Of a stretch of DNA of 53,718 nt, positions 1 through 53,718 are shown one piece after another. The DNA lies in NCBI GenBank assembly GCA_016841945.1, contig JAENYC010000003.1, forward strand, positions 88,247 through 141,964, read 5' to 3'. Positions within the stretch are counted from its first letter, which is position 1, and the number at the start of each line of letters is the position of its first letter. A program made the translations under genes and the position numbers. This DNA comes from Haloplasma contractile. Its GTDB lineage: Bacteria; Bacillota_I; Bacilli_A; Haloplasmatales; Haloplasmataceae. The notes under the pieces were generated by a model that did not search any database, was not told the DNA's origin, and saw nothing but the letters and a program-made list of their open reading frames with translations.

Positions 1-692
1 ATATTAGCACCAACTATTTCACAGAGATTTGCAATGTCATTGATAAATGATATTTTTAACGCTAAAAAGTCATTTGATGCATATTTTACCATTTCAGCAC
101 TTCTTCTATTCATTGAAAGAATGACTTGTTGAAAAGGTTCATATAGGGCTCGTAATTTCATCTCAGCAAGTTCTGTTTCTACTCCTAATATGATTCTTTT
201 TCCATTTATAGTATCATTTAATGCTGTTCCTTGCGCTAAAAACTCAGGATTTGATACTACCTCTATGTTTACAGGGCGTTTTAAATGATTTTTAATATAA
301 GCATCTACTTTATCAGTGGTTCCTATCGGAACAGTAGACTTGACTACCACAATACAATCCTTATTCACATTTTCTGCAATGTCTTTAGCGACTTGATATA
401 CATAATCAAGATTGGCAGAACCATCGCTTCTTTCTGGTGTACCAACAGTGATAAAAGTAATATCAGAACATTGATAAGCCTCTTTATAGTTTGTGGTAAA
501 GTTTAATCGTTTATTTAGATTTTTTTTAATGAGAGAAGCCAATCCCTCTTCATAAATAGGACAGAACCCATTTTTTAATCGTTTAATCTTGTCTACATCA
601 ATATCAACACAGATGACATCATGCAAAAAATTAGCCAAACAAGCACCCGTTACTAATCCAACATATCCAACACCAGCAATCGCAATTTTCAT
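1..692 (-). CDS. ugd: UDP-glucose/GDP-mannose dehydrogenase family protein, N-terminal part (runs off the window)
   Basis: NAD-dependent oxidation of a nucleotide sugar, most likely UDP-glucose to UDP-glucuronate, in the cytoplasm for surface polysaccharide synthesis. About 230 residues are visible, beginning MKIAIAGVGYVGLVTGACLA, the classic Rossmann GxGYVGL start of this family. Further on are ITVGTPERSDGSANL, KSTVPIGTTDK and SNPEFLAQGTA, all family signatures. The catalytic Cys region lies beyond the left edge, so UDP-glucose specificity is inferred, not seen. The start ATG overlaps the rmlB stop as ATGA, so it is the last visible gene of the rml operon. A UDP-ManNAc dehydrogenase is the main alternative. 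Confidence 0.9.
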   Translation of the reverse strand, partial: MKIAIAGVGYVGLVTGACLANFLHDVICVDIDVDKIKRLKNGFCPIYEEGLASLIKKNLNKRLNFTTNYKEAYQCSDITFITVGTPERSDGSANLDYVYQVAKDIAENVNKDCIVVVKSTVPIGTTDKVDAYIKNHLKRPVNIEVVSNPEFLAQGTALNDTINGKRIILGVETELAEMKLRALYEPFQQVILSMNRRSAEMVKYASNDFLALKISFINDIANLCEIVGAN

Positions 693-1639
693 TTCATTAA
701 TCCCCTATACCAAGCAATGGTTTCTTTCATCCCTCTATCAAAAGATATCTTTTTTTGCCATCCTAGTTGCTCAAGTTTTGTGGTATTTAGTGCATAACGC
801 AAATCATGTCCTGGTCTATCTTTTACAAAGGTAATGAGGGATTCACTTTTATTTAATTCAGAAAGAATCATCTTTACCATTTCTAGATTACTTTTTTCTT
901 CTTGAGCGCCAATATTATAAATCTCCCCTTCTTTTCCCTGATGAAGAATTATATCAATGGCACGGCAATGATCATTAACATGTATCCAATCACGACTATT
1001 TTCACCATTTCCGTATAAAGGTAAGGACTGATGATTTAATGCCCGTTTAATCATAAAAGGGATTAATTTCTCAGGATATTGATAAGGACCGTAATTATTT
1101 GATGACCGACTGATAGTAATCGGTAATTGATATGTACGAAAATAGGCCATACATAATAAATCAGCACTTGCTTTACTCGCAGAATACGGACTTGATGGTT
1201 GTAGAGGTGATGATTCACTAAAGGTTAGTTCATGATCAAGTGGTAAATCACCATAGACTTCATCTGTTGAAATTTGATGGAATCGGTCTACTTTATATGT
1301 TCTTACAGCATCTAATAACACACTTGTCCCTAATACATTGGTATGAACAAACTGACTTGGATGATGTATCGAGCGATCAACATGGGTTTCAGCTGCAAAA
1401 TTTATCACACGATCAAATCTTTCATTGTTAAACAATTGATTGATTAAAAAACGATTGGTAATATCTCCCCTTATAAAAGAGAAGTTTTTATTCTTCATAT
1501 AAGATTTAATGCGTTCGATATTTCCTGCATAAGTAAGTGCATCTAAACAAACAATCCGATATGAAGGATAATGTTTAAACATATAATCAATAAAATTAAC
1601 ACCAATAAAACCAGCGCCACCAGTAATGAACAATTTCAT
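689..1639 (-). CDS. rmlB: dTDP-glucose 4,6-dehydratase
   Basis: Second step of dTDP-L-rhamnose synthesis: dTDP-glucose to dTDP-4-keto-6-deoxyglucose, NAD-dependent, cytoplasmic. The 316-residue extended SDR protein starts with the Rossmann motif TGGAGFIG (about residues 6-13). It carries the catalytic region STDEVYGDL (about 124-132), where Thr-Asp-Glu is the dehydratase signature, and the YSASK catalytic Tyr/Lys motif. RSSNNYGPYQYPEKLIP and RDWIHVNDH are also typical of RmlB. Length is slightly below the usual 330-360. Its ATG overlaps the rmlD stop by 4 bp and its stop overlaps the ugd start by 4 bp, which suggests translational coupling. Confidence 0.96.
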   Translation of the reverse strand: MKLFITGGAGFIGVNFIDYMFKHYPSYRIVCLDALTYAGNIERIKSYMKNKNFSFIRGDITNRFLINQLFNNERFDRVINFAAETHVDRSIHHPSQFVHTNVLGTSVLLDAVRTYKVDRFHQISTDEVYGDLPLDHELTFSESSPLQPSSPYSASKASADLLCMAYFRTYQLPITISRSSNNYGPYQYPEKLIPFMIKRALNHQSLPLYGNGENSRDWIHVNDHCRAIDIILHQGKEGEIYNIGAQEEKSNLEMVKMILSELNKSESLITFVKDRPGHDLRYALNTTKLEQLGWQKKISFDRGMKETIAWYRGLMK

Positions 1640-2484
1640 TCTATCTCCACCCTATTGTTTAAGTAATTTCTTAATGCCTCTTTCCAATGCGGTAAAAGAT
1701 TAAAACCTGCATTTGATAAAATATCTTTTGATAATCTCGAATTTTTTGGACGTTTAGCCATCGTTTTATAATCCTTTGACAAAATAGGTTCTACAATCAC
1801 CGATTTTTCACATTGTTTAAATATTTCACATGCAAAATCATACCAACTACAAAATCCTTCATTCGTCGCATGATAAATGCCAAAGTGATTTGATATTATC
1901 ATCTTACTGATTAATTCTCCTAAATCTTTGGTATAAGTTGGAGAACCAATTTGGTCACAAACCACTCTTATCTTCTTATTATTTCTTTCAAGCTTTAACA
2001 TGGTTTCAACAAAATTCATGCCATTCTCGCCAAATAACCTAGAAATTCTTATAATAAAAAAATGTTTCATATACCGTTTAACTTCACATTCACCTAAAAA
2101 TTTAGTATAACCATAATAATTGATTGGATTAGGTTTTGAGGTTGTCTCATAAGGACAATCGCCTTCTCCATCAAAAACATAATCAGTACTGATATAAACC
2201 ATTTTTGCCTTAATTTTTTGACAGGCTTTGGCAATATATTTAGTACCATTAACATTAACATCATAAGCCTCAATTTGATGTTCTTCTGCCTTATCAACCG
2301 CAGTATAGGCAGCAGTGTGTAAAACAATCTCTGGGTGATGAGACAAAATATAAGATTCTATTTTCTTTTCATTTGTGATATCCACTTCTTCTTTGTCAAT
2401 GCCGTATACCTCATGTTCTTTCACCAATAGATGATATAAACTTGATCCTAATTGACCCTTTACGCCTGTTATCAGTACTTTCAT
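1636..2484 (-). CDS. rmlD: dTDP-4-dehydrorhamnose reductase
   Basis: Last step of dTDP-L-rhamnose synthesis, NAD(P)H reduction of dTDP-4-keto-rhamnose. The 282-residue protein has the N-terminal GVKGQLGSSL nucleotide-binding loop, HTAAYTAVDKAE (about residues 56-67) and STDYVFDG, the signature that separates RmlD from other SDRs. The YYGYTKFLGE Tyr/Lys active-site motif and GIYHATNEGFCSWYDFA near the C-terminus complete the match. The start overlaps the rmlC stop (TTATGA), and the rmlC tail supplies the AAGGA-like ribosome site. It lies between rmlC and rmlB in a tightly packed operon. Confidence 0.96.
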   Translation of the reverse strand: MKVLITGVKGQLGSSLYHLLVKEHEVYGIDKEEVDITNEKKIESYILSHHPEIVLHTAAYTAVDKAEEHQIEAYDVNVNGTKYIAKACQKIKAKMVYISTDYVFDGEGDCPYETTSKPNPINYYGYTKFLGECEVKRYMKHFFIIRISRLFGENGMNFVETMLKLERNNKKIRVVCDQIGSPTYTKDLGELISKMIISNHFGIYHATNEGFCSWYDFACEIFKQCEKSVIVEPILSKDYKTMAKRPKNSRLSKDILSNAGFNLLPHWKEALRNYLNNRVEIE

Positions 2485-3008
2485 AAAATTATTTCCTTAA
2501 ACAAGGGTGCCTTTTTATCTTTTTCTGATAATATGAACTCACATTTAGGCCAATCGATATTTATTTCAGGGTCTAGGCAGTTAATGGTAACTTCATATTC
2601 TTTAGCGTAATAATTGTCCACTTTATATTGAACGACTACACAATCCGTTAAAGTAAGAAACGCATGTCCAAATCCCCTTGGAATATATAACTGTTTAAAA
2701 TTATCTTCACTTAATGTAACCATCACAACCTGTTTAAATGTTTTAGATTTTTTTCTTAAGTCTATTGCAACATCCAATATCCTGCCGCTTGTACAACGCA
2801 CCAGTTTTGTTTGGGCCATCGGAGGCTTTTGAAAATGAATTCCCCTCATTGTTCCTTTTTGAAGACTAAATGATTGATTATCTTGAATAAAGCCATGATT
2901 AAATAAAAGTTTCTTATGATAAGTTTCAATAAAATAGCCCCGTTCATCACGATGTAAAACAGGTGTAATCACGAACACTCCTTCGATATTTGTCTTTTCT
3001 ACCTTCAC
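2481..3008 (-). CDS. rmlC: dTDP-4-dehydrorhamnose 3,5-epimerase
   Basis: Epimerises dTDP-4-keto-6-deoxyglucose at C3 and C5. The 175-residue cupin fold matches the family length. Visible motifs are HRDERGYFIETY near the N-terminus, QDNQSFS, the catalytic-His segment MRGIHFQ, GRILDVAIDLR and YIPRGFGHAF. The start codon is GTG, chosen because AGGAGG lies at ideal spacing just upstream and no in-frame ATG is as good. It follows rmlA by 10 bp. Confidence 0.96.
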   Translation of the reverse strand: MKVEKTNIEGVFVITPVLHRDERGYFIETYHKKLLFNHGFIQDNQSFSLQKGTMRGIHFQKPPMAQTKLVRCTSGRILDVAIDLRKKSKTFKQVVMVTLSEDNFKQLYIPRGFGHAFLTLTDCVVVQYKVDNYYAKEYEVTINCLDPEINIDWPKCEFILSEKDKKAPLFKEIIL

Positions 3009-3018
3009 GATATCCCTC

Positions 3019-3900
3019 CTAATAATGTATCAATCCATCGGCAACTTTTTTTAAATAATTGCCATACTGATTATTTAATTTCTTTGATTGTTGTAATAAA
3101 CTATCCCGTGATATCCAGCCATTAATATAGGCTATTTCTTCAGGACATGATATTTTTAATCCTTGATGCTGTTCAATTAGCCGCACTAAATGAGCGGCTT
3201 CTATAAGGGACTCATGGGTACCTGCATCCATCCAAGTATAACCCCTCCCTAAAGTTTCAACCTCTAGATGATGTGCTTTAAGATACAATTGATTGATATC
3301 GGTAATTTCAAGCTCTCCTCGATTTGAAGGTTCAATCATTTTCGCATAATGGACAACCTCCTGATCATAAAAATAAAGGCCCGTTACCGCATATTGGCTC
3401 TTTGGTTCTTTAGGCTTTTCTTCAATTGAGATTGCTTTACCATGTTTGTCAAACTCAACCACACCAAACCGAGAAGCCTCTGAAACATAATATCCAAATA
3501 TCGTGGCAACCCCAACTTGTGCTTTAACAACTGCTTGTCTTAATTTCTTTCTTAATCCATTTCCATAAAAGATATTATCTCCTAATATCATACATACACA
3601 ACTATTTCCAATAAATGATTCTCCAATTAAAAAAGCCTGTGCTAATCCATCCGGTTGTTTTTGTGATTGATAATCAAGATGAATGCCAAACTTTGAACCA
3701 TCACCTAATAAACTTTTAAATCGAGGTAAATCATAGGGGGTTGATATGATTAAGATATCTCTTATACCAGCAAGCATTAATACCGATAAAGGATAGTAGA
3801 TCATCGGCTTATCATAAATGGGTAACAATTGTTTACTCGTGACTAATGTAAGGGGATAAAGACGACTTCCACATCCACCTGCTAAAACGATTCCTTTCAT
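3019..3900 (-). CDS. rmlA: glucose-1-phosphate thymidylyltransferase
   Basis: Makes dTDP-glucose from dTTP and glucose-1-phosphate, the first committed step of dTDP-rhamnose synthesis. The protein is about 293 residues and begins [18 protein letters not shown], the nucleotidyltransferase GGxGxRLxPLT motif, followed by [39 protein letters not shown] and DAGTHESL. The start is placed at this ATG because AAGGAG lies just upstream; a longer in-frame version starting 7 codons earlier would swallow that ribosome site. First gene of the rml operon. Confidence 0.96.
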
Positions 3901-3952
3901 ACTGTTCTCCTTATATCTCACTTGTTTTATAGTAATATATATATTATTTTTC

Positions 3953-3964
3953 CTAACCGTTTAG
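3953..3964. promoter_or_regulatory. imperfect palindrome, LacI-family-like, upstream of rmlA
   Basis: CTAACCGTTTAG is a 12-bp sequence palindromic at 10 positions. It lies about 55 bp upstream of the rmlA start, between the terminator of the upstream O-antigen ligase-like gene and an AT-rich stretch able to act as -10. Its core resembles AANCGNTT operators of LacI-family repressors and the cre-like site at 21202. No regulator is identified; weak evidence. Confidence 0.25.
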
Positions 3965-3973
3965 AACTTTCCA

Positions 3974-4007
3974 TAAAAAAAAGTGTTGTTTTATATCACA
4001 ACACTTT
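3974..4007 (-). terminator. intrinsic terminator of the O-antigen ligase-like gene
   Basis: A 10-bp stem (3998-4007 with 3980-3989) and an 8-base loop are followed on the minus strand by a run of eight T. The stem begins inside the last codons of the upstream gene. It separates that gene from the rml operon. Confidence 0.85.
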
Positions 4008-5255
4008 CATTTTCAGTGAATCATCTTTATTGTAGTGTCTATATACCTCAACCACCCCCATTAGAAGGTAGAAATAAACGCCAAAAAAATATAAGTCAAA
4101 ACTTACATCTACAGATTGATGTAGGATACTACCAATTATTGAAAAACTCACACATCGGATGAATGGCGTATTTTTATCTAAGATGACAAACCATTGAATC
4201 ATCATCCAAAATAATATCACCAATCCTAAAATACCTAGGGTTGCCGCAATTTGTAGTACAAAATGATGATAATGCATGTACTGTTTTCCAATCTGTTCAA
4301 AAATCACATATTCACTTGATTTAATACCCTGACCAAACAACAAATGTGATTTAAAACTGTTCCATCCAATGAGATAGAGTTTATCCCGATTCCTACTATT
4401 AATAAACAGATTGAAAATTGTATTTAATTTATATTTCACTAACAATACACTACTGCTTAGCAATAATAAAACACAATACCGCCATACCCATTTCTTTCTA
4501 ACAAAGTAAAAAATAAATAGATTAATGGAAATAAATACTCCTAGATAAGCACCTCGGGATAAGGTTAATAACAGACCGATAAAGTTGAAAAAATCTAAGA
4601 AACTATACCATGCAGATTTATACTTTGTATACTTATACATGGCCAGTGGAATTAAGAAAACATAAATAGTTGCGATAATATTAGACATCCCCCAACCAAG
4701 ATGCAGAAGATTTTTGTTTTCAATCATGTTTATTGGACCCACTCGGATATAAAAATAAATAATTTCTAATGTCAAGGTTAAAAGAATATAACTTGCGATT
4801 TTAGACACGGTTTGAAAGGATACATTAGTCTTTAATCGATTCGTGATAATAAAATAAACAAGATAGCCTTCTAATACCGCAAATAAACCATCAATACCAT
4901 AGGTAAGGACAGGTGTCCATATAAGTGATAAAGTACTGTAGATAGAAAAAATAATAAGTGGCAACAAAAGGTGTCCTACAATACATTTTTTTTCTTTAAC
5001 TACAAAATAAAGTGTATATATAAAAAGGATGAGAATAAGAACATAATCAACAAGGACTTGACTATTAAGGGTTCTATTACACATCACTGAAAATAATATG
5101 ACAACCACATAATATTGAATGGGTTTTTTTAAATAATATAATCCACAAAATATTAGTAAATATATTGATAAAAGCATTAAAACATAAGGTTTAAATACGA
5201 ATAAAACAAATGTTAATATAGATATAAATAATAAGTTATATTCAAATTGTTTCAT
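3996..5255 (-). CDS. O-antigen ligase / Wzy-like polysaccharide membrane protein
   Basis: A 419-residue multi-spanning membrane protein with about 10-12 hydrophobic helices. The segment LLLTLSRGAYLGVFI (about residue 230) matches the short LSRG signature of the Wzy_C/O-antigen ligase superfamily. A large hydrophilic loop near residues 290-330 contains GQGIKSSEY and HYHHFVLQIAATLG, again typical (H near the loop end). Such proteins polymerise or ligate undecaprenyl-linked glycans at the outer face of the membrane. It lies just upstream of the rml genes on the same strand but ends in its own terminator. Family membership is good; whether it is polymerase or ligase cannot be told. Confidence 0.8.
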   Translation of the reverse strand: MKQFEYNLLFISILTFVLFVFKPYVLMLLSIYLLIFCGLYYLKKPIQYYVVVILFSVMCNRTLNSQVLVDYVLILILFIYTLYFVVKEKKCIVGHLLLPLIIFSIYSTLSLIWTPVLTYGIDGLFAVLEGYLVYFIITNRLKTNVSFQTVSKIASYILLTLTLEIIYFYIRVGPINMIENKNLLHLGWGMSNIIATIYVFLIPLAMYKYTKYKSAWYSFLDFFNFIGLLLTLSRGAYLGVFISINLFIFYFVRKKWVWRYCVLLLLSSSVLLVKYKLNTIFNLFINSRNRDKLYLIGWNSFKSHLLFGQGIKSSEYVIFEQIGKQYMHYHHFVLQIAATLGILGLVILFWMMIQWFVILDKNTPFIRCVSFSIIGSILHQSVDVSFDLYFFGVYFYLLMGVVEVYRHYNKDDSLKMKVL

Positions 5256-5346
5256 ATCTTATCCCTTTTTTCTTATATTTTGGCATATTTTACCAAATAT
5301 ATACTTCTACCTTTATAAAATGAATGCGTTCTTTTTTTATTTTATA

Positions 5347-5375
5347 TTGCCTTTTAACCTTTTATTGAGTATTAT
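5347..5375 (+). promoter_or_regulatory. predicted sigma-A promoter of the ANTAR gene
   Basis: TTGCCT (5347-5352), 17-bp spacer, TATTAT (5370-5375), 32 bp before the ANTAR start codon. Confidence 0.55.
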
Positions 5376-5407
5376 ATAAAGAAAGTAACACAAATAGAGG
5401 GTATCAT

Positions 5408-5968
5408 ATGGATAATGTATTGGTGTTAAGTACAAATCAGCTTTTTAATAAAAAAATGAAACGTATCCTTACAGTTAACGCTATGTTTCATTCAAATAGT
5501 GTCAATCTAAATATCTTAAACCGATTGATTAATCAGAAAAAACCAAAGGTATTAATTGTACACCATAGCGTTAACTGTATGAATATAACTAAGCTATTTA
5601 ATTACTTAGTGGTAAATAAAATTATTCCTATTATATATATTAATAACACCATCAACTATGGTCAATTTTATCAAGTTTTAAATGATCCTTTTTTCATCAA
5701 TATAGAAGAAACTAAAATGGAGACACCTTTACCCATTATCATCAATTATTTTATACAAACTAAAAAAGAAATCATTAAATTATATCAACAAGTAGATAGG
5801 TTAGAATCAAAACTAAAAGATAAGGAAACAATTCATCAAGCCAAATATAAGCTAATGGAAAGAAAAAAAATGACTGAGGATGAAGCACATCAATATATTG
5901 TCAAAGAAGCAATGAATAAAAGAGTGAGTAAAAAACAAATTGCATTAGAAATATTAAAAAATAATTGA
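5408..5968 (+). CDS. ANTAR-domain RNA-binding antiterminator with degenerate receiver domain
   Basis: A 186-residue protein. Residues about 1-115 have the length and alternating beta/alpha pattern of a response-regulator receiver, but the strand expected to carry the phosphoacceptor Asp reads VLIVHHSV, so no Asp is present there. A coiled-coil stretch (about 118-150) leads into a C-terminal ANTAR domain (about 140-184). This ends LMERKKMTEDEAHQYI...AMNKRVSKKQIALEIL, matching the three-helix ANTAR consensus. ANTAR proteins bind paired hexaloop hairpins in nascent RNA and prevent terminator formation. Just such a leader lies directly downstream in front of glnA, and the gene's TGA stop overlaps the -35 box of the glnA promoter. 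It is therefore the likely regulator of glnA; the signal it senses is unknown. Confidence 0.88.
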   Translation: MDNVLVLSTNQLFNKKMKRILTVNAMFHSNSVNLNILNRLINQKKPKVLIVHHSVNCMNITKLFNYLVVNKIIPIIYINNTINYGQFYQVLNDPFFINIEETKMETPLPIIINYFIQTKKEIIKLYQQVDRLESKLKDKETIHQAKYKLMERKKMTEDEAHQYIVKEAMNKRVSKKQIALEILKNN

Positions 5969-5993
5969 CAATTCTTACTATATCGCATATAAT
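5965..5993 (+). promoter_or_regulatory. consensus sigma-A promoter for glnA
   Basis: TTGACA (5965-5970), exactly 17 bp, TATAAT (5988-5993): a perfect consensus promoter. The -35 overlaps the stop codon of the ANTAR gene. The predicted start near 6000 puts the transcript's first bases directly at the ANTAR-type hairpin. Confidence 0.85.
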
Positions 5994-6002
5994 ACTCTAT
6001 AA

Positions 6003-6016
6003 AGACAAAGGTGTCT
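6003..6016 (+). promoter_or_regulatory. ANTAR target hairpin P1 in the glnA leader
   Basis: Stem AGAC/GTCT (6003-6006 with 6013-6016) closes the hexaloop AAAGGT, which has the A at position 1 and G at position 4 required in ANTAR recognition loops. It is about 20 nt upstream of a second hexaloop candidate, AAAGAT, at 6037-6042. Confidence 0.7.
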
Positions 6017-6034
6017 AAAAATATATAAAAAAAT

Positions 6035-6044
6035 ACAAAGATGT
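6035..6044 (+). promoter_or_regulatory. candidate ANTAR hairpin P2 overlapping the terminator stem
   Basis: AC/GT closes the hexaloop AAAGAT (A1, G4). The flanks (ACAAAGATGTC) nearly repeat the P1 loop and 3' arm (ACAAAGGTGTC), but only 2 bp of stem are clear, so this element is weaker than P1. The loop bases are the first bases of the terminator's 5' arm, so P2 and the terminator are mutually exclusive. Confidence 0.5.
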
Positions 6045-6084
6045 CAAATGCACATAATGTGTGCATGGTTTGACATCTTTTTTT
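6037..6084 (+). terminator. glnA leader attenuator (intrinsic terminator)
   Basis: A perfect 12-bp outer stem (6037-6048 with 6069-6080) and a 6-bp inner stem (6049-6054 with 6060-6065), separated by a 3-base bulge, lead into seven T (6078-6084). It ends just before the glnA ribosome site AAGGAGG. As it sits between promoter and gene it must act as an attenuator. Confidence 0.9.
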
Positions 6085-6100
6085 ATTTAAGGAGGAAAAA

Positions 6101-7435
6101 ATGTATACAAAAGATGAAATTTTAAAAATGGCCCAAGATGAAAATGTGAAATATATTCGCCTATGTTTTACTGATATCAATGGTGTCATCAAGAATGTGG
6201 AAATACCTGTACGGGAGTTAGAAAATGCTTTAGATGGAAAGATTATGTTTGATGGGTCTTCTATTGAAGGATTTGTGAGAATTCAAGAAGCAGATATGTT
6301 TTTAATTCCAGATTATAATACGTGGTTAATTCATCACTGGGAAGAAAATGCCTATGGAAAAGTTGCAAGGCTAATCTGTGATATTCATAATTCAGATGGT
6401 ACCCCTTTTTCTGGTGATCCACGACTTAATTTAAAGCGCATCACAAATCGAATGGAAGCACTTGGTTTTTCAACATTTAATATTGGGGTAGAACCAGAAT
6501 TTTTCTTATTTAAATTAAATAAGGATGGTCAACCTACTTTAGAATTTAATGATTTAGGTGGTTATTTTGATTTATCACCCATTGATGGAGCTGAGGATTG
6601 TCGTCGTGATATCGTGTTAGAGTTAGAAAAATTAGGTTTTAACATGGAAGCATCCCATCATGAAGTAGCACCTGGTCAACATGAAATTAACTTTATGTTT
6701 GCAAATGCGGTTGAGGCCTGTGATAACATTCAAACGTTTAAACTAGTGGTTAAAAATGTTGCCAAAAGACATGGTTTACATGCCACTTTTATGCCAAAAC
6801 CAATCGCAAAGATAAACGGTAGTGGCATGCATACCAATTGTTCACTTCAATATGAAAATGGTGAAAATGCCTTCTATGATGAAGAGGATGAAATGAAACT
6901 ATCTACTGTATGTCGAGAATGGATTGCTGGTATTATGAAACATGCAAGAGGATTTACCGCAATTACCAATCCACTGGTAAACTCATATAAACGTTTGGTT
7001 CCTGGTTATGAAGCCCCATGTTACATCTCTTGGTCGGATGCCAATCGTTCTGCGATGATACGTATTCCCGCCACAAGAGGCAGTAAAACGAGAACTGAAA
7101 TAAGAAGTGTCGACCCATCTAGTAATCCCTATCTTGCAATGGCTGTAATTCTAGCAGCAGGTCTTGATGGTATTAAAAATCATTTAGAAGTGGTTAAACC
7201 AACATATGCCAATTTATTTAATATGACAGATGAAGAAAGAGATACCTTAGGTATCTATCATCTACCAGAAAACTTATTTGAAGCCATTGAAGCATTAAAA
7301 AAAGATGAAGTAATAAAAGAAGCTTTAGGTAAGCACATTTTTGATAAATTTATTGCCGCTAAAAAATCGGAATGGGAAAATTATATAACTTATATCACCG
7401 ATTGGGAAATTAATCGTTATCTATCTATTCTATAA
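6101..7435 (+). CDS. glnA: type I glutamine synthetase (GSI-alpha)
   Basis: ATP-dependent synthesis of glutamine from glutamate and ammonia, cytoplasmic dodecamer. The 444-residue length equals the Gram-positive GSI-alpha form. Visible signatures are FDGSSIEGF near residue 50, the metal/substrate segment [22 protein letters not shown], the ATP-binding [31 protein letters not shown] and [14 protein letters not shown]. The adenylylation loop of the beta form is not seen, so control should be by feedback and transcription. AAGGAGG precedes the ATG at good spacing. Expression is predicted to depend on ANTAR antitermination in the 130-bp leader. Confidence 0.97.
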
Positions 7436-7447
7436 TAAATTAAATAG

Positions 7448-7486
7448 AAAAGACTTAAAATATTGAAAATTTTAAGTCTTTGATTT
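7448..7486. terminator. bidirectional terminator between convergent glnA and ywaF-like genes
   Basis: A 12-bp stem (7450-7461 with 7469-7480) with a 7-base loop; T-rich tracts follow on both strands, slightly interrupted. Confidence 0.75.
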
Positions 7487-7487
7487 A

Positions 7488-8276
7488 TTATTTCTTTTTC
7501 TTTTGTGTCATATAAATTGAATATTGACTAATTTCAACATCTTTTCTTTCTTTTTCTCTTTTAAATAAAAGTATGATACCATAAATTAATATAATCGAGA
7601 TTAGACCAATTAATTCAAACCATATGATATACCATGGCCATTCACCTAATAAGGACATTATACTTCCTTCTCTAGCAACATTTTCACCTATAGTTAAATA
7701 CATATATTGTGTTTTTAATAGTAAATTTATGAGAAAAATCAATATAATCCCCATCTGAATAATACTTATTGATTTTATCATTTCTTTAAAGGTTGGATAA
7801 TAATCATGTATGATTAAAAAGTATATGGGAATGATGATAAATAATCCATTACTGATCATGAATTGATAATATCTAAAAAATTGATAAGAATATCCCACCT
7901 GATTAGACATAATATTGATCATTCCACCTAATATACCTAACGTTAATGCGATTGAAAAAAATATTCTTTTTTTGGTTATAATCAATAGTAAACAAATGAT
8001 AGTTGTAAATGAATAAAATTGTAGTGGTAAATGATTAACATCTAAACCAATTGATGTCCATGTTAAAAAGTAATGGCTTAAAAACAATAATACTAGTATA
8101 ATACCAAACAATAATCTAACGATTTTATCCAAAGTTTTATTTTCAATTATTTTAATCTTATAAATGATAATTAAAATAATTAGTGTATAGACAATTGTTA
8201 GAGGAATCATCCATTCAAGAAATGATAAACTATAAAACATTTCATCATAATTAAAAAAATTTTTCAATCTTCTCAC
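7488..8276 (-). CDS. YwaF/TIGR02206-like integral membrane protein
   Basis: A 262-residue protein with about seven hydrophobic helices and a charged C-terminus (KREKERKD, later KKKK). DVNHLPLQFYS, RYYQFMISNGLFIIIPIY and LGEWPWYIIWFELIGL match the conserved pattern of the YwaF/TIGR02206 family of unknown function. The start is uncertain: the GTG used here lies very close to AAAGG, while a TTG three codons later has better spacing. It follows the c-di-GMP gene by 5 bp, so they are co-transcribed. No substrate or role can be assigned. Confidence 0.7.
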   Translation of the reverse strand: MRRLKNFFNYDEMFYSLSFLEWMIPLTIVYTLIILIIIYKIKIIENKTLDKIVRLLFGIILVLLFLSHYFLTWTSIGLDVNHLPLQFYSFTTIICLLLIITKKRIFFSIALTLGILGGMINIMSNQVGYSYQFFRYYQFMISNGLFIIIPIYFLIIHDYYPTFKEMIKSISIIQMGIILIFLINLLLKTQYMYLTIGENVAREGSIMSLLGEWPWYIIWFELIGLISIILIYGIILLFKREKERKDVEISQYSIYMTQKKKK

Positions 8277-8281
8277 CCTTT

Positions 8282-9766
8282 CTAATAACTTCTTTTTTGT
8301 TCTTCTAATACCTTAATAAAGATATCAACAATTTCTTTATCAAATTGAGTACCTGAACATCTTTTTAATTCTAATACTGCTTCATCTAATGATAAAGATC
8401 TACGATAAGGACGATCTGATGTCATCGCATCAAATGAATCAGCTACAGTTAATATTCTTGATTCTAATGGAATATCTTTACCTGAGATACCATTTGGATA
8501 GCCAGCACCATCATATCGCTCGTGATGATGAAGGACAATCGCATGTAGTTTACCTAGGTTAGCAAGTGGATTAATGATTTCAGCGCTATATATTGGATGC
8601 ATCTTGATTAAAGAAAACTCTTCATTCGTCAATTTCTCTTTTTTATTTAAAATTTGTTGGGGAATTTCTATTTTCCCGATGTCATGTAATAACGCCGCTA
8701 TTTTTAATACTTTTATGGTTTCTTCATTTAATTTTAATTCTTTCCCAATCATCACAACATTTTCCATCACTCGCTCTGAATGTCCTAAAGTATAACGATC
8801 TTTAGCTGAAATTGTACCTAATAATGTTTTTAAACTGATAAACAATTGACTTTCTGTCGTATTTAAGATTTGTTTAATATCATGAAATATATCTTTATAT
8901 ATTTTGACATTATTTCTTCCATGTTGTTTCGCATGGTATAATGCCGTATCCGCCTGAGAGATTAATTCATCTTTTATCGACGCAATACCAGGAAAGGTTG
9001 AATATCCTAAAGAAATAGAGATACTTAAGTTTTTAGCCCCCTCATTTTGACTGATATATTCTTCATATGTTTCACGAATATGACTCGCAATGGTGTCTAT
9101 CTCACCTTCATTTAATTGGGGTAAAATAATCACAAATTCATCTCCACCATATCGACAGACAATATCTTGTGCTCTAACAGCTTCCTGAATAACATGTGCA
9201 GATTCATATAAAATGACATCTCCTATTTTATGTCCATAAGTGTCGTTAAATTTTTTAAAATTATCAATGTCAATCATTATGATACCCAATTGATTATTTA
9301 ATCGCTTCGCTTTACTAAATTCAACTTCAAATCTCTCTTGAAAATATCTGTGATTAAAAATATCTGTCACATCATCTAAGAAAGAATTCATTTTTAATTT
9401 TTTGATATACTTTGCTTGTCTTATCGCTAATAAACAAATTAAACCTGATAATATACAAGCCACCACTCTATATAATGCCATTTGAAAATAAATTAAATTA
9501 TCATTTATTTGATAATTAAGATGGAGTTGAATAAAATTTAGAAGATGAATACCCAATGAGATTAAGAATCCCTTTGTAAGATACTTATACGAAACATATA
9601 GCAACAATAATACTTCAATATTAGAAAAAATGATGACATATTGTAATGGTAATGAAAATATAATCTGATAAATGTCTAAGAGTATAAATAATAGTATAAT
9701 GAATAATAAAATATAATTTGATAAAGATTCACACATATTTTTGTGTTTTTCTCTAGATTTCTTCAT
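8282..9766 (-). CDS. membrane-bound GGDEF/HD-GYP protein (c-di-GMP synthesis and breakdown)
   Basis: About 494 residues. Four or more N-terminal transmembrane helices (to about residue 120) precede a GGDEF domain with intact GGDEF active site (about 207-211) and an RAQD sequence exactly five residues before it, the product-inhibition I-site. A C-terminal HD-GYP domain follows with LLHDIGKIEIP and HHERYDGAGYPNG, so the HD and GYP motifs are intact. It can in principle both make and degrade c-di-GMP. The start is placed at the ATG preceded by AGGGGGAG; an in-frame TTG ten codons earlier would overlap that site. A perfect palindrome covers its promoter. Confidence 0.93.
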   Translation of the reverse strand: MKKSREKHKNMCESLSNYILLFIILLFILLDIYQIIFSLPLQYVIIFSNIEVLLLLYVSYKYLTKGFLISLGIHLLNFIQLHLNYQINDNLIYFQMALYRVVACILSGLICLLAIRQAKYIKKLKMNSFLDDVTDIFNHRYFQERFEVEFSKAKRLNNQLGIIMIDIDNFKKFNDTYGHKIGDVILYESAHVIQEAVRAQDIVCRYGGDEFVIILPQLNEGEIDTIASHIRETYEEYISQNEGAKNLSISISLGYSTFPGIASIKDELISQADTALYHAKQHGRNNVKIYKDIFHDIKQILNTTESQLFISLKTLLGTISAKDRYTLGHSERVMENVVMIGKELKLNEETIKVLKIAALLHDIGKIEIPQQILNKKEKLTNEEFSLIKMHPIYSAEIINPLANLGKLHAIVLHHHERYDGAGYPNGISGKDIPLESRILTVADSFDAMTSDRPYRRSLSLDEAVLELKRCSGTQFDKEIVDIFIKVLEEQKRSY

Positions 9767-9785
9767 TAAACTCCCCCTAAATTCA

Positions 9786-9802
9786 GTATAATTCAATTAT
9801 AC
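9786..9802. promoter_or_regulatory. perfect 17-bp palindrome over the -10 of the GGDEF/HD-GYP gene
   Basis: GTATAATTCAATTATAC is an 8+1+8 perfect palindrome. On the minus strand it contains the TATAAT -10 box (9796-9801) of the GGDEF/HD-GYP promoter and extends over the predicted start of transcription, the position of a repressor site. Confidence 0.45.
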
Positions 9803-9823
9803 ATTGGTTTTTATAATAATCAA
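9796..9823 (-). promoter_or_regulatory. predicted promoter of the GGDEF/HD-GYP operon
   Basis: On the minus strand TTGATT (9818-9823), 16-bp spacer, TATAAT (9796-9801), about 30 bp upstream of the start codon. Confidence 0.55.
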
Positions 9824-9872
9824 ACAAAATTCGACAAAAATTTAGATTTTTAACTTTAAATATATCTATTTA

Positions 9873-9881
9873 TGTTATAAT
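9873..9881 (+). promoter_or_regulatory. extended -10 promoter of the coiled-coil gene
   Basis: TGTTATAAT contains the TGnTATAAT extended -10 pattern 32 bp before the next start codon; no good -35 is visible. Confidence 0.45.
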
Positions 9882-9913
9882 AAAGGTAACTAATTTATGG
9901 AGGATGGATTAAA

Positions 9914-10882
9914 ATGACAGATACCCTAAAGAAGTTAGAAGAAAGAATTAGTATATTAGAATTTAAACTAGAGTTGTTAGTCAAACTCACTAAAAACGAT
10001 TTAAATAAGTCTTTAGATGAGTGCAGAACGATGAATGAATTAGCATTTGTGATGAACTTAAAAAAAGAAGAATTTGAAGCAATTAATGAAAAATTATCGA
10101 GTCAAATTAAGTTCTTAGAAAGTATTAATCAGAAGACATATCTAGGTCCTAGACAATTACCTAAGATTGAGAAAGATGTAGATGTATTTGTTGTTTTCAG
10201 TAAAGAAGAATTTGAAAAAACTGTATTTGATTGTATTCCTAAACTAAAAGGAAATACTCAAATATGTAAAAAAATCGCTAAAATAAATGATATATATGAT
10301 TTATATTATGATGAACTAGCGAAAGAAATTAAGAAAACAAAACTAGAAAGATTAGATAAAGAAGCGAAGTTATCTAATCTATATCATGAATATAAAGAAG
10401 ACATTACTAAGATTTATGATAAATTGAACTTAATGCATCAAGAGTTTAATCATAATGTTAAGAACGTTGAAGAAATCATTCATTTTTTTCATGAAAATGA
10501 GCTAATTAAAATCAGTTTATTTTATAACGGAGAACTTTGGGAAAAAGGTGAAGATGATAAGAGAGTTGTCATTAATGAAGATAGTTACATTCATCATGTT
10601 TGTCAAATTGAGACTCGTGAAGTATTAGATAGCATCAGTGAAGCACTAAAAGATAGTAAGTGTCCCTATAAAGAACTACTCATTCATCTATTAAATAGTG
10701 GAACAAAATCATCATTAAAAATAGGAAAATTACAAACCTTTTATAAAACCTTAGATGAATACAATAAAAACGAATATGTTTCTTTAGAAGATATGAATCA
10801 TTTAAAGGAAGAACTAAAAAAACATATTCCAATTGTAGAAGAATTATTAAAAAGTTATCAAGAGTTTATTCAAGGTCTATAA
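9914..10882 (+). CDS. unknown cytoplasmic, coiled-coil-rich protein
   Basis: I do not recognise this 322-residue protein. It has no signal peptide or membrane helix. Residues about 1-75 are predicted coiled coil (LKKLEERISILEFKLELL, heptad-like). A segment near 85-105 (VDVFVVFSKEEFEKTVFD) looks like a beta strand plus helix, and residues about 125-185 are again long charged helices. Another mixed region (about 195-215, LIKISLFYNGELWEKGED) precedes a helical C-terminus. It is monocistronic, with its own extended -10 promoter and ribosome site GGAGGATGG, and ends in a strong terminator. A structural or scaffolding role is possible but not shown. Confidence 0.75.
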   Translation: MTDTLKKLEERISILEFKLELLVKLTKNDLNKSLDECRTMNELAFVMNLKKEEFEAINEKLSSQIKFLESINQKTYLGPRQLPKIEKDVDVFVVFSKEEFEKTVFDCIPKLKGNTQICKKIAKINDIYDLYYDELAKEIKKTKLERLDKEAKLSNLYHEYKEDITKIYDKLNLMHQEFNHNVKNVEEIIHFFHENELIKISLFYNGELWEKGEDDKRVVINEDSYIHHVCQIETREVLDSISEALKDSKCPYKELLIHLLNSGTKSSLKIGKLQTFYKTLDEYNKNEYVSLEDMNHLKEELKKHIPIVEELLKSYQEFIQGL

Positions 10883-10900
10883 AAAATGTTTCTTTAACAT

Positions 10901-10939
10901 AAAAAAACTCAAAGTCAAGAAAGACTTAGAGTTTTTTTA
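10901..10939. terminator. bidirectional terminator between the coiled-coil gene and the TasA-like gene
   Basis: ACTC..AGTC arms pair with GACT..GAGT around a short loop; T7 runs on both strands allow it to end both convergent transcripts. Confidence 0.85.
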
Positions 10940-10942
10940 TTA

Positions 10943-11539
10943 TTAGATATCATATACAGTTCCTAGTTGAGCAGCTCTTGCTAATTGTTCCGCTTGGATT
11001 ACCACTTTAACATTATAATTAGCATTTTCTGCCCAGTTACCTAATTCTGTACTGATAACATAAGTAACTGTAAATGTAGCTGATTCTCCTGGTTGTAATG
11101 CTAAGAATGGAGTAGTGTCAAAGATAGGCCCATTGTGAACTTGATAATTAATATCATCATAGGTTACGATAAAATCAACATAATTTTTCATACCAGACGT
11201 TTCTAGAATGTTAGTATTTACTCTAAATGCTAATGGGATTGTACCAACATTTGATACTTTTACTCTTCTAGTAGCTGTAGAACCTGGTTCATTACGAACT
11301 GTTTCAAAAATACCAGTCGTATTATATTGCTCGTCATTTCCAAGAGTATACCATTGTTCACCATCGCCTTCATCTGGGTCATTTAACTCTACTTTAACGT
11401 CTAAATGTCCCATAATAATTTGTGTTTCTTCAATGACAACATTCTCATTGAACCATGCATAAGTAGTTCCTGCTAACATTGCGATACTAAACAAGAAAAG
11501 TAGCGCACAAGAAAATAATGCTTTTTTCAACTTATTCAC
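10943..11539 (-). CDS. TasA/CalY-like secreted fibre protein with SipW-type signal peptide
   Basis: A 198-residue secreted protein. The N-terminal signal is a hydrophobic helix followed by AGTTYAWFNE, the [TS]xAWF-type cleavage region of SipW-dependent substrates. The mature part contains RNEPGSTATRRVKVSNVGTI, LQPGESATFTVTYV and NYNVKVVIQAEQ, all characteristic of the TasA/camelysin (CalY) beta-sandwich. Members assemble into extracellular fibres in Bacillus biofilms. The SipW-like peptidase gene lies just upstream on the same strand, which supports the assignment. Start is GTG after AAGGA; a TTG three codons later is the alternative. Fibre formation here is inference. Confidence 0.82.
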   Translation of the reverse strand: MNKLKKALFSCALLFLFSIAMLAGTTYAWFNENVVIEETQIIMGHLDVKVELNDPDEGDGEQWYTLGNDEQYNTTGIFETVRNEPGSTATRRVKVSNVGTIPLAFRVNTNILETSGMKNYVDFIVTYDDINYQVHNGPIFDTTPFLALQPGESATFTVTYVISTELGNWAENANYNVKVVIQAEQLARAAQLGTVYDI

Positions 11540-11616
11540 CTTTTCCTTTTAATGTATTTTTCAGGGTTTAGGTTTATTCTATATTGCAACCCTAATAAAC
11601 AATAAAGAACATTTAT

Positions 11617-11639
11617 AATAAAGGATAGCTAAACTATCC
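11617..11639 (-). other. small hairpin at the end of the sipW-like gene
   Basis: On the minus strand GGATAG-TTTAG-CTATCC, whose first arm contains the stop codon, is followed by a modest T-rich tail (TTTATTAT). It could be a leaky terminator or processing site setting the ratio of peptidase to fibre protein. Confidence 0.35.
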
Positions 11640-12281
11640 ATTATTACCATTACTTAATTGTTTCTTTAATTGTTGTAACTCTTCATATAATCTTTCATTT
11701 TTTTCCCTTTCCAAAAGGATTTTTTCATCGACCTTTTCTCTTTGTTTCTTTTTATAATCTTTATAAAGCTTTATGAAATGAATCCCATTATAAACAACTA
11801 ATATTAAAAACGGTATTAAAATTAAAGTAATGTAGCCTAGTGTGGTCTTTAAAAACTGTATTAAAAAACCTGCTTTTGGAATAGAAAATGAATATTCACC
11901 AATTACATAATCTGCGACTACAGGATCACTATCAGCTTGATCAACATTTAGTCCTTTTGTGATAAAAGCATCTTTGCCATCAACTATTGTTTTCTCATGT
12001 ATTTGGTGGGTTACTACTGTGCCATCTCTAACATAAAACGTGATGATATCGCCTTCTTTTAGTGAATCTGGATTAACCACTTTCGTAATGACAATATCAC
12101 CCGATTGAAATTTAGGCTTCATTGAATCAGATAAAACCACAAAAAACTTATACCCCATTAATCCATTATCATAATCTTTATTCACATTCATTGCCATGAT
12201 AGTAAATATCAACATAAAAGCGGCTACTATTAACAAAATGATAGTCGTTACTTTTTTAACTACTGTCTTTATTCGTTTCAT
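11634..12281 (-). CDS. sipW: SipW-like (ER-type) signal peptidase I
   Basis: Membrane serine protease that removes signal peptides, specifically from TasA-like substrates. About 215 residues: N-terminal transmembrane helix (about 8-33), catalytic Ser in VLSDSMKP, box SGDIVIT, catalytic His in VVTHQIHE and EGDIITFYV, then a second helix (about 150-175) and a charged coiled-coil tail. Having His rather than Lys as general base marks the S26B/SipW class. The start is the ATG after GAGGTG; an upstream in-frame TTG lies inside that ribosome site. It is followed by its probable substrate gene and preceded by another TasA-like gene, the same order as tapA-sipW-tasA in Bacillus. Confidence 0.88.
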   Translation of the reverse strand: MKRIKTVVKKVTTIILLIVAAFMLIFTIMAMNVNKDYDNGLMGYKFFVVLSDSMKPKFQSGDIVITKVVNPDSLKEGDIITFYVRDGTVVTHQIHEKTIVDGKDAFITKGLNVDQADSDPVVADYVIGEYSFSIPKAGFLIQFLKTTLGYITLILIPFLILVVYNGIHFIKLYKDYKKKQREKVDEKILLEREKNERLYEELQQLKKQLSNGNNG

Positions 12282-12293
12282 CCTACACCTCAA

Positions 12294-12582
12294 TCTATTG
12301 AATTAGCAAGGGCAGCCTATTTTAATAAATTGTATTCTCATATAAGATTTAATATCCCTAAAATTTTCCCTGCATTTTTTATCTTACTTAATAATTATTT
12401 AATGTAAAGTAAATTCGCTATTTTTTTATATATAGCTTATTTATTTTTATAAAAAATAGAATGAATTTTATCATATTTTATAAAAAGTTTAATGAAAAAC
12501 AACTATTATAAGTCAATTTAATTTATTATGTTGAAATTGATTAAATTAATTTGAAATTTGAAGAATTATTAATCTTTTTTGT
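12294..12582. other. gene-free AT-rich stretch upstream of the sipW-like gene
   Basis: No open frame of note. On the minus strand several weak -10-like boxes occur (for example GATAAA after TTTACA with about 18-19 bp spacing near 12380-12412), presumably including the promoter of the sipW-tasA pair, as the upstream gene ends in a strong terminator. I cannot pick one promoter with confidence. Confidence 0.4.
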
Positions 12583-12617
12583 AAAAAAACTACCATAACA
12601 TAAAATTATGGTAGTTT
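12583..12617 (-). terminator. intrinsic terminator of the second TasA-like gene
   Basis: A 12-bp stem (12606-12617 with 12587-12598), 7-base loop, and a run of seven T on the minus strand. Confidence 0.85.
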
Positions 12618-12618
12618 C

Positions 12619-13113
12619 TTAATCCTCGATATTTACATCTTTCACATAGGCCACTATATCAAAATTTAAAATTTGATTTTGAAACTCATTTCCTATATCA
12701 CACATAATTTCTATTTCTAGTACATAAGTATGTGTTTCTTTAACCTTAATAGGTTTATTCGATATAAAAGGATGTGATTTGTTGAATTCTGAGGCTAGTA
12801 CACAATGCATTAGTTTATCATCTAAATAAATCTTAAAAATAATAGAATCTTTAAGTTCTCCTCTTACATTATCAAGATATATTTTATAATATACATCATG
12901 AAATCCATTATTTTTTATTATTAAGGGTGATGTTCTCGTTTCTCCAGGGGCATATACTAAACCATCTTCATCAAATATATTTCCATCATTAATGGATATA
13001 ATTAACTGATTCTTATCAGATGTAGTATGAATATCCCAAAAAAATTTACCGATAAAAAAACCTTCTGTGACGATTATAGATATAATAATAAATGAAAATA
13101 TTTTCTTTTTCAC
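12619..13113 (-). CDS. short TasA/camelysin-like secreted protein
   Basis: A 164-residue protein with an N-terminal hydrophobic segment (about residues 4-26) and a predicted beta-rich mature part. YAPGETRTSPLIIKNNGFHDVYYKIYL strings such as APGETRTSPLIIKNNG and KETHTYVLEIEIMCD follow the TasA/CalY pattern of a PG turn before paired strands. The clear AWF cleavage motif is absent; FFWDIHTT takes its place. Start codon is GTG with GGGGGAG about 10 bases upstream. Its place before the sipW-like and tasA-like genes suggests an anchor or minor subunit comparable in position to TapA, though a strong terminator separates it from them. Moderate confidence in family. Confidence 0.6.
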   Translation of the reverse strand: MKKKIFSFIIISIIVTEGFFIGKFFWDIHTTSDKNQLIISINDGNIFDEDGLVYAPGETRTSPLIIKNNGFHDVYYKIYLDNVRGELKDSIIFKIYLDDKLMHCVLASEFNKSHPFISNKPIKVKETHTYVLEIEIMCDIGNEFQNQILNFDIVAYVKDVNIED

Positions 13114-13299
13114 TAATGACCGTCTCCCCCGCTCTTATTCAACTATGTATTTCTAATGTTATCATAATATTTCATTTTGTTTATTTTTCATGACAATAAA
13201 AGTTATATTAAAAAGGAAATTAAAAATATATTTAATCGAAATATATAATAAATAATAGTATTTTGATTGATGGCTTAATATTTTGTTAGAATTTGTTTT

Positions 13300-13812
13300 C
13301 TAAATAATTTTATCAATTATTTTAGTACTTTTATTATCTATATCATCTATCAATTTTCCATTTCCAAAGCCGATAAAGAAACCTACAAAACCACATAACT
13401 CAGGATAATGATGACTATCTGATATTTCAATTGGTAAAATAAGATTTAGAAGTAATATAATACCGAAAAATATTAAAACAGATAACGCGACTGCAAATAT
13501 CGGTCTTATATAAAAATATACTTTAACGCCTATCTTTTGAATTTTGTCTTCTTCTTTAGTATTGTTGATTTTTTTAAGAATACAGATTTTATAAAGTTTT
13601 CTTATATAGTACATATAACTACCTACTAAACTATTAATTATAATCAATAAAAAACCACTTAAAATAATTTGTGATATCCTTTTTGAAAAGTAGATGAAAT
13701 AGATACTTATGATTAAACATAAAACACAAATTATGAATGAAATCAAATAATAGGCAAATAATTTTTTGATTTCCTTTTCAGAGAATTTAATATAATCACT
13801 TTTACTCATCAT
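13300..13812 (-). CDS. unknown small membrane protein with four predicted helices
   Basis: I do not recognise this 170-residue protein. It starts MMSKSDYIKFSEKEIKK, then has two hydrophobic helices (about 20-45 and 47-70), a charged cytoplasmic loop (KKINNTKEEDKIQK, about 80-95) and two more helices (about 98-125 and about 140-155). The last contains LCGFVGFFIGFGNGKLIDDID. AGGAGG precedes two adjacent ATG codons; either can be the start. Single gene with no terminator visible just after it; next to the TasA-like genes but not clearly in one operon. Confidence 0.6.
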   Translation of the reverse strand: MMSKSDYIKFSEKEIKKLFAYYLISFIICVLCLIISIYFIYFSKRISQIILSGFLLIIINSLVGSYMYYIRKLYKICILKKINNTKEEDKIQKIGVKVYFYIRPIFAVALSVLIFFGIILLLNLILPIEISDSHHYPELCGFVGFFIGFGNGKLIDDIDNKSTKIIDKII

Positions 13813-13878
13813 TCATTCCTCCTATTCTATATAATTAATTATATGATTAAAATATTAAAATATATCTAAAATATTAAA

Positions 13879-13913
13879 CAAAAAAACTAACATTGTTAGT
13901 AACAATGTTAGTT
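13879..13913 (-). terminator. terminator after the nagA-nagB-lipoprotein operon
   Basis: A perfect 13-bp stem (13901-13913 with 13885-13897) with a 3-base loop, then a T7 run broken only by G on the minus strand. The stem overlaps the lipoprotein stop codon. Confidence 0.88.
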
Positions 13914-14961
13914 ATTTATTAACAGTTCCGGGATGAATCCGTATGATTTCTCCACCTTTTGTACGGTCGATTCCTTCATAAGAAATTGTAAATCCATCTT
14001 TATTAGGACAAGTCATACTTGCATAACGATCCTTAGTAAATGGTATTTTATATATTGTGCCATCAATCTTTCTATATAAATAGACTTCGTGATAAATTGC
14101 TTCTGTGATAATAGTATTGGTTGGTTGTGTAGGCTTTCCTTCATTACCCACTTGGTCTATCGCATTTACACGTTTAAATTCTGCCTGCAAACTCCCATGT
14201 CCTTTAGATGGAAATTCTGGTGTGATATAATCAGCTGGTTGATTATTTTCTATACGCCAAGTTTTTCTAACTTCTACATATTTAGGAATAGATGATGCTT
14301 CTATAACTTCAATCTGCATTTGAAGAAAATCAGGACGTGGACTAAATACAGATATTCTTAAGGTGTCACCGGGTAAATAGAACCATTCTGGGTGACGAAA
14401 GTTTGAGTTCGCGTATATATTTTGTCCGTTATCTATGTATCGCCAAAAAGGTCGAAAAGCAACAGCTTCTGTTGAAGGAACTAGACAAAATGCGTTACTA
14501 CAACCCAAGGTCCATGTTAAACCAACATCACTCTCAAAAGATGCATTTCCACCAAAATAAATAGATGGGTTATCTAAATACCTAGGTTTTGATGGATCTC
14601 TTCTTGCCTCATCTGGTTGAAATTCTGGTAATGTAAGAACTGCTTCAATTCCCAACCAATTATCTTTAGATGAAACGACTTTTCGATACCATGCGCCTTG
14701 AAAACAATTTGGTGTTTCTGGTTTTGGTTTTTCATTGGGAATTAAACCCTCATAAACCGGTGCATCTTGATATCCCACCAATGAAATAGGGTCCGGTTTG
14801 TGTAATGGAGGTAGTTCTTTTTCTGTGGTTGTTGTTGTTTGATTACTACAATCTGTCGTCGTTTGTGTATGAATGGTATCACTATCCTTTAATTGACAAC
14901 TTGTTATAAACGTGATTAAAATCATTAGTATGATGTGTAGTAAATGTCTCTTTTTTATCAT
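13912..14961 (-). CDS. lipoprotein of unknown function in the nagAB operon
   Basis: About 349 residues. The start is placed at the ATG giving MIKKRHLLHIILMILITFITSC, a lipoprotein signal with lipobox FITSC; AAGGAT lies upstream and the frame before it only overlaps nagB. After the Cys comes a Thr-rich linker (QTTTDCSNQTTTTTEKEL), then a presumed globular domain with many Trp and Pro: NWLGIEAVLTLPEF, NPSIYFGGNASFESDVGLTW, FRPFWRYI, WFYLPGDTLRISVFSP, TWRIENNQPADYITPEFP. This beta-strand rich pattern suggests a lectin-like or glycoside-binding fold, but I recognise no named family. It follows nagB by 13 bp and is the last gene before the terminator, so a surface amino-sugar role is plausible. 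Confidence 0.75.
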   Translation of the reverse strand: MIKKRHLLHIILMILITFITSCQLKDSDTIHTQTTTDCSNQTTTTTEKELPPLHKPDPISLVGYQDAPVYEGLIPNEKPKPETPNCFQGAWYRKVVSSKDNWLGIEAVLTLPEFQPDEARRDPSKPRYLDNPSIYFGGNASFESDVGLTWTLGCSNAFCLVPSTEAVAFRPFWRYIDNGQNIYANSNFRHPEWFYLPGDTLRISVFSPRPDFLQMQIEVIEASSIPKYVEVRKTWRIENNQPADYITPEFPSKGHGSLQAEFKRVNAIDQVGNEGKPTQPTNTIITEAIYHEVYLYRKIDGTIYKIPFTKDRYASMTCPNKDGFTISYEGIDRTKGGEIIRIHPGTVNK

Positions 14962-14974
14962 GATAATCAAATCC

Positions 14975-15703
14975 TTATAATTTTGATGCAGCTGCTTTAT
15001 CCACAAATACCGTAACATCATCATGCATTTGTAGGGAAGAAGCTGGGCAATTTATGTCTATAGGTCCACGAATCATTCCATAAACAGCATCTGCTTTACA
15101 CTTTCCTGTTGCGATTAAAATAATTCTTTTTGATTGTAAAATATTTTTTATTCCCATCGTAATCGCATAATGCGGTACTTCTTCTATTGAATCAAAGAAA
15201 CGCTCATTATCCTGTCTTGTCTTTTCATCTAATTTTACCTGATGTGTGGTTGAATCAAATGGTGTTCCTGGTTCATTAAAACCGATATGACCATTCCGAC
15301 CAATACCTAATAATTGTATATCTATCTGATGTTCTTCTAATTTATCATTATATTCTTTACATTCTATATCCATCTCTTTAGACACACCATTTGGTATATT
15401 TATATTTTCTTTCTTTATATCAATGTGATTAAATAAATTTTTTTTCATAAAGTAATGATAACTTTTTGGATGAGTTTTTTTTATACCATAATATTCATCA
15501 AGGTTAAATGTTGTGATGTTTTGATACGTCGTATTATTTCCCTTATGGTCTTGTATCATTTCTTTATATATACCAAGGGGAGAACTTCCTGTTGCCAATC
15601 CTAAAATGGATTCAGGTTTATTTTTAACTTGATTAATTATAATTTTAGAAGCTGCTTTACTTATTTCTTCATAACTATCAAATACTTTTATTTCCATCTT
15701 CAT
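14975..15703 (-). CDS. nagB: glucosamine-6-phosphate deaminase
   Basis: Converts glucosamine-6-phosphate to fructose-6-phosphate and ammonia, the exit of the pathway into glycolysis. The 242 residues include LATGSSPLGIYKEM (phosphate loop), FNLDEYYG with the catalytic Asp near residue 69, GIGRNGHIGFNEPGTPF containing the active-site His and Glu, and a CPASSLQMH C-terminal motif. This is the short form without the allosteric lid of E. coli NagB. The ATG overlaps the nagA stop as TAATG, with AAGGAG inside nagA, so translation is coupled. Confidence 0.97.
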   Translation of the reverse strand: MKMEIKVFDSYEEISKAASKIIINQVKNKPESILGLATGSSPLGIYKEMIQDHKGNNTTYQNITTFNLDEYYGIKKTHPKSYHYFMKKNLFNHIDIKKENINIPNGVSKEMDIECKEYNDKLEEHQIDIQLLGIGRNGHIGFNEPGTPFDSTTHQVKLDEKTRQDNERFFDSIEEVPHYAITMGIKNILQSKRIILIATGKCKADAVYGMIRGPIDINCPASSLQMHDDVTVFVDKAAASKL

Positions 15704-16848
15704 TAACTCCTTTGATAAATAATTCTTCCTTCACATATTGTCATGATAATATTGTAGTCTTTATCTAGTAGGACTAAATCGGCATCTTTTCCTATAGAAA
15801 TACTACCCTTTTTATTATATATTCCCAGTTTTTTAGCTGGATTAACAGACACTAGTTTTGAGATATCTTTTATTTCTATGTTTAAATACTTTTTGATATT
15901 CTTAACTGCTTCTACCATCGGAAGTACACTTCCAGCAAGTGTACCATCTTTTAATAGGGCCTTTTTATTTTTAACAAACACTTGTTGCTTCCCTAATTCA
16001 TATAATCCATCTGGTAATCCTTTAGCTCGCATCGCATCGGTCACTAGAGATATTTTATCAATTCCTTTATTTTTATAAAGCAATTGAATGGCTTCTTTAC
16101 TAACATGTATCCCATCAGCGATTAATTCTGCATCCACTTCATCATGTAAGAAAGAAGCACCAACAACCCCTACATGTCGATGATGAAATCCTGTCATCGC
16201 ATTAAAGCAGTGGGTAATAGATGTAACGCCTTTATGAATTGCTTCTACTGCCGTATCATAATCAGCTAGTGTATGACCAATTGATGTAACAATTTGATGT
16301 TTATGACAATATTCAATAAGTGCTAAACCACCTTTTATTTCTGGGGCAATTGTTACAATCTTAATTGAATGTCCACTTGCCTTTTGGAATTCTTCAAATA
16401 ACTCTATATCAGCATCGATAATATACTGTCTAGGTTGTGCTCCACATGCCCCTTTATTAATAAAAGGACCTTCTAAATGTACACCTAGAAGTTTAGCGCC
16501 TTCTTGATAATTACCCTTCATATATTGATGAACATTTTCTAAGGCTTTTATGATTGATGTTTTATCCTCTGTAATTGTTGTTGCTAAAAAAGCGGTTGTG
16601 CCTTCTCTTGCCAACGTCTTAGAGATGTTGTCTAAATCTTTTATCGTTTTGTCCATTGTATCAGAACCATTTGCCCCGTGAACATGTGTATCAATAAATC
16701 CAGGTAAAACATATACTTCTTGATCAAAGGTTAATCCTTTAATTGATTGACTTGTTATATTAGATATAATGCCTTCTTTTAATTCAATATTCCCTTTTAT
16801 AACACCATCTTCAGTTACAATATTTACATCTTTTAAACCTTTTATCAT
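15703..16848 (-). CDS. nagA: N-acetylglucosamine-6-phosphate deacetylase
   Basis: Removes the acetyl group of GlcNAc-6-phosphate. The 381-residue amidohydrolase has the metal site motif GFIDTHVHG (about residues 50-58), LGVHLEGPFI with the metal-binding Glu, SIGHTLADYD and THCFNAMTGFHHRHVGVVGA with the two metal-site His regions, and LVTDAM with the catalytic Asp. Length is typical. AGGTGG precedes the ATG. First gene of nagA-nagB-lipoprotein, under a promoter covered by a predicted GntR/HutC operator; it would receive GlcNAc-6-P from the NanE reaction encoded elsewhere in this window. Confidence 0.97.
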   Translation of the reverse strand: MIKGLKDVNIVTEDGVIKGNIELKEGIISNITSQSIKGLTFDQEVYVLPGFIDTHVHGANGSDTMDKTIKDLDNISKTLAREGTTAFLATTITEDKTSIIKALENVHQYMKGNYQEGAKLLGVHLEGPFINKGACGAQPRQYIIDADIELFEEFQKASGHSIKIVTIAPEIKGGLALIEYCHKHQIVTSIGHTLADYDTAVEAIHKGVTSITHCFNAMTGFHHRHVGVVGASFLHDEVDAELIADGIHVSKEAIQLLYKNKGIDKISLVTDAMRAKGLPDGLYELGKQQVFVKNKKALLKDGTLAGSVLPMVEAVKNIKKYLNIEIKDISKLVSVNPAKKLGIYNKKGSISIGKDADLVLLDKDYNIIMTICEGRIIYQRS

Positions 16849-16879
16849 GATTCCACCTAATTTCTTTTATCTTACTTCT

Positions 16880-16908
16880 ATTATAACGCTTTTTACTTAT
16901 CTAGACAA
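16880..16908 (-). promoter_or_regulatory. promoter of nagA-nagB
   Basis: On the minus strand TTGTCT (16903-16908), 17-bp spacer, TATAAT (16880-16885), 32 bp before the nagA start codon. Confidence 0.7.
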
Positions 16909-16911
16909 GTA
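16894..16911. promoter_or_regulatory. predicted GntR/HutC (NagR-like) operator at nagA
   Basis: TACTTATCTAGACAAGTA, an 18-bp near-perfect palindrome centred on TCTAGA, overlaps the nagA -35 box. HutC-subfamily regulators such as NagR/YvoA bind palindromes with this kind of TCTAGA/TATAGA core. A HutC-type regulator is encoded at 51405, and related sites lie at its own promoter and at the ROK promoter. Confidence 0.65.
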
Positions 16912-16927
16912 ATAATTACAAATTATA

Positions 16928-16949
16928 AGACAGAGAAATTTCTCTGTCT
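16928..16949. terminator. perfect 22-bp palindrome after the DUF4127 gene
   Basis: AGACAGAGAAA followed directly by its reverse complement. It lies 14 bp after the DUF4127 stop and 20 bp upstream of the nagA operator. As RNA it forms a hairpin with a small loop; tails are only partly T-rich, so a terminator is likely but an operator is possible. Confidence 0.5.
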
Positions 16950-16962
16950 ATATTTTATTCTA

Positions 16963-18477
16963 CTAATCCAAATATTGGATATCTAGACCTACTTCAAACA
17001 TTCTGCGCCATGGCATATAAACATCTTTAAATTTTACATGATGAACTAAACTTGGTATATATTGTTTGATAAATTTTTTTAATTCTTCCTGAACAATTTT
17101 TGAGATAATACCCCGTTGATCTTTTACATAAAAATAATTAAAATCATAATCTTTTAACCTATTTTCTGTTATATATCGTCTTACAACAGAACAATATCCA
17201 ATATCTTCAATATAACGATGTGCTAAAAATGAACGATGGTTTAAAGTATTACCATATAATAAATGAACAAAACCATGGGGTATACAAGTTCCTAATGTAT
17301 TAGAAGATGTATTCCATCCGGCATAAGCTGCTAACTCCATTGTAAGAGATTTTTGTTCGAGTAAGTTCAATAGTTCAATATCGCCACCATTTCCAAATGC
17401 GACATCTGCAACAATCGTTGGTTTCTTTTTAACATGTACTAGATAATCAATGAACTCAATAAATTCTACTAAATTACGCTGAGTCGTAAATCCTCTACCT
17501 TTATTTTCAAGTTGATAAGGGGCTGAAATCATTTGATCAGCGGGTGCGTTAACACATAAAACAATATCAGCTTCATCAATACTAGATACAACCAAACCAC
17601 CTGCAGCTAAAATTTGATACTTAATCGTTGTATCTAAATAACGGTCTTCTAATGACGGAATGGTAAGTGGAGCTGAAAACACTGGGTACTTAATATACAC
17701 CAATGGTTTTACATTCTTTATTTCACAAAGCATTTTACTCATTAAGGAATTTGTCACTTCATCAGCACCTGGATACATATAAGCTCGTAATTGTAAATGA
17801 TCTTTTTCAATTTGTTTTCTTATAAGGATTTGATCCATAGCCGTCCATCCATACTCAGCTGCATCATCTTGAGGAATGATTAAAAAATCGATAATATTGT
17901 CTTTTAAGTACGTTAATGATTCTAAGTTAAGTGTTGCGTTTATTTTTCGCCTTTTTAGAAAATCATCTAAATAATCTTTATTAAATGATAGTTGATTAAA
18001 TAATTTGACCTCTTCTTTTGTGGCAATATTTAAAGACATTTTATGTTTTATAAACCCATATTTAAAAATCTCAAGCCCACATTCTTCATAATAATCCGGT
18101 TCTTCATCACTTGAACTATATTGTGGACAGCGCATGATTAAATCAAATGCATATATTTTTATTTTTGGATTTTCTTGTTTAATGGTTTTTAATACACTTA
18201 ATCGTTTTGTAAGAGTTTCTACTTTATCATGATGTAAACGTGATGGTACAATCCCTCCATAAAGCAATGTATCTATTGAGATGACTAATCCATCAGCATC
18301 TCTACATTCTTTTAGTAAGAATTCTTGTATAGCTTTTATATCACCCGGTTTTTTCTTTACACCCATGATACTCATTTCTGGTCTTACAACGCTAATTTCA
18401 GTTTCATGAAATAATTTATAGGGAAAATCATAATTACAAGGTCTTTCATCTAGTGGTAATAATACAATCTTTTTCAA
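16963..18477 (-). CDS. DUF4127 family protein (copy 1)
   Basis: About 504 residues, cytoplasmic, function unknown. It matches the DUF4127 family: KIVLLPLDERPCNYDFP at the N-terminus, SIDTLLYGGIVPSRLHH, MRCPQYSSSDEEPDYY, IPQDDAAEYGWTAMDQ, MYPGADEV and AYAGWNTSSNTLGTCI. The same motifs occur in the copy at 24188. The conserved DERPCN, QDDA and SSSDEEPDY segments look like polar active-site clusters. I place the start at a TTG with AGGAGG nine bases upstream, which gives the same length (504) as copy 2; an ATG directly abutting AGGAGG three codons earlier, or one overlapping the previous gene, are alternatives. Last gene of the FAD-GNAT-DUF4127 operon. Confidence 0.85.
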   Translation of the reverse strand: MKKIVLLPLDERPCNYDFPYKLFHETEISVVRPEMSIMGVKKKPGDIKAIQEFLLKECRDADGLVISIDTLLYGGIVPSRLHHDKVETLTKRLSVLKTIKQENPKIKIYAFDLIMRCPQYSSSDEEPDYYEECGLEIFKYGFIKHKMSLNIATKEEVKLFNQLSFNKDYLDDFLKRRKINATLNLESLTYLKDNIIDFLIIPQDDAAEYGWTAMDQILIRKQIEKDHLQLRAYMYPGADEVTNSLMSKMLCEIKNVKPLVYIKYPVFSAPLTIPSLEDRYLDTTIKYQILAAGGLVVSSIDEADIVLCVNAPADQMISAPYQLENKGRGFTTQRNLVEFIEFIDYLVHVKKKPTIVADVAFGNGGDIELLNLLEQKSLTMELAAYAGWNTSSNTLGTCIPHGFVHLLYGNTLNHRSFLAHRYIEDIGYCSVVRRYITENRLKDYDFNYFYVKDQRGIISKIVQEELKKFIKQYIPSLVHHVKFKDVYMPWRRMFEVGLDIQYLD

Positions 18478-18490
18478 CTCTTTCATCCTC

Positions 18491-19438
18491 CTAATATTCA
18501 TTCAATTCTAATGTATAAGATATAAATTCATCACAAATCTTAAAACCAGATTTTTCATAAAATTGATGGATGCCCGTCCAATCAACTAATACATCACTAC
18601 AACCTCTACCAAATAAGATTTGCGTCCCAAAAATTATGATTCTAGTTCCTAATTTTTGACCTCGATATTTTTTTGCAATCCCCAGTGGACCTATGCCACC
18701 TAAATTTTTATACCTCTTTGACCAATTGATATTATGCATAATTTGTATTGAATGTTTATCATTAATTCTAGCAAAACCAATTATTCTATCTTGATCTAAA
18801 AGCAACACAAATTCGCGTCCTGTTCCACCTTTTTGAAAATAATTATAGGCTTCATAATACCATCTTTTAGAAAATTCTTTTTTTATAAAATCTAATAAAT
18901 CCTTTTTATCATTTAAATTAGCCTGTCTTTGATTGTAAGTTGTATCAAACCGAAAATTAGGATTTTTAGACATAATCAAATTATAACATCGTCCTACCTG
19001 TTTAAATGAAAACGACTCTAAAAATGATAATGTCTGTTTTGTAGCTAATGGCTTTGGTAAGCCTGGAAAAAAATTATTTATATCCGTCCCTAAATGAATA
19101 TGTCTCAATCCTAACTGGTTTAGTTCTTTTAGTGCCATATTAAGTAGTGCTTTCCCATAACCTTTCCCACGTTCATCTTTTCTAACATAGATGAGACTGA
19201 TAAATCCAGTATCGCTATATGATTCAATGGGTATTTTTCCTTTATAAATTTTAGCAATTATTAAACCAATAAACTTCTCGTTTATTATTAGTGCTTTCGT
19301 TGCTTGATGTACAATATGTTCACTAAAAATAGCGGCCTCATTGAAAAGTCTTTCACTAATTGGATAATATTCACCAAACTCATCATTCCAAACTGTGATA
19401 AATTCATCTTTTCTCTTTATTATTTCTATAAATTTCAT
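18491..19438 (-). CDS. protein with two GNAT acetyltransferase domains
   Basis: A 315-residue cytoplasmic protein formed by two GNAT modules. The first (about 1-155) has the acetyl-CoA loop YVRKDERGKGYGKALL; the second (about 165-312) has GIAKKYRGQKLGTRII. LRHIHLGTDINNFFPGLP between them is a conserved insertion in sugar-locus GNATs. GNAT enzymes move acetyl groups from acetyl-CoA to amines. In this operon, between a FAD oxidoreductase and DUF4127, the likely acceptor is an amino sugar or derivative, but that is inference. Its stop nearly touches the DUF4127 ribosome site, which shows co-transcription. Confidence 0.82.
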   Translation of the reverse strand: MKFIEIIKRKDEFITVWNDEFGEYYPISERLFNEAAIFSEHIVHQATKALIINEKFIGLIIAKIYKGKIPIESYSDTGFISLIYVRKDERGKGYGKALLNMALKELNQLGLRHIHLGTDINNFFPGLPKPLATKQTLSFLESFSFKQVGRCYNLIMSKNPNFRFDTTYNQRQANLNDKKDLLDFIKKEFSKRWYYEAYNYFQKGGTGREFVLLLDQDRIIGFARINDKHSIQIMHNINWSKRYKNLGGIGPLGIAKKYRGQKLGTRIIIFGTQILFGRGCSDVLVDWTGIHQFYEKSGFKICDEFISYTLELNEY

Positions 19439-19486
19439 CAGCTAACATTCCCTTTTATTATAGAATAATTAAGTTGTATAGTCAAG

Positions 19487-21067
19487 TTAAATTGCATGGA
19501 CTTTCTCTTCTGGCCAATGTAACTCTATCCCTTGATTGACAAGTTCTTTTTGAAAATCTTTTACCATTTTTTTATTTTCATATAACGCATCTGGCGTTAT
19601 ATCATGATTAATACAATAAACAGCTAAAAATCCTGCAACTTCACCGATATTCCACTCAACCGGATGAAGTCTAAAACAACCATTAGTAAGATGTGTCGTT
19701 CCAATATTTTTACAAGAAGCTATTAAGTTCTTTGTTTTTATCGGTATAAATGAACCTAAAGGAATTTCGAATGGCCAACTCGTATGATAAAAATAAGAAT
19801 TTGTCACGGTTGTCATATGAATATCAATATGATAACAACCCACACCAACTGTGTCCCAATAATGTGGCAATGATTTTTGTATATCAGCATTAATGTCTTG
19901 TTCTACGACTGTATATTTAGCTTTTATACGTCGAGATTCTCTGATATATGGGGCCATCGCCAAACCATCTTCTGTTCCTAATAAATCTCCTCGAAGTTTA
20001 AGACCTGGATATCCTTTTCCTCCACCTGGTCTATCTGCTTCTGTTTGCAACCAATAAACAAGTGATAAGGTCTGTTGTTTAGCCATATATCTATGATACT
20101 CTGAATTTGAGTCTTCAAAGATATTACCTAAATAATAATCATTCATTGACCAATTGAGCAAGGTCACATCATGCATATTAAATTCATCTTTATAGTAGTC
20201 ACTATTGATGATTCTACGGTATGTAAATAATGGTGGTATTTGAACACCATCTTCTGTTTTTCGCCATTTAAACATCCCATATAAGTGTTTCTTCTTTGTA
20301 TCCGCATTAGGTGCATACCAGCTTAAAATTACATCATCATCATAACTCATTTTATAATTTCTAAAGAAATCATACATTTCAGGCTTTTCAATCGTGTGGT
20401 CTTCGCCTTCAATATATTCAAGGGCAGCGACCCAGGTTGTCGGTTGCATATCTTCTGGAATTGCTTTATCTAACGCATGTGGTTCATTAAATTCATCTCT
20501 ACTTTCAGCACCTGTCATATATTCTGTATGGGTTAATGGCAATAAATCACCAGTATCTGTAGCATCTAAGAAATAAATCCCTTTCAATTTAGTCTTTTCC
20601 TGCGTTACTTTATGCTTAACTGTTATTTCCATTATCTTATTATTTTCTTTTCTTGAATAAATGGCTTTTGTCTCAGTTAAAACAGTAATTAACCCTTTAT
20701 TAATATAGGGAAGTAACATATCGTAAAATATCTTTAGTGATACACGTGGTTCATGGCATATACGACTGACCCATGCCTCACCTGGATTTAAATTTTCTTT
20801 ATCTCTAATGCTTTCTTTTATATACGGATGTTGCTTATAATAGTCTCTCACAGCATTTCTAAACTCACGATAGGTTTTTGTACAACCAAAAGATTCTATC
20901 CATCTATGTTCATCAGCTGGCACTGCTTGATTGGTGAACTGACCCCCAATCCATTTCGTTTCTTCTGTTAGAACAACCTTCTTCCCCATTTTAGCACATG
21001 ATAATGCTGCAAGTGTTCCACCAATACTTCCACCAATGATGACAACGTCAAATTCTTTTTGTTTCAT
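19487..21067 (-). CDS. FAD-dependent oxidoreductase (FAD_oxidored family)
   Basis: About 526 residues. The N-terminal dinucleotide-binding motif VVIIGGSIGGTLAALSCAKMG is followed by VVLTEETKWIGGQFTNQAVPADEH, YFLDATDTGDLLPL, and C-terminal KNLIASCKNIGTTHLTNGC, FRLHPVEWNIGEVAGFLA, typical of the FAD_oxidored (PF12831-type) group often found in carbohydrate loci. No signal peptide is present. It probably oxidises a sugar or sugar derivative; substrate unknown. Two ATGs two codons apart are possible; the second is preferred as GAGGAG is then eight bases away. First gene of the operon ending with DUF4127 copy 1. Confidence 0.85.
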   Translation of the reverse strand: MKQKEFDVVIIGGSIGGTLAALSCAKMGKKVVLTEETKWIGGQFTNQAVPADEHRWIESFGCTKTYREFRNAVRDYYKQHPYIKESIRDKENLNPGEAWVSRICHEPRVSLKIFYDMLLPYINKGLITVLTETKAIYSRKENNKIMEITVKHKVTQEKTKLKGIYFLDATDTGDLLPLTHTEYMTGAESRDEFNEPHALDKAIPEDMQPTTWVAALEYIEGEDHTIEKPEMYDFFRNYKMSYDDDVILSWYAPNADTKKKHLYGMFKWRKTEDGVQIPPLFTYRRIINSDYYKDEFNMHDVTLLNWSMNDYYLGNIFEDSNSEYHRYMAKQQTLSLVYWLQTEADRPGGGKGYPGLKLRGDLLGTEDGLAMAPYIRESRRIKAKYTVVEQDINADIQKSLPHYWDTVGVGCYHIDIHMTTVTNSYFYHTSWPFEIPLGSFIPIKTKNLIASCKNIGTTHLTNGCFRLHPVEWNIGEVAGFLAVYCINHDITPDALYENKKMVKDFQKELVNQGIELHWPEEKVHAI

Positions 21068-21178
21068 ATTCATCGCTCCTCACTAGGTTTTCCTTATTAT
21101 ATTGTTTATGATTTGTTTGTTTTCTATTAAAACGAAATTATATTCCATAAATAACGTATATTTTTGAAGTATAATTCT

Positions 21179-21207
21179 ATTTTATCATTATCTCATCCTA
21201 TTGTAAA
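21179..21207 (-). promoter_or_regulatory. promoter of the FAD-GNAT-DUF4127 operon
   Basis: Minus strand TTTACA (21202-21207), 17 bp, TAAAAT (21179-21184). The leader is about 105 bases long. Confidence 0.6.
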
Positions 21208-21215
21208 CGGTTACC
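21202..21215. promoter_or_regulatory. cre/LacI-like operator over the -35 of the FAD operon
   Basis: TGTAAACGGTTACC, one base from the CcpA cre pattern TGWNANCGNTNWCA, contains the -35 box, so binding should repress. A similar half-site TGTAAACG sits at the same place in the promoter at 51154. Confidence 0.55.
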
Positions 21216-21230
21216 TAAAATTTTTTGAGT

Positions 21231-21253
21231 AAAAAAAAAACGATTATTAATCG
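21231..21253 (-). terminator. terminator of the first rpiR gene
   Basis: A short CGAT..ATCG stem right after the stop is followed on the minus strand by ten T. Confidence 0.65.
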
Positions 21254-21255
21254 CT

Positions 21256-22068
21256 TCAATCAATCTTTCTACTTATCGCCTCAGCTGCCTTTCTTTCCTT
21301 ATCCACAATATTTTTTTGATCTTTCAACATCACACCAGTATACAATAAATCTAACATATATAGTTGTGAAACTTTCGCACAAAAGGAACCACCATCTAGT
21401 GGTTTTTCATAACCTGCTGTTTGTAACGTGACATGTGCAAACTTTGCTAACTTAGACTTTAAATAATTGGTCATCGCAATAATTTTGGTCCCATTTTTAT
21501 AAGCAATGTCAATTGCATCAAGTAAATCTTTTGTATTACCTGATAGTGATATTGCGATAATCACATCCTCATCTGTCAAGGTACCAGATAAGATCGTCTG
21601 AAAATGGGAATCCACAACTGCTTTACACTTAAGACCTCCTCTCATAAATTTACCTTCGCCCTCAAGTGCAGCAAGTCCTGATGACCCAATACCATATAAA
21701 TAAATATATTTACCATTCAGTACCATATCGATGGCTTGTTGTAAACTATCCTTATTCACTATTAATTTAGTAGATTTTAAGATGTTAATCATATTCGATT
21801 CAATTAAATCAATATAGTTCTCAGAATGATTATTCGTTTCTGATGCAAATTGTTTGGCTAGTTCAATTTTAAACTCATAAAAACCACGATAACCCAGTTT
21901 TCTACAAAAACGAACGATGGTCGATTCTCCCACACCAATTTCATCTGATAAATCAGAAATTGAAAAATACATCACATTTTCAATATTTTTATCAATATAA
22001 CAAGCAATTTCCTTTTCAGATTTTGTTAAATGTTCATGTACTGCTTTCATCATTTCATTTAAATACAT
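21256..22068 (-). CDS. RpiR/MurR-family sugar-phosphate-responsive regulator (copy 1)
   Basis: 270 residues: N-terminal helix-turn-helix of the RpiR type (about 1-78, with SISDLSDEIGVGESTIVRFCRKLG) and a C-terminal SIS sugar-phosphate domain (about 105-240, with YLYGIGSSGLAALEGEGKFMRGG and IAISLSGNTKDLLDAIDIA). Members sense phosphosugars such as GlcNAc-6-P, MurNAc-6-P or ManNAc-6-P. The start is the ATG after GGGGGAG, nine codons inside a longer frame, giving the same length as the paralogue at 50269; by eye about four of five residues are identical. It stands alone between the 29 kb glycan operon and the FAD operon. On the minus strand TATAAT lies upstream, flanked by a TACCATT..AATGGTA inverted repeat that might be its own operator. 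Confidence 0.92.
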   Translation of the reverse strand: MYLNEMMKAVHEHLTKSEKEIACYIDKNIENVMYFSISDLSDEIGVGESTIVRFCRKLGYRGFYEFKIELAKQFASETNNHSENYIDLIESNMINILKSTKLIVNKDSLQQAIDMVLNGKYIYLYGIGSSGLAALEGEGKFMRGGLKCKAVVDSHFQTILSGTLTDEDVIIAISLSGNTKDLLDAIDIAYKNGTKIIAMTNYLKSKLAKFAHVTLQTAGYEKPLDGGSFCAKVSQLYMLDLLYTGVMLKDQKNIVDKERKAAEAISRKID

Positions 22069-22142
22069 GTTTTCTCCCCCGATTATTCGATTCATTTCTA
22101 TTATATTCTACCATTATTTTTTTAAATGGTAAATAATACCTA

Positions 22143-22175
22143 TTAAAAAAGCATGTTTTCTTTAACACGCTTTTA
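22143..22175 (-). terminator. terminator ending the 29 kb glycan operon
   Basis: AAAAGCGTGT pairs with ACATGCTTTT (one G-U pair) around an 8-base loop on the minus strand, running on in TTTTTTAAT. It overlaps the last codon of the SGNH gene. Confidence 0.8.
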
Positions 22176-22724
22176 AATATACTTTTTAATCAGCTTAATA
22201 AATAAATTGTATCCTTCTTCTGTTAAGTGTATCCCATCAAGGGAATAGATATCATTTAATAATCCGCTACTATTCTTAAAATATTCATTTATATTGATAT
22301 AGGTCACATCATATTGATGTGAGATCTTTTTTATGTCTTCATTTAATAGATTTATTTCTTCATTATAGGATAGGAGTAAACTATTCTTAATAAATTGATT
22401 AATCCCTATAGGAAGAATAGATAATGAATAAATGAATGTGTTTGGTAAATTGTCTATTAACTGTTTAATGATTGTTTCAATGTTTTTAATTATATTAATT
22501 TCACTTGGATATTCCCAAACTTTTTTATTGACTAAAAAATCATTTATTCCGATTAATAGAAAGAGTTTATGTGGTTTGTAGGGATAAACATCTTTTATTC
22601 GTGATAATATCTCTGTTGTTTTATCTCCACCAATACCTAAATTAATGATTTGGTGATAATTATCTAATAATTTAAAGTTCGCTGTAATGGAATCTCCAAG
22701 AAACACAATTTTGTCTTGATTCAT
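22173..22724 (-). CDS. SGNH/GDSL hydrolase, cytoplasmic
   Basis: A 183-residue SGNH esterase. The nucleophile motif is VFLGDSITANF (about residues 7-17), Gly block LGIGGDKT, Asn block LLIGINDFL, and the catalytic Asp-x-x-His in SLDGIHLTEEGY near the C-terminus; all four blocks are intact. There is no signal peptide, so it works inside the cell, probably removing O-acetyl or other ester groups from imported sugars. It follows the lipoprotein SBP by 3 bp (its ribosome site lies in the end of that gene) and is the last gene of the operon. Confidence 0.9.
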   Translation of the reverse strand: MNQDKIVFLGDSITANFKLLDNYHQIINLGIGGDKTTEILSRIKDVYPYKPHKLFLLIGINDFLVNKKVWEYPSEINIIKNIETIIKQLIDNLPNTFIYSLSILPIGINQFIKNSLLLSYNEEINLLNEDIKKISHQYDVTYININEYFKNSSGLLNDIYSLDGIHLTEEGYNLFIKLIKKYI

Positions 22725-22727
22725 TTT

Positions 22728-24170
22728 TTACTCTCCCTCATCGAATAAATTATCGATTGCTTTTTGTATATTTTCTTCTAATTTCGTCATTTGTGCCCTT
22801 ACATTGTTTTGACTAATTGCTGTGTTTATTTGTACATTGAAATGATGTTGACTCCATCCAAATGAATCTTCTCCTAATCCATAAAGGTATTCATTATAAG
22901 CCTTGTCAATCACATCTAAATGCGCATCTACTGACTTTTCACCAGCATAATATCTTAAGAAATTAATTGATAAATCAATAAACGTATCCTCTACATCACC
23001 AAAATACATTAATTCACTAAATATTTTAAAAATGGTTTCTGTTGAGAATATCATGTGTTTATAATCTTCGAGTGTATCATCATAACCCGCACTAAAAACA
23101 TAAGTCGCAGGTCCCCAAATACTCACTAGTGTTTTATATTGAGCATCTCCGTTCACCACTTGATTTCCTTTAGGAAATGGTACAAATCCTAAATTTTCAA
23201 AATCTCTATCTCCCATCCGTGAAGCATCATATGTATGCCAACTTTCACCTGGATTAAAGACAATTTTCCCTTGTTTAAAATTTTCTTCAGTCGCATAAGA
23301 AAAATCAACAGTATTACTCCACATTCCTTGTATCGCATATAAACTCGCTAGATTCTCTAATGCTTCTAAAGTTTCAGGTGTATCAACACCTGTATCTAAT
23401 GAATCGTTTAAGAAATATCCGCCATTAGCGGCTACCATCCCATATGCCCAATCATAAAGAATTCCACCCATCGGATATTCACCTTTTTGTTCATCTAATT
23501 TCGAGTTTAATTCTTTTACAAAGGATTCAAATTTATTCCATGTCCATTCATCACTTTCCCACAATTGTGTAGGATAATTTCCTGTATAACCAAGTTCTTC
23601 TAATAAATCTTGATTATAGTATAATCCAAAATTTGTATGAGGATAAGAATCATCATATCCATAATAATGTTCCTTAAATTTAACAAATGATTTTTTAATT
23701 TCAAAATTATTATGCGCATACTCATCATAATAAGACTCAATTGGTGCAATGACACCACTGGCTGCAAGAATCGGTATCGATGATGTTGGTATATTATAGA
23801 CATGAGCAGCAGGTTGTCCTGTGATTTCACTATTGATGATATAGTTATCACGCGGTACTCCCCAACTAGGATTTGGTTCATAACTCTTATATACCACTTC
23901 AATATTATATTTTTCCTCAACTCGATTTTGACTTTCTTGCTTCTCTCTTTGATATAATCCTTCAAAAGAATCACTAAATGGATCTGCCAGTGGTGGATTA
24001 GTCACCATAATCACAAACTCTTTTCCTTGAAAATCATATTGCGTCTCTTCATTTTCTATGTCCTCTTCTGTTGTATTTGTTGTCTGTACTTCATTTGTTA
24101 AATTTTTATTACATCCAACTAATAACATACTAATGGTAAATACAGAGAGAATTAACCATACTTTCTTCAT
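22728..24170 (-). CDS. ABC sugar transporter substrate-binding lipoprotein (copy 2)
   Basis: 480 residues. Signal MKKVWLILSVFTISMLLVGC, lipobox LLVGC with Cys20, and a short Thr-rich linker precede a family 1 solute-binding domain: GLYYNQDLLEELGYTGNYP, WESDEWTWNKFESFVKEL, ANGGYFLNDSL, FKQGKIVFNPGES and WGPATYVFSAGYDD. It is a paralogue of the protein at 48118 and shares its architecture throughout. As a receptor it would hand oligosaccharides to one of the two permease pairs in the operon. GGAGGG precedes the ATG. Ligand unknown; the amino-sugar context suggests HexNAc oligomers. Confidence 0.9.
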   Translation of the reverse strand: MKKVWLILSVFTISMLLVGCNKNLTNEVQTTNTTEEDIENEETQYDFQGKEFVIMVTNPPLADPFSDSFEGLYQREKQESQNRVEEKYNIEVVYKSYEPNPSWGVPRDNYIINSEITGQPAAHVYNIPTSSIPILAASGVIAPIESYYDEYAHNNFEIKKSFVKFKEHYYGYDDSYPHTNFGLYYNQDLLEELGYTGNYPTQLWESDEWTWNKFESFVKELNSKLDEQKGEYPMGGILYDWAYGMVAANGGYFLNDSLDTGVDTPETLEALENLASLYAIQGMWSNTVDFSYATEENFKQGKIVFNPGESWHTYDASRMGDRDFENLGFVPFPKGNQVVNGDAQYKTLVSIWGPATYVFSAGYDDTLEDYKHMIFSTETIFKIFSELMYFGDVEDTFIDLSINFLRYYAGEKSVDAHLDVIDKAYNEYLYGLGEDSFGWSQHHFNVQINTAISQNNVRAQMTKLEENIQKAIDNLFDEGE

Positions 24171-24187
24171 TACTATCCCTCCAAATC

Positions 24188-25702
24188 CTAAAAATCAACT
24201 ATTTTAATTTCTAATCCGACTTCATACATTCTTGACCAGGGTTGATAACATTCTATTATTTCAACCTTATAATCATTTGGTAACTGTTCCTCAATATATT
24301 TTTGAAGTCCTTTTTTAACCATCTCCGATACCTTACCATCGGGTCCATCAATATGAAAGAAATCCATTCCCATCTTTGGTAGTTGATTCACAACCTCTTG
24401 TCTTACAATTGACTGATAAGCAGCATCCTCGATAAAACGCAACGCTAGAAATTCTAAATGAGATTTTGTCTTGCCATAAAGATTGTAAATAACACCTTGT
24501 GCAATTGCGGTTGCAAGGGAGTTAGATGAGGAATTCCATGCCGCATAACCTGCTAATTGATAGGTTAAGCCTTTTTGATAAATAAGGTTAACTAACTCTA
24601 AATCAGAGCCATTTGCATAGGCTACATCACCTATAATTACTGGCTTTTTTAAATAATTTATCGCATAATCCGCATATTCAATAAACTCAATTAAATTTCT
24701 CATCACATTATGTTCAATACCTTTTAAGTTTTCAAATCTTACATCAAACATTTTCGGTGCTACATTGACCATTAAGATTGAATCAGCTGATGCCTCATTT
24801 TCTGTCATCACGCCATTAATAGCCAAAATATGATATTTAATGGTTTCAATAATATGTCGGTCCTCTAAACATGGAATGACGAGTCTACCCGCGTCTGATG
24901 AAAAGCGCACATATACTCTAGGGCGAACACCATTATCTATATTAATTAGTCGTGCGAGTAAAGTAAGACCAACGCCATCAGCATCTGGATACATATAGAC
25001 CTTTAATTGCTGCTTTGTGTCATTGATATATTGTCTAATTGAATGTTGATCCTTTGCGGTTAATCCGTATGGAGTTGCATCATCCTGAGGGATGACCATA
25101 AAATCAATGGTTCCATCTTTCACAAATTCTATGATGCGTTTTGTCACCTCAATATTTTTTCGTCTCCTATTGATATAATCTTCATAGTAATCTTTAGGTA
25201 ATCTTTGGTTAATTTCTTGTAATGTCTTCTTTTCAACATCTGTTGCCACATTGGCTTCTATCTTATGGGTTAACATACCATAATCATGAATGTCTTTGCC
25301 CCAAGTTTGATAATAGTCTGGCTCTTCATCATCCGATGAATAACTCGGTGTTCGCATAATGGTGTCAAACGCTAGTATTTTTAAATCCTTATTATTTTTT
25401 TTCAATTGTTTCAAATCATCAACTTTACATAATAACTCATCTACAGTTTTATGATGCAAACGTGAAGGAACGAGGCCACCATACAATAAGGTATCAATTG
25501 ATAAAATAAGACCATATGCATCCTCTACTTCCTTTTGTAACCAAGCCCATATCTTATTAACATCTCCAGCTTTTTTTTGAAGACCTAAGATTTCTAAAGG
25601 TGGTGTTTTGACATCATACTCAGTACCTTTTGTAAGTAACTGTTGAAAGATGCGATTACATGGCCTTTCATCAAGTGGAATGAGTAGTATTTTCTTTTTC
25701 AT
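24188..25702 (-). CDS. DUF4127 family protein (copy 2)
   Basis: 504 residues, cytoplasmic, unknown function. N-terminal KILLIPLDERPCNRIFQQ, SIDTLLYGGLVPSRLHH, MRTPSYSSDDEEPDYYQTWG, VIPQDDATPYGLTAKDQ, MYPDADGVG and YAAWNSSSNSLATAIAQG match copy 1 at 16963 and the DUF4127 pattern. The start is the ATG after TTAGGTGA; a TTG one codon earlier is the alternative. It lies between a GH20 hexosaminidase and a receptor, so a step in breakdown of the imported sugar is likely. Conserved Asp/Glu/Asn clusters would suit a hydrolase, lyase or phosphorylase, but this is not established. Confidence 0.87.
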   Translation of the reverse strand: MKKKILLIPLDERPCNRIFQQLLTKGTEYDVKTPPLEILGLQKKAGDVNKIWAWLQKEVEDAYGLILSIDTLLYGGLVPSRLHHKTVDELLCKVDDLKQLKKNNKDLKILAFDTIMRTPSYSSDDEEPDYYQTWGKDIHDYGMLTHKIEANVATDVEKKTLQEINQRLPKDYYEDYINRRRKNIEVTKRIIEFVKDGTIDFMVIPQDDATPYGLTAKDQHSIRQYINDTKQQLKVYMYPDADGVGLTLLARLINIDNGVRPRVYVRFSSDAGRLVIPCLEDRHIIETIKYHILAINGVMTENEASADSILMVNVAPKMFDVRFENLKGIEHNVMRNLIEFIEYADYAINYLKKPVIIGDVAYANGSDLELVNLIYQKGLTYQLAGYAAWNSSSNSLATAIAQGVIYNLYGKTKSHLEFLALRFIEDAAYQSIVRQEVVNQLPKMGMDFFHIDGPDGKVSEMVKKGLQKYIEEQLPNDYKVEIIECYQPWSRMYEVGLEIKIVDF

Positions 25703-25712
25703 CAATTATCAC

Positions 25713-27476
25713 CTAACCCACTAATTTAGAATAACTCGAATACGCAATTAACTCGTGTCTTTCAAGGATATATTGATATGGACCTAATTGTTGTTCTAAT
25801 TCAAGTATACTATCTATTTCTTTATTCTCGTATTCTTCAATCCTTCTTTTTGTTTCTTCTAATCTTACAATAATGGTAGCAAGTCTTGATTGAAGAACGT
25901 CAAATCCAAATGGTTTATAGCGCGTCATCCACATTTTTCTAAATGATTCAGATAGTTTTTTTGTATAGTGTATAGCATCTTCACATAAGGATTTAACCTC
26001 ACCTAATTGTTCCTTTTTCTGATAACGCGACATAAGTGTCTGTCTAACACGTAGTTTCAATTTTAACACTTCACTTAATAAAAGCGTGTGTTTAACTGAA
26101 AAATTAGGTTGTTTTATTTTATTTAATGTCTCACTAAAGGAATTAAAAAAATCAATCGCATGTGGAATTAATCTTTCATCCTTAATCTGTTCATTATTTA
26201 AGAAAATCCCTAATAATGGGTCATCCCATAGAATACCAACTGGATTAATTGGTGATTCATTTAATTTTGTGAGGGTATGTATGACATCATAATTCTCATT
26301 CATCAAAAAATTGAAGACTTCTTTTTTCATACCATTGTTTAGAAAACTATAGTTGGCCATATCAAAAACACCTAAAAGTGATGATTCCATTTCACAATAA
26401 GCACCATCATCCCCCCACATGGTAAAATAAAGGGATCTAATATCGTGATCAATACAAGATTTGATTGCTTTAACAGCTCTATTTTCTGTTATGTTTTTAT
26501 CATAGATAAGTTTCGTCCAAGTCCAAATCCCTGATGCCATAATGATGTCACGATTAAACACAAGATGTTTTTCAATCATCTTGTCATAACGGGATTTATC
26601 ACTTTGATAATAATCCCAATAAACCAATTGAACACATTTTGGAATACTATTTATAATCTCATCTGTAAATGAAACATTGATATCATAATACTCATCTCTT
26701 TTACTTGCCATCCTAAAATACATATCAGACCATATCATAATATCTTCATATCCATATTTCTTACATATGTCAACCACTCGATTTAAATGTGCTGAAAATA
26801 TCTCAAATTGATCCTTAAAGCCATGTTTTTTAAAATATCGACCGAGTCCTAATCCCTGTGCTTCATCCATACCGATATGAATCTTATTTGTCTCATACAT
26901 TTTACTGACACTTTTAATCATTCTTTCAATAAACTCATAAGTCTTGGGTTCATCAGCCAATAAGACCCTGTCGTTATCTTTAACATGATGATGACTTGTC
27001 CATCTTAGATATTGTTCCATATGTCCTAGCGTTTGAATACAAGGAATGATTTCAATATCAAATAGCTTAGCATAATTGACGATTTCTTTTATTTCTTCTT
27101 GACTATATCTACCACGCATGTAGCCAAAATATGATTCATCTTCTACTTCATATGTATCTTCTGTATAAAGTAAGATACGATTAACTCCCATTAAGGCCTT
27201 TTTACGTATCACTGATTTCATATAAGGAATCGTGTAAACCGCATTTCGTGATAAGTCAATCATTGTACCAAAGGTATCAAAGTGATCGCTTATATTAACC
27301 TTTGCCCCATTGATATAATTCACTAAGTATAACAAGGCTTTATTTACTTTATCAAAATACAAGATATTATTTTTTATTTTTGTTTCATGAGATTTTTGAT
27401 AACTTAATTGTAAGTCTTTAAACCCATCATAATATAGACTTAATTCATCTATTGCTTTTTTTAGCGTTGTTTCCAT
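25713..27476 (-). CDS. intracellular family 20 glycoside hydrolase (beta-N-acetylhexosaminidase-like)
   Basis: 587 residues without signal peptide. The barrel includes GTMIDLSRNAVYTIPYMKS, LYTEDTYEVEDESYFGYMRGRYS, IEIIPCIQTLGHMEQYL and the catalytic HIGMDEA (about 200-206), where adjacent Asp and Glu are the substrate-assisted pair of GH20. IMIWSDMYFR and MASGIWTWTKLI follow, then a helical C-terminal domain (about 400-587). The layout resembles the cytosolic GH20 enzymes such as GH20C of Streptococcus. It would release GlcNAc, GalNAc or glucosamine from the non-reducing end of imported oligosaccharides. A strong hairpin without T tract lies just upstream. Confidence 0.88.
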   Translation of the reverse strand: METTLKKAIDELSLYYDGFKDLQLSYQKSHETKIKNNILYFDKVNKALLYLVNYINGAKVNISDHFDTFGTMIDLSRNAVYTIPYMKSVIRKKALMGVNRILLYTEDTYEVEDESYFGYMRGRYSQEEIKEIVNYAKLFDIEIIPCIQTLGHMEQYLRWTSHHHVKDNDRVLLADEPKTYEFIERMIKSVSKMYETNKIHIGMDEAQGLGLGRYFKKHGFKDQFEIFSAHLNRVVDICKKYGYEDIMIWSDMYFRMASKRDEYYDINVSFTDEIINSIPKCVQLVYWDYYQSDKSRYDKMIEKHLVFNRDIIMASGIWTWTKLIYDKNITENRAVKAIKSCIDHDIRSLYFTMWGDDGAYCEMESSLLGVFDMANYSFLNNGMKKEVFNFLMNENYDVIHTLTKLNESPINPVGILWDDPLLGIFLNNEQIKDERLIPHAIDFFNSFSETLNKIKQPNFSVKHTLLLSEVLKLKLRVRQTLMSRYQKKEQLGEVKSLCEDAIHYTKKLSESFRKMWMTRYKPFGFDVLQSRLATIIVRLEETKRRIEEYENKEIDSILELEQQLGPYQYILERHELIAYSSYSKLVG

Positions 27477-27495
27477 TTTTTTCTCTCCTAATTAT

Positions 27496-27525
27496 GATGT
27501 CTATGGTATTTCTACCATAGACATC
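27496..27525 (-). other. strong intercistronic hairpin with GAAA loop
   Basis: 13-bp perfect stem (27513-27525 with 27496-27508) closed on the minus strand by GAAA, between the secreted GHL10 gene and the GH20 gene. No T tract follows, so it is more likely an RNA stability or processing element than a terminator. Confidence 0.6.
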
Positions 27526-27537
27526 TTATCAGTTTAT

Positions 27538-29817
27538 TTAACGTCTTTTTCTTAAAACAACAATTGTCGTTGTGGCAACCACACCTACTAATAAGACCCC
27601 ACCTATGATATAAATCATGGTGTTATTGTTATCTTGTGCTTCTTCTTCATTTTTTTCTTTTTCTACGACTGGATAAGTAAAACTATCTGTATCCGGCCTT
27701 TCTTCTGTTGTCGCTGGATTCCAATAACCATAATTAATTAAATATCTTGATATTTTAATATCAATAATATCGATTAATGCGAACAAGTCTTCTTTGACTC
27801 TTTGTGCACCAACAGAATCAACATAATCATTCATATCAAAAGCAAGGGTTGTAATTGCTTGTTGAATTTTATAATAGTCTTCTGCATTATAATTTGACAT
27901 CTCTTTAATGGTGTTAAATTGTTGTTCAAGATTTGTTTTTTGTTGTTGTGTCATGAGTTCTTTAGGGATATAAATTCTATCAGATTTATCTAAAATATAA
28001 TGAAATACTGTATCAAGTAGTGTTTCTATGTCTGAGTTTGGTGTAATCGCATCTCGTTTATTTAAGCCATTTTTCAAAACATTTTTCATTTCTTCCTGTC
28101 CCAAAATATTTTGTGAGGCAAAAATCACACTTCCCAATCCATCTAATTTTCTACTTGCCAGTATTTGATCTGAGTAAGAAAGTGCTGGTCCTTCCATAAA
28201 CGCACCAATACCAGTATAATTATAGGTTAATCCATTGGACATTTCATTCATACTCGTGACGACTTGCTTTACCCACTCAACATCATGAGTATATGCCATT
28301 GGCGCAATGATATCAATCCATCCATTTTCTACCCATGTTTTCCAATCTTGCATCAAATGCATCTTAGCACTTGTATAATCTGGACCAACGGCAATTGAGA
28401 TGTTGATATCTGGGTCGATTTCTCGCATTTCCTCTACTGTATCTTCCACAAATGTGGTGACTTGTTTTGCGCGAAATTCCTTCCATTTCATAAACAAATC
28501 TTGATTACCGGCATTTTTTTCTTCCAATAACAATTGTTTTAAATCACTATTTGCATCAATATCATTTTCTTCTTTAAACGCACTCATCGCGACTTCCGTA
28601 TAACCTGAACTATGTTCTAAACTACGTTCATCAGGATATCTAATATAATCAAACTGTAAACCATCTAAATCATAGTTTGTGATCAACTCTTTATAGTAAT
28701 TCCTTATAAAATCTCTCACTTCTGGATTCGCTGGGTCAATAAAGATAAAGTTTTCTTCCGTTCCTTTTCCTGTTTGAATAAATCCACCATTATAGGTTAA
28801 ATTCAACCATTCAGGATGGTCCGTTAACCATTGTGGATAACGTCCTGCTTGAATGCCATTGGCATGAAAGAAGGTTTCTGTCCATGCATGAACTTCAATA
28901 TTGTTTTGGTGAGCAATATCAATAAAAGCTTCTAGGTAATCTTGATATTCTCCATAATCCCCTTCTTTTACACGCGGATGATAATCCATGTATTCTGACG
29001 TTCCAATTGTATGACCCCACCATAAAGTTTCAACATAAATTTGATTAAACCCAGCGCTCTTTATTTCTTCAATCACATCAGTTAAACCTTCTATTGTTAT
29101 TTCACTATCATTAATATTAGGTCTATGCCAAAGACCTCGGGCTTCAATTTTTAAAGATTTAATGGTCATTAAATTGGCTTGTTCAATTTTTTCTAATAAT
29201 GTATTGTATTTTTCTTCCGTCAAAGCTGTCTTCGTTGTTTTTTCTTCTCCATCTTGCATATCCCTTATTTCATCACTTAATGTATTTAATTCGTTATATT
29301 TTTGTTCAATTTCACTAATAGCTTGACTTAAACCATCGATATCAATATCATAGGCACCTAAATCTAGTTCTATCTTTTTCCCTTTCAATTCATCGATTTG
29401 TGCTTCTAAGTTAGAAATACTACCTAGAATTGAGAAGGTAATGGTGATTGTTTTTGTGTTCGTGTCATACGTTGCTTCATCACCAAGTGAAATATTATCT
29501 TGAACTAAGGATACATTATCTGCGCCATGGACGGATATAATAAAACCATTTGAAGCAAATGTTACATTAACACCCATTTCAACAATAATACCATTTTCAT
29601 CTACTGATATTTCATATCCCCATTGATTTGCACCCGTCTTATTATCGGGTGTTCGCGCATCATAGGTATAGATGATAATTTGGTTAGTTCCTCTTACTTG
29701 ATTAATCGCATTATATTGTAGTGTAAACGAACTTTCTTCTGCTTTACCCTTTAATGAAAAACCAAGCGTCCCAATAAAAAATAATAATAATAGAAGAATC
29801 AATTTTTTCATATTCAT
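27538..29817 (-). CDS. secreted, membrane-anchored GHL10 glycoside hydrolase-like protein
   Basis: 759 residues. Signal peptide to about residue 26 (ending KGKA). N-terminal beta module (about 30-130) with NQVRGTNQIIIYTYD, TGANQWGYEISVDENG and SNGFIISVHGAD; a coiled-coil linker (about 135-220); GHL10/DUF187 barrel (about 225-565) with ARGLWHRPN, VETLWWG, EVHAWTETFF, LDGLQFDYIRYP (385-395) and IIAPMAY; helical region; then a transmembrane helix (about 733-752) and RKRR tail. There is no LPXTG before the helix. GHL10 proteins act on, or are predicted to act on, polysaccharides outside the cell. It overlaps its cytoplasmic paralogue by ATGA. Confidence 0.85.
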   Translation of the reverse strand: MNMKKLILLLLLFFIGTLGFSLKGKAEESSFTLQYNAINQVRGTNQIIIYTYDARTPDNKTGANQWGYEISVDENGIIVEMGVNVTFASNGFIISVHGADNVSLVQDNISLGDEATYDTNTKTITITFSILGSISNLEAQIDELKGKKIELDLGAYDIDIDGLSQAISEIEQKYNELNTLSDEIRDMQDGEEKTTKTALTEEKYNTLLEKIEQANLMTIKSLKIEARGLWHRPNINDSEITIEGLTDVIEEIKSAGFNQIYVETLWWGHTIGTSEYMDYHPRVKEGDYGEYQDYLEAFIDIAHQNNIEVHAWTETFFHANGIQAGRYPQWLTDHPEWLNLTYNGGFIQTGKGTEENFIFIDPANPEVRDFIRNYYKELITNYDLDGLQFDYIRYPDERSLEHSSGYTEVAMSAFKEENDIDANSDLKQLLLEEKNAGNQDLFMKWKEFRAKQVTTFVEDTVEEMREIDPDINISIAVGPDYTSAKMHLMQDWKTWVENGWIDIIAPMAYTHDVEWVKQVVTSMNEMSNGLTYNYTGIGAFMEGPALSYSDQILASRKLDGLGSVIFASQNILGQEEMKNVLKNGLNKRDAITPNSDIETLLDTVFHYILDKSDRIYIPKELMTQQQKTNLEQQFNTIKEMSNYNAEDYYKIQQAITTLAFDMNDYVDSVGAQRVKEDLFALIDIIDIKISRYLINYGYWNPATTEERPDTDSFTYPVVEKEKNEEEAQDNNNTMIYIIGGVLLVGVVATTTIVVLRKRR

Positions 29818-31739
29818 CTCTTTTTCTCCTCGTTATTTAATTTAATCTTTAAAATATATTTTAAGTACTTTAAATCATCTATTATTCTTTCTGCGTTAAC
29901 ATCTTTAACATGTTTTGAAACATTAAGAATTATCTGATTTAATAAATCCATCATTTCATTTATGTTTTCCTGATTTCTAATCTCATTAAATGTTTCTTCA
30001 ATAAAATCTTTTTTAATCATATATCGTCTATCGATTTTGTCTAATATATCTGTAAAGATACACTTTAATATCGTTTTTATCGGTGAGTTTGGTGTTACTG
30101 CTTTCTTAGAATAAATACCATTTTTTAAAACTTTTTGCATGTTTTCATGATTAATAATATATTGTGAAGCAAATAGTACAGCACCTAACCCTTTTTCTTG
30201 TCTACTTGCGATAATTTGATGAACATTTTCAAATTCAGGGAACTCCATAAATGTTCCGATACCTGTGTAATTATAGGTTAACCCCCTTGAGATTCCATTC
30301 ATTTTTTTTACAATGTCTTTGATGTAATTTATATCTCTAGAATAGGCCATCGGACAGATAATATCGATTAATCCATTTTGAACCCAGGTTGGCCAATCTT
30401 GTAACAAGACATTTCTCGCAACATCTGGGTCTGAACCGACCGCAATGGAAATATTGATAGTTGAATTTACCTTTTTTATTGCCTTAACCGCTTTTTGCAT
30501 AAAATCACTGACATGATTTCGTCTAAAATCCTTCCAAGTATCATATAACTTTTCATCTTGTCTTAGGAATACTCTTAGATCAACATCTTTATTAATCCCC
30601 ATCTTTTCTTTAAATAGATTCATCGCATTTTCAGTATAACCACTACTACTTTCTAAATCATTTTCATGTGGATATCTTATATAATCAAACTGAATACCAT
30701 CTAATGGATATGTCGCTAATTCTTGATAGTAGGAAATTAAAAATTCTTTCACTTCTTGATTGGAAGGGTCTAAGAATATAAATCCTTCTTCTGTGCCCTT
30801 ACCACTTTGTATATAGTCATTGTGATAAGTGGTATTTAACCAATGTTTCCGACCATTAATCCATGGTGGCACTTCTTCTTTCTTTTCACCACCGATAAAA
30901 AATGTTTCTGTCCAAGCATGTACTTCTATATCTAGTTGATGGGCTATATCAATAAAAGCCTGTAAGAAATCATCATATGTTCCATAATCTCCCTCTTTAA
31001 CCCGAGGGTGATATGAAACAATAGTAGAATTACTAATAGAACGTCCCCACCAAAATGTCTCTACATAGACAGAATTAAAACCAACATCTTTTATCTCTTT
31101 TAGAAAGTTTTTAATCCCTTGCACTGTATGTTCTGTACCGAAAATATTCGGACGATGCCAAAGGCCTCTTGATTCAACAACAATCGATGGCACCATTTTA
31201 ATATTTAGGTTGTATAATGCTTCTTCTGTTTGTTGCAGGAGGGTTTTACTAACTTTTTTATTCGTTTTGATAATACGATTTATTTCTTGATATTGTTTTT
31301 GAACAAAAATGAAGTCTTCTTCTAGACGATTAATATTAACATCATAGAGACCATTTTTTAAAAGTTGTAATTTATTTTTTGCTTTATTTATATCATTTTC
31401 TAATCTAAATAACACATCTTTCATTTCTCGTATAAAAACAATTAAACGCGTTTCATTTGAGTAGGATATTCTATCACCTATTTGAATTTTATCTGCGAGT
31501 AAATCACCATTGATGCCATGAGCAGAGATAATCATTCCCTGCTCATGAAATTTAACATGTGTGCCTTTTTCACAAACACGACTATTTTCATCAATGGCTA
31601 ATTCATAACCATATTCATTTGTTCCTGTTTCATTGTTTTCATTTTTTTTATCATAGGTATAAATAATGATTTCATTCGTACCTCTTACTTTATTAAAACC
31701 ATCCATTTTAAGTGACAGTTTAAAACTTTCTTCCCTCAC
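29814..31739 (-). CDS. cytoplasmic GHL10 glycoside hydrolase-like protein
   Basis: 641 residues, paralogous over nearly its whole length to the secreted protein at 27538 but lacking both signal peptide and C-terminal anchor. The start is GTG, six bases after AAGGTGA, immediately followed by the beta module (KVRGTNEIIIYTYD, TGTNEYGYELAIDEN, EQGMIISAHGING). Barrel motifs are SRGLWHRPN, VETFWWGR, EVHAWTETFF, LDGIQFDYIRYP and IICPMAY; the presumed catalytic Asp in DYIRYP is kept. It would act on oligosaccharides after import. It directly follows the second permease pair. Not finding a signal peptide is a reading of the sequence; the location is inference. Confidence 0.83.
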   Translation of the reverse strand: MREESFKLSLKMDGFNKVRGTNEIIIYTYDKKNENNETGTNEYGYELAIDENSRVCEKGTHVKFHEQGMIISAHGINGDLLADKIQIGDRISYSNETRLIVFIREMKDVLFRLENDINKAKNKLQLLKNGLYDVNINRLEEDFIFVQKQYQEINRIIKTNKKVSKTLLQQTEEALYNLNIKMVPSIVVESRGLWHRPNIFGTEHTVQGIKNFLKEIKDVGFNSVYVETFWWGRSISNSTIVSYHPRVKEGDYGTYDDFLQAFIDIAHQLDIEVHAWTETFFIGGEKKEEVPPWINGRKHWLNTTYHNDYIQSGKGTEEGFIFLDPSNQEVKEFLISYYQELATYPLDGIQFDYIRYPHENDLESSSGYTENAMNLFKEKMGINKDVDLRVFLRQDEKLYDTWKDFRRNHVSDFMQKAVKAIKKVNSTINISIAVGSDPDVARNVLLQDWPTWVQNGLIDIICPMAYSRDINYIKDIVKKMNGISRGLTYNYTGIGTFMEFPEFENVHQIIASRQEKGLGAVLFASQYIINHENMQKVLKNGIYSKKAVTPNSPIKTILKCIFTDILDKIDRRYMIKKDFIEETFNEIRNQENINEMMDLLNQIILNVSKHVKDVNAERIIDDLKYLKYILKIKLNNEEKKR

Positions 31740-31763
31740 CTGTTATCACCTTCACTTATATTA

Positions 31764-32771
31764 TTATCCAACAATTCCTGTACGTTCAACACCCTCAACA
31801 AATAACTTTTGCACAAAGAAATACATAATGAGCAGTGGTGCCATAATTAAGATGGCGGCAGTATTTAAAATCATCGAAAGGAAGAGTGGATTCTTTGTCA
31901 CATCTCCACCTATTAATTCCCATAAACCTAGTGATTGAAGATGTCCGTGGACACCATGTTGTATGGAATACATGGCAGTTGTTAATACTTTTGTAGTATC
32001 TCTTAAGAATAAAGAAGAGTAATATCCATCATTCCACTGCCATACAAAAGCAAATAATCCAACTGTCACTATAGCACCACGCGCACTAGGTAACATAATC
32101 TTTAGGAATATTTGAAGTGGACCAGCCCCATCTACTTGTGCTGCTTCATCTAATTCCATTGGTATTCCTCTAAAGAACTGTCTAAATATATAGATGAATA
32201 TTCCTGACTTAATCCCTTGTCCAAATAGGCTCATTAAAACAATGGAATAAGCTTTCCCTAACAATCCAATTTTTTGAAAATATATAAATTGAGGTAAAGA
32301 TAGGGTTGATGAGGGTACAACGATGGTTAAAATAACAAATATGAATAATATATTCGTAAATCTTGAACGCAGTCTAGCAAATGCATAACCGGCTAATGAA
32401 CAAGAAATAAGCTGTGCTATCGTTGTAACAGTAGATAAGACCACCGTATTTTTTAAGGCATTCCAATAGTCTAGTGAGGCAATGGCTAATTTAATATTAT
32501 CTAGAGAGAATTTTTTAGGAAGCCAAATAACAGAAGGGTCATTAATCTCACTGGTTTGTCTTAATGCAACGGAAATTTGTTGAATAAGTGGATAAACAAT
32601 CATAAACGCTAAGCCATATAAAACAATCATTCTGATTAAATTAGCGCCAAATGTTTGTACTTTAGATACTTTTACTTTATTTTTAACTGGATTTGAAAAA
32701 TCTAAACTCTTTTTAATTCGGCTATATTCTTTTTTCATAAAATTTGCGATTGGATTAGTTTTTGTCGTCAT
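31764..32771 (-). CDS. sugar ABC transporter permease, MsmG/UgpE type (pair 2)
   Basis: About 335 residues with six predicted membrane helices, CUT1 family. The conserved EAA loop is present: MELDEAAQVDGAGPLQIFLKIMLPSARGA. Start at the ATG that begins MTTKTNP, with AAGGGTG nine bases upstream; it overlaps the end of the partner permease by 17 bp. It forms an inner-membrane channel with the protein at 32755. No ATPase lies in the window. Confidence 0.93.
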   Translation of the reverse strand: MTTKTNPIANFMKKEYSRIKKSLDFSNPVKNKVKVSKVQTFGANLIRMIVLYGLAFMIVYPLIQQISVALRQTSEINDPSVIWLPKKFSLDNIKLAIASLDYWNALKNTVVLSTVTTIAQLISCSLAGYAFARLRSRFTNILFIFVILTIVVPSSTLSLPQFIYFQKIGLLGKAYSIVLMSLFGQGIKSGIFIYIFRQFFRGIPMELDEAAQVDGAGPLQIFLKIMLPSARGAIVTVGLFAFVWQWNDGYYSSLFLRDTTKVLTTAMYSIQHGVHGHLQSLGLWELIGGDVTKNPLFLSMILNTAAILIMAPLLIMYFFVQKLFVEGVERTGIVG

Positions 32772-33702
32772 ACATGAATACACCCTTTCTTATGATTAAG
32801 AAAATGATCAATAATAAAATCATGTTAGTTATAAAAAATAGAATAGATATAGCCGATGATAATCCGTAGAATCGCAAGTTATCTCTTGAGTAATCGATAA
32901 AACTCATCACAGGAGAATCAATAAATGAATCCACAATCGTATAAATAATAACCGTTAGGAAAAGGGGCGAAACAAGAGGGAAGGTAATCTTCCAAAATGT
33001 TTCATACTTCGTAGCCCCTTCTATTTCAGCTGCTTCATATAAATGCGATGGAATCGCTTGGATAGCAGCTAGGAATATTAGGATTTGTACACCAGATAAG
33101 TTAACAATTGTCAGAATCCTATCGATTGATGCTAGTAGGAATGTGATAAAGGATTCTCCGATTCCAACTTCTATTAAATAATTCTCAAATTGAATATTAT
33201 CTAAGAAACTGCCATTCGTTGATGATGAAAACATCATTTGAAAAGAACCTCTCATGACAATATCAATGATATTGGCATTTAATATTACGGGAATAAAAAA
33301 CATCATCTGTACTAATGGCCGCCCTTTAAATTTACCATTGAGTAAGGTTGCAATCAACAAACTAAATATTAAAATAACAGGTAGATTAACAAGAAGTACT
33401 TGTAAAGACTCCCAAAGCACTCTAATAAACGTTTTATCATAATAAACTAACTCTTTAAAGATATAACGATAATTATCTAAACCAAGAAAACGCATTTGTA
33501 AAGCGCCCTCACGTGGTCTTACTTCATTTAAACTATACCAAACGGTTGTTAAGAATGGATAGATAAAGAACATTAATAGTCCAATGATCCAAGGTAATAG
33601 GAATACAATACCGAGTATCTTCGTCTTGGTTTTAAAAGTCATCGGTTTTCTCACTTTTTTTACTAATTTTTCTTTATTCAAATTTTGATTTTTACTTTTC
33701 AT
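32755..33702 (-). CDS. sugar ABC transporter permease, MsmF/UgpA type (pair 2)
   Basis: 315 residues, basic N-terminus then six helices. IIGLLMFFIYPFLTTVWYSL near the N-terminus and the EAA loop LYEAAEIEGATKYETFWKITFPLVSP are typical of CUT1 permeases. A long periplasmic-side loop (about 145-190) is unusual for the family. It lies between DUF5696 and its partner permease. Confidence 0.93.
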   Translation of the reverse strand: MKSKNQNLNKEKLVKKVRKPMTFKTKTKILGIVFLLPWIIGLLMFFIYPFLTTVWYSLNEVRPREGALQMRFLGLDNYRYIFKELVYYDKTFIRVLWESLQVLLVNLPVILIFSLLIATLLNGKFKGRPLVQMMFFIPVILNANIIDIVMRGSFQMMFSSSTNGSFLDNIQFENYLIEVGIGESFITFLLASIDRILTIVNLSGVQILIFLAAIQAIPSHLYEAAEIEGATKYETFWKITFPLVSPLFLTVIIYTIVDSFIDSPVMSFIDYSRDNLRFYGLSSAISILFFITNMILLLIIFLIIRKGVFMYDDKN

Positions 33703-33712
33703 ATTCCACCAC

Positions 33713-36226
33713 CTAGACCTTTAAATAGCTATGCGCTAAAATTGTAAGATTATCTATGACAACATCGGTATTGCCATAATTAAGATATATTTCTGTCCCA
33801 TCACTATATACCACTCTTCTAACATCTCTTGTAATCACTTCATGTTCGATTAAAGTATCATCAAATATATCTAGTGCGTCTAATTCATGATATAAGTTAA
33901 TCGCATCTTCATACCAATAGGTATACTTTGTAGAATAATACTCATTATGTTCTGTTGTCATTAAGTTATAGGTATCAGAATACGTCCACGTAAAATTAAT
34001 ATTTGATGCAGTTTCAATTGCTTTTAGTTTATACCAGTTCATATCATGTGTTTCATCTAGATTAATGGCACTTCCTGAATAGTTGATACTACCTGAGATT
34101 GCGAGTTGATAGAATGGAATGTCTCCATCTAAGATACTATATAATGAACTTTCAAGTGGTAAATCCATCATTCTCTCTACATAAGGAGCAGAATAGATAT
34201 TTGGTGTTAACGCCATTATTTGATAATCTTCATTCATTTTCTGATAATTTTCTAATATAACCTCTAATGTTTCACTCTTATAATAAAAATTATTTTCATC
34301 ATAATGTCCGGATAAAATAGAACCAAAATCCGATAATGCGATGCTTTCTAGTCCTAAGTCATTAAAATCATCCATCATCCCATTGATGTTTTCTCCAATT
34401 GAAGTTGGATTTAAAATCCAATAAGGATTTCTTGTCGTATCTGGAAGTAGGGTTGCTGGATTAAATGGATAATGCGTTGCCACTTCACCAGACATTAAAC
34501 GCGTCGCTTCCTTATTTCTTCTGAAGTTGTCCGTATGATTTACATGCAAGAAATCCGTCTCAAAGAAGAGATTAATTTGATTATTTTCACTATATTTCAC
34601 TAATGATTGAATACCTTCTTTTCCACCAATATTTTTCTCAACATCTATATCACTTGGTAAATAAGGCATTAAACCACCATTCATCCAACCTCTATAAGAA
34701 ACATCGATATTGGTAATTCCATCATTGAGTAATTTCTGTAAGATTTCCTCTGTTTGTTTGGTTGTTGTGAGTGGTTTAACAACAGAATAAGGAATACCTA
34801 GAAAATGTTCTGTATCACTATAACCACCAAGGAAGGTCAAATTAAGTCTTAATCCAGAATCTTGATTCTCTTTCATTCCTTTTTCGATTAAATGTGATCT
34901 ATATAATTTTGCCATTCCCACATAGGTTTTAGTCTCAGGAAATTGAAACTCGATAGAATAATCATTCGTTGTTAAATCAATACTCCACATATTAATTCTT
35001 TCACCAATACCTAGAAGTGGCAGTTTATCTTTTTCACGAAGATAAAATCTTGAATAAACTTTATTATAAGAATCATATTTTTCACTTACATCAGCAATAA
35101 TGGAAGTCATGGCATCACCTTCTGTGATAATCGCTAAGAAAGCATCATCATTTTTCTTCATTCCATATATAGGCATCAGTGCGTTATAAGATTCTTCAGG
35201 CGCAAAGTAAACCGCTTTCCCATAATCTTTTCCATATAATGCTTTATTGTATTCAACTGCATAGGTCTTTCCATTATTAAAATCCATAATTGCGCCTGAC
35301 CCATCTGGTACAACAATATAACCTTCATCTTGTGTACTACCTGCCCCAAAATATGGTAGAAAATCAATATGAGAAATCAAATAGTTTGATTTTTCATACA
35401 AGGATTCATTGATGATTGTTGCTTTAAAACCTTTATTTGTTAAAGTATAGCGAACTCCAACTTCAAAATAAGGTTTGCCATTATCATCGCTAACATTTTG
35501 ATCTTCATTGTCAAATTCTAAATCTTCCCGTGTATAATTGGCGGTTTCATAAAATATCTCATACAGCATATCAATCATATTTTGTGATAAGTTCTCAGGG
35601 TTTTTTAATACATAAATACCATGTTCTTCATTGTACATATAATTGCTTTCAACTAATCTTTTATCCCGTCTTTCACCTAATTCTTCTAAGGGATTTAAGA
35701 CAAGTTCTTCTAATCGCTCAATTCTTAATCGTTGTGGTAAATCATAGACAGAATAATTAGTATCATAGATAATATAGAGAACTTCAACCCCATTTTCAAT
35801 GTATCTCAGATAATAATTTTGTTTTTCGATACTGTATTCATAATTCATCATTGATTTTGGTTCTTCAAGCTTATGATAATACCATAACTTAAGGGTACTT
35901 TGCTGCAGTTGTTTTGTACTTAAGTCAATATTAGCAAAGTCATCATCTTCCCTCACATTTGAATACCATGTTTGACCTGTTAATGTATTTTCTAATGCGA
36001 TGTGGGAAGTTGTTTCATTGATATAAAGATTTAAACCCGTTTCTGTATCACTTGCTACTAGTTTATTTTCATCTGTTAGATTTCCTTTAGAAACAAGTTC
36101 ATACCCTGTTTTATCATATGGCGGTCTTGGTGTTCTTAAATCTTCTTTATATTCTGTTGTCACCAAAAAATAAATGGCGATGATAACAACGGATAAACTG
36201 ATTAATTTAACTATAAATGTTTTCAT
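33713..36226 (-). CDS. DUF5696 family surface protein
   Basis: 837 residues with one N-terminal membrane-anchor helix (about 7-23) and a long extracellular part. Features of the DUF5696 group: SDTETGLNLYINETTSHIALENTLTGQTWYSN, a segment reading GYIVVPDGSGAIMDFNNGK, EFQFPETKTYVGMAKLYRSHLI, TNIDVSYRGWMNGGLMPY and FSETDFL-like strands that look like a TIM-barrel C-terminal half. Members occur with sugar ABC transporters and Yip1-like proteins. Its function is not established; a glycan-binding or glycosidase-like role is likely from the barrel-like motifs. In this operon it is flanked by NHL/TPR-Yip1 genes and permease pair 2. Confidence 0.78.
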   Translation of the reverse strand: MKTFIVKLISLSVVIIAIYFLVTTEYKEDLRTPRPPYDKTGYELVSKGNLTDENKLVASDTETGLNLYINETTSHIALENTLTGQTWYSNVREDDDFANIDLSTKQLQQSTLKLWYYHKLEEPKSMMNYEYSIEKQNYYLRYIENGVEVLYIIYDTNYSVYDLPQRLRIERLEELVLNPLEELGERRDKRLVESNYMYNEEHGIYVLKNPENLSQNMIDMLYEIFYETANYTREDLEFDNEDQNVSDDNGKPYFEVGVRYTLTNKGFKATIINESLYEKSNYLISHIDFLPYFGAGSTQDEGYIVVPDGSGAIMDFNNGKTYAVEYNKALYGKDYGKAVYFAPEESYNALMPIYGMKKNDDAFLAIITEGDAMTSIIADVSEKYDSYNKVYSRFYLREKDKLPLLGIGERINMWSIDLTTNDYSIEFQFPETKTYVGMAKLYRSHLIEKGMKENQDSGLRLNLTFLGGYSDTEHFLGIPYSVVKPLTTTKQTEEILQKLLNDGITNIDVSYRGWMNGGLMPYLPSDIDVEKNIGGKEGIQSLVKYSENNQINLFFETDFLHVNHTDNFRRNKEATRLMSGEVATHYPFNPATLLPDTTRNPYWILNPTSIGENINGMMDDFNDLGLESIALSDFGSILSGHYDENNFYYKSETLEVILENYQKMNEDYQIMALTPNIYSAPYVERMMDLPLESSLYSILDGDIPFYQLAISGSINYSGSAINLDETHDMNWYKLKAIETASNINFTWTYSDTYNLMTTEHNEYYSTKYTYWYEDAINLYHELDALDIFDDTLIEHEVITRDVRRVVYSDGTEIYLNYGNTDVVIDNLTILAHSYLKV

Positions 36227-36234
36227 ACTATCAC

Positions 36235-36882
36235 CTAATACCTTTTAATCAATTCTTTTAATATGGCAAAGAAGAATGTGTAAACTTGCCGTACTAAAGT
36301 AAATACTAGTAGCATAATAAAGAGAATAATCCCAATGGCTACAACCGTCATGATGGTTGTGATAATGACCTTTAATGGAGAATATTCATGAATATTAATC
36401 ATTCCAAAAAACATCAAATAGACTACACCGAATACTCCAATATAATGAATCACATCTAACAATACTATTTCATCCATTGTCAAATAGTTACTTCCAATAA
36501 TGACAATGATAGAGGTCAATATAAAAGGAAATAACGAATAACAAACCATCATGAATATTTCTTTTATCTTACCTTTTCCATCAAATAAGGTTGTGACATT
36601 CCAATTCGCAATGGTAAATAATATGACTGGAAACACAACAAATGAAGTGAGCTTAATACTATTTAAATCCTTAGGGTTATTGGGATTCATAATAAACCCT
36701 AGGGATGTAAATTTAAGCACTTGAATAAATGACATGAGTGCTAAAAATATCAGTGCCACATAAAGCTTTCCTTTTTTACCAAATTTAAAATCTTCATAAC
36801 CTTTAAAAGGATGCGAAATCATATAGGCAGGAAATTTAATGATATCTTCATGTAATTTTTTCAAAAACCTCTTTGTTTTCAT
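36235..36882 (-). CDS. Yip1-family membrane protein
   Basis: About 215 residues with five predicted membrane helices. An amphipathic N-terminus (KRFLKKLHEDIIKFPAYMISHPFKGYEDFKFGKKGK) precedes the Yip1 core: NWNVTTLFDGKGKIKEIFMMVCYSLFPFILTSI. The start is placed at the ATG one base after the stop of the previous gene, with AGGAAGGA upstream; a longer frame would overlap that gene. Bacterial Yip1 proteins commonly sit beside sugar ABC transporters; function unknown. Confidence 0.8.
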   Translation of the reverse strand: MKTKRFLKKLHEDIIKFPAYMISHPFKGYEDFKFGKKGKLYVALIFLALMSFIQVLKFTSLGFIMNPNNPKDLNSIKLTSFVVFPVILFTIANWNVTTLFDGKGKIKEIFMMVCYSLFPFILTSIIVIIGSNYLTMDEIVLLDVIHYIGVFGVVYLMFFGMINIHEYSPLKVIITTIMTVVAIGIILFIMLLVFTLVRQVYTFFFAILKELIKRY

Positions 36883-36883
36883 A

Positions 36884-38356
36884 CTAATCATTCCTTCCTG
36901 TTTCTTTCGCTTGTCTAATATTATCTTTAATTGAACTATATAGTAATAATCCAACAGAACTAAAGATTAAGACAACAATGATTGGGAAAAATTTCCTTAA
37001 TTGAACATTTCTATATTCTTTATAAGCTAAGGAGTAATTGGTCTTATCATAAGCCAGTTTAAAATTATCCATCGCTTTTTTATATTCACCTTTAATATAT
37101 TGAGTTCTTGCGATACCACGGTATGCCAAGTAATAATTACTATAGTATTTCAGCGTATCTTCCCAAATTTCAGCAGATTGTTCGTAATCGCCTTCATAAT
37201 ATAGTTTCGTCGCTTCATTCACTAAATCACCAAACTTCGTTGGTTCAAAGATGGATATGGTGTTATTTGTAGAATCCATAACGAGAAGATTATCTCCAAC
37301 ATATTGAAGAGTTGTCGCATTGCTAAATGTTCCTACTTGTTTACCATTACCACCAAAAATATAAAGGAGATTTCCATCAAAATCATAGGTAAATATTCTA
37401 CCGCGTTTCACATCTAAGACAGAATAGATACCATAATCATTGGCTGCAATATCAACAAGTAATGATGGACCTGTTGGAACATCACTGCTCTCCCACCAAG
37501 TGTATGTCACTTCACCTTTAGGTACGAAATAACCTGTTCTTGATAAGACATCGATTCCTTTAGGATTAATCCTTTTAATCATATCATTTCCTGTGCCATC
37601 ACTTGTTTGAGATACTGTATAAAGGAACCCATCCCTATCAACATGAAAATTCATAAAAGTGGTTGGTAAATAAAGATTAACTTTATCTCTTTGTTCTTTA
37701 GACATAAACATCATCCAAAAACGGTCGAGTAAATTAATCGCAACCTTATTGGTACCGACAAATCGACTAAATGTACCATCAGCATCAAGTTCTAAAATTC
37801 CTTCATACACACCTGTTGCAATAACATACATTTTTCCTGTATCACTAACCGCAATTTTATCTGGTTTGTATACAACCGCATCCTCACCCTGAAAAATCAA
37901 TTCATCTGGTGTTGTAAATTCATTATATAACCCATTTTCACGAATTTTTAATATACGACTATTTCCAGTATCTGCAACATAGATATAGGTAATTAAATCT
38001 CCATCATCATCTAATTCTTCAGTGACAAAAATACCTTGTGGTCCATTCATTTTAATAGAATCAAATTCTAAATTTTGAGGGTATTGTCTAATAAATTGAT
38101 AATTTTTATCTAATACCATGATTTTATTTAATTTTCCGTCTAATAAATAAATTTTATCATTGTATACATACATATCCGATAATTCACCGATTTCAGAAGC
38201 TATTTCAGGTGGAGTGATCGTTTTAATATGTGTGTATGGGTCTATTGAATCAATAGCGGTACCCCAATATGAATAATAGTATCCCGCCTTGGTTATTGTG
38301 AGATTCGTTAGAATCGCCACGACAAATATTCCTATAAATGCAATTATTTTCTTCAT
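36884..38356 (-). CDS. membrane-anchored NHL-repeat/TPR protein
   Basis: 490 residues. Signal/anchor helix (about 2-22), then a beta-propeller-like region (about 35-365) with NHL-type repeats such as YIYVADTGNSRILKI, PDKIAVSDTGKMYVIA, DRDGFLYTVSQ and GNLLYIFGGNG. TPR-like helices (about 375-450: ATKLYYEGDYEQSAEIWEDTLK, YLAYRGIARTQYIKGEYKKAMDNFK) and a C-terminal membrane helix (about 460-480) follow, so both ends lie at the membrane. Start is the ATG after AGGTGA; a GTG three codons earlier is inside the ribosome site. It probably binds glycan or proteins near the transporter; no enzymatic motif is seen. Confidence 0.8.
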   Translation of the reverse strand: MKKIIAFIGIFVVAILTNLTITKAGYYYSYWGTAIDSIDPYTHIKTITPPEIASEIGELSDMYVYNDKIYLLDGKLNKIMVLDKNYQFIRQYPQNLEFDSIKMNGPQGIFVTEELDDDGDLITYIYVADTGNSRILKIRENGLYNEFTTPDELIFQGEDAVVYKPDKIAVSDTGKMYVIATGVYEGILELDADGTFSRFVGTNKVAINLLDRFWMMFMSKEQRDKVNLYLPTTFMNFHVDRDGFLYTVSQTSDGTGNDMIKRINPKGIDVLSRTGYFVPKGEVTYTWWESSDVPTGPSLLVDIAANDYGIYSVLDVKRGRIFTYDFDGNLLYIFGGNGKQVGTFSNATTLQYVGDNLLVMDSTNNTISIFEPTKFGDLVNEATKLYYEGDYEQSAEIWEDTLKYYSNYYLAYRGIARTQYIKGEYKKAMDNFKLAYDKTNYSLAYKEYRNVQLRKFFPIIVVLIFSSVGLLLYSSIKDNIRQAKETGRND

Positions 38357-38365
38357 ACTCTTCAC

Positions 38366-39277
38366 CTACTTCATACCTGAATGTGACATTGTATCAATAA
38401 TTTTACTTTGAGAGATGATAAATATGGTAACAGGTACAATTAACATAATGACAGAAACTGCCGCTGCCGTACCTGCACGCGCAATACCACCGCTAACGAT
38501 TTGTGCTAATGCATAACTCAATGTTTTTAATTGTTCAGAGAATATATAACCTGCCCCTTGAGTTGACCATAATTGTTGAAATAATAAAATAACAAGTGTC
38601 AACCAAGCAGGTTTAGATAATGGCATAACCACTCTCCAAAATATTCTAAATTCATTAGCACCATCAATTTTTGCAGCTTCCAATAAACTATTCGGTATAG
38701 ATTCCATAAATTGTTTCATCAAATATAACCCTAATGGAAAGGCAAAGGCTGGGATAATGACCGCAAAATGGGTATCTATTAAGCCAATCCAACTCATGAT
38801 CATAAACACTGGGGTACTTGTTACAGCTCCATTAAACATCAACGAATACACAATTAATGTAAAGATAAATGCTTTCCCAGGGAAATGATGTTTCGCAAGG
38901 GGGTATGCGCACATAGAAGCAATAATCACATGTCCGATTGTCCCTACAACAGTGATAAACACCGTATTAAAGATATATCGTGACATCGGTACCCAAGTTG
39001 TTCCCATTAAAATCATTAAATCACTAAAGTTTTTAAACGTTGGATCTGTTGGAAACAATTTAGGTGGAAATATAAATAACTCATGTAGAGGTTTAAATGC
39101 GTTGGCGATGATAAAAATCAAAGGATACGCACTAAACACACTGAATATCAACAAGAATAATAAGATAACAATATTTCCAGCTACTGAACGATTGAGACGT
39201 TTTTTCTTTTTAATTTTTGTTTTTATTTTCACGTTGTCTTTTGACATAATTTTCTTTAATTTTGCAATCTTATCCAT
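38366..39277 (-). CDS. sugar ABC transporter permease, MsmG/UgpE type (pair 1)
   Basis: 303 residues, basic N-terminus then six helices. EAA loop: SLLEAAKIDGANEFRIFWRVVMPLSKPAW. AFPLGLYLMKQFMESIP is also a family signature. It starts one base after the stop of the partner permease, showing coupling. Confidence 0.94.
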   Translation of the reverse strand: MDKIAKLKKIMSKDNVKIKTKIKKKKRLNRSVAGNIVILLFLLIFSVFSAYPLIFIIANAFKPLHELFIFPPKLFPTDPTFKNFSDLMILMGTTWVPMSRYIFNTVFITVVGTIGHVIIASMCAYPLAKHHFPGKAFIFTLIVYSLMFNGAVTSTPVFMIMSWIGLIDTHFAVIIPAFAFPLGLYLMKQFMESIPNSLLEAAKIDGANEFRIFWRVVMPLSKPAWLTLVILLFQQLWSTQGAGYIFSEQLKTLSYALAQIVSGGIARAGTAAAVSVIMLIVPVTIFIISQSKIIDTMSHSGMK

Positions 39278-39278
39278 C

Positions 39279-40211
39279 TTATGTACCTACTCTTCTTAAG
39301 AATTTTTGAACAATAATGTTCGATGATAACATAATCATAAATAATATTGTTGCTATCGCAGAAGCATAACCCATCTCAAATCGCATGCCACCATAATCAA
39401 GTAAGTGAAGTACGATGGTATGACCTGAATAATCCACAGATGGATAACCTGCAATTTCAGAGGAAACAGCTGAAATTCCAAAAGATGAGGTAATCTGCAT
39501 GACGGCACCAAACATGAGTTGAGGTCGCATTTGAGGTAAAGTGATATACCATAACTCTTGCCATCTATTTCTTATTCCATCAATTGCACCAGCTTCATAT
39601 AATTTTTGATCTAGGTTCTGAAGTCCTGCGATGAAAGCAAGGAAAGCAACGCCTAAACTTAGCCAAAATTGAACAATAATAATAATCCATAGGACATATT
39701 TTGGGTCTTGAAGCCAGGTAATGGGTTCTGTAATCAATCCATTTTTTATCAAGAATGAATTGGCGTATCCATACATATCACTTGAGAAAATGAGTTTCCA
39801 CAAAAGATAAGCATTCCCTGATATCGATGGGGCATAGAAAATTAATGTCATTAACCATTTCCATTTTTTAGGTAATTCATTGATTAACCATGCAACCACA
39901 AACGCTAAGATAAATGATATGGGGCCTGTAATAATTGCCAATATCAATGTGTTTTTCATTGCGATGATAAACACTTCATCTTCTAGAAATAAGCGAACAT
40001 AATTATCAAAACCTACAAATGATGGAAATTCTAAAAGGTTAAAATTTGTAAAACTAAATACGATTGACATAATAACTGAGAAAACAGTAAACGTTCCAAA
40101 GATTATTAAATAGGGAGCCATCAGATAATATGAATACCGTTGTTTATACATTTTTCTTCTTAACTTTTTAAATCGTGATTCTTTCTCTGTTGTAATTGTT
40201 TTATCTCTCAT
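39279..40211 (-). CDS. sugar ABC transporter permease, MsmF/UgpA type (pair 1)
   Basis: 310 residues. Six helices and EAA loop KLYEAGAIDGIRNRWQELWYITLPQMRP. It lies directly after the large receptor at 40230, so it probably pairs with that receptor. GGGAGTG precedes the ATG. Confidence 0.94.
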   Translation of the reverse strand: MRDKTITTEKESRFKKLRRKMYKQRYSYYLMAPYLIIFGTFTVFSVIMSIVFSFTNFNLLEFPSFVGFDNYVRLFLEDEVFIIAMKNTLILAIITGPISFILAFVVAWLINELPKKWKWLMTLIFYAPSISGNAYLLWKLIFSSDMYGYANSFLIKNGLITEPITWLQDPKYVLWIIIIVQFWLSLGVAFLAFIAGLQNLDQKLYEAGAIDGIRNRWQELWYITLPQMRPQLMFGAVMQITSSFGISAVSSEIAGYPSVDYSGHTIVLHLLDYGGMRFEMGYASAIATILFMIMLSSNIIVQKFLRRVGT

Positions 40212-40229
40212 TTAACAACACACTCCCAT

Positions 40230-43211
40230 TTAATCTAGATCGAACTCTTTACGTTTACGTTCTATCTCTCTATTTATTTTTCGATTATATATATACATCG
40301 TGTCTCTAGGATTTGTTGACAGATTGTATGACTCCCTGAAGGCATTATTAATATATCTTCCGACAATATATGACCCTGGTACGACTGGTACACCAACTGT
40401 ATTGTGAATCTCTTCTTTTAAGATTTCGTGATATTTATTAGGCCAAGACATTTGATCAAGTGCTTCTAAATTTGCAGTTGCAACCCGACCTGCTTCTCCA
40501 AAAATACCTTCTAACTCTCTTGAATATCTGACTTGCGTACTCGCTTCTGACCACCACTTCATAAACTTCCATGATGCTTCGTGACTGTTGTTTTTCTTAA
40601 GCATCACAGTAGCTGTTGTCACTGATGTTGTGGAATTATCAATTAACTGTTCTTGTTCACCTGTTTCAGGATTTATAACATAAATTGGGTCACCATTTTC
40701 ATCATATTGTGGGGTACCTGGTATCGGTACAAAGTCCCATTGTCCCCTGATTTCAGGTGCAAAAACACTTAAGTTATTATATAAGGTATAGTAATCAATC
40801 CCAATTGGCATTTCACCACTTCTAAAGCGATTCACAAAATTCGCTTGTATAGAAAAACTATATTTACTAAAGAAACTCGTATAATCAACAAAAGCATCTA
40901 ATGCTTCATCTGTTAATAAATCTGTTCTAGCACCACCCTCAGCGTAGAGTTTTCCACCATATTGATGTAATAGTGAATAAAAAACCGGATTTAACATATT
41001 TAAATTTTCATACTGAGGGATATAAAATTCTAAATGATTTCTTTGAAGAATTGGCACAAGGTCAATGACATCTTCCCAGGTCTTTGGTGGTTCAACACCT
41101 AAATCTTTCAAAATATCGGTTCTATAATACATGACCATAAAATTCTGACTATCTGGTATACCATAATATCCGCCATCGTAGTAATAGGGAACCATGGCAC
41201 TGTCTGTAAAGCGATTCTTTACTTCGTTAAAATCTTCAAACTGACTGATATCATAAATCGCATTACGCATTGCATATTCAACTGGTAAATTCTCACCAGA
41301 AAACATCGCAACATCAGGTCCTACACCAGCTAGCGTTGCAGGTAATAAAACACCTGCATTGACAAGCTTAAGGTTCACCTTTACCTTGTATTGTTCAGTA
41401 AAGGTCTCATCAATCATTTGTTTAATTGTCGTTGCCTGATCGCGCCCTGTTGCTTGTAACCACACTGTTATTTCTTCATAATCTTTCATGTTTTCATCAT
41501 CATTTTCCATAAGTGAATAATCGACAAAGAATGAAGCAAATAAGGTGGTAATTTGATACCAAATTTTTTCAAAGAAATTTGACTTCGCTCTAGGCAATTG
41601 ATACATTTCATTGTGAATCACAAGATAATCAATGGATAAGGGTTGTTCTCTTACGATCATGCTCCAAGCACCTAAGGCCACTATATTACTTTTAAATGCT
41701 TCTAAATTTGATTGAACTTTTCTTATATCAGCTGAAAACATTTCAAGTTGCACAACCATCTTCTGAAGTACAGCAATATTAGCACTATATTCACCAGTTA
41801 TTTCAACGATTTTATCGATTGCCGTTTGTAAATTGTCTGCACTTTCTTGAAATTTTTGATCTAGGTTATCAATTCTTTTTTCTAATTGATAATCACGGTA
41901 CACATCAGGAGAAACTCCGGTAAAAATGATAATTTCACGATATAATTCATTCAATTTAACAATTTCTTCTTCAACTGTTTCAATGATTGATTCATATCTT
42001 CCTAATGTATTTTTCAATGTGATGGTACTTATTCCTTCTTCTAGATAAAATAAATAAGCACCTTCTTTATTACCTAATGTGATATTTTGCCAATCATTTT
42101 CATAGATAATCTCTATTTGAGCGGCTTCAGCAAATGGTATTTCCCCATTTATAAATAAACTTCTTGTAGAAAAGGATCCAGCTTTCATATTTTGTAATAC
42201 TTTCATAGAAAGTTGATAAAGACCTGTTTCAGGGACGTCAATTTCCCACTCAATCCAATCACCAACCACTCTCCAGTTGGTTCCACCAATACAATTGAGT
42301 CGTAATTGTGTTCTATGAAATGGTTCTGTTCTAACACTGGTTCTATCCACTTGTGGATATAAAGTAGGAGATGATTGTAAGGTAGCGTCTTCCCCTTGTA
42401 CTTTTTTATGTTCACCAGCAATATCATAGTTCTTATACTCCTGTAAATACGCATCATATGAAATTCGTTCTTCAATCTTATGAATGATGATTTTATCTAG
42501 TAATAATGGCTCACGAATAGCAGTTAAAGAAATGGTATTTTTTCCTTCAACCAATTCAAAGAAATAAGGTTCAAAATACCCTTCTTCATTTTCAAGTATT
42601 TTTGTTTGCCATGATGGTTTTTCTTCTCTTGAAGGTCTTATATCATTTTTACCCTTTACGTGTTTAACCTCTGTCACATTCCCCCATATCCGATAGAAGG
42701 TAACATTGCGCATTTCAGAAAATGGCACTTCTCCATTAATCGCAATTTCACGTTCTGGATTTGCGCTTTTTCCTTCATAAGGATAATAATGAAATTCTAT
42801 GTTGTAAGCGCCAGCCTCGGGTACATTAAACTCCCATGTAACCGTTCCTTCTGCTGGGGTTAATAAGGCTTGTTTTTCTAAACCTTCATAATTGTCAAGC
42901 AGTTCTACATCTAAATCGTCATATGCATTGATTAATTCATCGGAATCATTATAACGAGGAATCCCATCTGTTAGTAATGAATACTGACTTGCATCAATGA
43001 CTATTTCATGATTTGGAGTCTGTAATTGACTCTTATTTATGTAATTTTTATTATCAAATAATTTATATCCCAATTGTTCAATATGCGAAGCAACATCTGA
43101 TTCTTGAATCGCATTCATATCTAGTGCATAAGTATCATTTTTTGGTCTTAAATGAATAGCAAGTATTACTAAAACGAGAAATACTGCTAGATAAAATATT
43201 TTTTTAAACAT
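40230..43211 (-). CDS. very large ABC receptor: sugar-binding-like modules fused to a family 1 solute-binding domain
   Basis: 993 residues. N-terminal membrane anchor (about 3-21, no lipobox). Two similar beta-sandwich modules follow (about 95-265 and 285-420), each with an EAGxY/ETGLY strand, an INGE.PF motif and a closing LxxGxxxITL strand, resembling CBM35/CBM6-type sugar-binding domains. A helical, coiled-coil spacer (about 425-560) leads to a C-terminal family 1 SBP domain (about 580-993): ITVWLQATGRDQAT, LAGVGPDVAMFSG, YYYDGGYYGIPDSQNFMVMYYRTDIL, PPKTWEDVIDLV and WKFMKWWSEAST. Usual SBPs are 400-450 residues. The start is the ATG eight bases after the YesL-like gene. Likely captures long glycans and feeds permease pair 1. 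Confidence 0.88.
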   Translation of the reverse strand: MFKKIFYLAVFLVLVILAIHLRPKNDTYALDMNAIQESDVASHIEQLGYKLFDNKNYINKSQLQTPNHEIVIDASQYSLLTDGIPRYNDSDELINAYDDLDVELLDNYEGLEKQALLTPAEGTVTWEFNVPEAGAYNIEFHYYPYEGKSANPEREIAINGEVPFSEMRNVTFYRIWGNVTEVKHVKGKNDIRPSREEKPSWQTKILENEEGYFEPYFFELVEGKNTISLTAIREPLLLDKIIIHKIEERISYDAYLQEYKNYDIAGEHKKVQGEDATLQSSPTLYPQVDRTSVRTEPFHRTQLRLNCIGGTNWRVVGDWIEWEIDVPETGLYQLSMKVLQNMKAGSFSTRSLFINGEIPFAEAAQIEIIYENDWQNITLGNKEGAYLFYLEEGISTITLKNTLGRYESIIETVEEEIVKLNELYREIIIFTGVSPDVYRDYQLEKRIDNLDQKFQESADNLQTAIDKIVEITGEYSANIAVLQKMVVQLEMFSADIRKVQSNLEAFKSNIVALGAWSMIVREQPLSIDYLVIHNEMYQLPRAKSNFFEKIWYQITTLFASFFVDYSLMENDDENMKDYEEITVWLQATGRDQATTIKQMIDETFTEQYKVKVNLKLVNAGVLLPATLAGVGPDVAMFSGENLPVEYAMRNAIYDISQFEDFNEVKNRFTDSAMVPYYYDGGYYGIPDSQNFMVMYYRTDILKDLGVEPPKTWEDVIDLVPILQRNHLEFYIPQYENLNMLNPVFYSLLHQYGGKLYAEGGARTDLLTDEALDAFVDYTSFFSKYSFSIQANFVNRFRSGEMPIGIDYYTLYNNLSVFAPEIRGQWDFVPIPGTPQYDENGDPIYVINPETGEQEQLIDNSTTSVTTATVMLKKNNSHEASWKFMKWWSEASTQVRYSRELEGIFGEAGRVATANLEALDQMSWPNKYHEILKEEIHNTVGVPVVPGSYIVGRYINNAFRESYNLSTNPRDTMYIYNRKINREIERKRKEFDLD

Positions 43212-43218
43212 CGTTTCA

Positions 43219-43884
43219 TCACTCCACATCATAATTTCTAGTCAAATTTTTATCATTTTCGGTTAACTTCTTTAAAATTCCTTGGAAAACTTGTAAGTAT
43301 ATATATACTGGAATGGTAATGCAAACAAATGGAATAATTGGAGGTTGTAAAGAGATTAGTAATGTCCAACCTATTGTCAATATGACAAGTAATAGGGTTC
43401 TAAATGGATAAGCAAACACCAGTAAAAATGAAAATTTAATAATTCCAACGGTTTTTAACCCTTTAAAATACATATAAATAGGAAAAATATGTAACAACAG
43501 TCCCATTATGAATAAATCCATGGATAAGAATAGGAATAAACCTATTAAATAAAACAAAGAACTATTTTGATTAATTGCATATTCATAAAAAAACAAGGTA
43601 TTAAAGGATAAAATACAAAGTATTAATGCAATGACAAGAAATAGTTTTTGAAGTTTAAAATAATCTCTTTTTATGATGGTGTAAAACCCTTTAAAGATTG
43701 AAATACTTTTGTTATCACTCAGACGTTGTAGGAGAATATAAGTTGCAGCAAGGGCTGGAAAAAAAGTAAAGATTCCAAGTCCTAGTACACTTATCAAAAC
43801 AAACACCAAGTTGATGAGAATAAGATAGTAAGCTTTATCAAAATAGTAATAGACTTTACTGTTGACATATTTTTCGAAATTCAT
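43219..43884 (-). CDS. YesL-like (DUF624) membrane protein
   Basis: 221 residues with five predicted helices. YLILINLVFVLISVLGLGIFTFFPALAATY and the YFKLQK.. segment match the DUF624/YesL pattern; YesL-type genes usually accompany CUT1 sugar transporter operons. Function unknown, possibly transporter assembly. It lies between the phosphodiester glycosidase and the large receptor, with AGGTGA before the ATG. Confidence 0.82.
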   Translation of the reverse strand: MNFEKYVNSKVYYYFDKAYYLILINLVFVLISVLGLGIFTFFPALAATYILLQRLSDNKSISIFKGFYTIIKRDYFKLQKLFLVIALILCILSFNTLFFYEYAINQNSSLFYLIGLFLFLSMDLFIMGLLLHIFPIYMYFKGLKTVGIIKFSFLLVFAYPFRTLLLVILTIGWTLLISLQPPIIPFVCITIPVYIYLQVFQGILKKLTENDKNLTRNYDVE

Positions 43885-43892
43885 TGTATCAC

Positions 43893-45407
43893 CTATCTTT
43901 TTCTTTTAGCTATAACAATGATTGAAGATATAATCATAATGGCTCCTATTCCACTTAACATGTAAATGATATAATTTGAGTTGTCTTCTAAATCATCTGT
44001 ACCATCATTTGGTAGAGTTGTGACTTCATTATCTTCTGTATCATCTACTAGTTGACAAGCATCTAAATGAGGATAAGCTTCACAATTAGGAATGGGTTCT
44101 GGTAGTAAGGAAGAATCAATCCCACTATCTTCAACAAATAATATCGCGTTGGCCACAGGTCGTAAATGACCATCAGATGGTTCATTCACCACTTGTAATT
44201 CATCATTAATGCGTAATATAAAGGTTGATGAACCTCCACCGTCTAGTTCCATGGCATCAACAGCTCCTAAGTCGTAGGCAAGTTGCGCTTGTTCTTCTGT
44301 TGTGACTCCTAAACTGTACCCTTCTTGTCTACCATCGATGACTTGAATGAAGAACTCTCCATCAGCGGTAACTCCTATCGTAGTTCTAGGATGTCTACTA
44401 TTTGGGGCAACAGCATCACTTGTTCCATATGGTGTGATTTCTCCATCAATCACCAAACGATTTTTTCCACCGACTACCCAGTTTAAATTCTTGAAACCAG
44501 CATTCATGTATCTTTCTTGTTCTAAAATTTCTATTTTCTGACCATTTAGTAATATATTATAGAAATATTGAGCTTCACCACTTATCATTTCGCCAAAGGA
44601 ATTAATCGCAATTCCAATGTGACCAGAAGGGATATCAACGACTTGATTTGTCAACATTTTTTGTTCATCATCTCTTACAATCGTTGCTTCTATTGGATAA
44701 TCAAAATCACTATTCTTTACTTCTGCGATATACTTCCCAGTAAAATTACCAACGATTTGTTGATAGGTTGGCATAAAAAGCCCAATTTCTCCTGTTAAAC
44801 ACATCTTATCAACATTATCGATCGTAAAATCTCTATAAGTATCATCATCTAAATGGATGCGTAATATCTTTTGTTTCATTGGATTTAATCCTAGAATACC
44901 TTGATAAATTTCATAGTCACCTTGATTATTAAATCCAAAGTTTGTTAAACCTGAGTCCCATCCAAAGACAATTTCCTCTCCATCTTTCATATAGGTATGA
45001 GTTGTTTTACCGATATATTGTTCTTCAGGATAAGACGCAATAAAAAAATCTCCATTTACAGCAGCATACACTTTTCTTCCAGTTTCTGCTTCAAAATCCT
45101 CTGCGATTTCCATCACAGTGGCTTTTCTATAGTCACTTGAACTATTATAATCATCCCAAACGACCATATCTACGTTACTTGAGGTATAATCAAATGCTGC
45201 TTTAAATGCAACTCTCTTTATTCCATCATGTCCGTCAATTTCAAAACGTTCATATAAAACATCACTGATTTGAGCTTGGCTATATGATGTAACCTCACCT
45301 AGCGTTAAATCATATGGTGAATCTTCTCCCAATACATTAATTGAACCAAATACCGTTATAATTGTAAAAAATAATCCGAAATATATAACTTTTAATTGTT
45401 TGTTCAT
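43893..45407 (-). CDS. membrane-anchored phosphodiester glycosidase (NAGPA/DUF2233 family)
   Basis: 504 residues. Signal peptide (about 1-27, ending NVLG-ED), NAGPA domain with YAAVNGDFFIAS, HPRTTIGVTADGEFFIQVIDGRQ, GVTTEEQAQLAYDLGAVDAMELDGGGSST and VANAILF, then an acidic linker with two Cys and a C-terminal membrane helix ending AKRKR. The family is named for the lysosomal uncovering enzyme, which cleaves GlcNAc-1-phosphodiesters. On the cell surface it would remove GlcNAc- or hexose-1-phosphate substituents from a polymer. No LPXTG precedes the C-terminal helix. Confidence 0.88.
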   Translation of the reverse strand: MNKQLKVIYFGLFFTIITVFGSINVLGEDSPYDLTLGEVTSYSQAQISDVLYERFEIDGHDGIKRVAFKAAFDYTSSNVDMVVWDDYNSSSDYRKATVMEIAEDFEAETGRKVYAAVNGDFFIASYPEEQYIGKTTHTYMKDGEEIVFGWDSGLTNFGFNNQGDYEIYQGILGLNPMKQKILRIHLDDDTYRDFTIDNVDKMCLTGEIGLFMPTYQQIVGNFTGKYIAEVKNSDFDYPIEATIVRDDEQKMLTNQVVDIPSGHIGIAINSFGEMISGEAQYFYNILLNGQKIEILEQERYMNAGFKNLNWVVGGKNRLVIDGEITPYGTSDAVAPNSRHPRTTIGVTADGEFFIQVIDGRQEGYSLGVTTEEQAQLAYDLGAVDAMELDGGGSSTFILRINDELQVVNEPSDGHLRPVANAILFVEDSGIDSSLLPEPIPNCEAYPHLDACQLVDDTEDNEVTTLPNDGTDDLEDNSNYIIYMLSGIGAIMIISSIIVIAKRKR

Positions 45408-45444
45408 ATTAAAACTCCCCCGTCACTAAATTTATTTATATTAG

Positions 45445-45478
45445 TTATATAGGGATTTCCTAGGAAATCCCTATATAA
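45445..45478. repeat. perfect 34-bp palindrome between the repeat lipoprotein and phosphodiester glycosidase genes
   Basis: 17 bases (TTATATAGGGATTTCCT) followed directly by their reverse complement. In RNA this is a long stable hairpin; the bases after it on the minus strand (AACTAATATAAA) are not a T tract. Likely an RNA stabiliser or processing site rather than a terminator. Confidence 0.65.
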
Positions 45479-45497
45479 AAGCTTTAAATTTAATTAT

Positions 45498-48056
45498 TTA
45501 GTCAATAACTGGTACTGTAACAGTCGTACCAATTGCATTAACATCTGTTGCGCCTCCACCTACATTATGGTCACCACTCGTATGTACAAATGCTTTATAA
45601 CCATCTTCTAAGTTAAGATAGTACGCTAATACGAAACCATTTTCCGGTACATTTAAGTTAGCTGTCGGTGTATTTCCAGCCCAAGATGTAGCGGCAACTC
45701 CAGCAGGGTTTTCTTCTGTAAATTCAGTGACAGTTTGTGCATCACGAATTTCAACTACTTTACCTATTTCATCAAATACAACGATTAATCCCCATTGGTA
45801 CATACAACCATCATCAATGCTTACTAATTGACTTTGATCAATTGTATCCCAATATGCTTTTGTATATAAATGCCCATAAGGTACATTGTAGTAAGTTGCC
45901 CAATCTGTCGGATTGACTGTTACTGCGACTTTTTCATCTGAAACAGTAATAAAATCAGTAAACCATTTACCTTCAACAACTTCTCCTACCATGTTTACAT
46001 CTGTTGTTCCACCATATGTTTGATGGTCACCACTTGAATGTACGAATGTTTTATATCCTTCTGTTCTATAATCACCTGTAAATCCTAATACGAATCCATT
46101 TTCAGGTATTACTAGATTAGCTGTTGGTGTTTGTGCTGTCCAATCTGCTGCTGCAACACCTGCAGGATTATCTGCATTGAATTCTGTACTTGATAATCCA
46201 TCTCTTATTTCGATTACTTCACCAAACTGATTCAATACAATAACTAGGCTCCACTGATACATTTTACCAGGTGTAATATCAACTAATTGACTTTGATCAA
46301 TTGTTTCAAAGAAATCTTTTGTATATAAATGTCCACCATAAATATTATAGTAATATGCCCAATTAGCCGGATTTTCTACTATATATAACTCTTTATCACC
46401 TACTGTGATTGAATCAGCAAACCATTCACCAGAAACTTTTTGACCAATCGCATTGACATCAGTTGTGCCTGCTCCTGTTTGAGGACTGTCACTTGAATGC
46501 ACAAATGCTTTATAAGCATTTGTTAAGGTATAGTATGCTAATACAAATCCATTTTCAGGTACTACTAGGTTATTTGTAGGTTGTTCTTTAGTCCAATCTG
46601 TTGCTGCAACACCCTCTGGATTTTCAAGTGTAAATTCTGTTTCATTTTGATCATCACGAATTTCAATGATTTTTCCGAATTGATTTAATACGATAATCAA
46701 ACCATTTTTATACATATTACCTTCATTAATATATACTAATTGAGTTTGATCAATGGTATTTTCCCAGAAGTCTTTGGTATATAATTGACCTCCAGATAAA
46801 CTGTAGTATGTAGGCCATTCAGAAGTATTATATTGTACTAAAAGGTCTTGTCCATTAAATGTGATATATTTATCCTCTTCTACAGGTGCTTCTGTTGCAA
46901 CGACGATTTGACGACGTACATAGATATCTCTTGTTTCATCATAAGCTGCACTATATTCTACAATATAGATACTTTCTTCAGTTGTAGTGACTTCATTTAC
47001 TTCAACATAAGTTGTTCCATCAAATTTCTTTATTGTAGTCTCTAGTGTAACATTACTGTCTTCATTATCTGTTACTGATACATTTTCCATTACATCAAAT
47101 GTATCTCCAACTAATAAATTAGTTGTTTCTTCTGGAATTGATATAACAGGAAGTTGATTATTTTCATGGTCAACTACTACTTCAGGGTCTTGGAATGTGA
47201 CTTCTTTACCGAGTCCAACTCCACCACCCATTAATGGATCACCAAATGCTCTTGGAGAATCACTTTCATTAACGCCATCATTAATGAATACAATAACATG
47301 TCCACCATCAGGTACTGTGATATTTGCTAAACCACCATATGTGTTTTTATAATCATTATCTACTGTTCCATTTGACCATTCGTTATTAACTGTACATACT
47401 TCAGAACCCTCTTCAGTGTACTCGTTACAATTATGATCTCTTAGTAATACGATTTCACCATCTGCATCTGTAACGGCAATATTTGACCAACCCGCATATA
47501 GACGATCTGAATAATTAGTATATAGGAAATCGAAATAATCCTTAGTAAATACACTAACCTTAGAAATATCAAAATGCCATGGATTGTCTATTGTGTTTCC
47601 ATTTGCATCAACTGCACCTGTCCCCATTAAATTTTTAGGGTGTAGGATTGGATTGTAAGCCATTGCAAATTTTTCACCATCGATTACAACAGCTGCCATT
47701 CTTTCTTGTACTGTAATGTTTCTTGATGCTGTTTGAGAATTGCCAGATGAATCTTCTACAGTGTATGTGATCACATATTGTCCTGGGGTTTCATTATCAA
47801 AACCACCATTGTCAATCTCAACACTGTCCGTAATATCACCATCGATATTATCAGTTGCTTCTACCCCTGTCATTAAATCATAATCTTCACCATACATAAT
47901 TGTGACATCAGTTGGTGCAACTGATAATATTGGTAATATATCATCCGCTTGTGTTGTTGTATTATCCGATGTTGTCGTTTCATTATTGTCTTTTTTACAA
48001 CCAACTAATGCTAATCCTAAAACTAAGATTACCATCAAACTTAAAAGTTTTTTCAT
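45498..48056 (-). CDS. surface lipoprotein with Ig-like domains and three C-terminal repeats
   Basis: 852 residues. Lipobox LALVGC (Cys20) and a Thr-rich linker. Domain order: bacterial Ig-like/DUF5011 (about 40-117, with TIMYGEDYDLMTGVEATDNIDG and YVITYTVEDSSGN), a divergent module (about 122-290), a second Ig-like region (about 300-390), then three tandem modules of about 145 residues (about 397-545, 550-695, 700-850). Each module has YTKxxxxTIDQ.QLV, a GxMYxxGLIIVLNQFGK.IEIRD stretch, NPxGVAAxxW, VPENGFVLAY and KAFVHxSxxxxxGxxTDVNxIG. The NGFVL motif resembles that in the N-terminal module of the GHL10 proteins, so it may bind the same glycan. Second gene in the operon to be exported; probably abundant. 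Confidence 0.8.
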   Translation of the reverse strand: MKKLLSLMVILVLGLALVGCKKDNNETTTSDNTTTQADDILPILSVAPTDVTIMYGEDYDLMTGVEATDNIDGDITDSVEIDNGGFDNETPGQYVITYTVEDSSGNSQTASRNITVQERMAAVVIDGEKFAMAYNPILHPKNLMGTGAVDANGNTIDNPWHFDISKVSVFTKDYFDFLYTNYSDRLYAGWSNIAVTDADGEIVLLRDHNCNEYTEEGSEVCTVNNEWSNGTVDNDYKNTYGGLANITVPDGGHVIVFINDGVNESDSPRAFGDPLMGGGVGLGKEVTFQDPEVVVDHENNQLPVISIPEETTNLLVGDTFDVMENVSVTDNEDSNVTLETTIKKFDGTTYVEVNEVTTTEESIYIVEYSAAYDETRDIYVRRQIVVATEAPVEEDKYITFNGQDLLVQYNTSEWPTYYSLSGGQLYTKDFWENTIDQTQLVYINEGNMYKNGLIIVLNQFGKIIEIRDDQNETEFTLENPEGVAATDWTKEQPTNNLVVPENGFVLAYYTLTNAYKAFVHSSDSPQTGAGTTDVNAIGQKVSGEWFADSITVGDKELYIVENPANWAYYYNIYGGHLYTKDFFETIDQSQLVDITPGKMYQWSLVIVLNQFGEVIEIRDGLSSTEFNADNPAGVAAADWTAQTPTANLVIPENGFVLGFTGDYRTEGYKTFVHSSGDHQTYGGTTDVNMVGEVVEGKWFTDFITVSDEKVAVTVNPTDWATYYNVPYGHLYTKAYWDTIDQSQLVSIDDGCMYQWGLIVVFDEIGKVVEIRDAQTVTEFTEENPAGVAATSWAGNTPTANLNVPENGFVLAYYLNLEDGYKAFVHTSGDHNVGGGATDVNAIGTTVTVPVID

Positions 48057-48086
48057 TTAATTCCCTCCTATTTTTCTATTTATATC

Positions 48087-48104
48087 ATATGTTTTTCAAC
48101 ATAT
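48087..48104 (-). other. intercistronic hairpin with GAAA loop after the receptor gene
   Basis: ATATGTT-GAAA-AACATAT on the minus strand, a perfect 7-bp stem with GNRA-type tetraloop, without following T tract. Likely protects the receptor mRNA from 3' decay. Confidence 0.5.
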
Positions 48105-48117
48105 TATACCGAACTAA

Positions 48118-49554
48118 CTATTCACCAAACATGGTGTCTATTAAATCTTCCATCTTTTCTGTCAAGTTCGTCATTTCTGCACGAACATTATTATTAATAA
48201 CAGAATTTGTAATCATTTGAATACAACTATCATTTCCCCAACCAAATGCATCTGGTCCTAAACCATAAAGCATTTCATTATGAGCTAAATCTAACACTTC
48301 AAAATGTGCATCGACTGATTCTTCATCAGCATAATATTTAAGAAAGTCAATAGATAAATCTATAAATGTGTCTTCAAGATCTCCGAAGTATAATAATTCA
48401 CTATGAATCATATGAATTGTTTCAGTTGAGAAAACCATATGTTCATATCCTTCAGGTACATCATCATAACTACCACTATAGACATATGTAGCTGCTCCCC
48501 AAATTTGAGTGATTAAGCTATACTCAGCTTCACCATCTACAACATGTGGCCCTTTTGGATAAGGTACATATCCGATATCAAAGTTTGTGTCTCCCATTCT
48601 TGATTGATCGAATAAATGCCAATGTGCACCTGGATTAAATACCACTTTTCCTTGTTTAAAGTTTTCTTCAGTTGAATAAGCATAGTCAACTTCATTTATC
48701 CACATACCAGGAATTGTATACAATTCAGCTAAATTCTCAAGCGCTTTGATTGTCTCTGGATTATCAACACCAATTTCAAGTGAATCATTTAAGAAATAAC
48801 CACCATTGGCAGGTACTGTACCATCTGCCCAATCACTTACTTTTCCACCCATTGGATATTCTCCACTTTGTTGATCTAATTTAGTGTTTAGTTCTTTCAC
48901 AAATGTTTCGAAGTTTTCCCATGTCCACTCATCATCTAACCACATTTGTGAAGGTTTATTTGGTACATAACCTAATTCCTCTAATAAATCTTGATTATAA
49001 TATAGTCCAATATCTACGTATGGATAAGAATCATCATATCCATAATAATGATCTTTGAATTTAACAAATTCTTTTTTATATTCAAGAAATTGTTCATGGG
49101 CATATTCATCAAAGTATTCATCAATTGGCACAATGGCACCAGCTGATGCTAAGATTGGAATTGAAGAGGCTGATACATTGTAAATATGTGCCCCTGGTTG
49201 ACCCGTTACTTCTGCATTAATGATATAATTATCACGGGCTGTCCCCCACGAAGCTTCTGCAGGATATGGTACATATTTTACTTTTATATTGTATTTCTCT
49301 TCTACACTTCTTTGCTTCTCTTGTTTTTCTCTTTGGTATAATCCTTCATATGAATCGCTGAAAGGATCAGCCGTTATCGGATTATTAGCCATTATGATGA
49401 AATCTTTCCCTTGGAAATCATAATTGATTTCTTCATCGCATGAATCATCTGTACAAGTTGTTGTGCCTTCTGTTGTCGTTTCTTCTTCACCTGTACAACC
49501 TGTGATTAACACACTCATAAATATAGCTGCAAACAAAAGCCATACTTTCTTCAT
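48118..49554 (-). CDS. ABC sugar transporter substrate-binding lipoprotein (copy 1)
   Basis: 478 residues. Start placed at the ATG seven bases after GGAGG, giving MKKVWLLFAAIFMSVLITGC with lipobox LITGC (Cys20) and a Thr/Glu-rich linker. Family 1 solute-binding domain with GLYYNQDLLEELGYVPNKP, LDDEWTWENFETFVKELN, VPANGGYFLNDSLE, FKQGKVVFNPGAHWH and WGAATYVYSGSYDDV. Paralogue of the receptor at 22728. It follows nanE by 13 bp, early in the operon as expected for a protein made in excess over the permeases. Confidence 0.92.
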   Translation of the reverse strand: MKKVWLLFAAIFMSVLITGCTGEEETTTEGTTTCTDDSCDEEINYDFQGKDFIIMANNPITADPFSDSYEGLYQREKQEKQRSVEEKYNIKVKYVPYPAEASWGTARDNYIINAEVTGQPGAHIYNVSASSIPILASAGAIVPIDEYFDEYAHEQFLEYKKEFVKFKDHYYGYDDSYPYVDIGLYYNQDLLEELGYVPNKPSQMWLDDEWTWENFETFVKELNTKLDQQSGEYPMGGKVSDWADGTVPANGGYFLNDSLEIGVDNPETIKALENLAELYTIPGMWINEVDYAYSTEENFKQGKVVFNPGAHWHLFDQSRMGDTNFDIGYVPYPKGPHVVDGEAEYSLITQIWGAATYVYSGSYDDVPEGYEHMVFSTETIHMIHSELLYFGDLEDTFIDLSIDFLKYYADEESVDAHFEVLDLAHNEMLYGLGPDAFGWGNDSCIQMITNSVINNNVRAEMTNLTEKMEDLIDTMFGE

Positions 49555-49567
49555 TTTCATTCCTCCA

Positions 49568-50251
49568 TTATATAATTTTTTTAATTTCATCCACATATCT
49601 TTTGGTTACAAGTTGTGGTCTTGTAATAGCACTCCCTATTACAACACTATAACTGTATTTCATACACTCTCTAAAATCTTCTAAAGACCAAATACCACCT
49701 TCTGCGGTTAATATTGAATGTTTAATTTGTCTTGAAAGTTGGCGTACAAGTTCTACATTAGGTAAATCAATATCCTCTGTGTAGCTTGTGTATCCACTTA
49801 GTGTTGTAGAAATGATATCAAACCCTAATTTATCCGCATTTTTACCTTCTTCTAACGTGGATACATCTGCCATTAAAAATTTGTTTGGGTATTTAGTCTT
49901 AATTGTGTTGTAAAAATCATTGAGTGTCACATTATTAGGCCTCATACGATTGATCGCGTCAATCGCAATAATGTCAGCGCCAGCCTTTACAATTTCTTTC
50001 ACTTCCTTCATCGTAGGGGTGATATACACATCTGAATCAGGATAGGTTTTTTTAACAAGTCCAATGACAGGAATGGTCACTTTTTTTTTAATCATTCTGA
50101 TATCTTTACCAGAATTCGCTCTTATCGCTACTGCTCCACCCATTTCAGCTGCAACTGCCATTTGTGCCATTATTTTTGGGCTATGTAGTGGTTCATTTTT
50201 CAAGGCTTGACATGAGACGACTAACCCTGGTTTCAAAATTTCTCTAATCAC
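49568..50251 (-). CDS. nanE: N-acetylmannosamine-6-phosphate 2-epimerase
   Basis: Converts ManNAc-6-phosphate to GlcNAc-6-phosphate. 227 residues, typical length for NanE. Signatures: GLVVSCQALKNEPLHSP near the N-terminus, MAVAAEMGGAVAIRAN, IPVIGLVKKTYPDSDVYITPT, GADIIAIDAI, LMADVSTLEEG, TTLSGYT and LTAEGGIWSLED. The GTG start is preceded by a weak GTGAG-type ribosome site after rpiR. No nanA (sialate lyase) is seen in the window; the product passes to NagA and NagB encoded at 14975-16848. Likely induced through the RpiR protein encoded just upstream. Confidence 0.95.
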   Translation of the reverse strand: MIREILKPGLVVSCQALKNEPLHSPKIMAQMAVAAEMGGAVAIRANSGKDIRMIKKKVTIPVIGLVKKTYPDSDVYITPTMKEVKEIVKAGADIIAIDAINRMRPNNVTLNDFYNTIKTKYPNKFLMADVSTLEEGKNADKLGFDIISTTLSGYTSYTEDIDLPNVELVRQLSRQIKHSILTAEGGIWSLEDFRECMKYSYSVVIGSAITRPQLVTKRYVDEIKKII

Positions 50252-50268
50252 ATCTAATCACTCACTTC

Positions 50269-51081
50269 TTAATCTAACTTTCTGCTTATTGCTTCTGCAG
50301 CTTTTCGTTCATTGTTAATAATCTTATTCTTATCACTTAATACAACGCCTGTATACAACAAATCCAACATATAAAGCTGTGAAATTTTTGCAACAAACGA
50401 ACCACCATCTAGTGGTTTTTCATAACCCGCAGTTTGAAGGGTCACATGAGCATATTTAGCCAATTTGGATTTCAAATAATTTGTAATCGCGATAATCTTA
50501 GTTCCATTTTTATGTGCAATATCAATTGCTTCAAGCAAGTCTTTAGTACTACCAGATAGTGATATCGCAATAATTACATCCTCCTCGGTTAATGTACCTG
50601 ATAAGATGGTCTGAAAATGTGAGTCAATGACAGCCTTACACTTCAATCCACCTCTCATAAATTTTCCTTCACCTTCATGTGCTGCTAAACCTGATGATCC
50701 TACACCATATAAATAAATGTAATTCGCATTACGGACTAAATCGATTGCTTTTTTTAATTCTTTCTTATCAACAATAAGTTTAGTTGATTTAATGATATTG
50801 ATCATATTTGTTTCAATTAGGTCGATATAGTTTTCTGATTTATCATTCGAATCTATTGCACATTGTTTAGCAAGTTCAATTTTAAATTCATAAAACCCTC
50901 GATAACCTAATTTCCTACAAAAACGTACGATTGTAGATTCTCCTACACCGATTTCAGTAGATAAATCCGATATTGAGAAATACATGACATTCTCTATATT
51001 CTTTTCTATATACATTGAAATCTCTTTTTCTGATTTTGTTAATTGATCATGATAGGCTTTTAACATTTCATTTAGAACCAT
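50269..51081 (-). CDS. RpiR/MurR-family regulator (copy 2), first gene of the glycan operon
   Basis: 270 residues: N-terminal HTH (SISDLSTEIGVGESTIVRFCRKLG) and C-terminal SIS phosphosugar domain (YLYGVGSSGLAAHEGEGKFMRGG, IAISLSGSTKDLLEAIDIA). Very close to copy 1 at 21256. It heads the 20-gene operon and is directly followed by nanE, so ManNAc-6-P or GlcNAc-6-P is the likely inducer, as in other RpiR-nan systems. AGGAGGG precedes the ATG. Downstream of its promoter TGGAATTAATTGCA, a near palindrome, is a candidate RpiR site. Confidence 0.94.
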   Translation of the reverse strand: MVLNEMLKAYHDQLTKSEKEISMYIEKNIENVMYFSISDLSTEIGVGESTIVRFCRKLGYRGFYEFKIELAKQCAIDSNDKSENYIDLIETNMINIIKSTKLIVDKKELKKAIDLVRNANYIYLYGVGSSGLAAHEGEGKFMRGGLKCKAVIDSHFQTILSGTLTEEDVIIAISLSGSTKDLLEAIDIAHKNGTKIIAITNYLKSKLAKYAHVTLQTAGYEKPLDGGSFVAKISQLYMLDLLYTGVVLSDKNKIINNERKAAEAISRKLD

Positions 51082-51107
51082 TTATTACCCTCCTAAAAAC
51101 CACAAAA

Positions 51108-51122
51108 TGGAATTAATTGCCA
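51108..51122. promoter_or_regulatory. candidate RpiR operator in the leader of the glycan operon
   Basis: TGGAATTAATTGCA is palindromic at 12 of 14 positions (TGNAATTAATTNCA) and lies between the predicted transcription start and the rpiR start codon. A partly similar TGGAATATAATTTC is in the leader of the FAD operon near 21135-21150. Weak evidence. Confidence 0.3.
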
Positions 51123-51153
51123 CTTTTTTCTCTTCTTTTTGGTGTATATTTCT

Positions 51154-51182
51154 ATAATAGCATCTCTCATTAAATTTGTAAA
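51154..51182 (-). promoter_or_regulatory. promoter of the 29 kb glycan operon
   Basis: Minus strand TTTACA (51177-51182), 17-bp spacer, TATTAT (51154-51159), about 75 bp upstream of the rpiR start. Confidence 0.65.
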
Positions 51183-51190
51183 CGTTTTTA
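51177..51190. promoter_or_regulatory. cre/LacI-like half-site over the -35 of the glycan operon
   Basis: TGTAAACGTTTTTA has the left half TGTAAACGTT of a cre box and a degenerate right half. It contains the -35 box exactly as the site at 21202 does in the other glycan promoter. Confidence 0.45.
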
Positions 51191-51329
51191 TGGAATTTAT
51201 TTCATTTTTATATTTAAAGCTTAATTATATATAAAAAAACATATATAACTATGATTTTTTACAAATGATTAAAAATAGAAAGAGTTATATTTTCTTAAAT
51301 TGATTACCATTTTATTCTAGATAATAAAA
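51191..51329. other. gene-free AT-rich stretch upstream of the glycan operon promoter
   Basis: Part of the 323-bp gap 51082-51404. Apart from the promoter, operators and two terminators listed separately I see no gene, RNA motif or long repeat here. Confidence 0.5.
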
Positions 51330-51352
51330 AAAATGAAATTTAATTTCATTTT
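51323..51352 (-). terminator. second (tandem) terminator behind the gntR gene
   Basis: An 11-bp stem (51342-51352 with 51330-51340) with a 1-base centre followed by T8 on the minus strand. It lies 27 bp beyond the first terminator and protects the glycan promoter from read-through. Confidence 0.6.
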
Positions 51353-51378
51353 ACAGTTACTATATATTTTTTCTTTTC

Positions 51379-51406
51379 AAAAAAAAACTGTCCATATAGA
51401 CAGTTT
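51379..51406 (-). terminator. intrinsic terminator of the gntR gene
   Basis: 8-bp stem (51399-51406 with 51386-51393), short loop, T9 run on the minus strand; the stem begins at the stop codon. Confidence 0.88.
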
Positions 51407-52112
51407 ATCGCATCGCATGTTGTATAAATCGATATTGGTCAGCACGGTAATATGATTTAACATATTCAAAAGGTCTTCCATTATCTAAAAATGTATTGAG
51501 AGAGATATAAAGGATGGGAGATTGTTTTTGTACTTCTAATAATTCAGAAATTTTACTGTCTGCAACCTTTGCTTCGATAGTTTGTATACTATAACTAATC
51601 TTTAATTGTAAATCCTTTTCCACATAATCATAGAAAGAACCTTGCATTATGTTTTCATCTATTGCTTTAAAGAGGTTCTTAGGTACATATAATCTTTCAA
51701 ATAAAACTGGAATATCATCACCATAGCGTACCCTTTCAACAAGATAGACCTCATCACCCTGATTAATGAATAATTTGGTACTTACTTCAATATCTGCAGG
51801 TAATAATTCAATGGATATAATTTTATTACTCACTTTCCGATTCATCTTTTTCATTTCCTCAGAAAATCCTAATAAACCTTGAATTTTCTTTTCAATTTTA
51901 AGATGATTCACAAATGTACCTTTTCCTTTATGTCGATATAAGTATCCTTCATTGACTAAATTATTCAAAGCTTGTCTAACAGTCATTCTAGACACATGAT
52001 AGATTTCTTTTAATTCATTTTCACTTTGAATCATATCCCCTTTTTGTAACTCACCTTTATTAATTTTCTCTTTAATATCTTTTTCTATCACTTGATAAAT
52101 CGGCTTTTCCAT
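51405..52112 (-). CDS. GntR-family regulator, HutC subfamily (NagR/YvoA-like)
   Basis: 235 residues. N-terminal winged helix (about 5-72) with KGDMIQSENELKEIYHVSRMTVRQALNNLVNEGYLYRHKGKGTFV, the GntR signature, and a C-terminal UTRA ligand domain (about 90-232: GFSEEM, VYLVERVRYGDDIPVLFERLYVP, QSPILYISLNTFLDNGRPFEYVKSYYRADQYRF). This is the subfamily of NagR, which senses GlcN-6-P or GlcNAc-6-P. It is divergent from a ROK kinase, and TCTAGA/TATAGA-type sites lie at its own promoter, at the ROK promoter and at nagA, consistent with control of amino-sugar use. Ligand not proven. Confidence 0.92.
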   Translation of the reverse strand: MEKPIYQVIEKDIKEKINKGELQKGDMIQSENELKEIYHVSRMTVRQALNNLVNEGYLYRHKGKGTFVNHLKIEKKIQGLLGFSEEMKKMNRKVSNKIISIELLPADIEVSTKLFINQGDEVYLVERVRYGDDIPVLFERLYVPKNLFKAIDENIMQGSFYDYVEKDLQLKISYSIQTIEAKVADSKISELLEVQKQSPILYISLNTFLDNGRPFEYVKSYYRADQYRFIQHAMR

Positions 52113-52130
52113 TATAAAACCTCATTCCTT

Positions 52131-52178
52131 TACTTGTATATACTAATTATACAAAATATCCTATCATTGTACAAGTTT
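52131..52178. promoter_or_regulatory. gntR promoter with two GntR-type half-site regions
   Basis: Minus strand TTGTAC (52169-52174), 17 bp, TATAAT (52146-52151). TACTTGTATATAC (52131-52143) lies near +1 and ATTGTACAAGT (52167-52177) overlaps the -35; both carry the ACTTGT/ACAAGT arms of the nagA operator, suggesting autoregulation. Confidence 0.5.
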
Positions 52179-52213
52179 TAACGCATTTTGTAATAATTTT
52201 TATATGAAAGTGA

Positions 52214-52263
52214 TTGAATTATTTGAATAAATAATTATATAATATGAAGTAGTATAGACAAAT
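52214..52263 (+). promoter_or_regulatory. ROK gene promoter with GntR-type site at +1
   Basis: TTGAAT (52214-52219), 18 bp, TATAAT (52238-52243). GTAGTATAGACAAAT (52249-52263), near the predicted transcription start, shares TnTAGACAAnT with the nagA operator. Confidence 0.5.
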
Positions 52264-52274
52264 GAGGTGGACGT

Positions 52275-53156
52275 ATGAAACAATTTATAGCGTTTGATAT
52301 CGGAGGAACCAATATCAAATATGGTGTACTAAACGAAAATTTTGACATCTTAATGAAAGAAAAAATACCGACACAAGCACAATTAGGTGGATTATCCATT
52401 ATAAATAGAATCATTAAAAAGATAGAAGATGTCAGAAAACAGTATGTTTTAGCTGGTGTTGCGATTAGTTCAGCGGGTGTCATTAATCCCTATAGCGGAC
52501 AAGTTATTAATGCTACTGAGGCAATACCAAATTACATTGGGTTACAAATAAAAAAGGAAATAAAACAACAAACTGGTTTACAAACTGAAGTTTTAAATGA
52601 TGTAAATTGTTTCGCATTGTGTGAAAAAAAGTTTGGCAATGCGAAAGATTGTGAAAATTTTATAACGCTGACCATTGGAACAGGAATAGGTGGTGCCATC
52701 TATTTAAATAATAAAATGTACTATGGCAATAATTATAGTGCTGGAGAATTTGGACGAATGATGATTAATGGAAAAAAATTTGAAGCCGTCGCATCTTTTA
52801 CAGGACTCATTCAACTCGCAAATAAAATGATAAAGAAAAAAGAGTGGACAGGAGAAGAAATATTTAAATTATATGATTCAGGTGAGATAAAAGCAAAAGA
52901 AGTGATTCAAACCTTTTACGATCACCTCGCAACTGGTATAGGGAATCTCATCTATATTTTTAATCCACAAAAGGTTTTGATTGGTGGTGGAATAACCGGA
53001 AGAGGAAAACAATTTTTAGATGAACTAAATCAAGTGATTAAATCAAAAATCGATCCAGGATTTATAGCTTATACAAGCATTTCCTTAACGAAGTTTAATA
53101 ATGATTCAGGCATGATTGGTGCCTTAGTTCATTATTTAAATAGGAATTATATTTAA
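52275..53156 (+). CDS. ROK-family sugar kinase
   Basis: 293 residues, ATP-dependent hexose kinase. FDIGGTNIKYGVL (about 7-19) is the N-terminal phosphate loop, VLNDVNCFAL contains the catalytic Asp region, TLTIGTGIGGAIYLN the second phosphate loop, and VLIGGGITGRG the adenosine motif. The zinc motif CxCGxxGCxE of NagK, NanK and Glk-type ROK proteins is absent: after SAGEFGRM comes NGKKFEAVAS. This is the zinc-less group that includes beta-glucoside kinases. Next to a NagR-like regulator and with predicted shared operators, a ManNAc or GlcNAc kinase supplying NanE/NagA is the best guess. GAGGTGG precedes the ATG. Confidence 0.88.
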   Translation: MKQFIAFDIGGTNIKYGVLNENFDILMKEKIPTQAQLGGLSIINRIIKKIEDVRKQYVLAGVAISSAGVINPYSGQVINATEAIPNYIGLQIKKEIKQQTGLQTEVLNDVNCFALCEKKFGNAKDCENFITLTIGTGIGGAIYLNNKMYYGNNYSAGEFGRMMINGKKFEAVASFTGLIQLANKMIKKKEWTGEEIFKLYDSGEIKAKEVIQTFYDHLATGIGNLIYIFNPQKVLIGGGITGRGKQFLDELNQVIKSKIDPGFIAYTSISLTKFNNDSGMIGALVHYLNRNYI

Positions 53157-53186
53157 AAAGCATTTATAAATATGGATGCTTTTCTA
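53156..53186 (+). terminator. terminator of the ROK gene
   Basis: AAAAGCAT (53156-53163) pairs with ATGCTTTT (53176-53183), followed by a short T-rich tail; begins at the stop codon. Confidence 0.65.
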
Positions 53187-53301
53187 TTGATGATAACAGA
53201 TTTATATTACTTACATTTCCTTTAAAAAATAAACCTTTTCCTATCGTTTCACACATAAATTTAAACTGATTATAAGAATTTAGCATATGTTTCATATCCA
53301 T
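53164..53301 (-). CDS. possible 45-residue peptide, convergent with the ROK gene
   Basis: ATG to TAA frame coding for a peptide beginning MDMKHMLNSYNQFKFMCETI and ending SSIEKHPYL. On the minus strand TTTGGAG lies 11 bases upstream, and TTGACA (53324-53329) plus TATTTA 17 bp later gives a good promoter, though its -10 is nearly on the ATG, so translation would more likely begin at the third codon or later. Composition is protein-like (aromatic and Gly spaced, not low complexity). I recognise no family. Could be spurious. Confidence 0.25.
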   Translation of the reverse strand: MDMKHMLNSYNQFKFMCETIGKGLFFKGNVSNINLLSSIEKHPYL

Positions 53302-53322
53302 AAATATTGTGCTCCAAACTAT

Positions 53323-53351
53323 TTGTCAACATTCCCTTTATTCGTTATAAT
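53323..53351 (+). promoter_or_regulatory. promoter of the terminal lipoprotein gene
   Basis: TTGTCA (53323-53328), 17 bp, TATAAT (53346-53351), 29 bp before the start codon. Confidence 0.7.
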
Positions 53352-53380
53352 AGACATAATACATGATGAGGTGGTAGAAT

Positions 53381-53692
53381 ATGAAGAAAATAACGCAGTG
53401 CTTTTTTTTATTTTTAATAATTACTATTATATATAGTTGTAGTACAAAACCCAATCACTTGTCAAATGAAGATGGAATATATAATGTTAGAGGTAGAGAT
53501 AATCGCGTCACATTTGATGTCCGTATCAATAACATCAATCAGTATAATTCGATTCAAGTTGAATTATGGACAGATGATTATGTTGTAGATACTGTTAATT
53601 TTGATTATAAAAGTAAAGTGGTTACCTTCAAATTTGATTCATTAGAAGATTTAAAAATATATACACGGTGTTTGTCAAGGAAGTTGTCGTAA
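53381..53692 (+). CDS. small lipoprotein, possibly frameshifted
   Basis: 103 residues. Signal MKKITQCFFLFLIITIIYSC with a lipobox-like IYSC (Cys20), then about 80 residues rich in beta-type sequence (GIYNVRGRDNRVTFDVRIN, SIQVELWTDDYVVDTVNFDY, KVVTFKF). I recognise no family. The frame stops at 53692, but from about 53650 the -1 frame is open to the window end and encodes TVFVKEVVVIYLFFMSFL, a membrane-like segment; the junction contains a TTTAAAA heptamer. Either the protein ends as annotated, or a frameshift joins it to a membrane anchor. GAGGTGG is the ribosome site. Confidence 0.65.
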   Translation: MKKITQCFFLFLIITIIYSCSTKPNHLSNEDGIYNVRGRDNRVTFDVRINNINQYNSIQVELWTDDYVVDTVNFDYKSKVVTFKFDSLEDLKIYTRCLSRKLS

Positions 53693-53718
53693 TTTATTTG
53701 TTTTTTATGAGCTTTTTA

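What the first reader, a model, noticed from the sequence alone, without database searches (positions are those of the whole stretch)
5965..6100. ANTAR-controlled attenuator between a consensus promoter and glnA
Seen: TTGACA-17-TATAAT; a 4-bp stem with loop AAAGGT (A1, G4); about 20 nt later a loop AAAGAT whose bases are also the first bases of a 12-bp terminator stem with T7; then the glnA ribosome site. The gene directly upstream encodes an ANTAR protein. Known: ANTAR regulators bind two hexaloop hairpins with A1/G4 and thereby prevent the overlapping terminator; ANTAR-glnA pairs are described in some clostridia. Inferred: the same logic controls nitrogen assimilation here, in a Mollicute-like lineage. 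The regulator's stop codon overlaps the -35 box, so the whole circuit is unusually compact.
Basis: partly seen in the sequence, partly recalled or inferred. Interest (0 to 1): 0.7.

Follow-up and report, generated by a model that had tools for sequence, protein, structure and literature searches.

The report
ANTAR antitermination switch before glutamine synthetase
The start of this bacterium's glutamine synthetase message carries a built-in stop signal that an RNA-binding protein, made by the gene just upstream, most likely cancels; many related bacteria share this known type of nitrogen switch, here in a compact version with a poorly paired second binding site.

Summary
Between an ANTAR-domain gene (5408-5968) and glnA (6101-7435) lie a perfect sigma-70 promoter, a 4-bp hairpin with loop AAAGGT, a second A1/G4 loop (AAAGAT) embedded in an intrinsic terminator, and the ribosome site.

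In a 395-genome survey of the class, 46 genomes hold an ANTAR gene. In 26 loci it sits directly upstream of glnA, and 21 of these leaders end in a terminator. In the 19 best leaders A1 and G4 are kept in loop 1 (18/19, 19/19) and loop 2 (19/19 both), and the terminator stem covaries. Three genomes of one family carry the same element before an ammonium transporter far from the ANTAR gene, which is evidence for action in trans. glnA leaders of three ANTAR-less genomes lack it.

ANTAR control of glutamine synthetase genes is already described (NitR; Ramesh 2012), so this is not a new kind. Differences from the EutV model: hairpin 1 sits at the predicted 5' end of the RNA, the two sites lie further apart, the second site has only 0-2 stem pairs in this and a related family, and the receiver-like domain lost its phosphorylation site. 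What is sensed is unknown; glutamine synthetase itself is a plausible sensor.

The parts
5408..5968 (+). gene for the ANTAR-domain RNA-binding regulator (186 aa): degenerate receiver-like N-domain, coiled coil, ANTAR 131-183
   Evidence: Pfam ANTAR 6.8e-15; best PDB sequence hits AmiR 7e-8 and EutV 7e-5; Foldseek of a single-sequence model: EutV 1.3e-6, Rv1626, AmiR; the only ANTAR gene in its genome
5965..5993 (+). sigma-70 promoter TTGACA-17-TATAAT of the glnA leader; -35 overlaps the ANTAR stop codon
   Evidence: 12/12 consensus; TATAAT conserved at the same distance from P1 in relatives
6000..6001 (+). predicted transcription start (about 7 nt after the -10 box); inferred, not measured
   Evidence: position only; P1 stem starts 7-9 nt after TATAAT in 19 of 26 leaders
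6003..6016 (+). P1 hairpin AGAC-AAAGGT-GTCT (loop 6007-6012)
   Evidence: z -3.9; stem paired in 13/13 sequences and loop AANGRN conserved
6035..6044 (+). P2 half-site AC-AAAGAT-GT (loop 6037-6042; only 2 pairs)
   Evidence: A1 and G4 19/19; third pair broken in 11/13
6037..6084 (+). intrinsic terminator, 5' arm begins with the P2 loop; U-tract 6078-6084
   Evidence: -21.5 kcal/mol, z -5.9; covariation 7 pairs with double changes, 0/500 shuffles
6090..6095 (+). ribosome-binding site AGGAGG of glnA
   Evidence: sequence
6101..7435 (+). glnA, type I glutamine synthetase (444 aa)
   Evidence: TIGR00653 1.9e-167 above its cut-off

Best explanation
This is an ANTAR-type transcription attenuator for glnA. 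RNA polymerase starts at about 6000 and makes P1 as the first structure of the transcript. Without active regulator the terminator forms from the P2 loop bases onward and transcription stops near 6084 (structure and covariation shown; termination inferred). Active ANTAR dimer made from the upstream gene recognises the A1/G4 loop of P1 and then the P2 loop as it emerges. Holding the P2 loop keeps the 5' arm of the terminator from pairing, so glnA is transcribed (inferred from EutV and NasR). By analogy with NitR the switch should turn glnA on under nitrogen limitation. The receiver-like domain cannot be phosphorylated in the usual way, so activity is probably set by a partner protein or ligand, as for AmiR/AmiC.
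For: ANTAR gene directly upstream of glnA in 26 loci of 25 genomes from four families. P1 loop A1 18/19 and G4 19/19, P2 loop A1 and G4 19/19, while loop position 3 varies: a recognition signature equal to the published eut consensus AGC-AANGRR-GCU (PMC3369931). Terminator stem 97% paired with double changes in 7 pairs, 0/500 shuffles, including pairs that use loop bases 2, 3 and 5 of P2. Promoter-P1 pattern in 395 genomes: 26 matches, 19 at glnA or amtB, 22 in ANTAR genomes, against 5 of 20 for the reversed control, p = 7e-5. Trans target amtB with P1, P2 and terminator in three genomes. glnA leaders of three ANTAR-less genomes lack it, and the one same-genus genome held lacks both ANTAR and this glnA. 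Protein fold like EutV and AmiR. No Rfam family matches.
Against: No binding, transcript or expression data. P2 has a 0-2 bp stem in families f1 and f12, below the 3-bp minimum used to define ANTAR targets, and forms no hairpin alone. A1-A1 distance 27-35 nt here and 44-50 in f11, against 24 in eutP, where lengthening the linker to 14 nt drastically reduced induction (PMC3369931). Several EutV RNA-contact residues are not conserved (my reading of the alignment). The 13 strongest model hits are the training sequences.
Confidence: 0.88

Rival explanations
1. Only P1 is a true protein site. The ANTAR protein bound at the 5'-terminal P1 acts on the polymerase or on the terminator by proximity, and the A1/G4 pattern in the terminator arm is a relic or constraint of the terminator sequence.
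For: P2 stem 0-2 bp in f1/f12 and none in two leaders of genus g17; EutV binds a single hexaloop (PMC8934654).
Against: P2 A1 and G4 are invariant in 19 leaders although terminator pairs at positions 2, 3 and 5 change in compensated fashion; the unpaired bases AC just 5' of the terminator arm are kept in 9 of 13 leaders; f11 has a full 5-8 bp P2.
Confidence: 0.1
2. A different signal (riboswitch, T-box, GlnR-type repressor) controls this leader and the ANTAR gene is a bystander.
For: A U-tract terminator in a leader is a common end point of many switches.
Against: No Rfam match; the leader is about 80 nt with no room for a large aptamer; none of the 40 GlnR-operator-like near-matches in the window lies in the leader; the element occurs with ANTAR genes and also at amtB in trans.
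Confidence: 0.03
3. Constitutive partial terminator: the hairpin merely lowers glnA expression or ends read-through from the ANTAR gene.
For: A terminator sits just behind the ANTAR gene.
Against: The promoter lies upstream of the terminator, so glnA's own transcript must pass it; the hexaloop sequence is conserved beyond what a terminator needs; same element at amtB, which is not next to ANTAR.
Confidence: 0.05

Closest known systems
EutV/EutW and the eut leaders of Enterococcus faecalis (ANTAR dual-hexaloop antitermination; PMC3369931, PMC8934654)
   Same: two A1/G4 hexaloops with AANGRN sequence, second one embedded in an intrinsic terminator; receiver-like domain, coiled coil, ANTAR fold
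   Different: P1 stem at predicted +3 or so (loop A1 is +29 in eutP); A1-A1 30 nt here against 24; P2 has 2 pairs, not 3 or more; no histidine kinase beside it; receiver lacks the Asp; target is glnA
NitR of Clostridium saccharobutylicum (ANTAR regulator of glutamine synthetase and glutamate synthase genes; Stutz 2007, as cited in PMC6316151; paper itself not read)
   Same: ANTAR protein tied to glutamine synthetase; described as an antiterminator that induces GS/GOGAT genes on nitrogen limitation
   Different: here the ANTAR gene precedes glnA with its promoter between; in NitR (from memory) it follows glnA. In this class both orders occur
AmiR/AmiC of Pseudomonas aeruginosa
   Same: best PDB sequence match of the regulator (7e-8); pseudo-receiver controlled by a protein partner encoded nearby
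   Different: no AmiC-like gene beside it; the neighbour is glutamine synthetase
ANTAR-target RNAs predicted near glutamine synthetase, glutamate synthase and ammonium transporter genes (Ramesh 2012, PMC3369931)
   Same: same motif, same class of target genes, terminator overlap
   Different: predicted with at least 3-bp stems in both hairpins; these lineages are not mentioned in the passages read (supplementary tables not seen)

Membership tests
ANTAR-target dual-hexaloop RNA (Ramesh 2012) | first hairpin of at least 3 bp with hexaloop A1/G4 | tested here: met
   P1 4 bp, loop AAAGGT; paired in 13/13 aligned leaders, A1 18/19, G4 19/19
ANTAR-target dual-hexaloop RNA (Ramesh 2012) | second loop with A1/G4 | tested here: met
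   19/19 leaders
ANTAR-target dual-hexaloop RNA (Ramesh 2012) | second hairpin stem of at least 3 bp | tested here: not met
   2 bp in the window, 0-2 bp in f1/f12; met in f11 with 5-8 bp
ANTAR-target dual-hexaloop RNA (Ramesh 2012) | terminator mutually exclusive with P2 | tested here: met
   terminator begins at P2 A1; covariation
ANTAR-target dual-hexaloop RNA (Ramesh 2012) | linker as short as in eut (5-12 nt; 14 nt nearly inactive for EutV) | tested here: not met
   18 nt in the window; A1-A1 27-35 and 44-50 nt in relatives
ANTAR domain protein (PF03861) | ANTAR domain above the Pfam cut-off | tested here: met
   55 bits against 27.3
phosphorylated response regulator (PF00072) | receiver domain with phosphoacceptor Asp | tested here: not met
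   no Response_reg match in window, L003, L004; Asp replaced (VHHSVN); f11 protein matches weakly, 8e-6, below cut-off. The fold is receiver-like (low-confidence model)
ANTAR antitermination | protein binds leader RNA and promotes read-through | not testable with these tools
   needs binding and transcription assays

The most novel reading that the evidence does not exclude
Glutamine synthetase itself is the sensor: product-inhibited GlnA holds the ANTAR pseudo-receiver inactive, as AmiC holds AmiR and as Bacillus GS holds TnrA, so that the enzyme directly feeds back on termination in its own leader. This rests on the recurrent ANTAR-GS gene pairing, the degenerate receiver, and the absence of a kinase among the neighbouring genes inspected; nothing here tests it directly.
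Probability: 0.3. Interest if true: 0.65.

Novelty: new variant of a known kind. Interest (0 to 1): 0.42.

Why it matters
It shows that ANTAR antitermination is a recurrent nitrogen switch in several families of this class, with targets glnA and, in one family, amtB. It supplies natural leaders that depart from EutV rules (5'-terminal P1, longer spacing, nearly stemless P2), which can test how ANTAR dimers move from the first to the second loop. The very short leader is a convenient test system for whether glutamine synthetase is the sensor.

Tried and rejected
Riboswitch, T-box or other known RNA: no Rfam hit at gathering score; E-value hits were eukaryotic microRNAs and a snoRNA by chance. 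GlnR-type operator: only chance-level near-matches, none in the leader. Further targets in the own genome: the model gives one hit at 4.9e-9, the next at 0.63; two other P1-like words are at chance level (control 5 against 3) and show no promoter-plus-terminator leader. No ammonium transporter in the own genome. A genome-contig scan gave one unrelated relative, so no organism names were obtained. Seven of 26 promoter-P1 pattern matches are coincidental or in coding DNA. A phylum-wide search found no relatives outside the class in 392 sampled genomes. The folding job used the window protein alone, so the N-domain model is of low confidence (pLDDT about 40-70).

Full report
OBSERVATION. Every element in the finding is in the sequence at the stated place. 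The promoter is a 12/12 match, and its -35 box contains the stop codon of the upstream gene. P1 is AGAC-AAAGGT-GTCT at 6003-6016. A second loop, AAAGAT at 6037-6042, is the start of a terminator stem (6037-6080) followed by seven T. The leader folds far better than shuffles (z -5.7; terminator alone z -5.9). The upstream gene is the only ANTAR gene in its genome (Pfam 6.8e-15), and the downstream gene is type I glnA.

CONSERVATION. A survey of 395 genomes of the class finds ANTAR in 46 (48 genes). In 26 loci from four families the gene sits directly upstream of a glutamine synthetase on the same strand; in 11 more the glutamine synthetase precedes it, often followed by pyrG; 11 have no GS within the stretch fetched. 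Of the 26 leaders, 21 have a terminator with U-tract after the loops. In the 19 best leaders P1 reads AANGRN: A1 18/19, A2 19/19, position 3 any base, G4 19/19; P2 has A1 and G4 19/19. This equals the published eut consensus AGC-AANGRR-GCU (PMC3369931), found here without using it.

STRUCTURE TEST. In 13 aligned leaders of families f1 and f12, P1 and the terminator together are 97% paired with double changes in seven pairs (0/500 shuffles; slid versions 36-51% paired). Among the covarying pairs are those made by bases 2, 3 and 5 of the P2 loop, so these bases serve both the loop and the terminator. The same test on a 3-bp P2 stem fails: the third pair is broken in 11 of 13. In family f11 P2 is a good hairpin of 5-8 bp.

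TRANS TARGETS AND CO-OCCURRENCE. A covariance model (R1) finds in the window's genome only this leader (4.9e-9; next 0.63). Across 395 genomes its 13 strong hits are its own training loci, so they are not independent. Among the next hits are three leaders in f11 genomes (42.5, 41.3 and 35.0 bits) that belong to ammonium transporter genes (Pfam 1.7e-121 for the one tested), far from the ANTAR gene, with a -10-like box, P1, P2 and terminator in the same order. Two other hits of similar score (G004, G095) lie at ordinary terminators behind coding sequence. A second pattern, TATAAT + 6-13 nt + GACAANGRNGTC, has 26 matches in 395 genomes. Of these 19 are glnA or amtB leaders, all in ANTAR genomes; 22 of 26 lie in ANTAR genomes against 5 of 20 for the reversed control (p = 7e-5; control tallied by hand; the pattern was designed after seeing the leaders). 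glnA genes of three genomes without ANTAR have no such leader. The one other genome of the same genus lacks both ANTAR and this glnA.

PROTEIN. Sequence search in the PDB gives AmiR, EutV and Rv1626. A single-sequence model, weak in the N-domain, is closest to EutV, Rv1626 and AmiR over the full length. The receiver-like domain has no phosphoacceptor Asp in f1 or f12, so an AmiR-like control by a partner is more likely than phosphorylation (inference).

MECHANISM. Shown: promoter sequence, conserved P1 and P2 loops, covarying terminator, gene pairing, trans targets. Inferred: start at about 6000, binding, antitermination, activation on nitrogen limitation. TATAAT ends 7-9 nt before the P1 stem in 19 of 26 leaders, so P1 should be the first structure made. 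In eutP P1 begins more than 20 nt downstream of the start (loop A1 is +29, PMC3369931). The spacing between loops (27-35 and 44-50 nt A1 to A1) exceeds the 24 nt of eutP, where lengthening the linker to 14 nt was harmful. EutV is thought to move from the first to the second loop (PMC8934654); these leaders would test that.

KNOWN OR NEW. ANTAR control of glutamine synthetase genes is known: NitR in Clostridium saccharobutylicum (cited in PMC6316151) and predicted leaders (PMC3369931, PMC3369936). I found no paper on this clade among the searches made. Because the 3-bp P2 stem and the eut linker range were tested and not met in the window, it is filed as a variant, not a plain member. It still most likely works like one.

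SIDE RESULTS. In five f22 genomes the second loop (ARAGGY) runs into a long hairpin without U-tract just before glnA: a candidate translational version (only five sequences). The second glnA of the own genome and the ANTAR gene of G005 have promoter-plus-terminator leaders with a P2-like start but no P1. In f21 genomes ANTAR precedes an rnfC gene.

Noticed in passing
L058, L062, L065, L069, L070 (family f22 glnA leaders): P1 followed by a conserved ARAGGY loop that leads into a long hairpin without U-tract, ending shortly before the glnA start, with conserved apical TGCAT-GCAT: possible translational ANTAR switch.
   Followed up: partly
own genome C5:51049-52368 (L030): A second glnA (78% identical to the window copy) with perfect promoter spacing and a leader terminator starting AATAGATGTC, P2-like, but no P1 and no ANTAR gene beside it.
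   Followed up: partly
L003 (genome G005), upstream of its ANTAR gene: The ANTAR gene itself has a TTGACA...TATAAT promoter and a terminator beginning AAC-AATGGT-GTT: possible autoregulation by a single loop.
   Followed up: partly
L034, L042, L044, L047, L049, L064, L072 (family f21): ANTAR gene directly before, in most cases overlapping, an rnfC-like gene (RnfC_N and Complex1_51K in L034): ANTAR possibly linked to ferredoxin-NAD electron transfer.
   Followed up: partly
L035, L041, L048, L073, L074, L075, L078, L079: Operon glutamine synthetase - ANTAR - pyrG (CTP synthase, a glutamine user), in some with an A1/G4 hairpin before the synthetase or before pyrG (L073, L075, L079).
   Followed up: partly
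own genome C61:10608-11231 (L125, L126): Two P-II-like matches in tandem, probably within one 223-aa open frame (only the first over the Pfam cut-off), in a genome without an ammonium transporter.
   Followed up: no
L021 (genome G058, second ANTAR-glnA locus): A second, diverged ANTAR-glnA pair whose ANTAR C-terminus departs from the family alignment.
   Followed up: no
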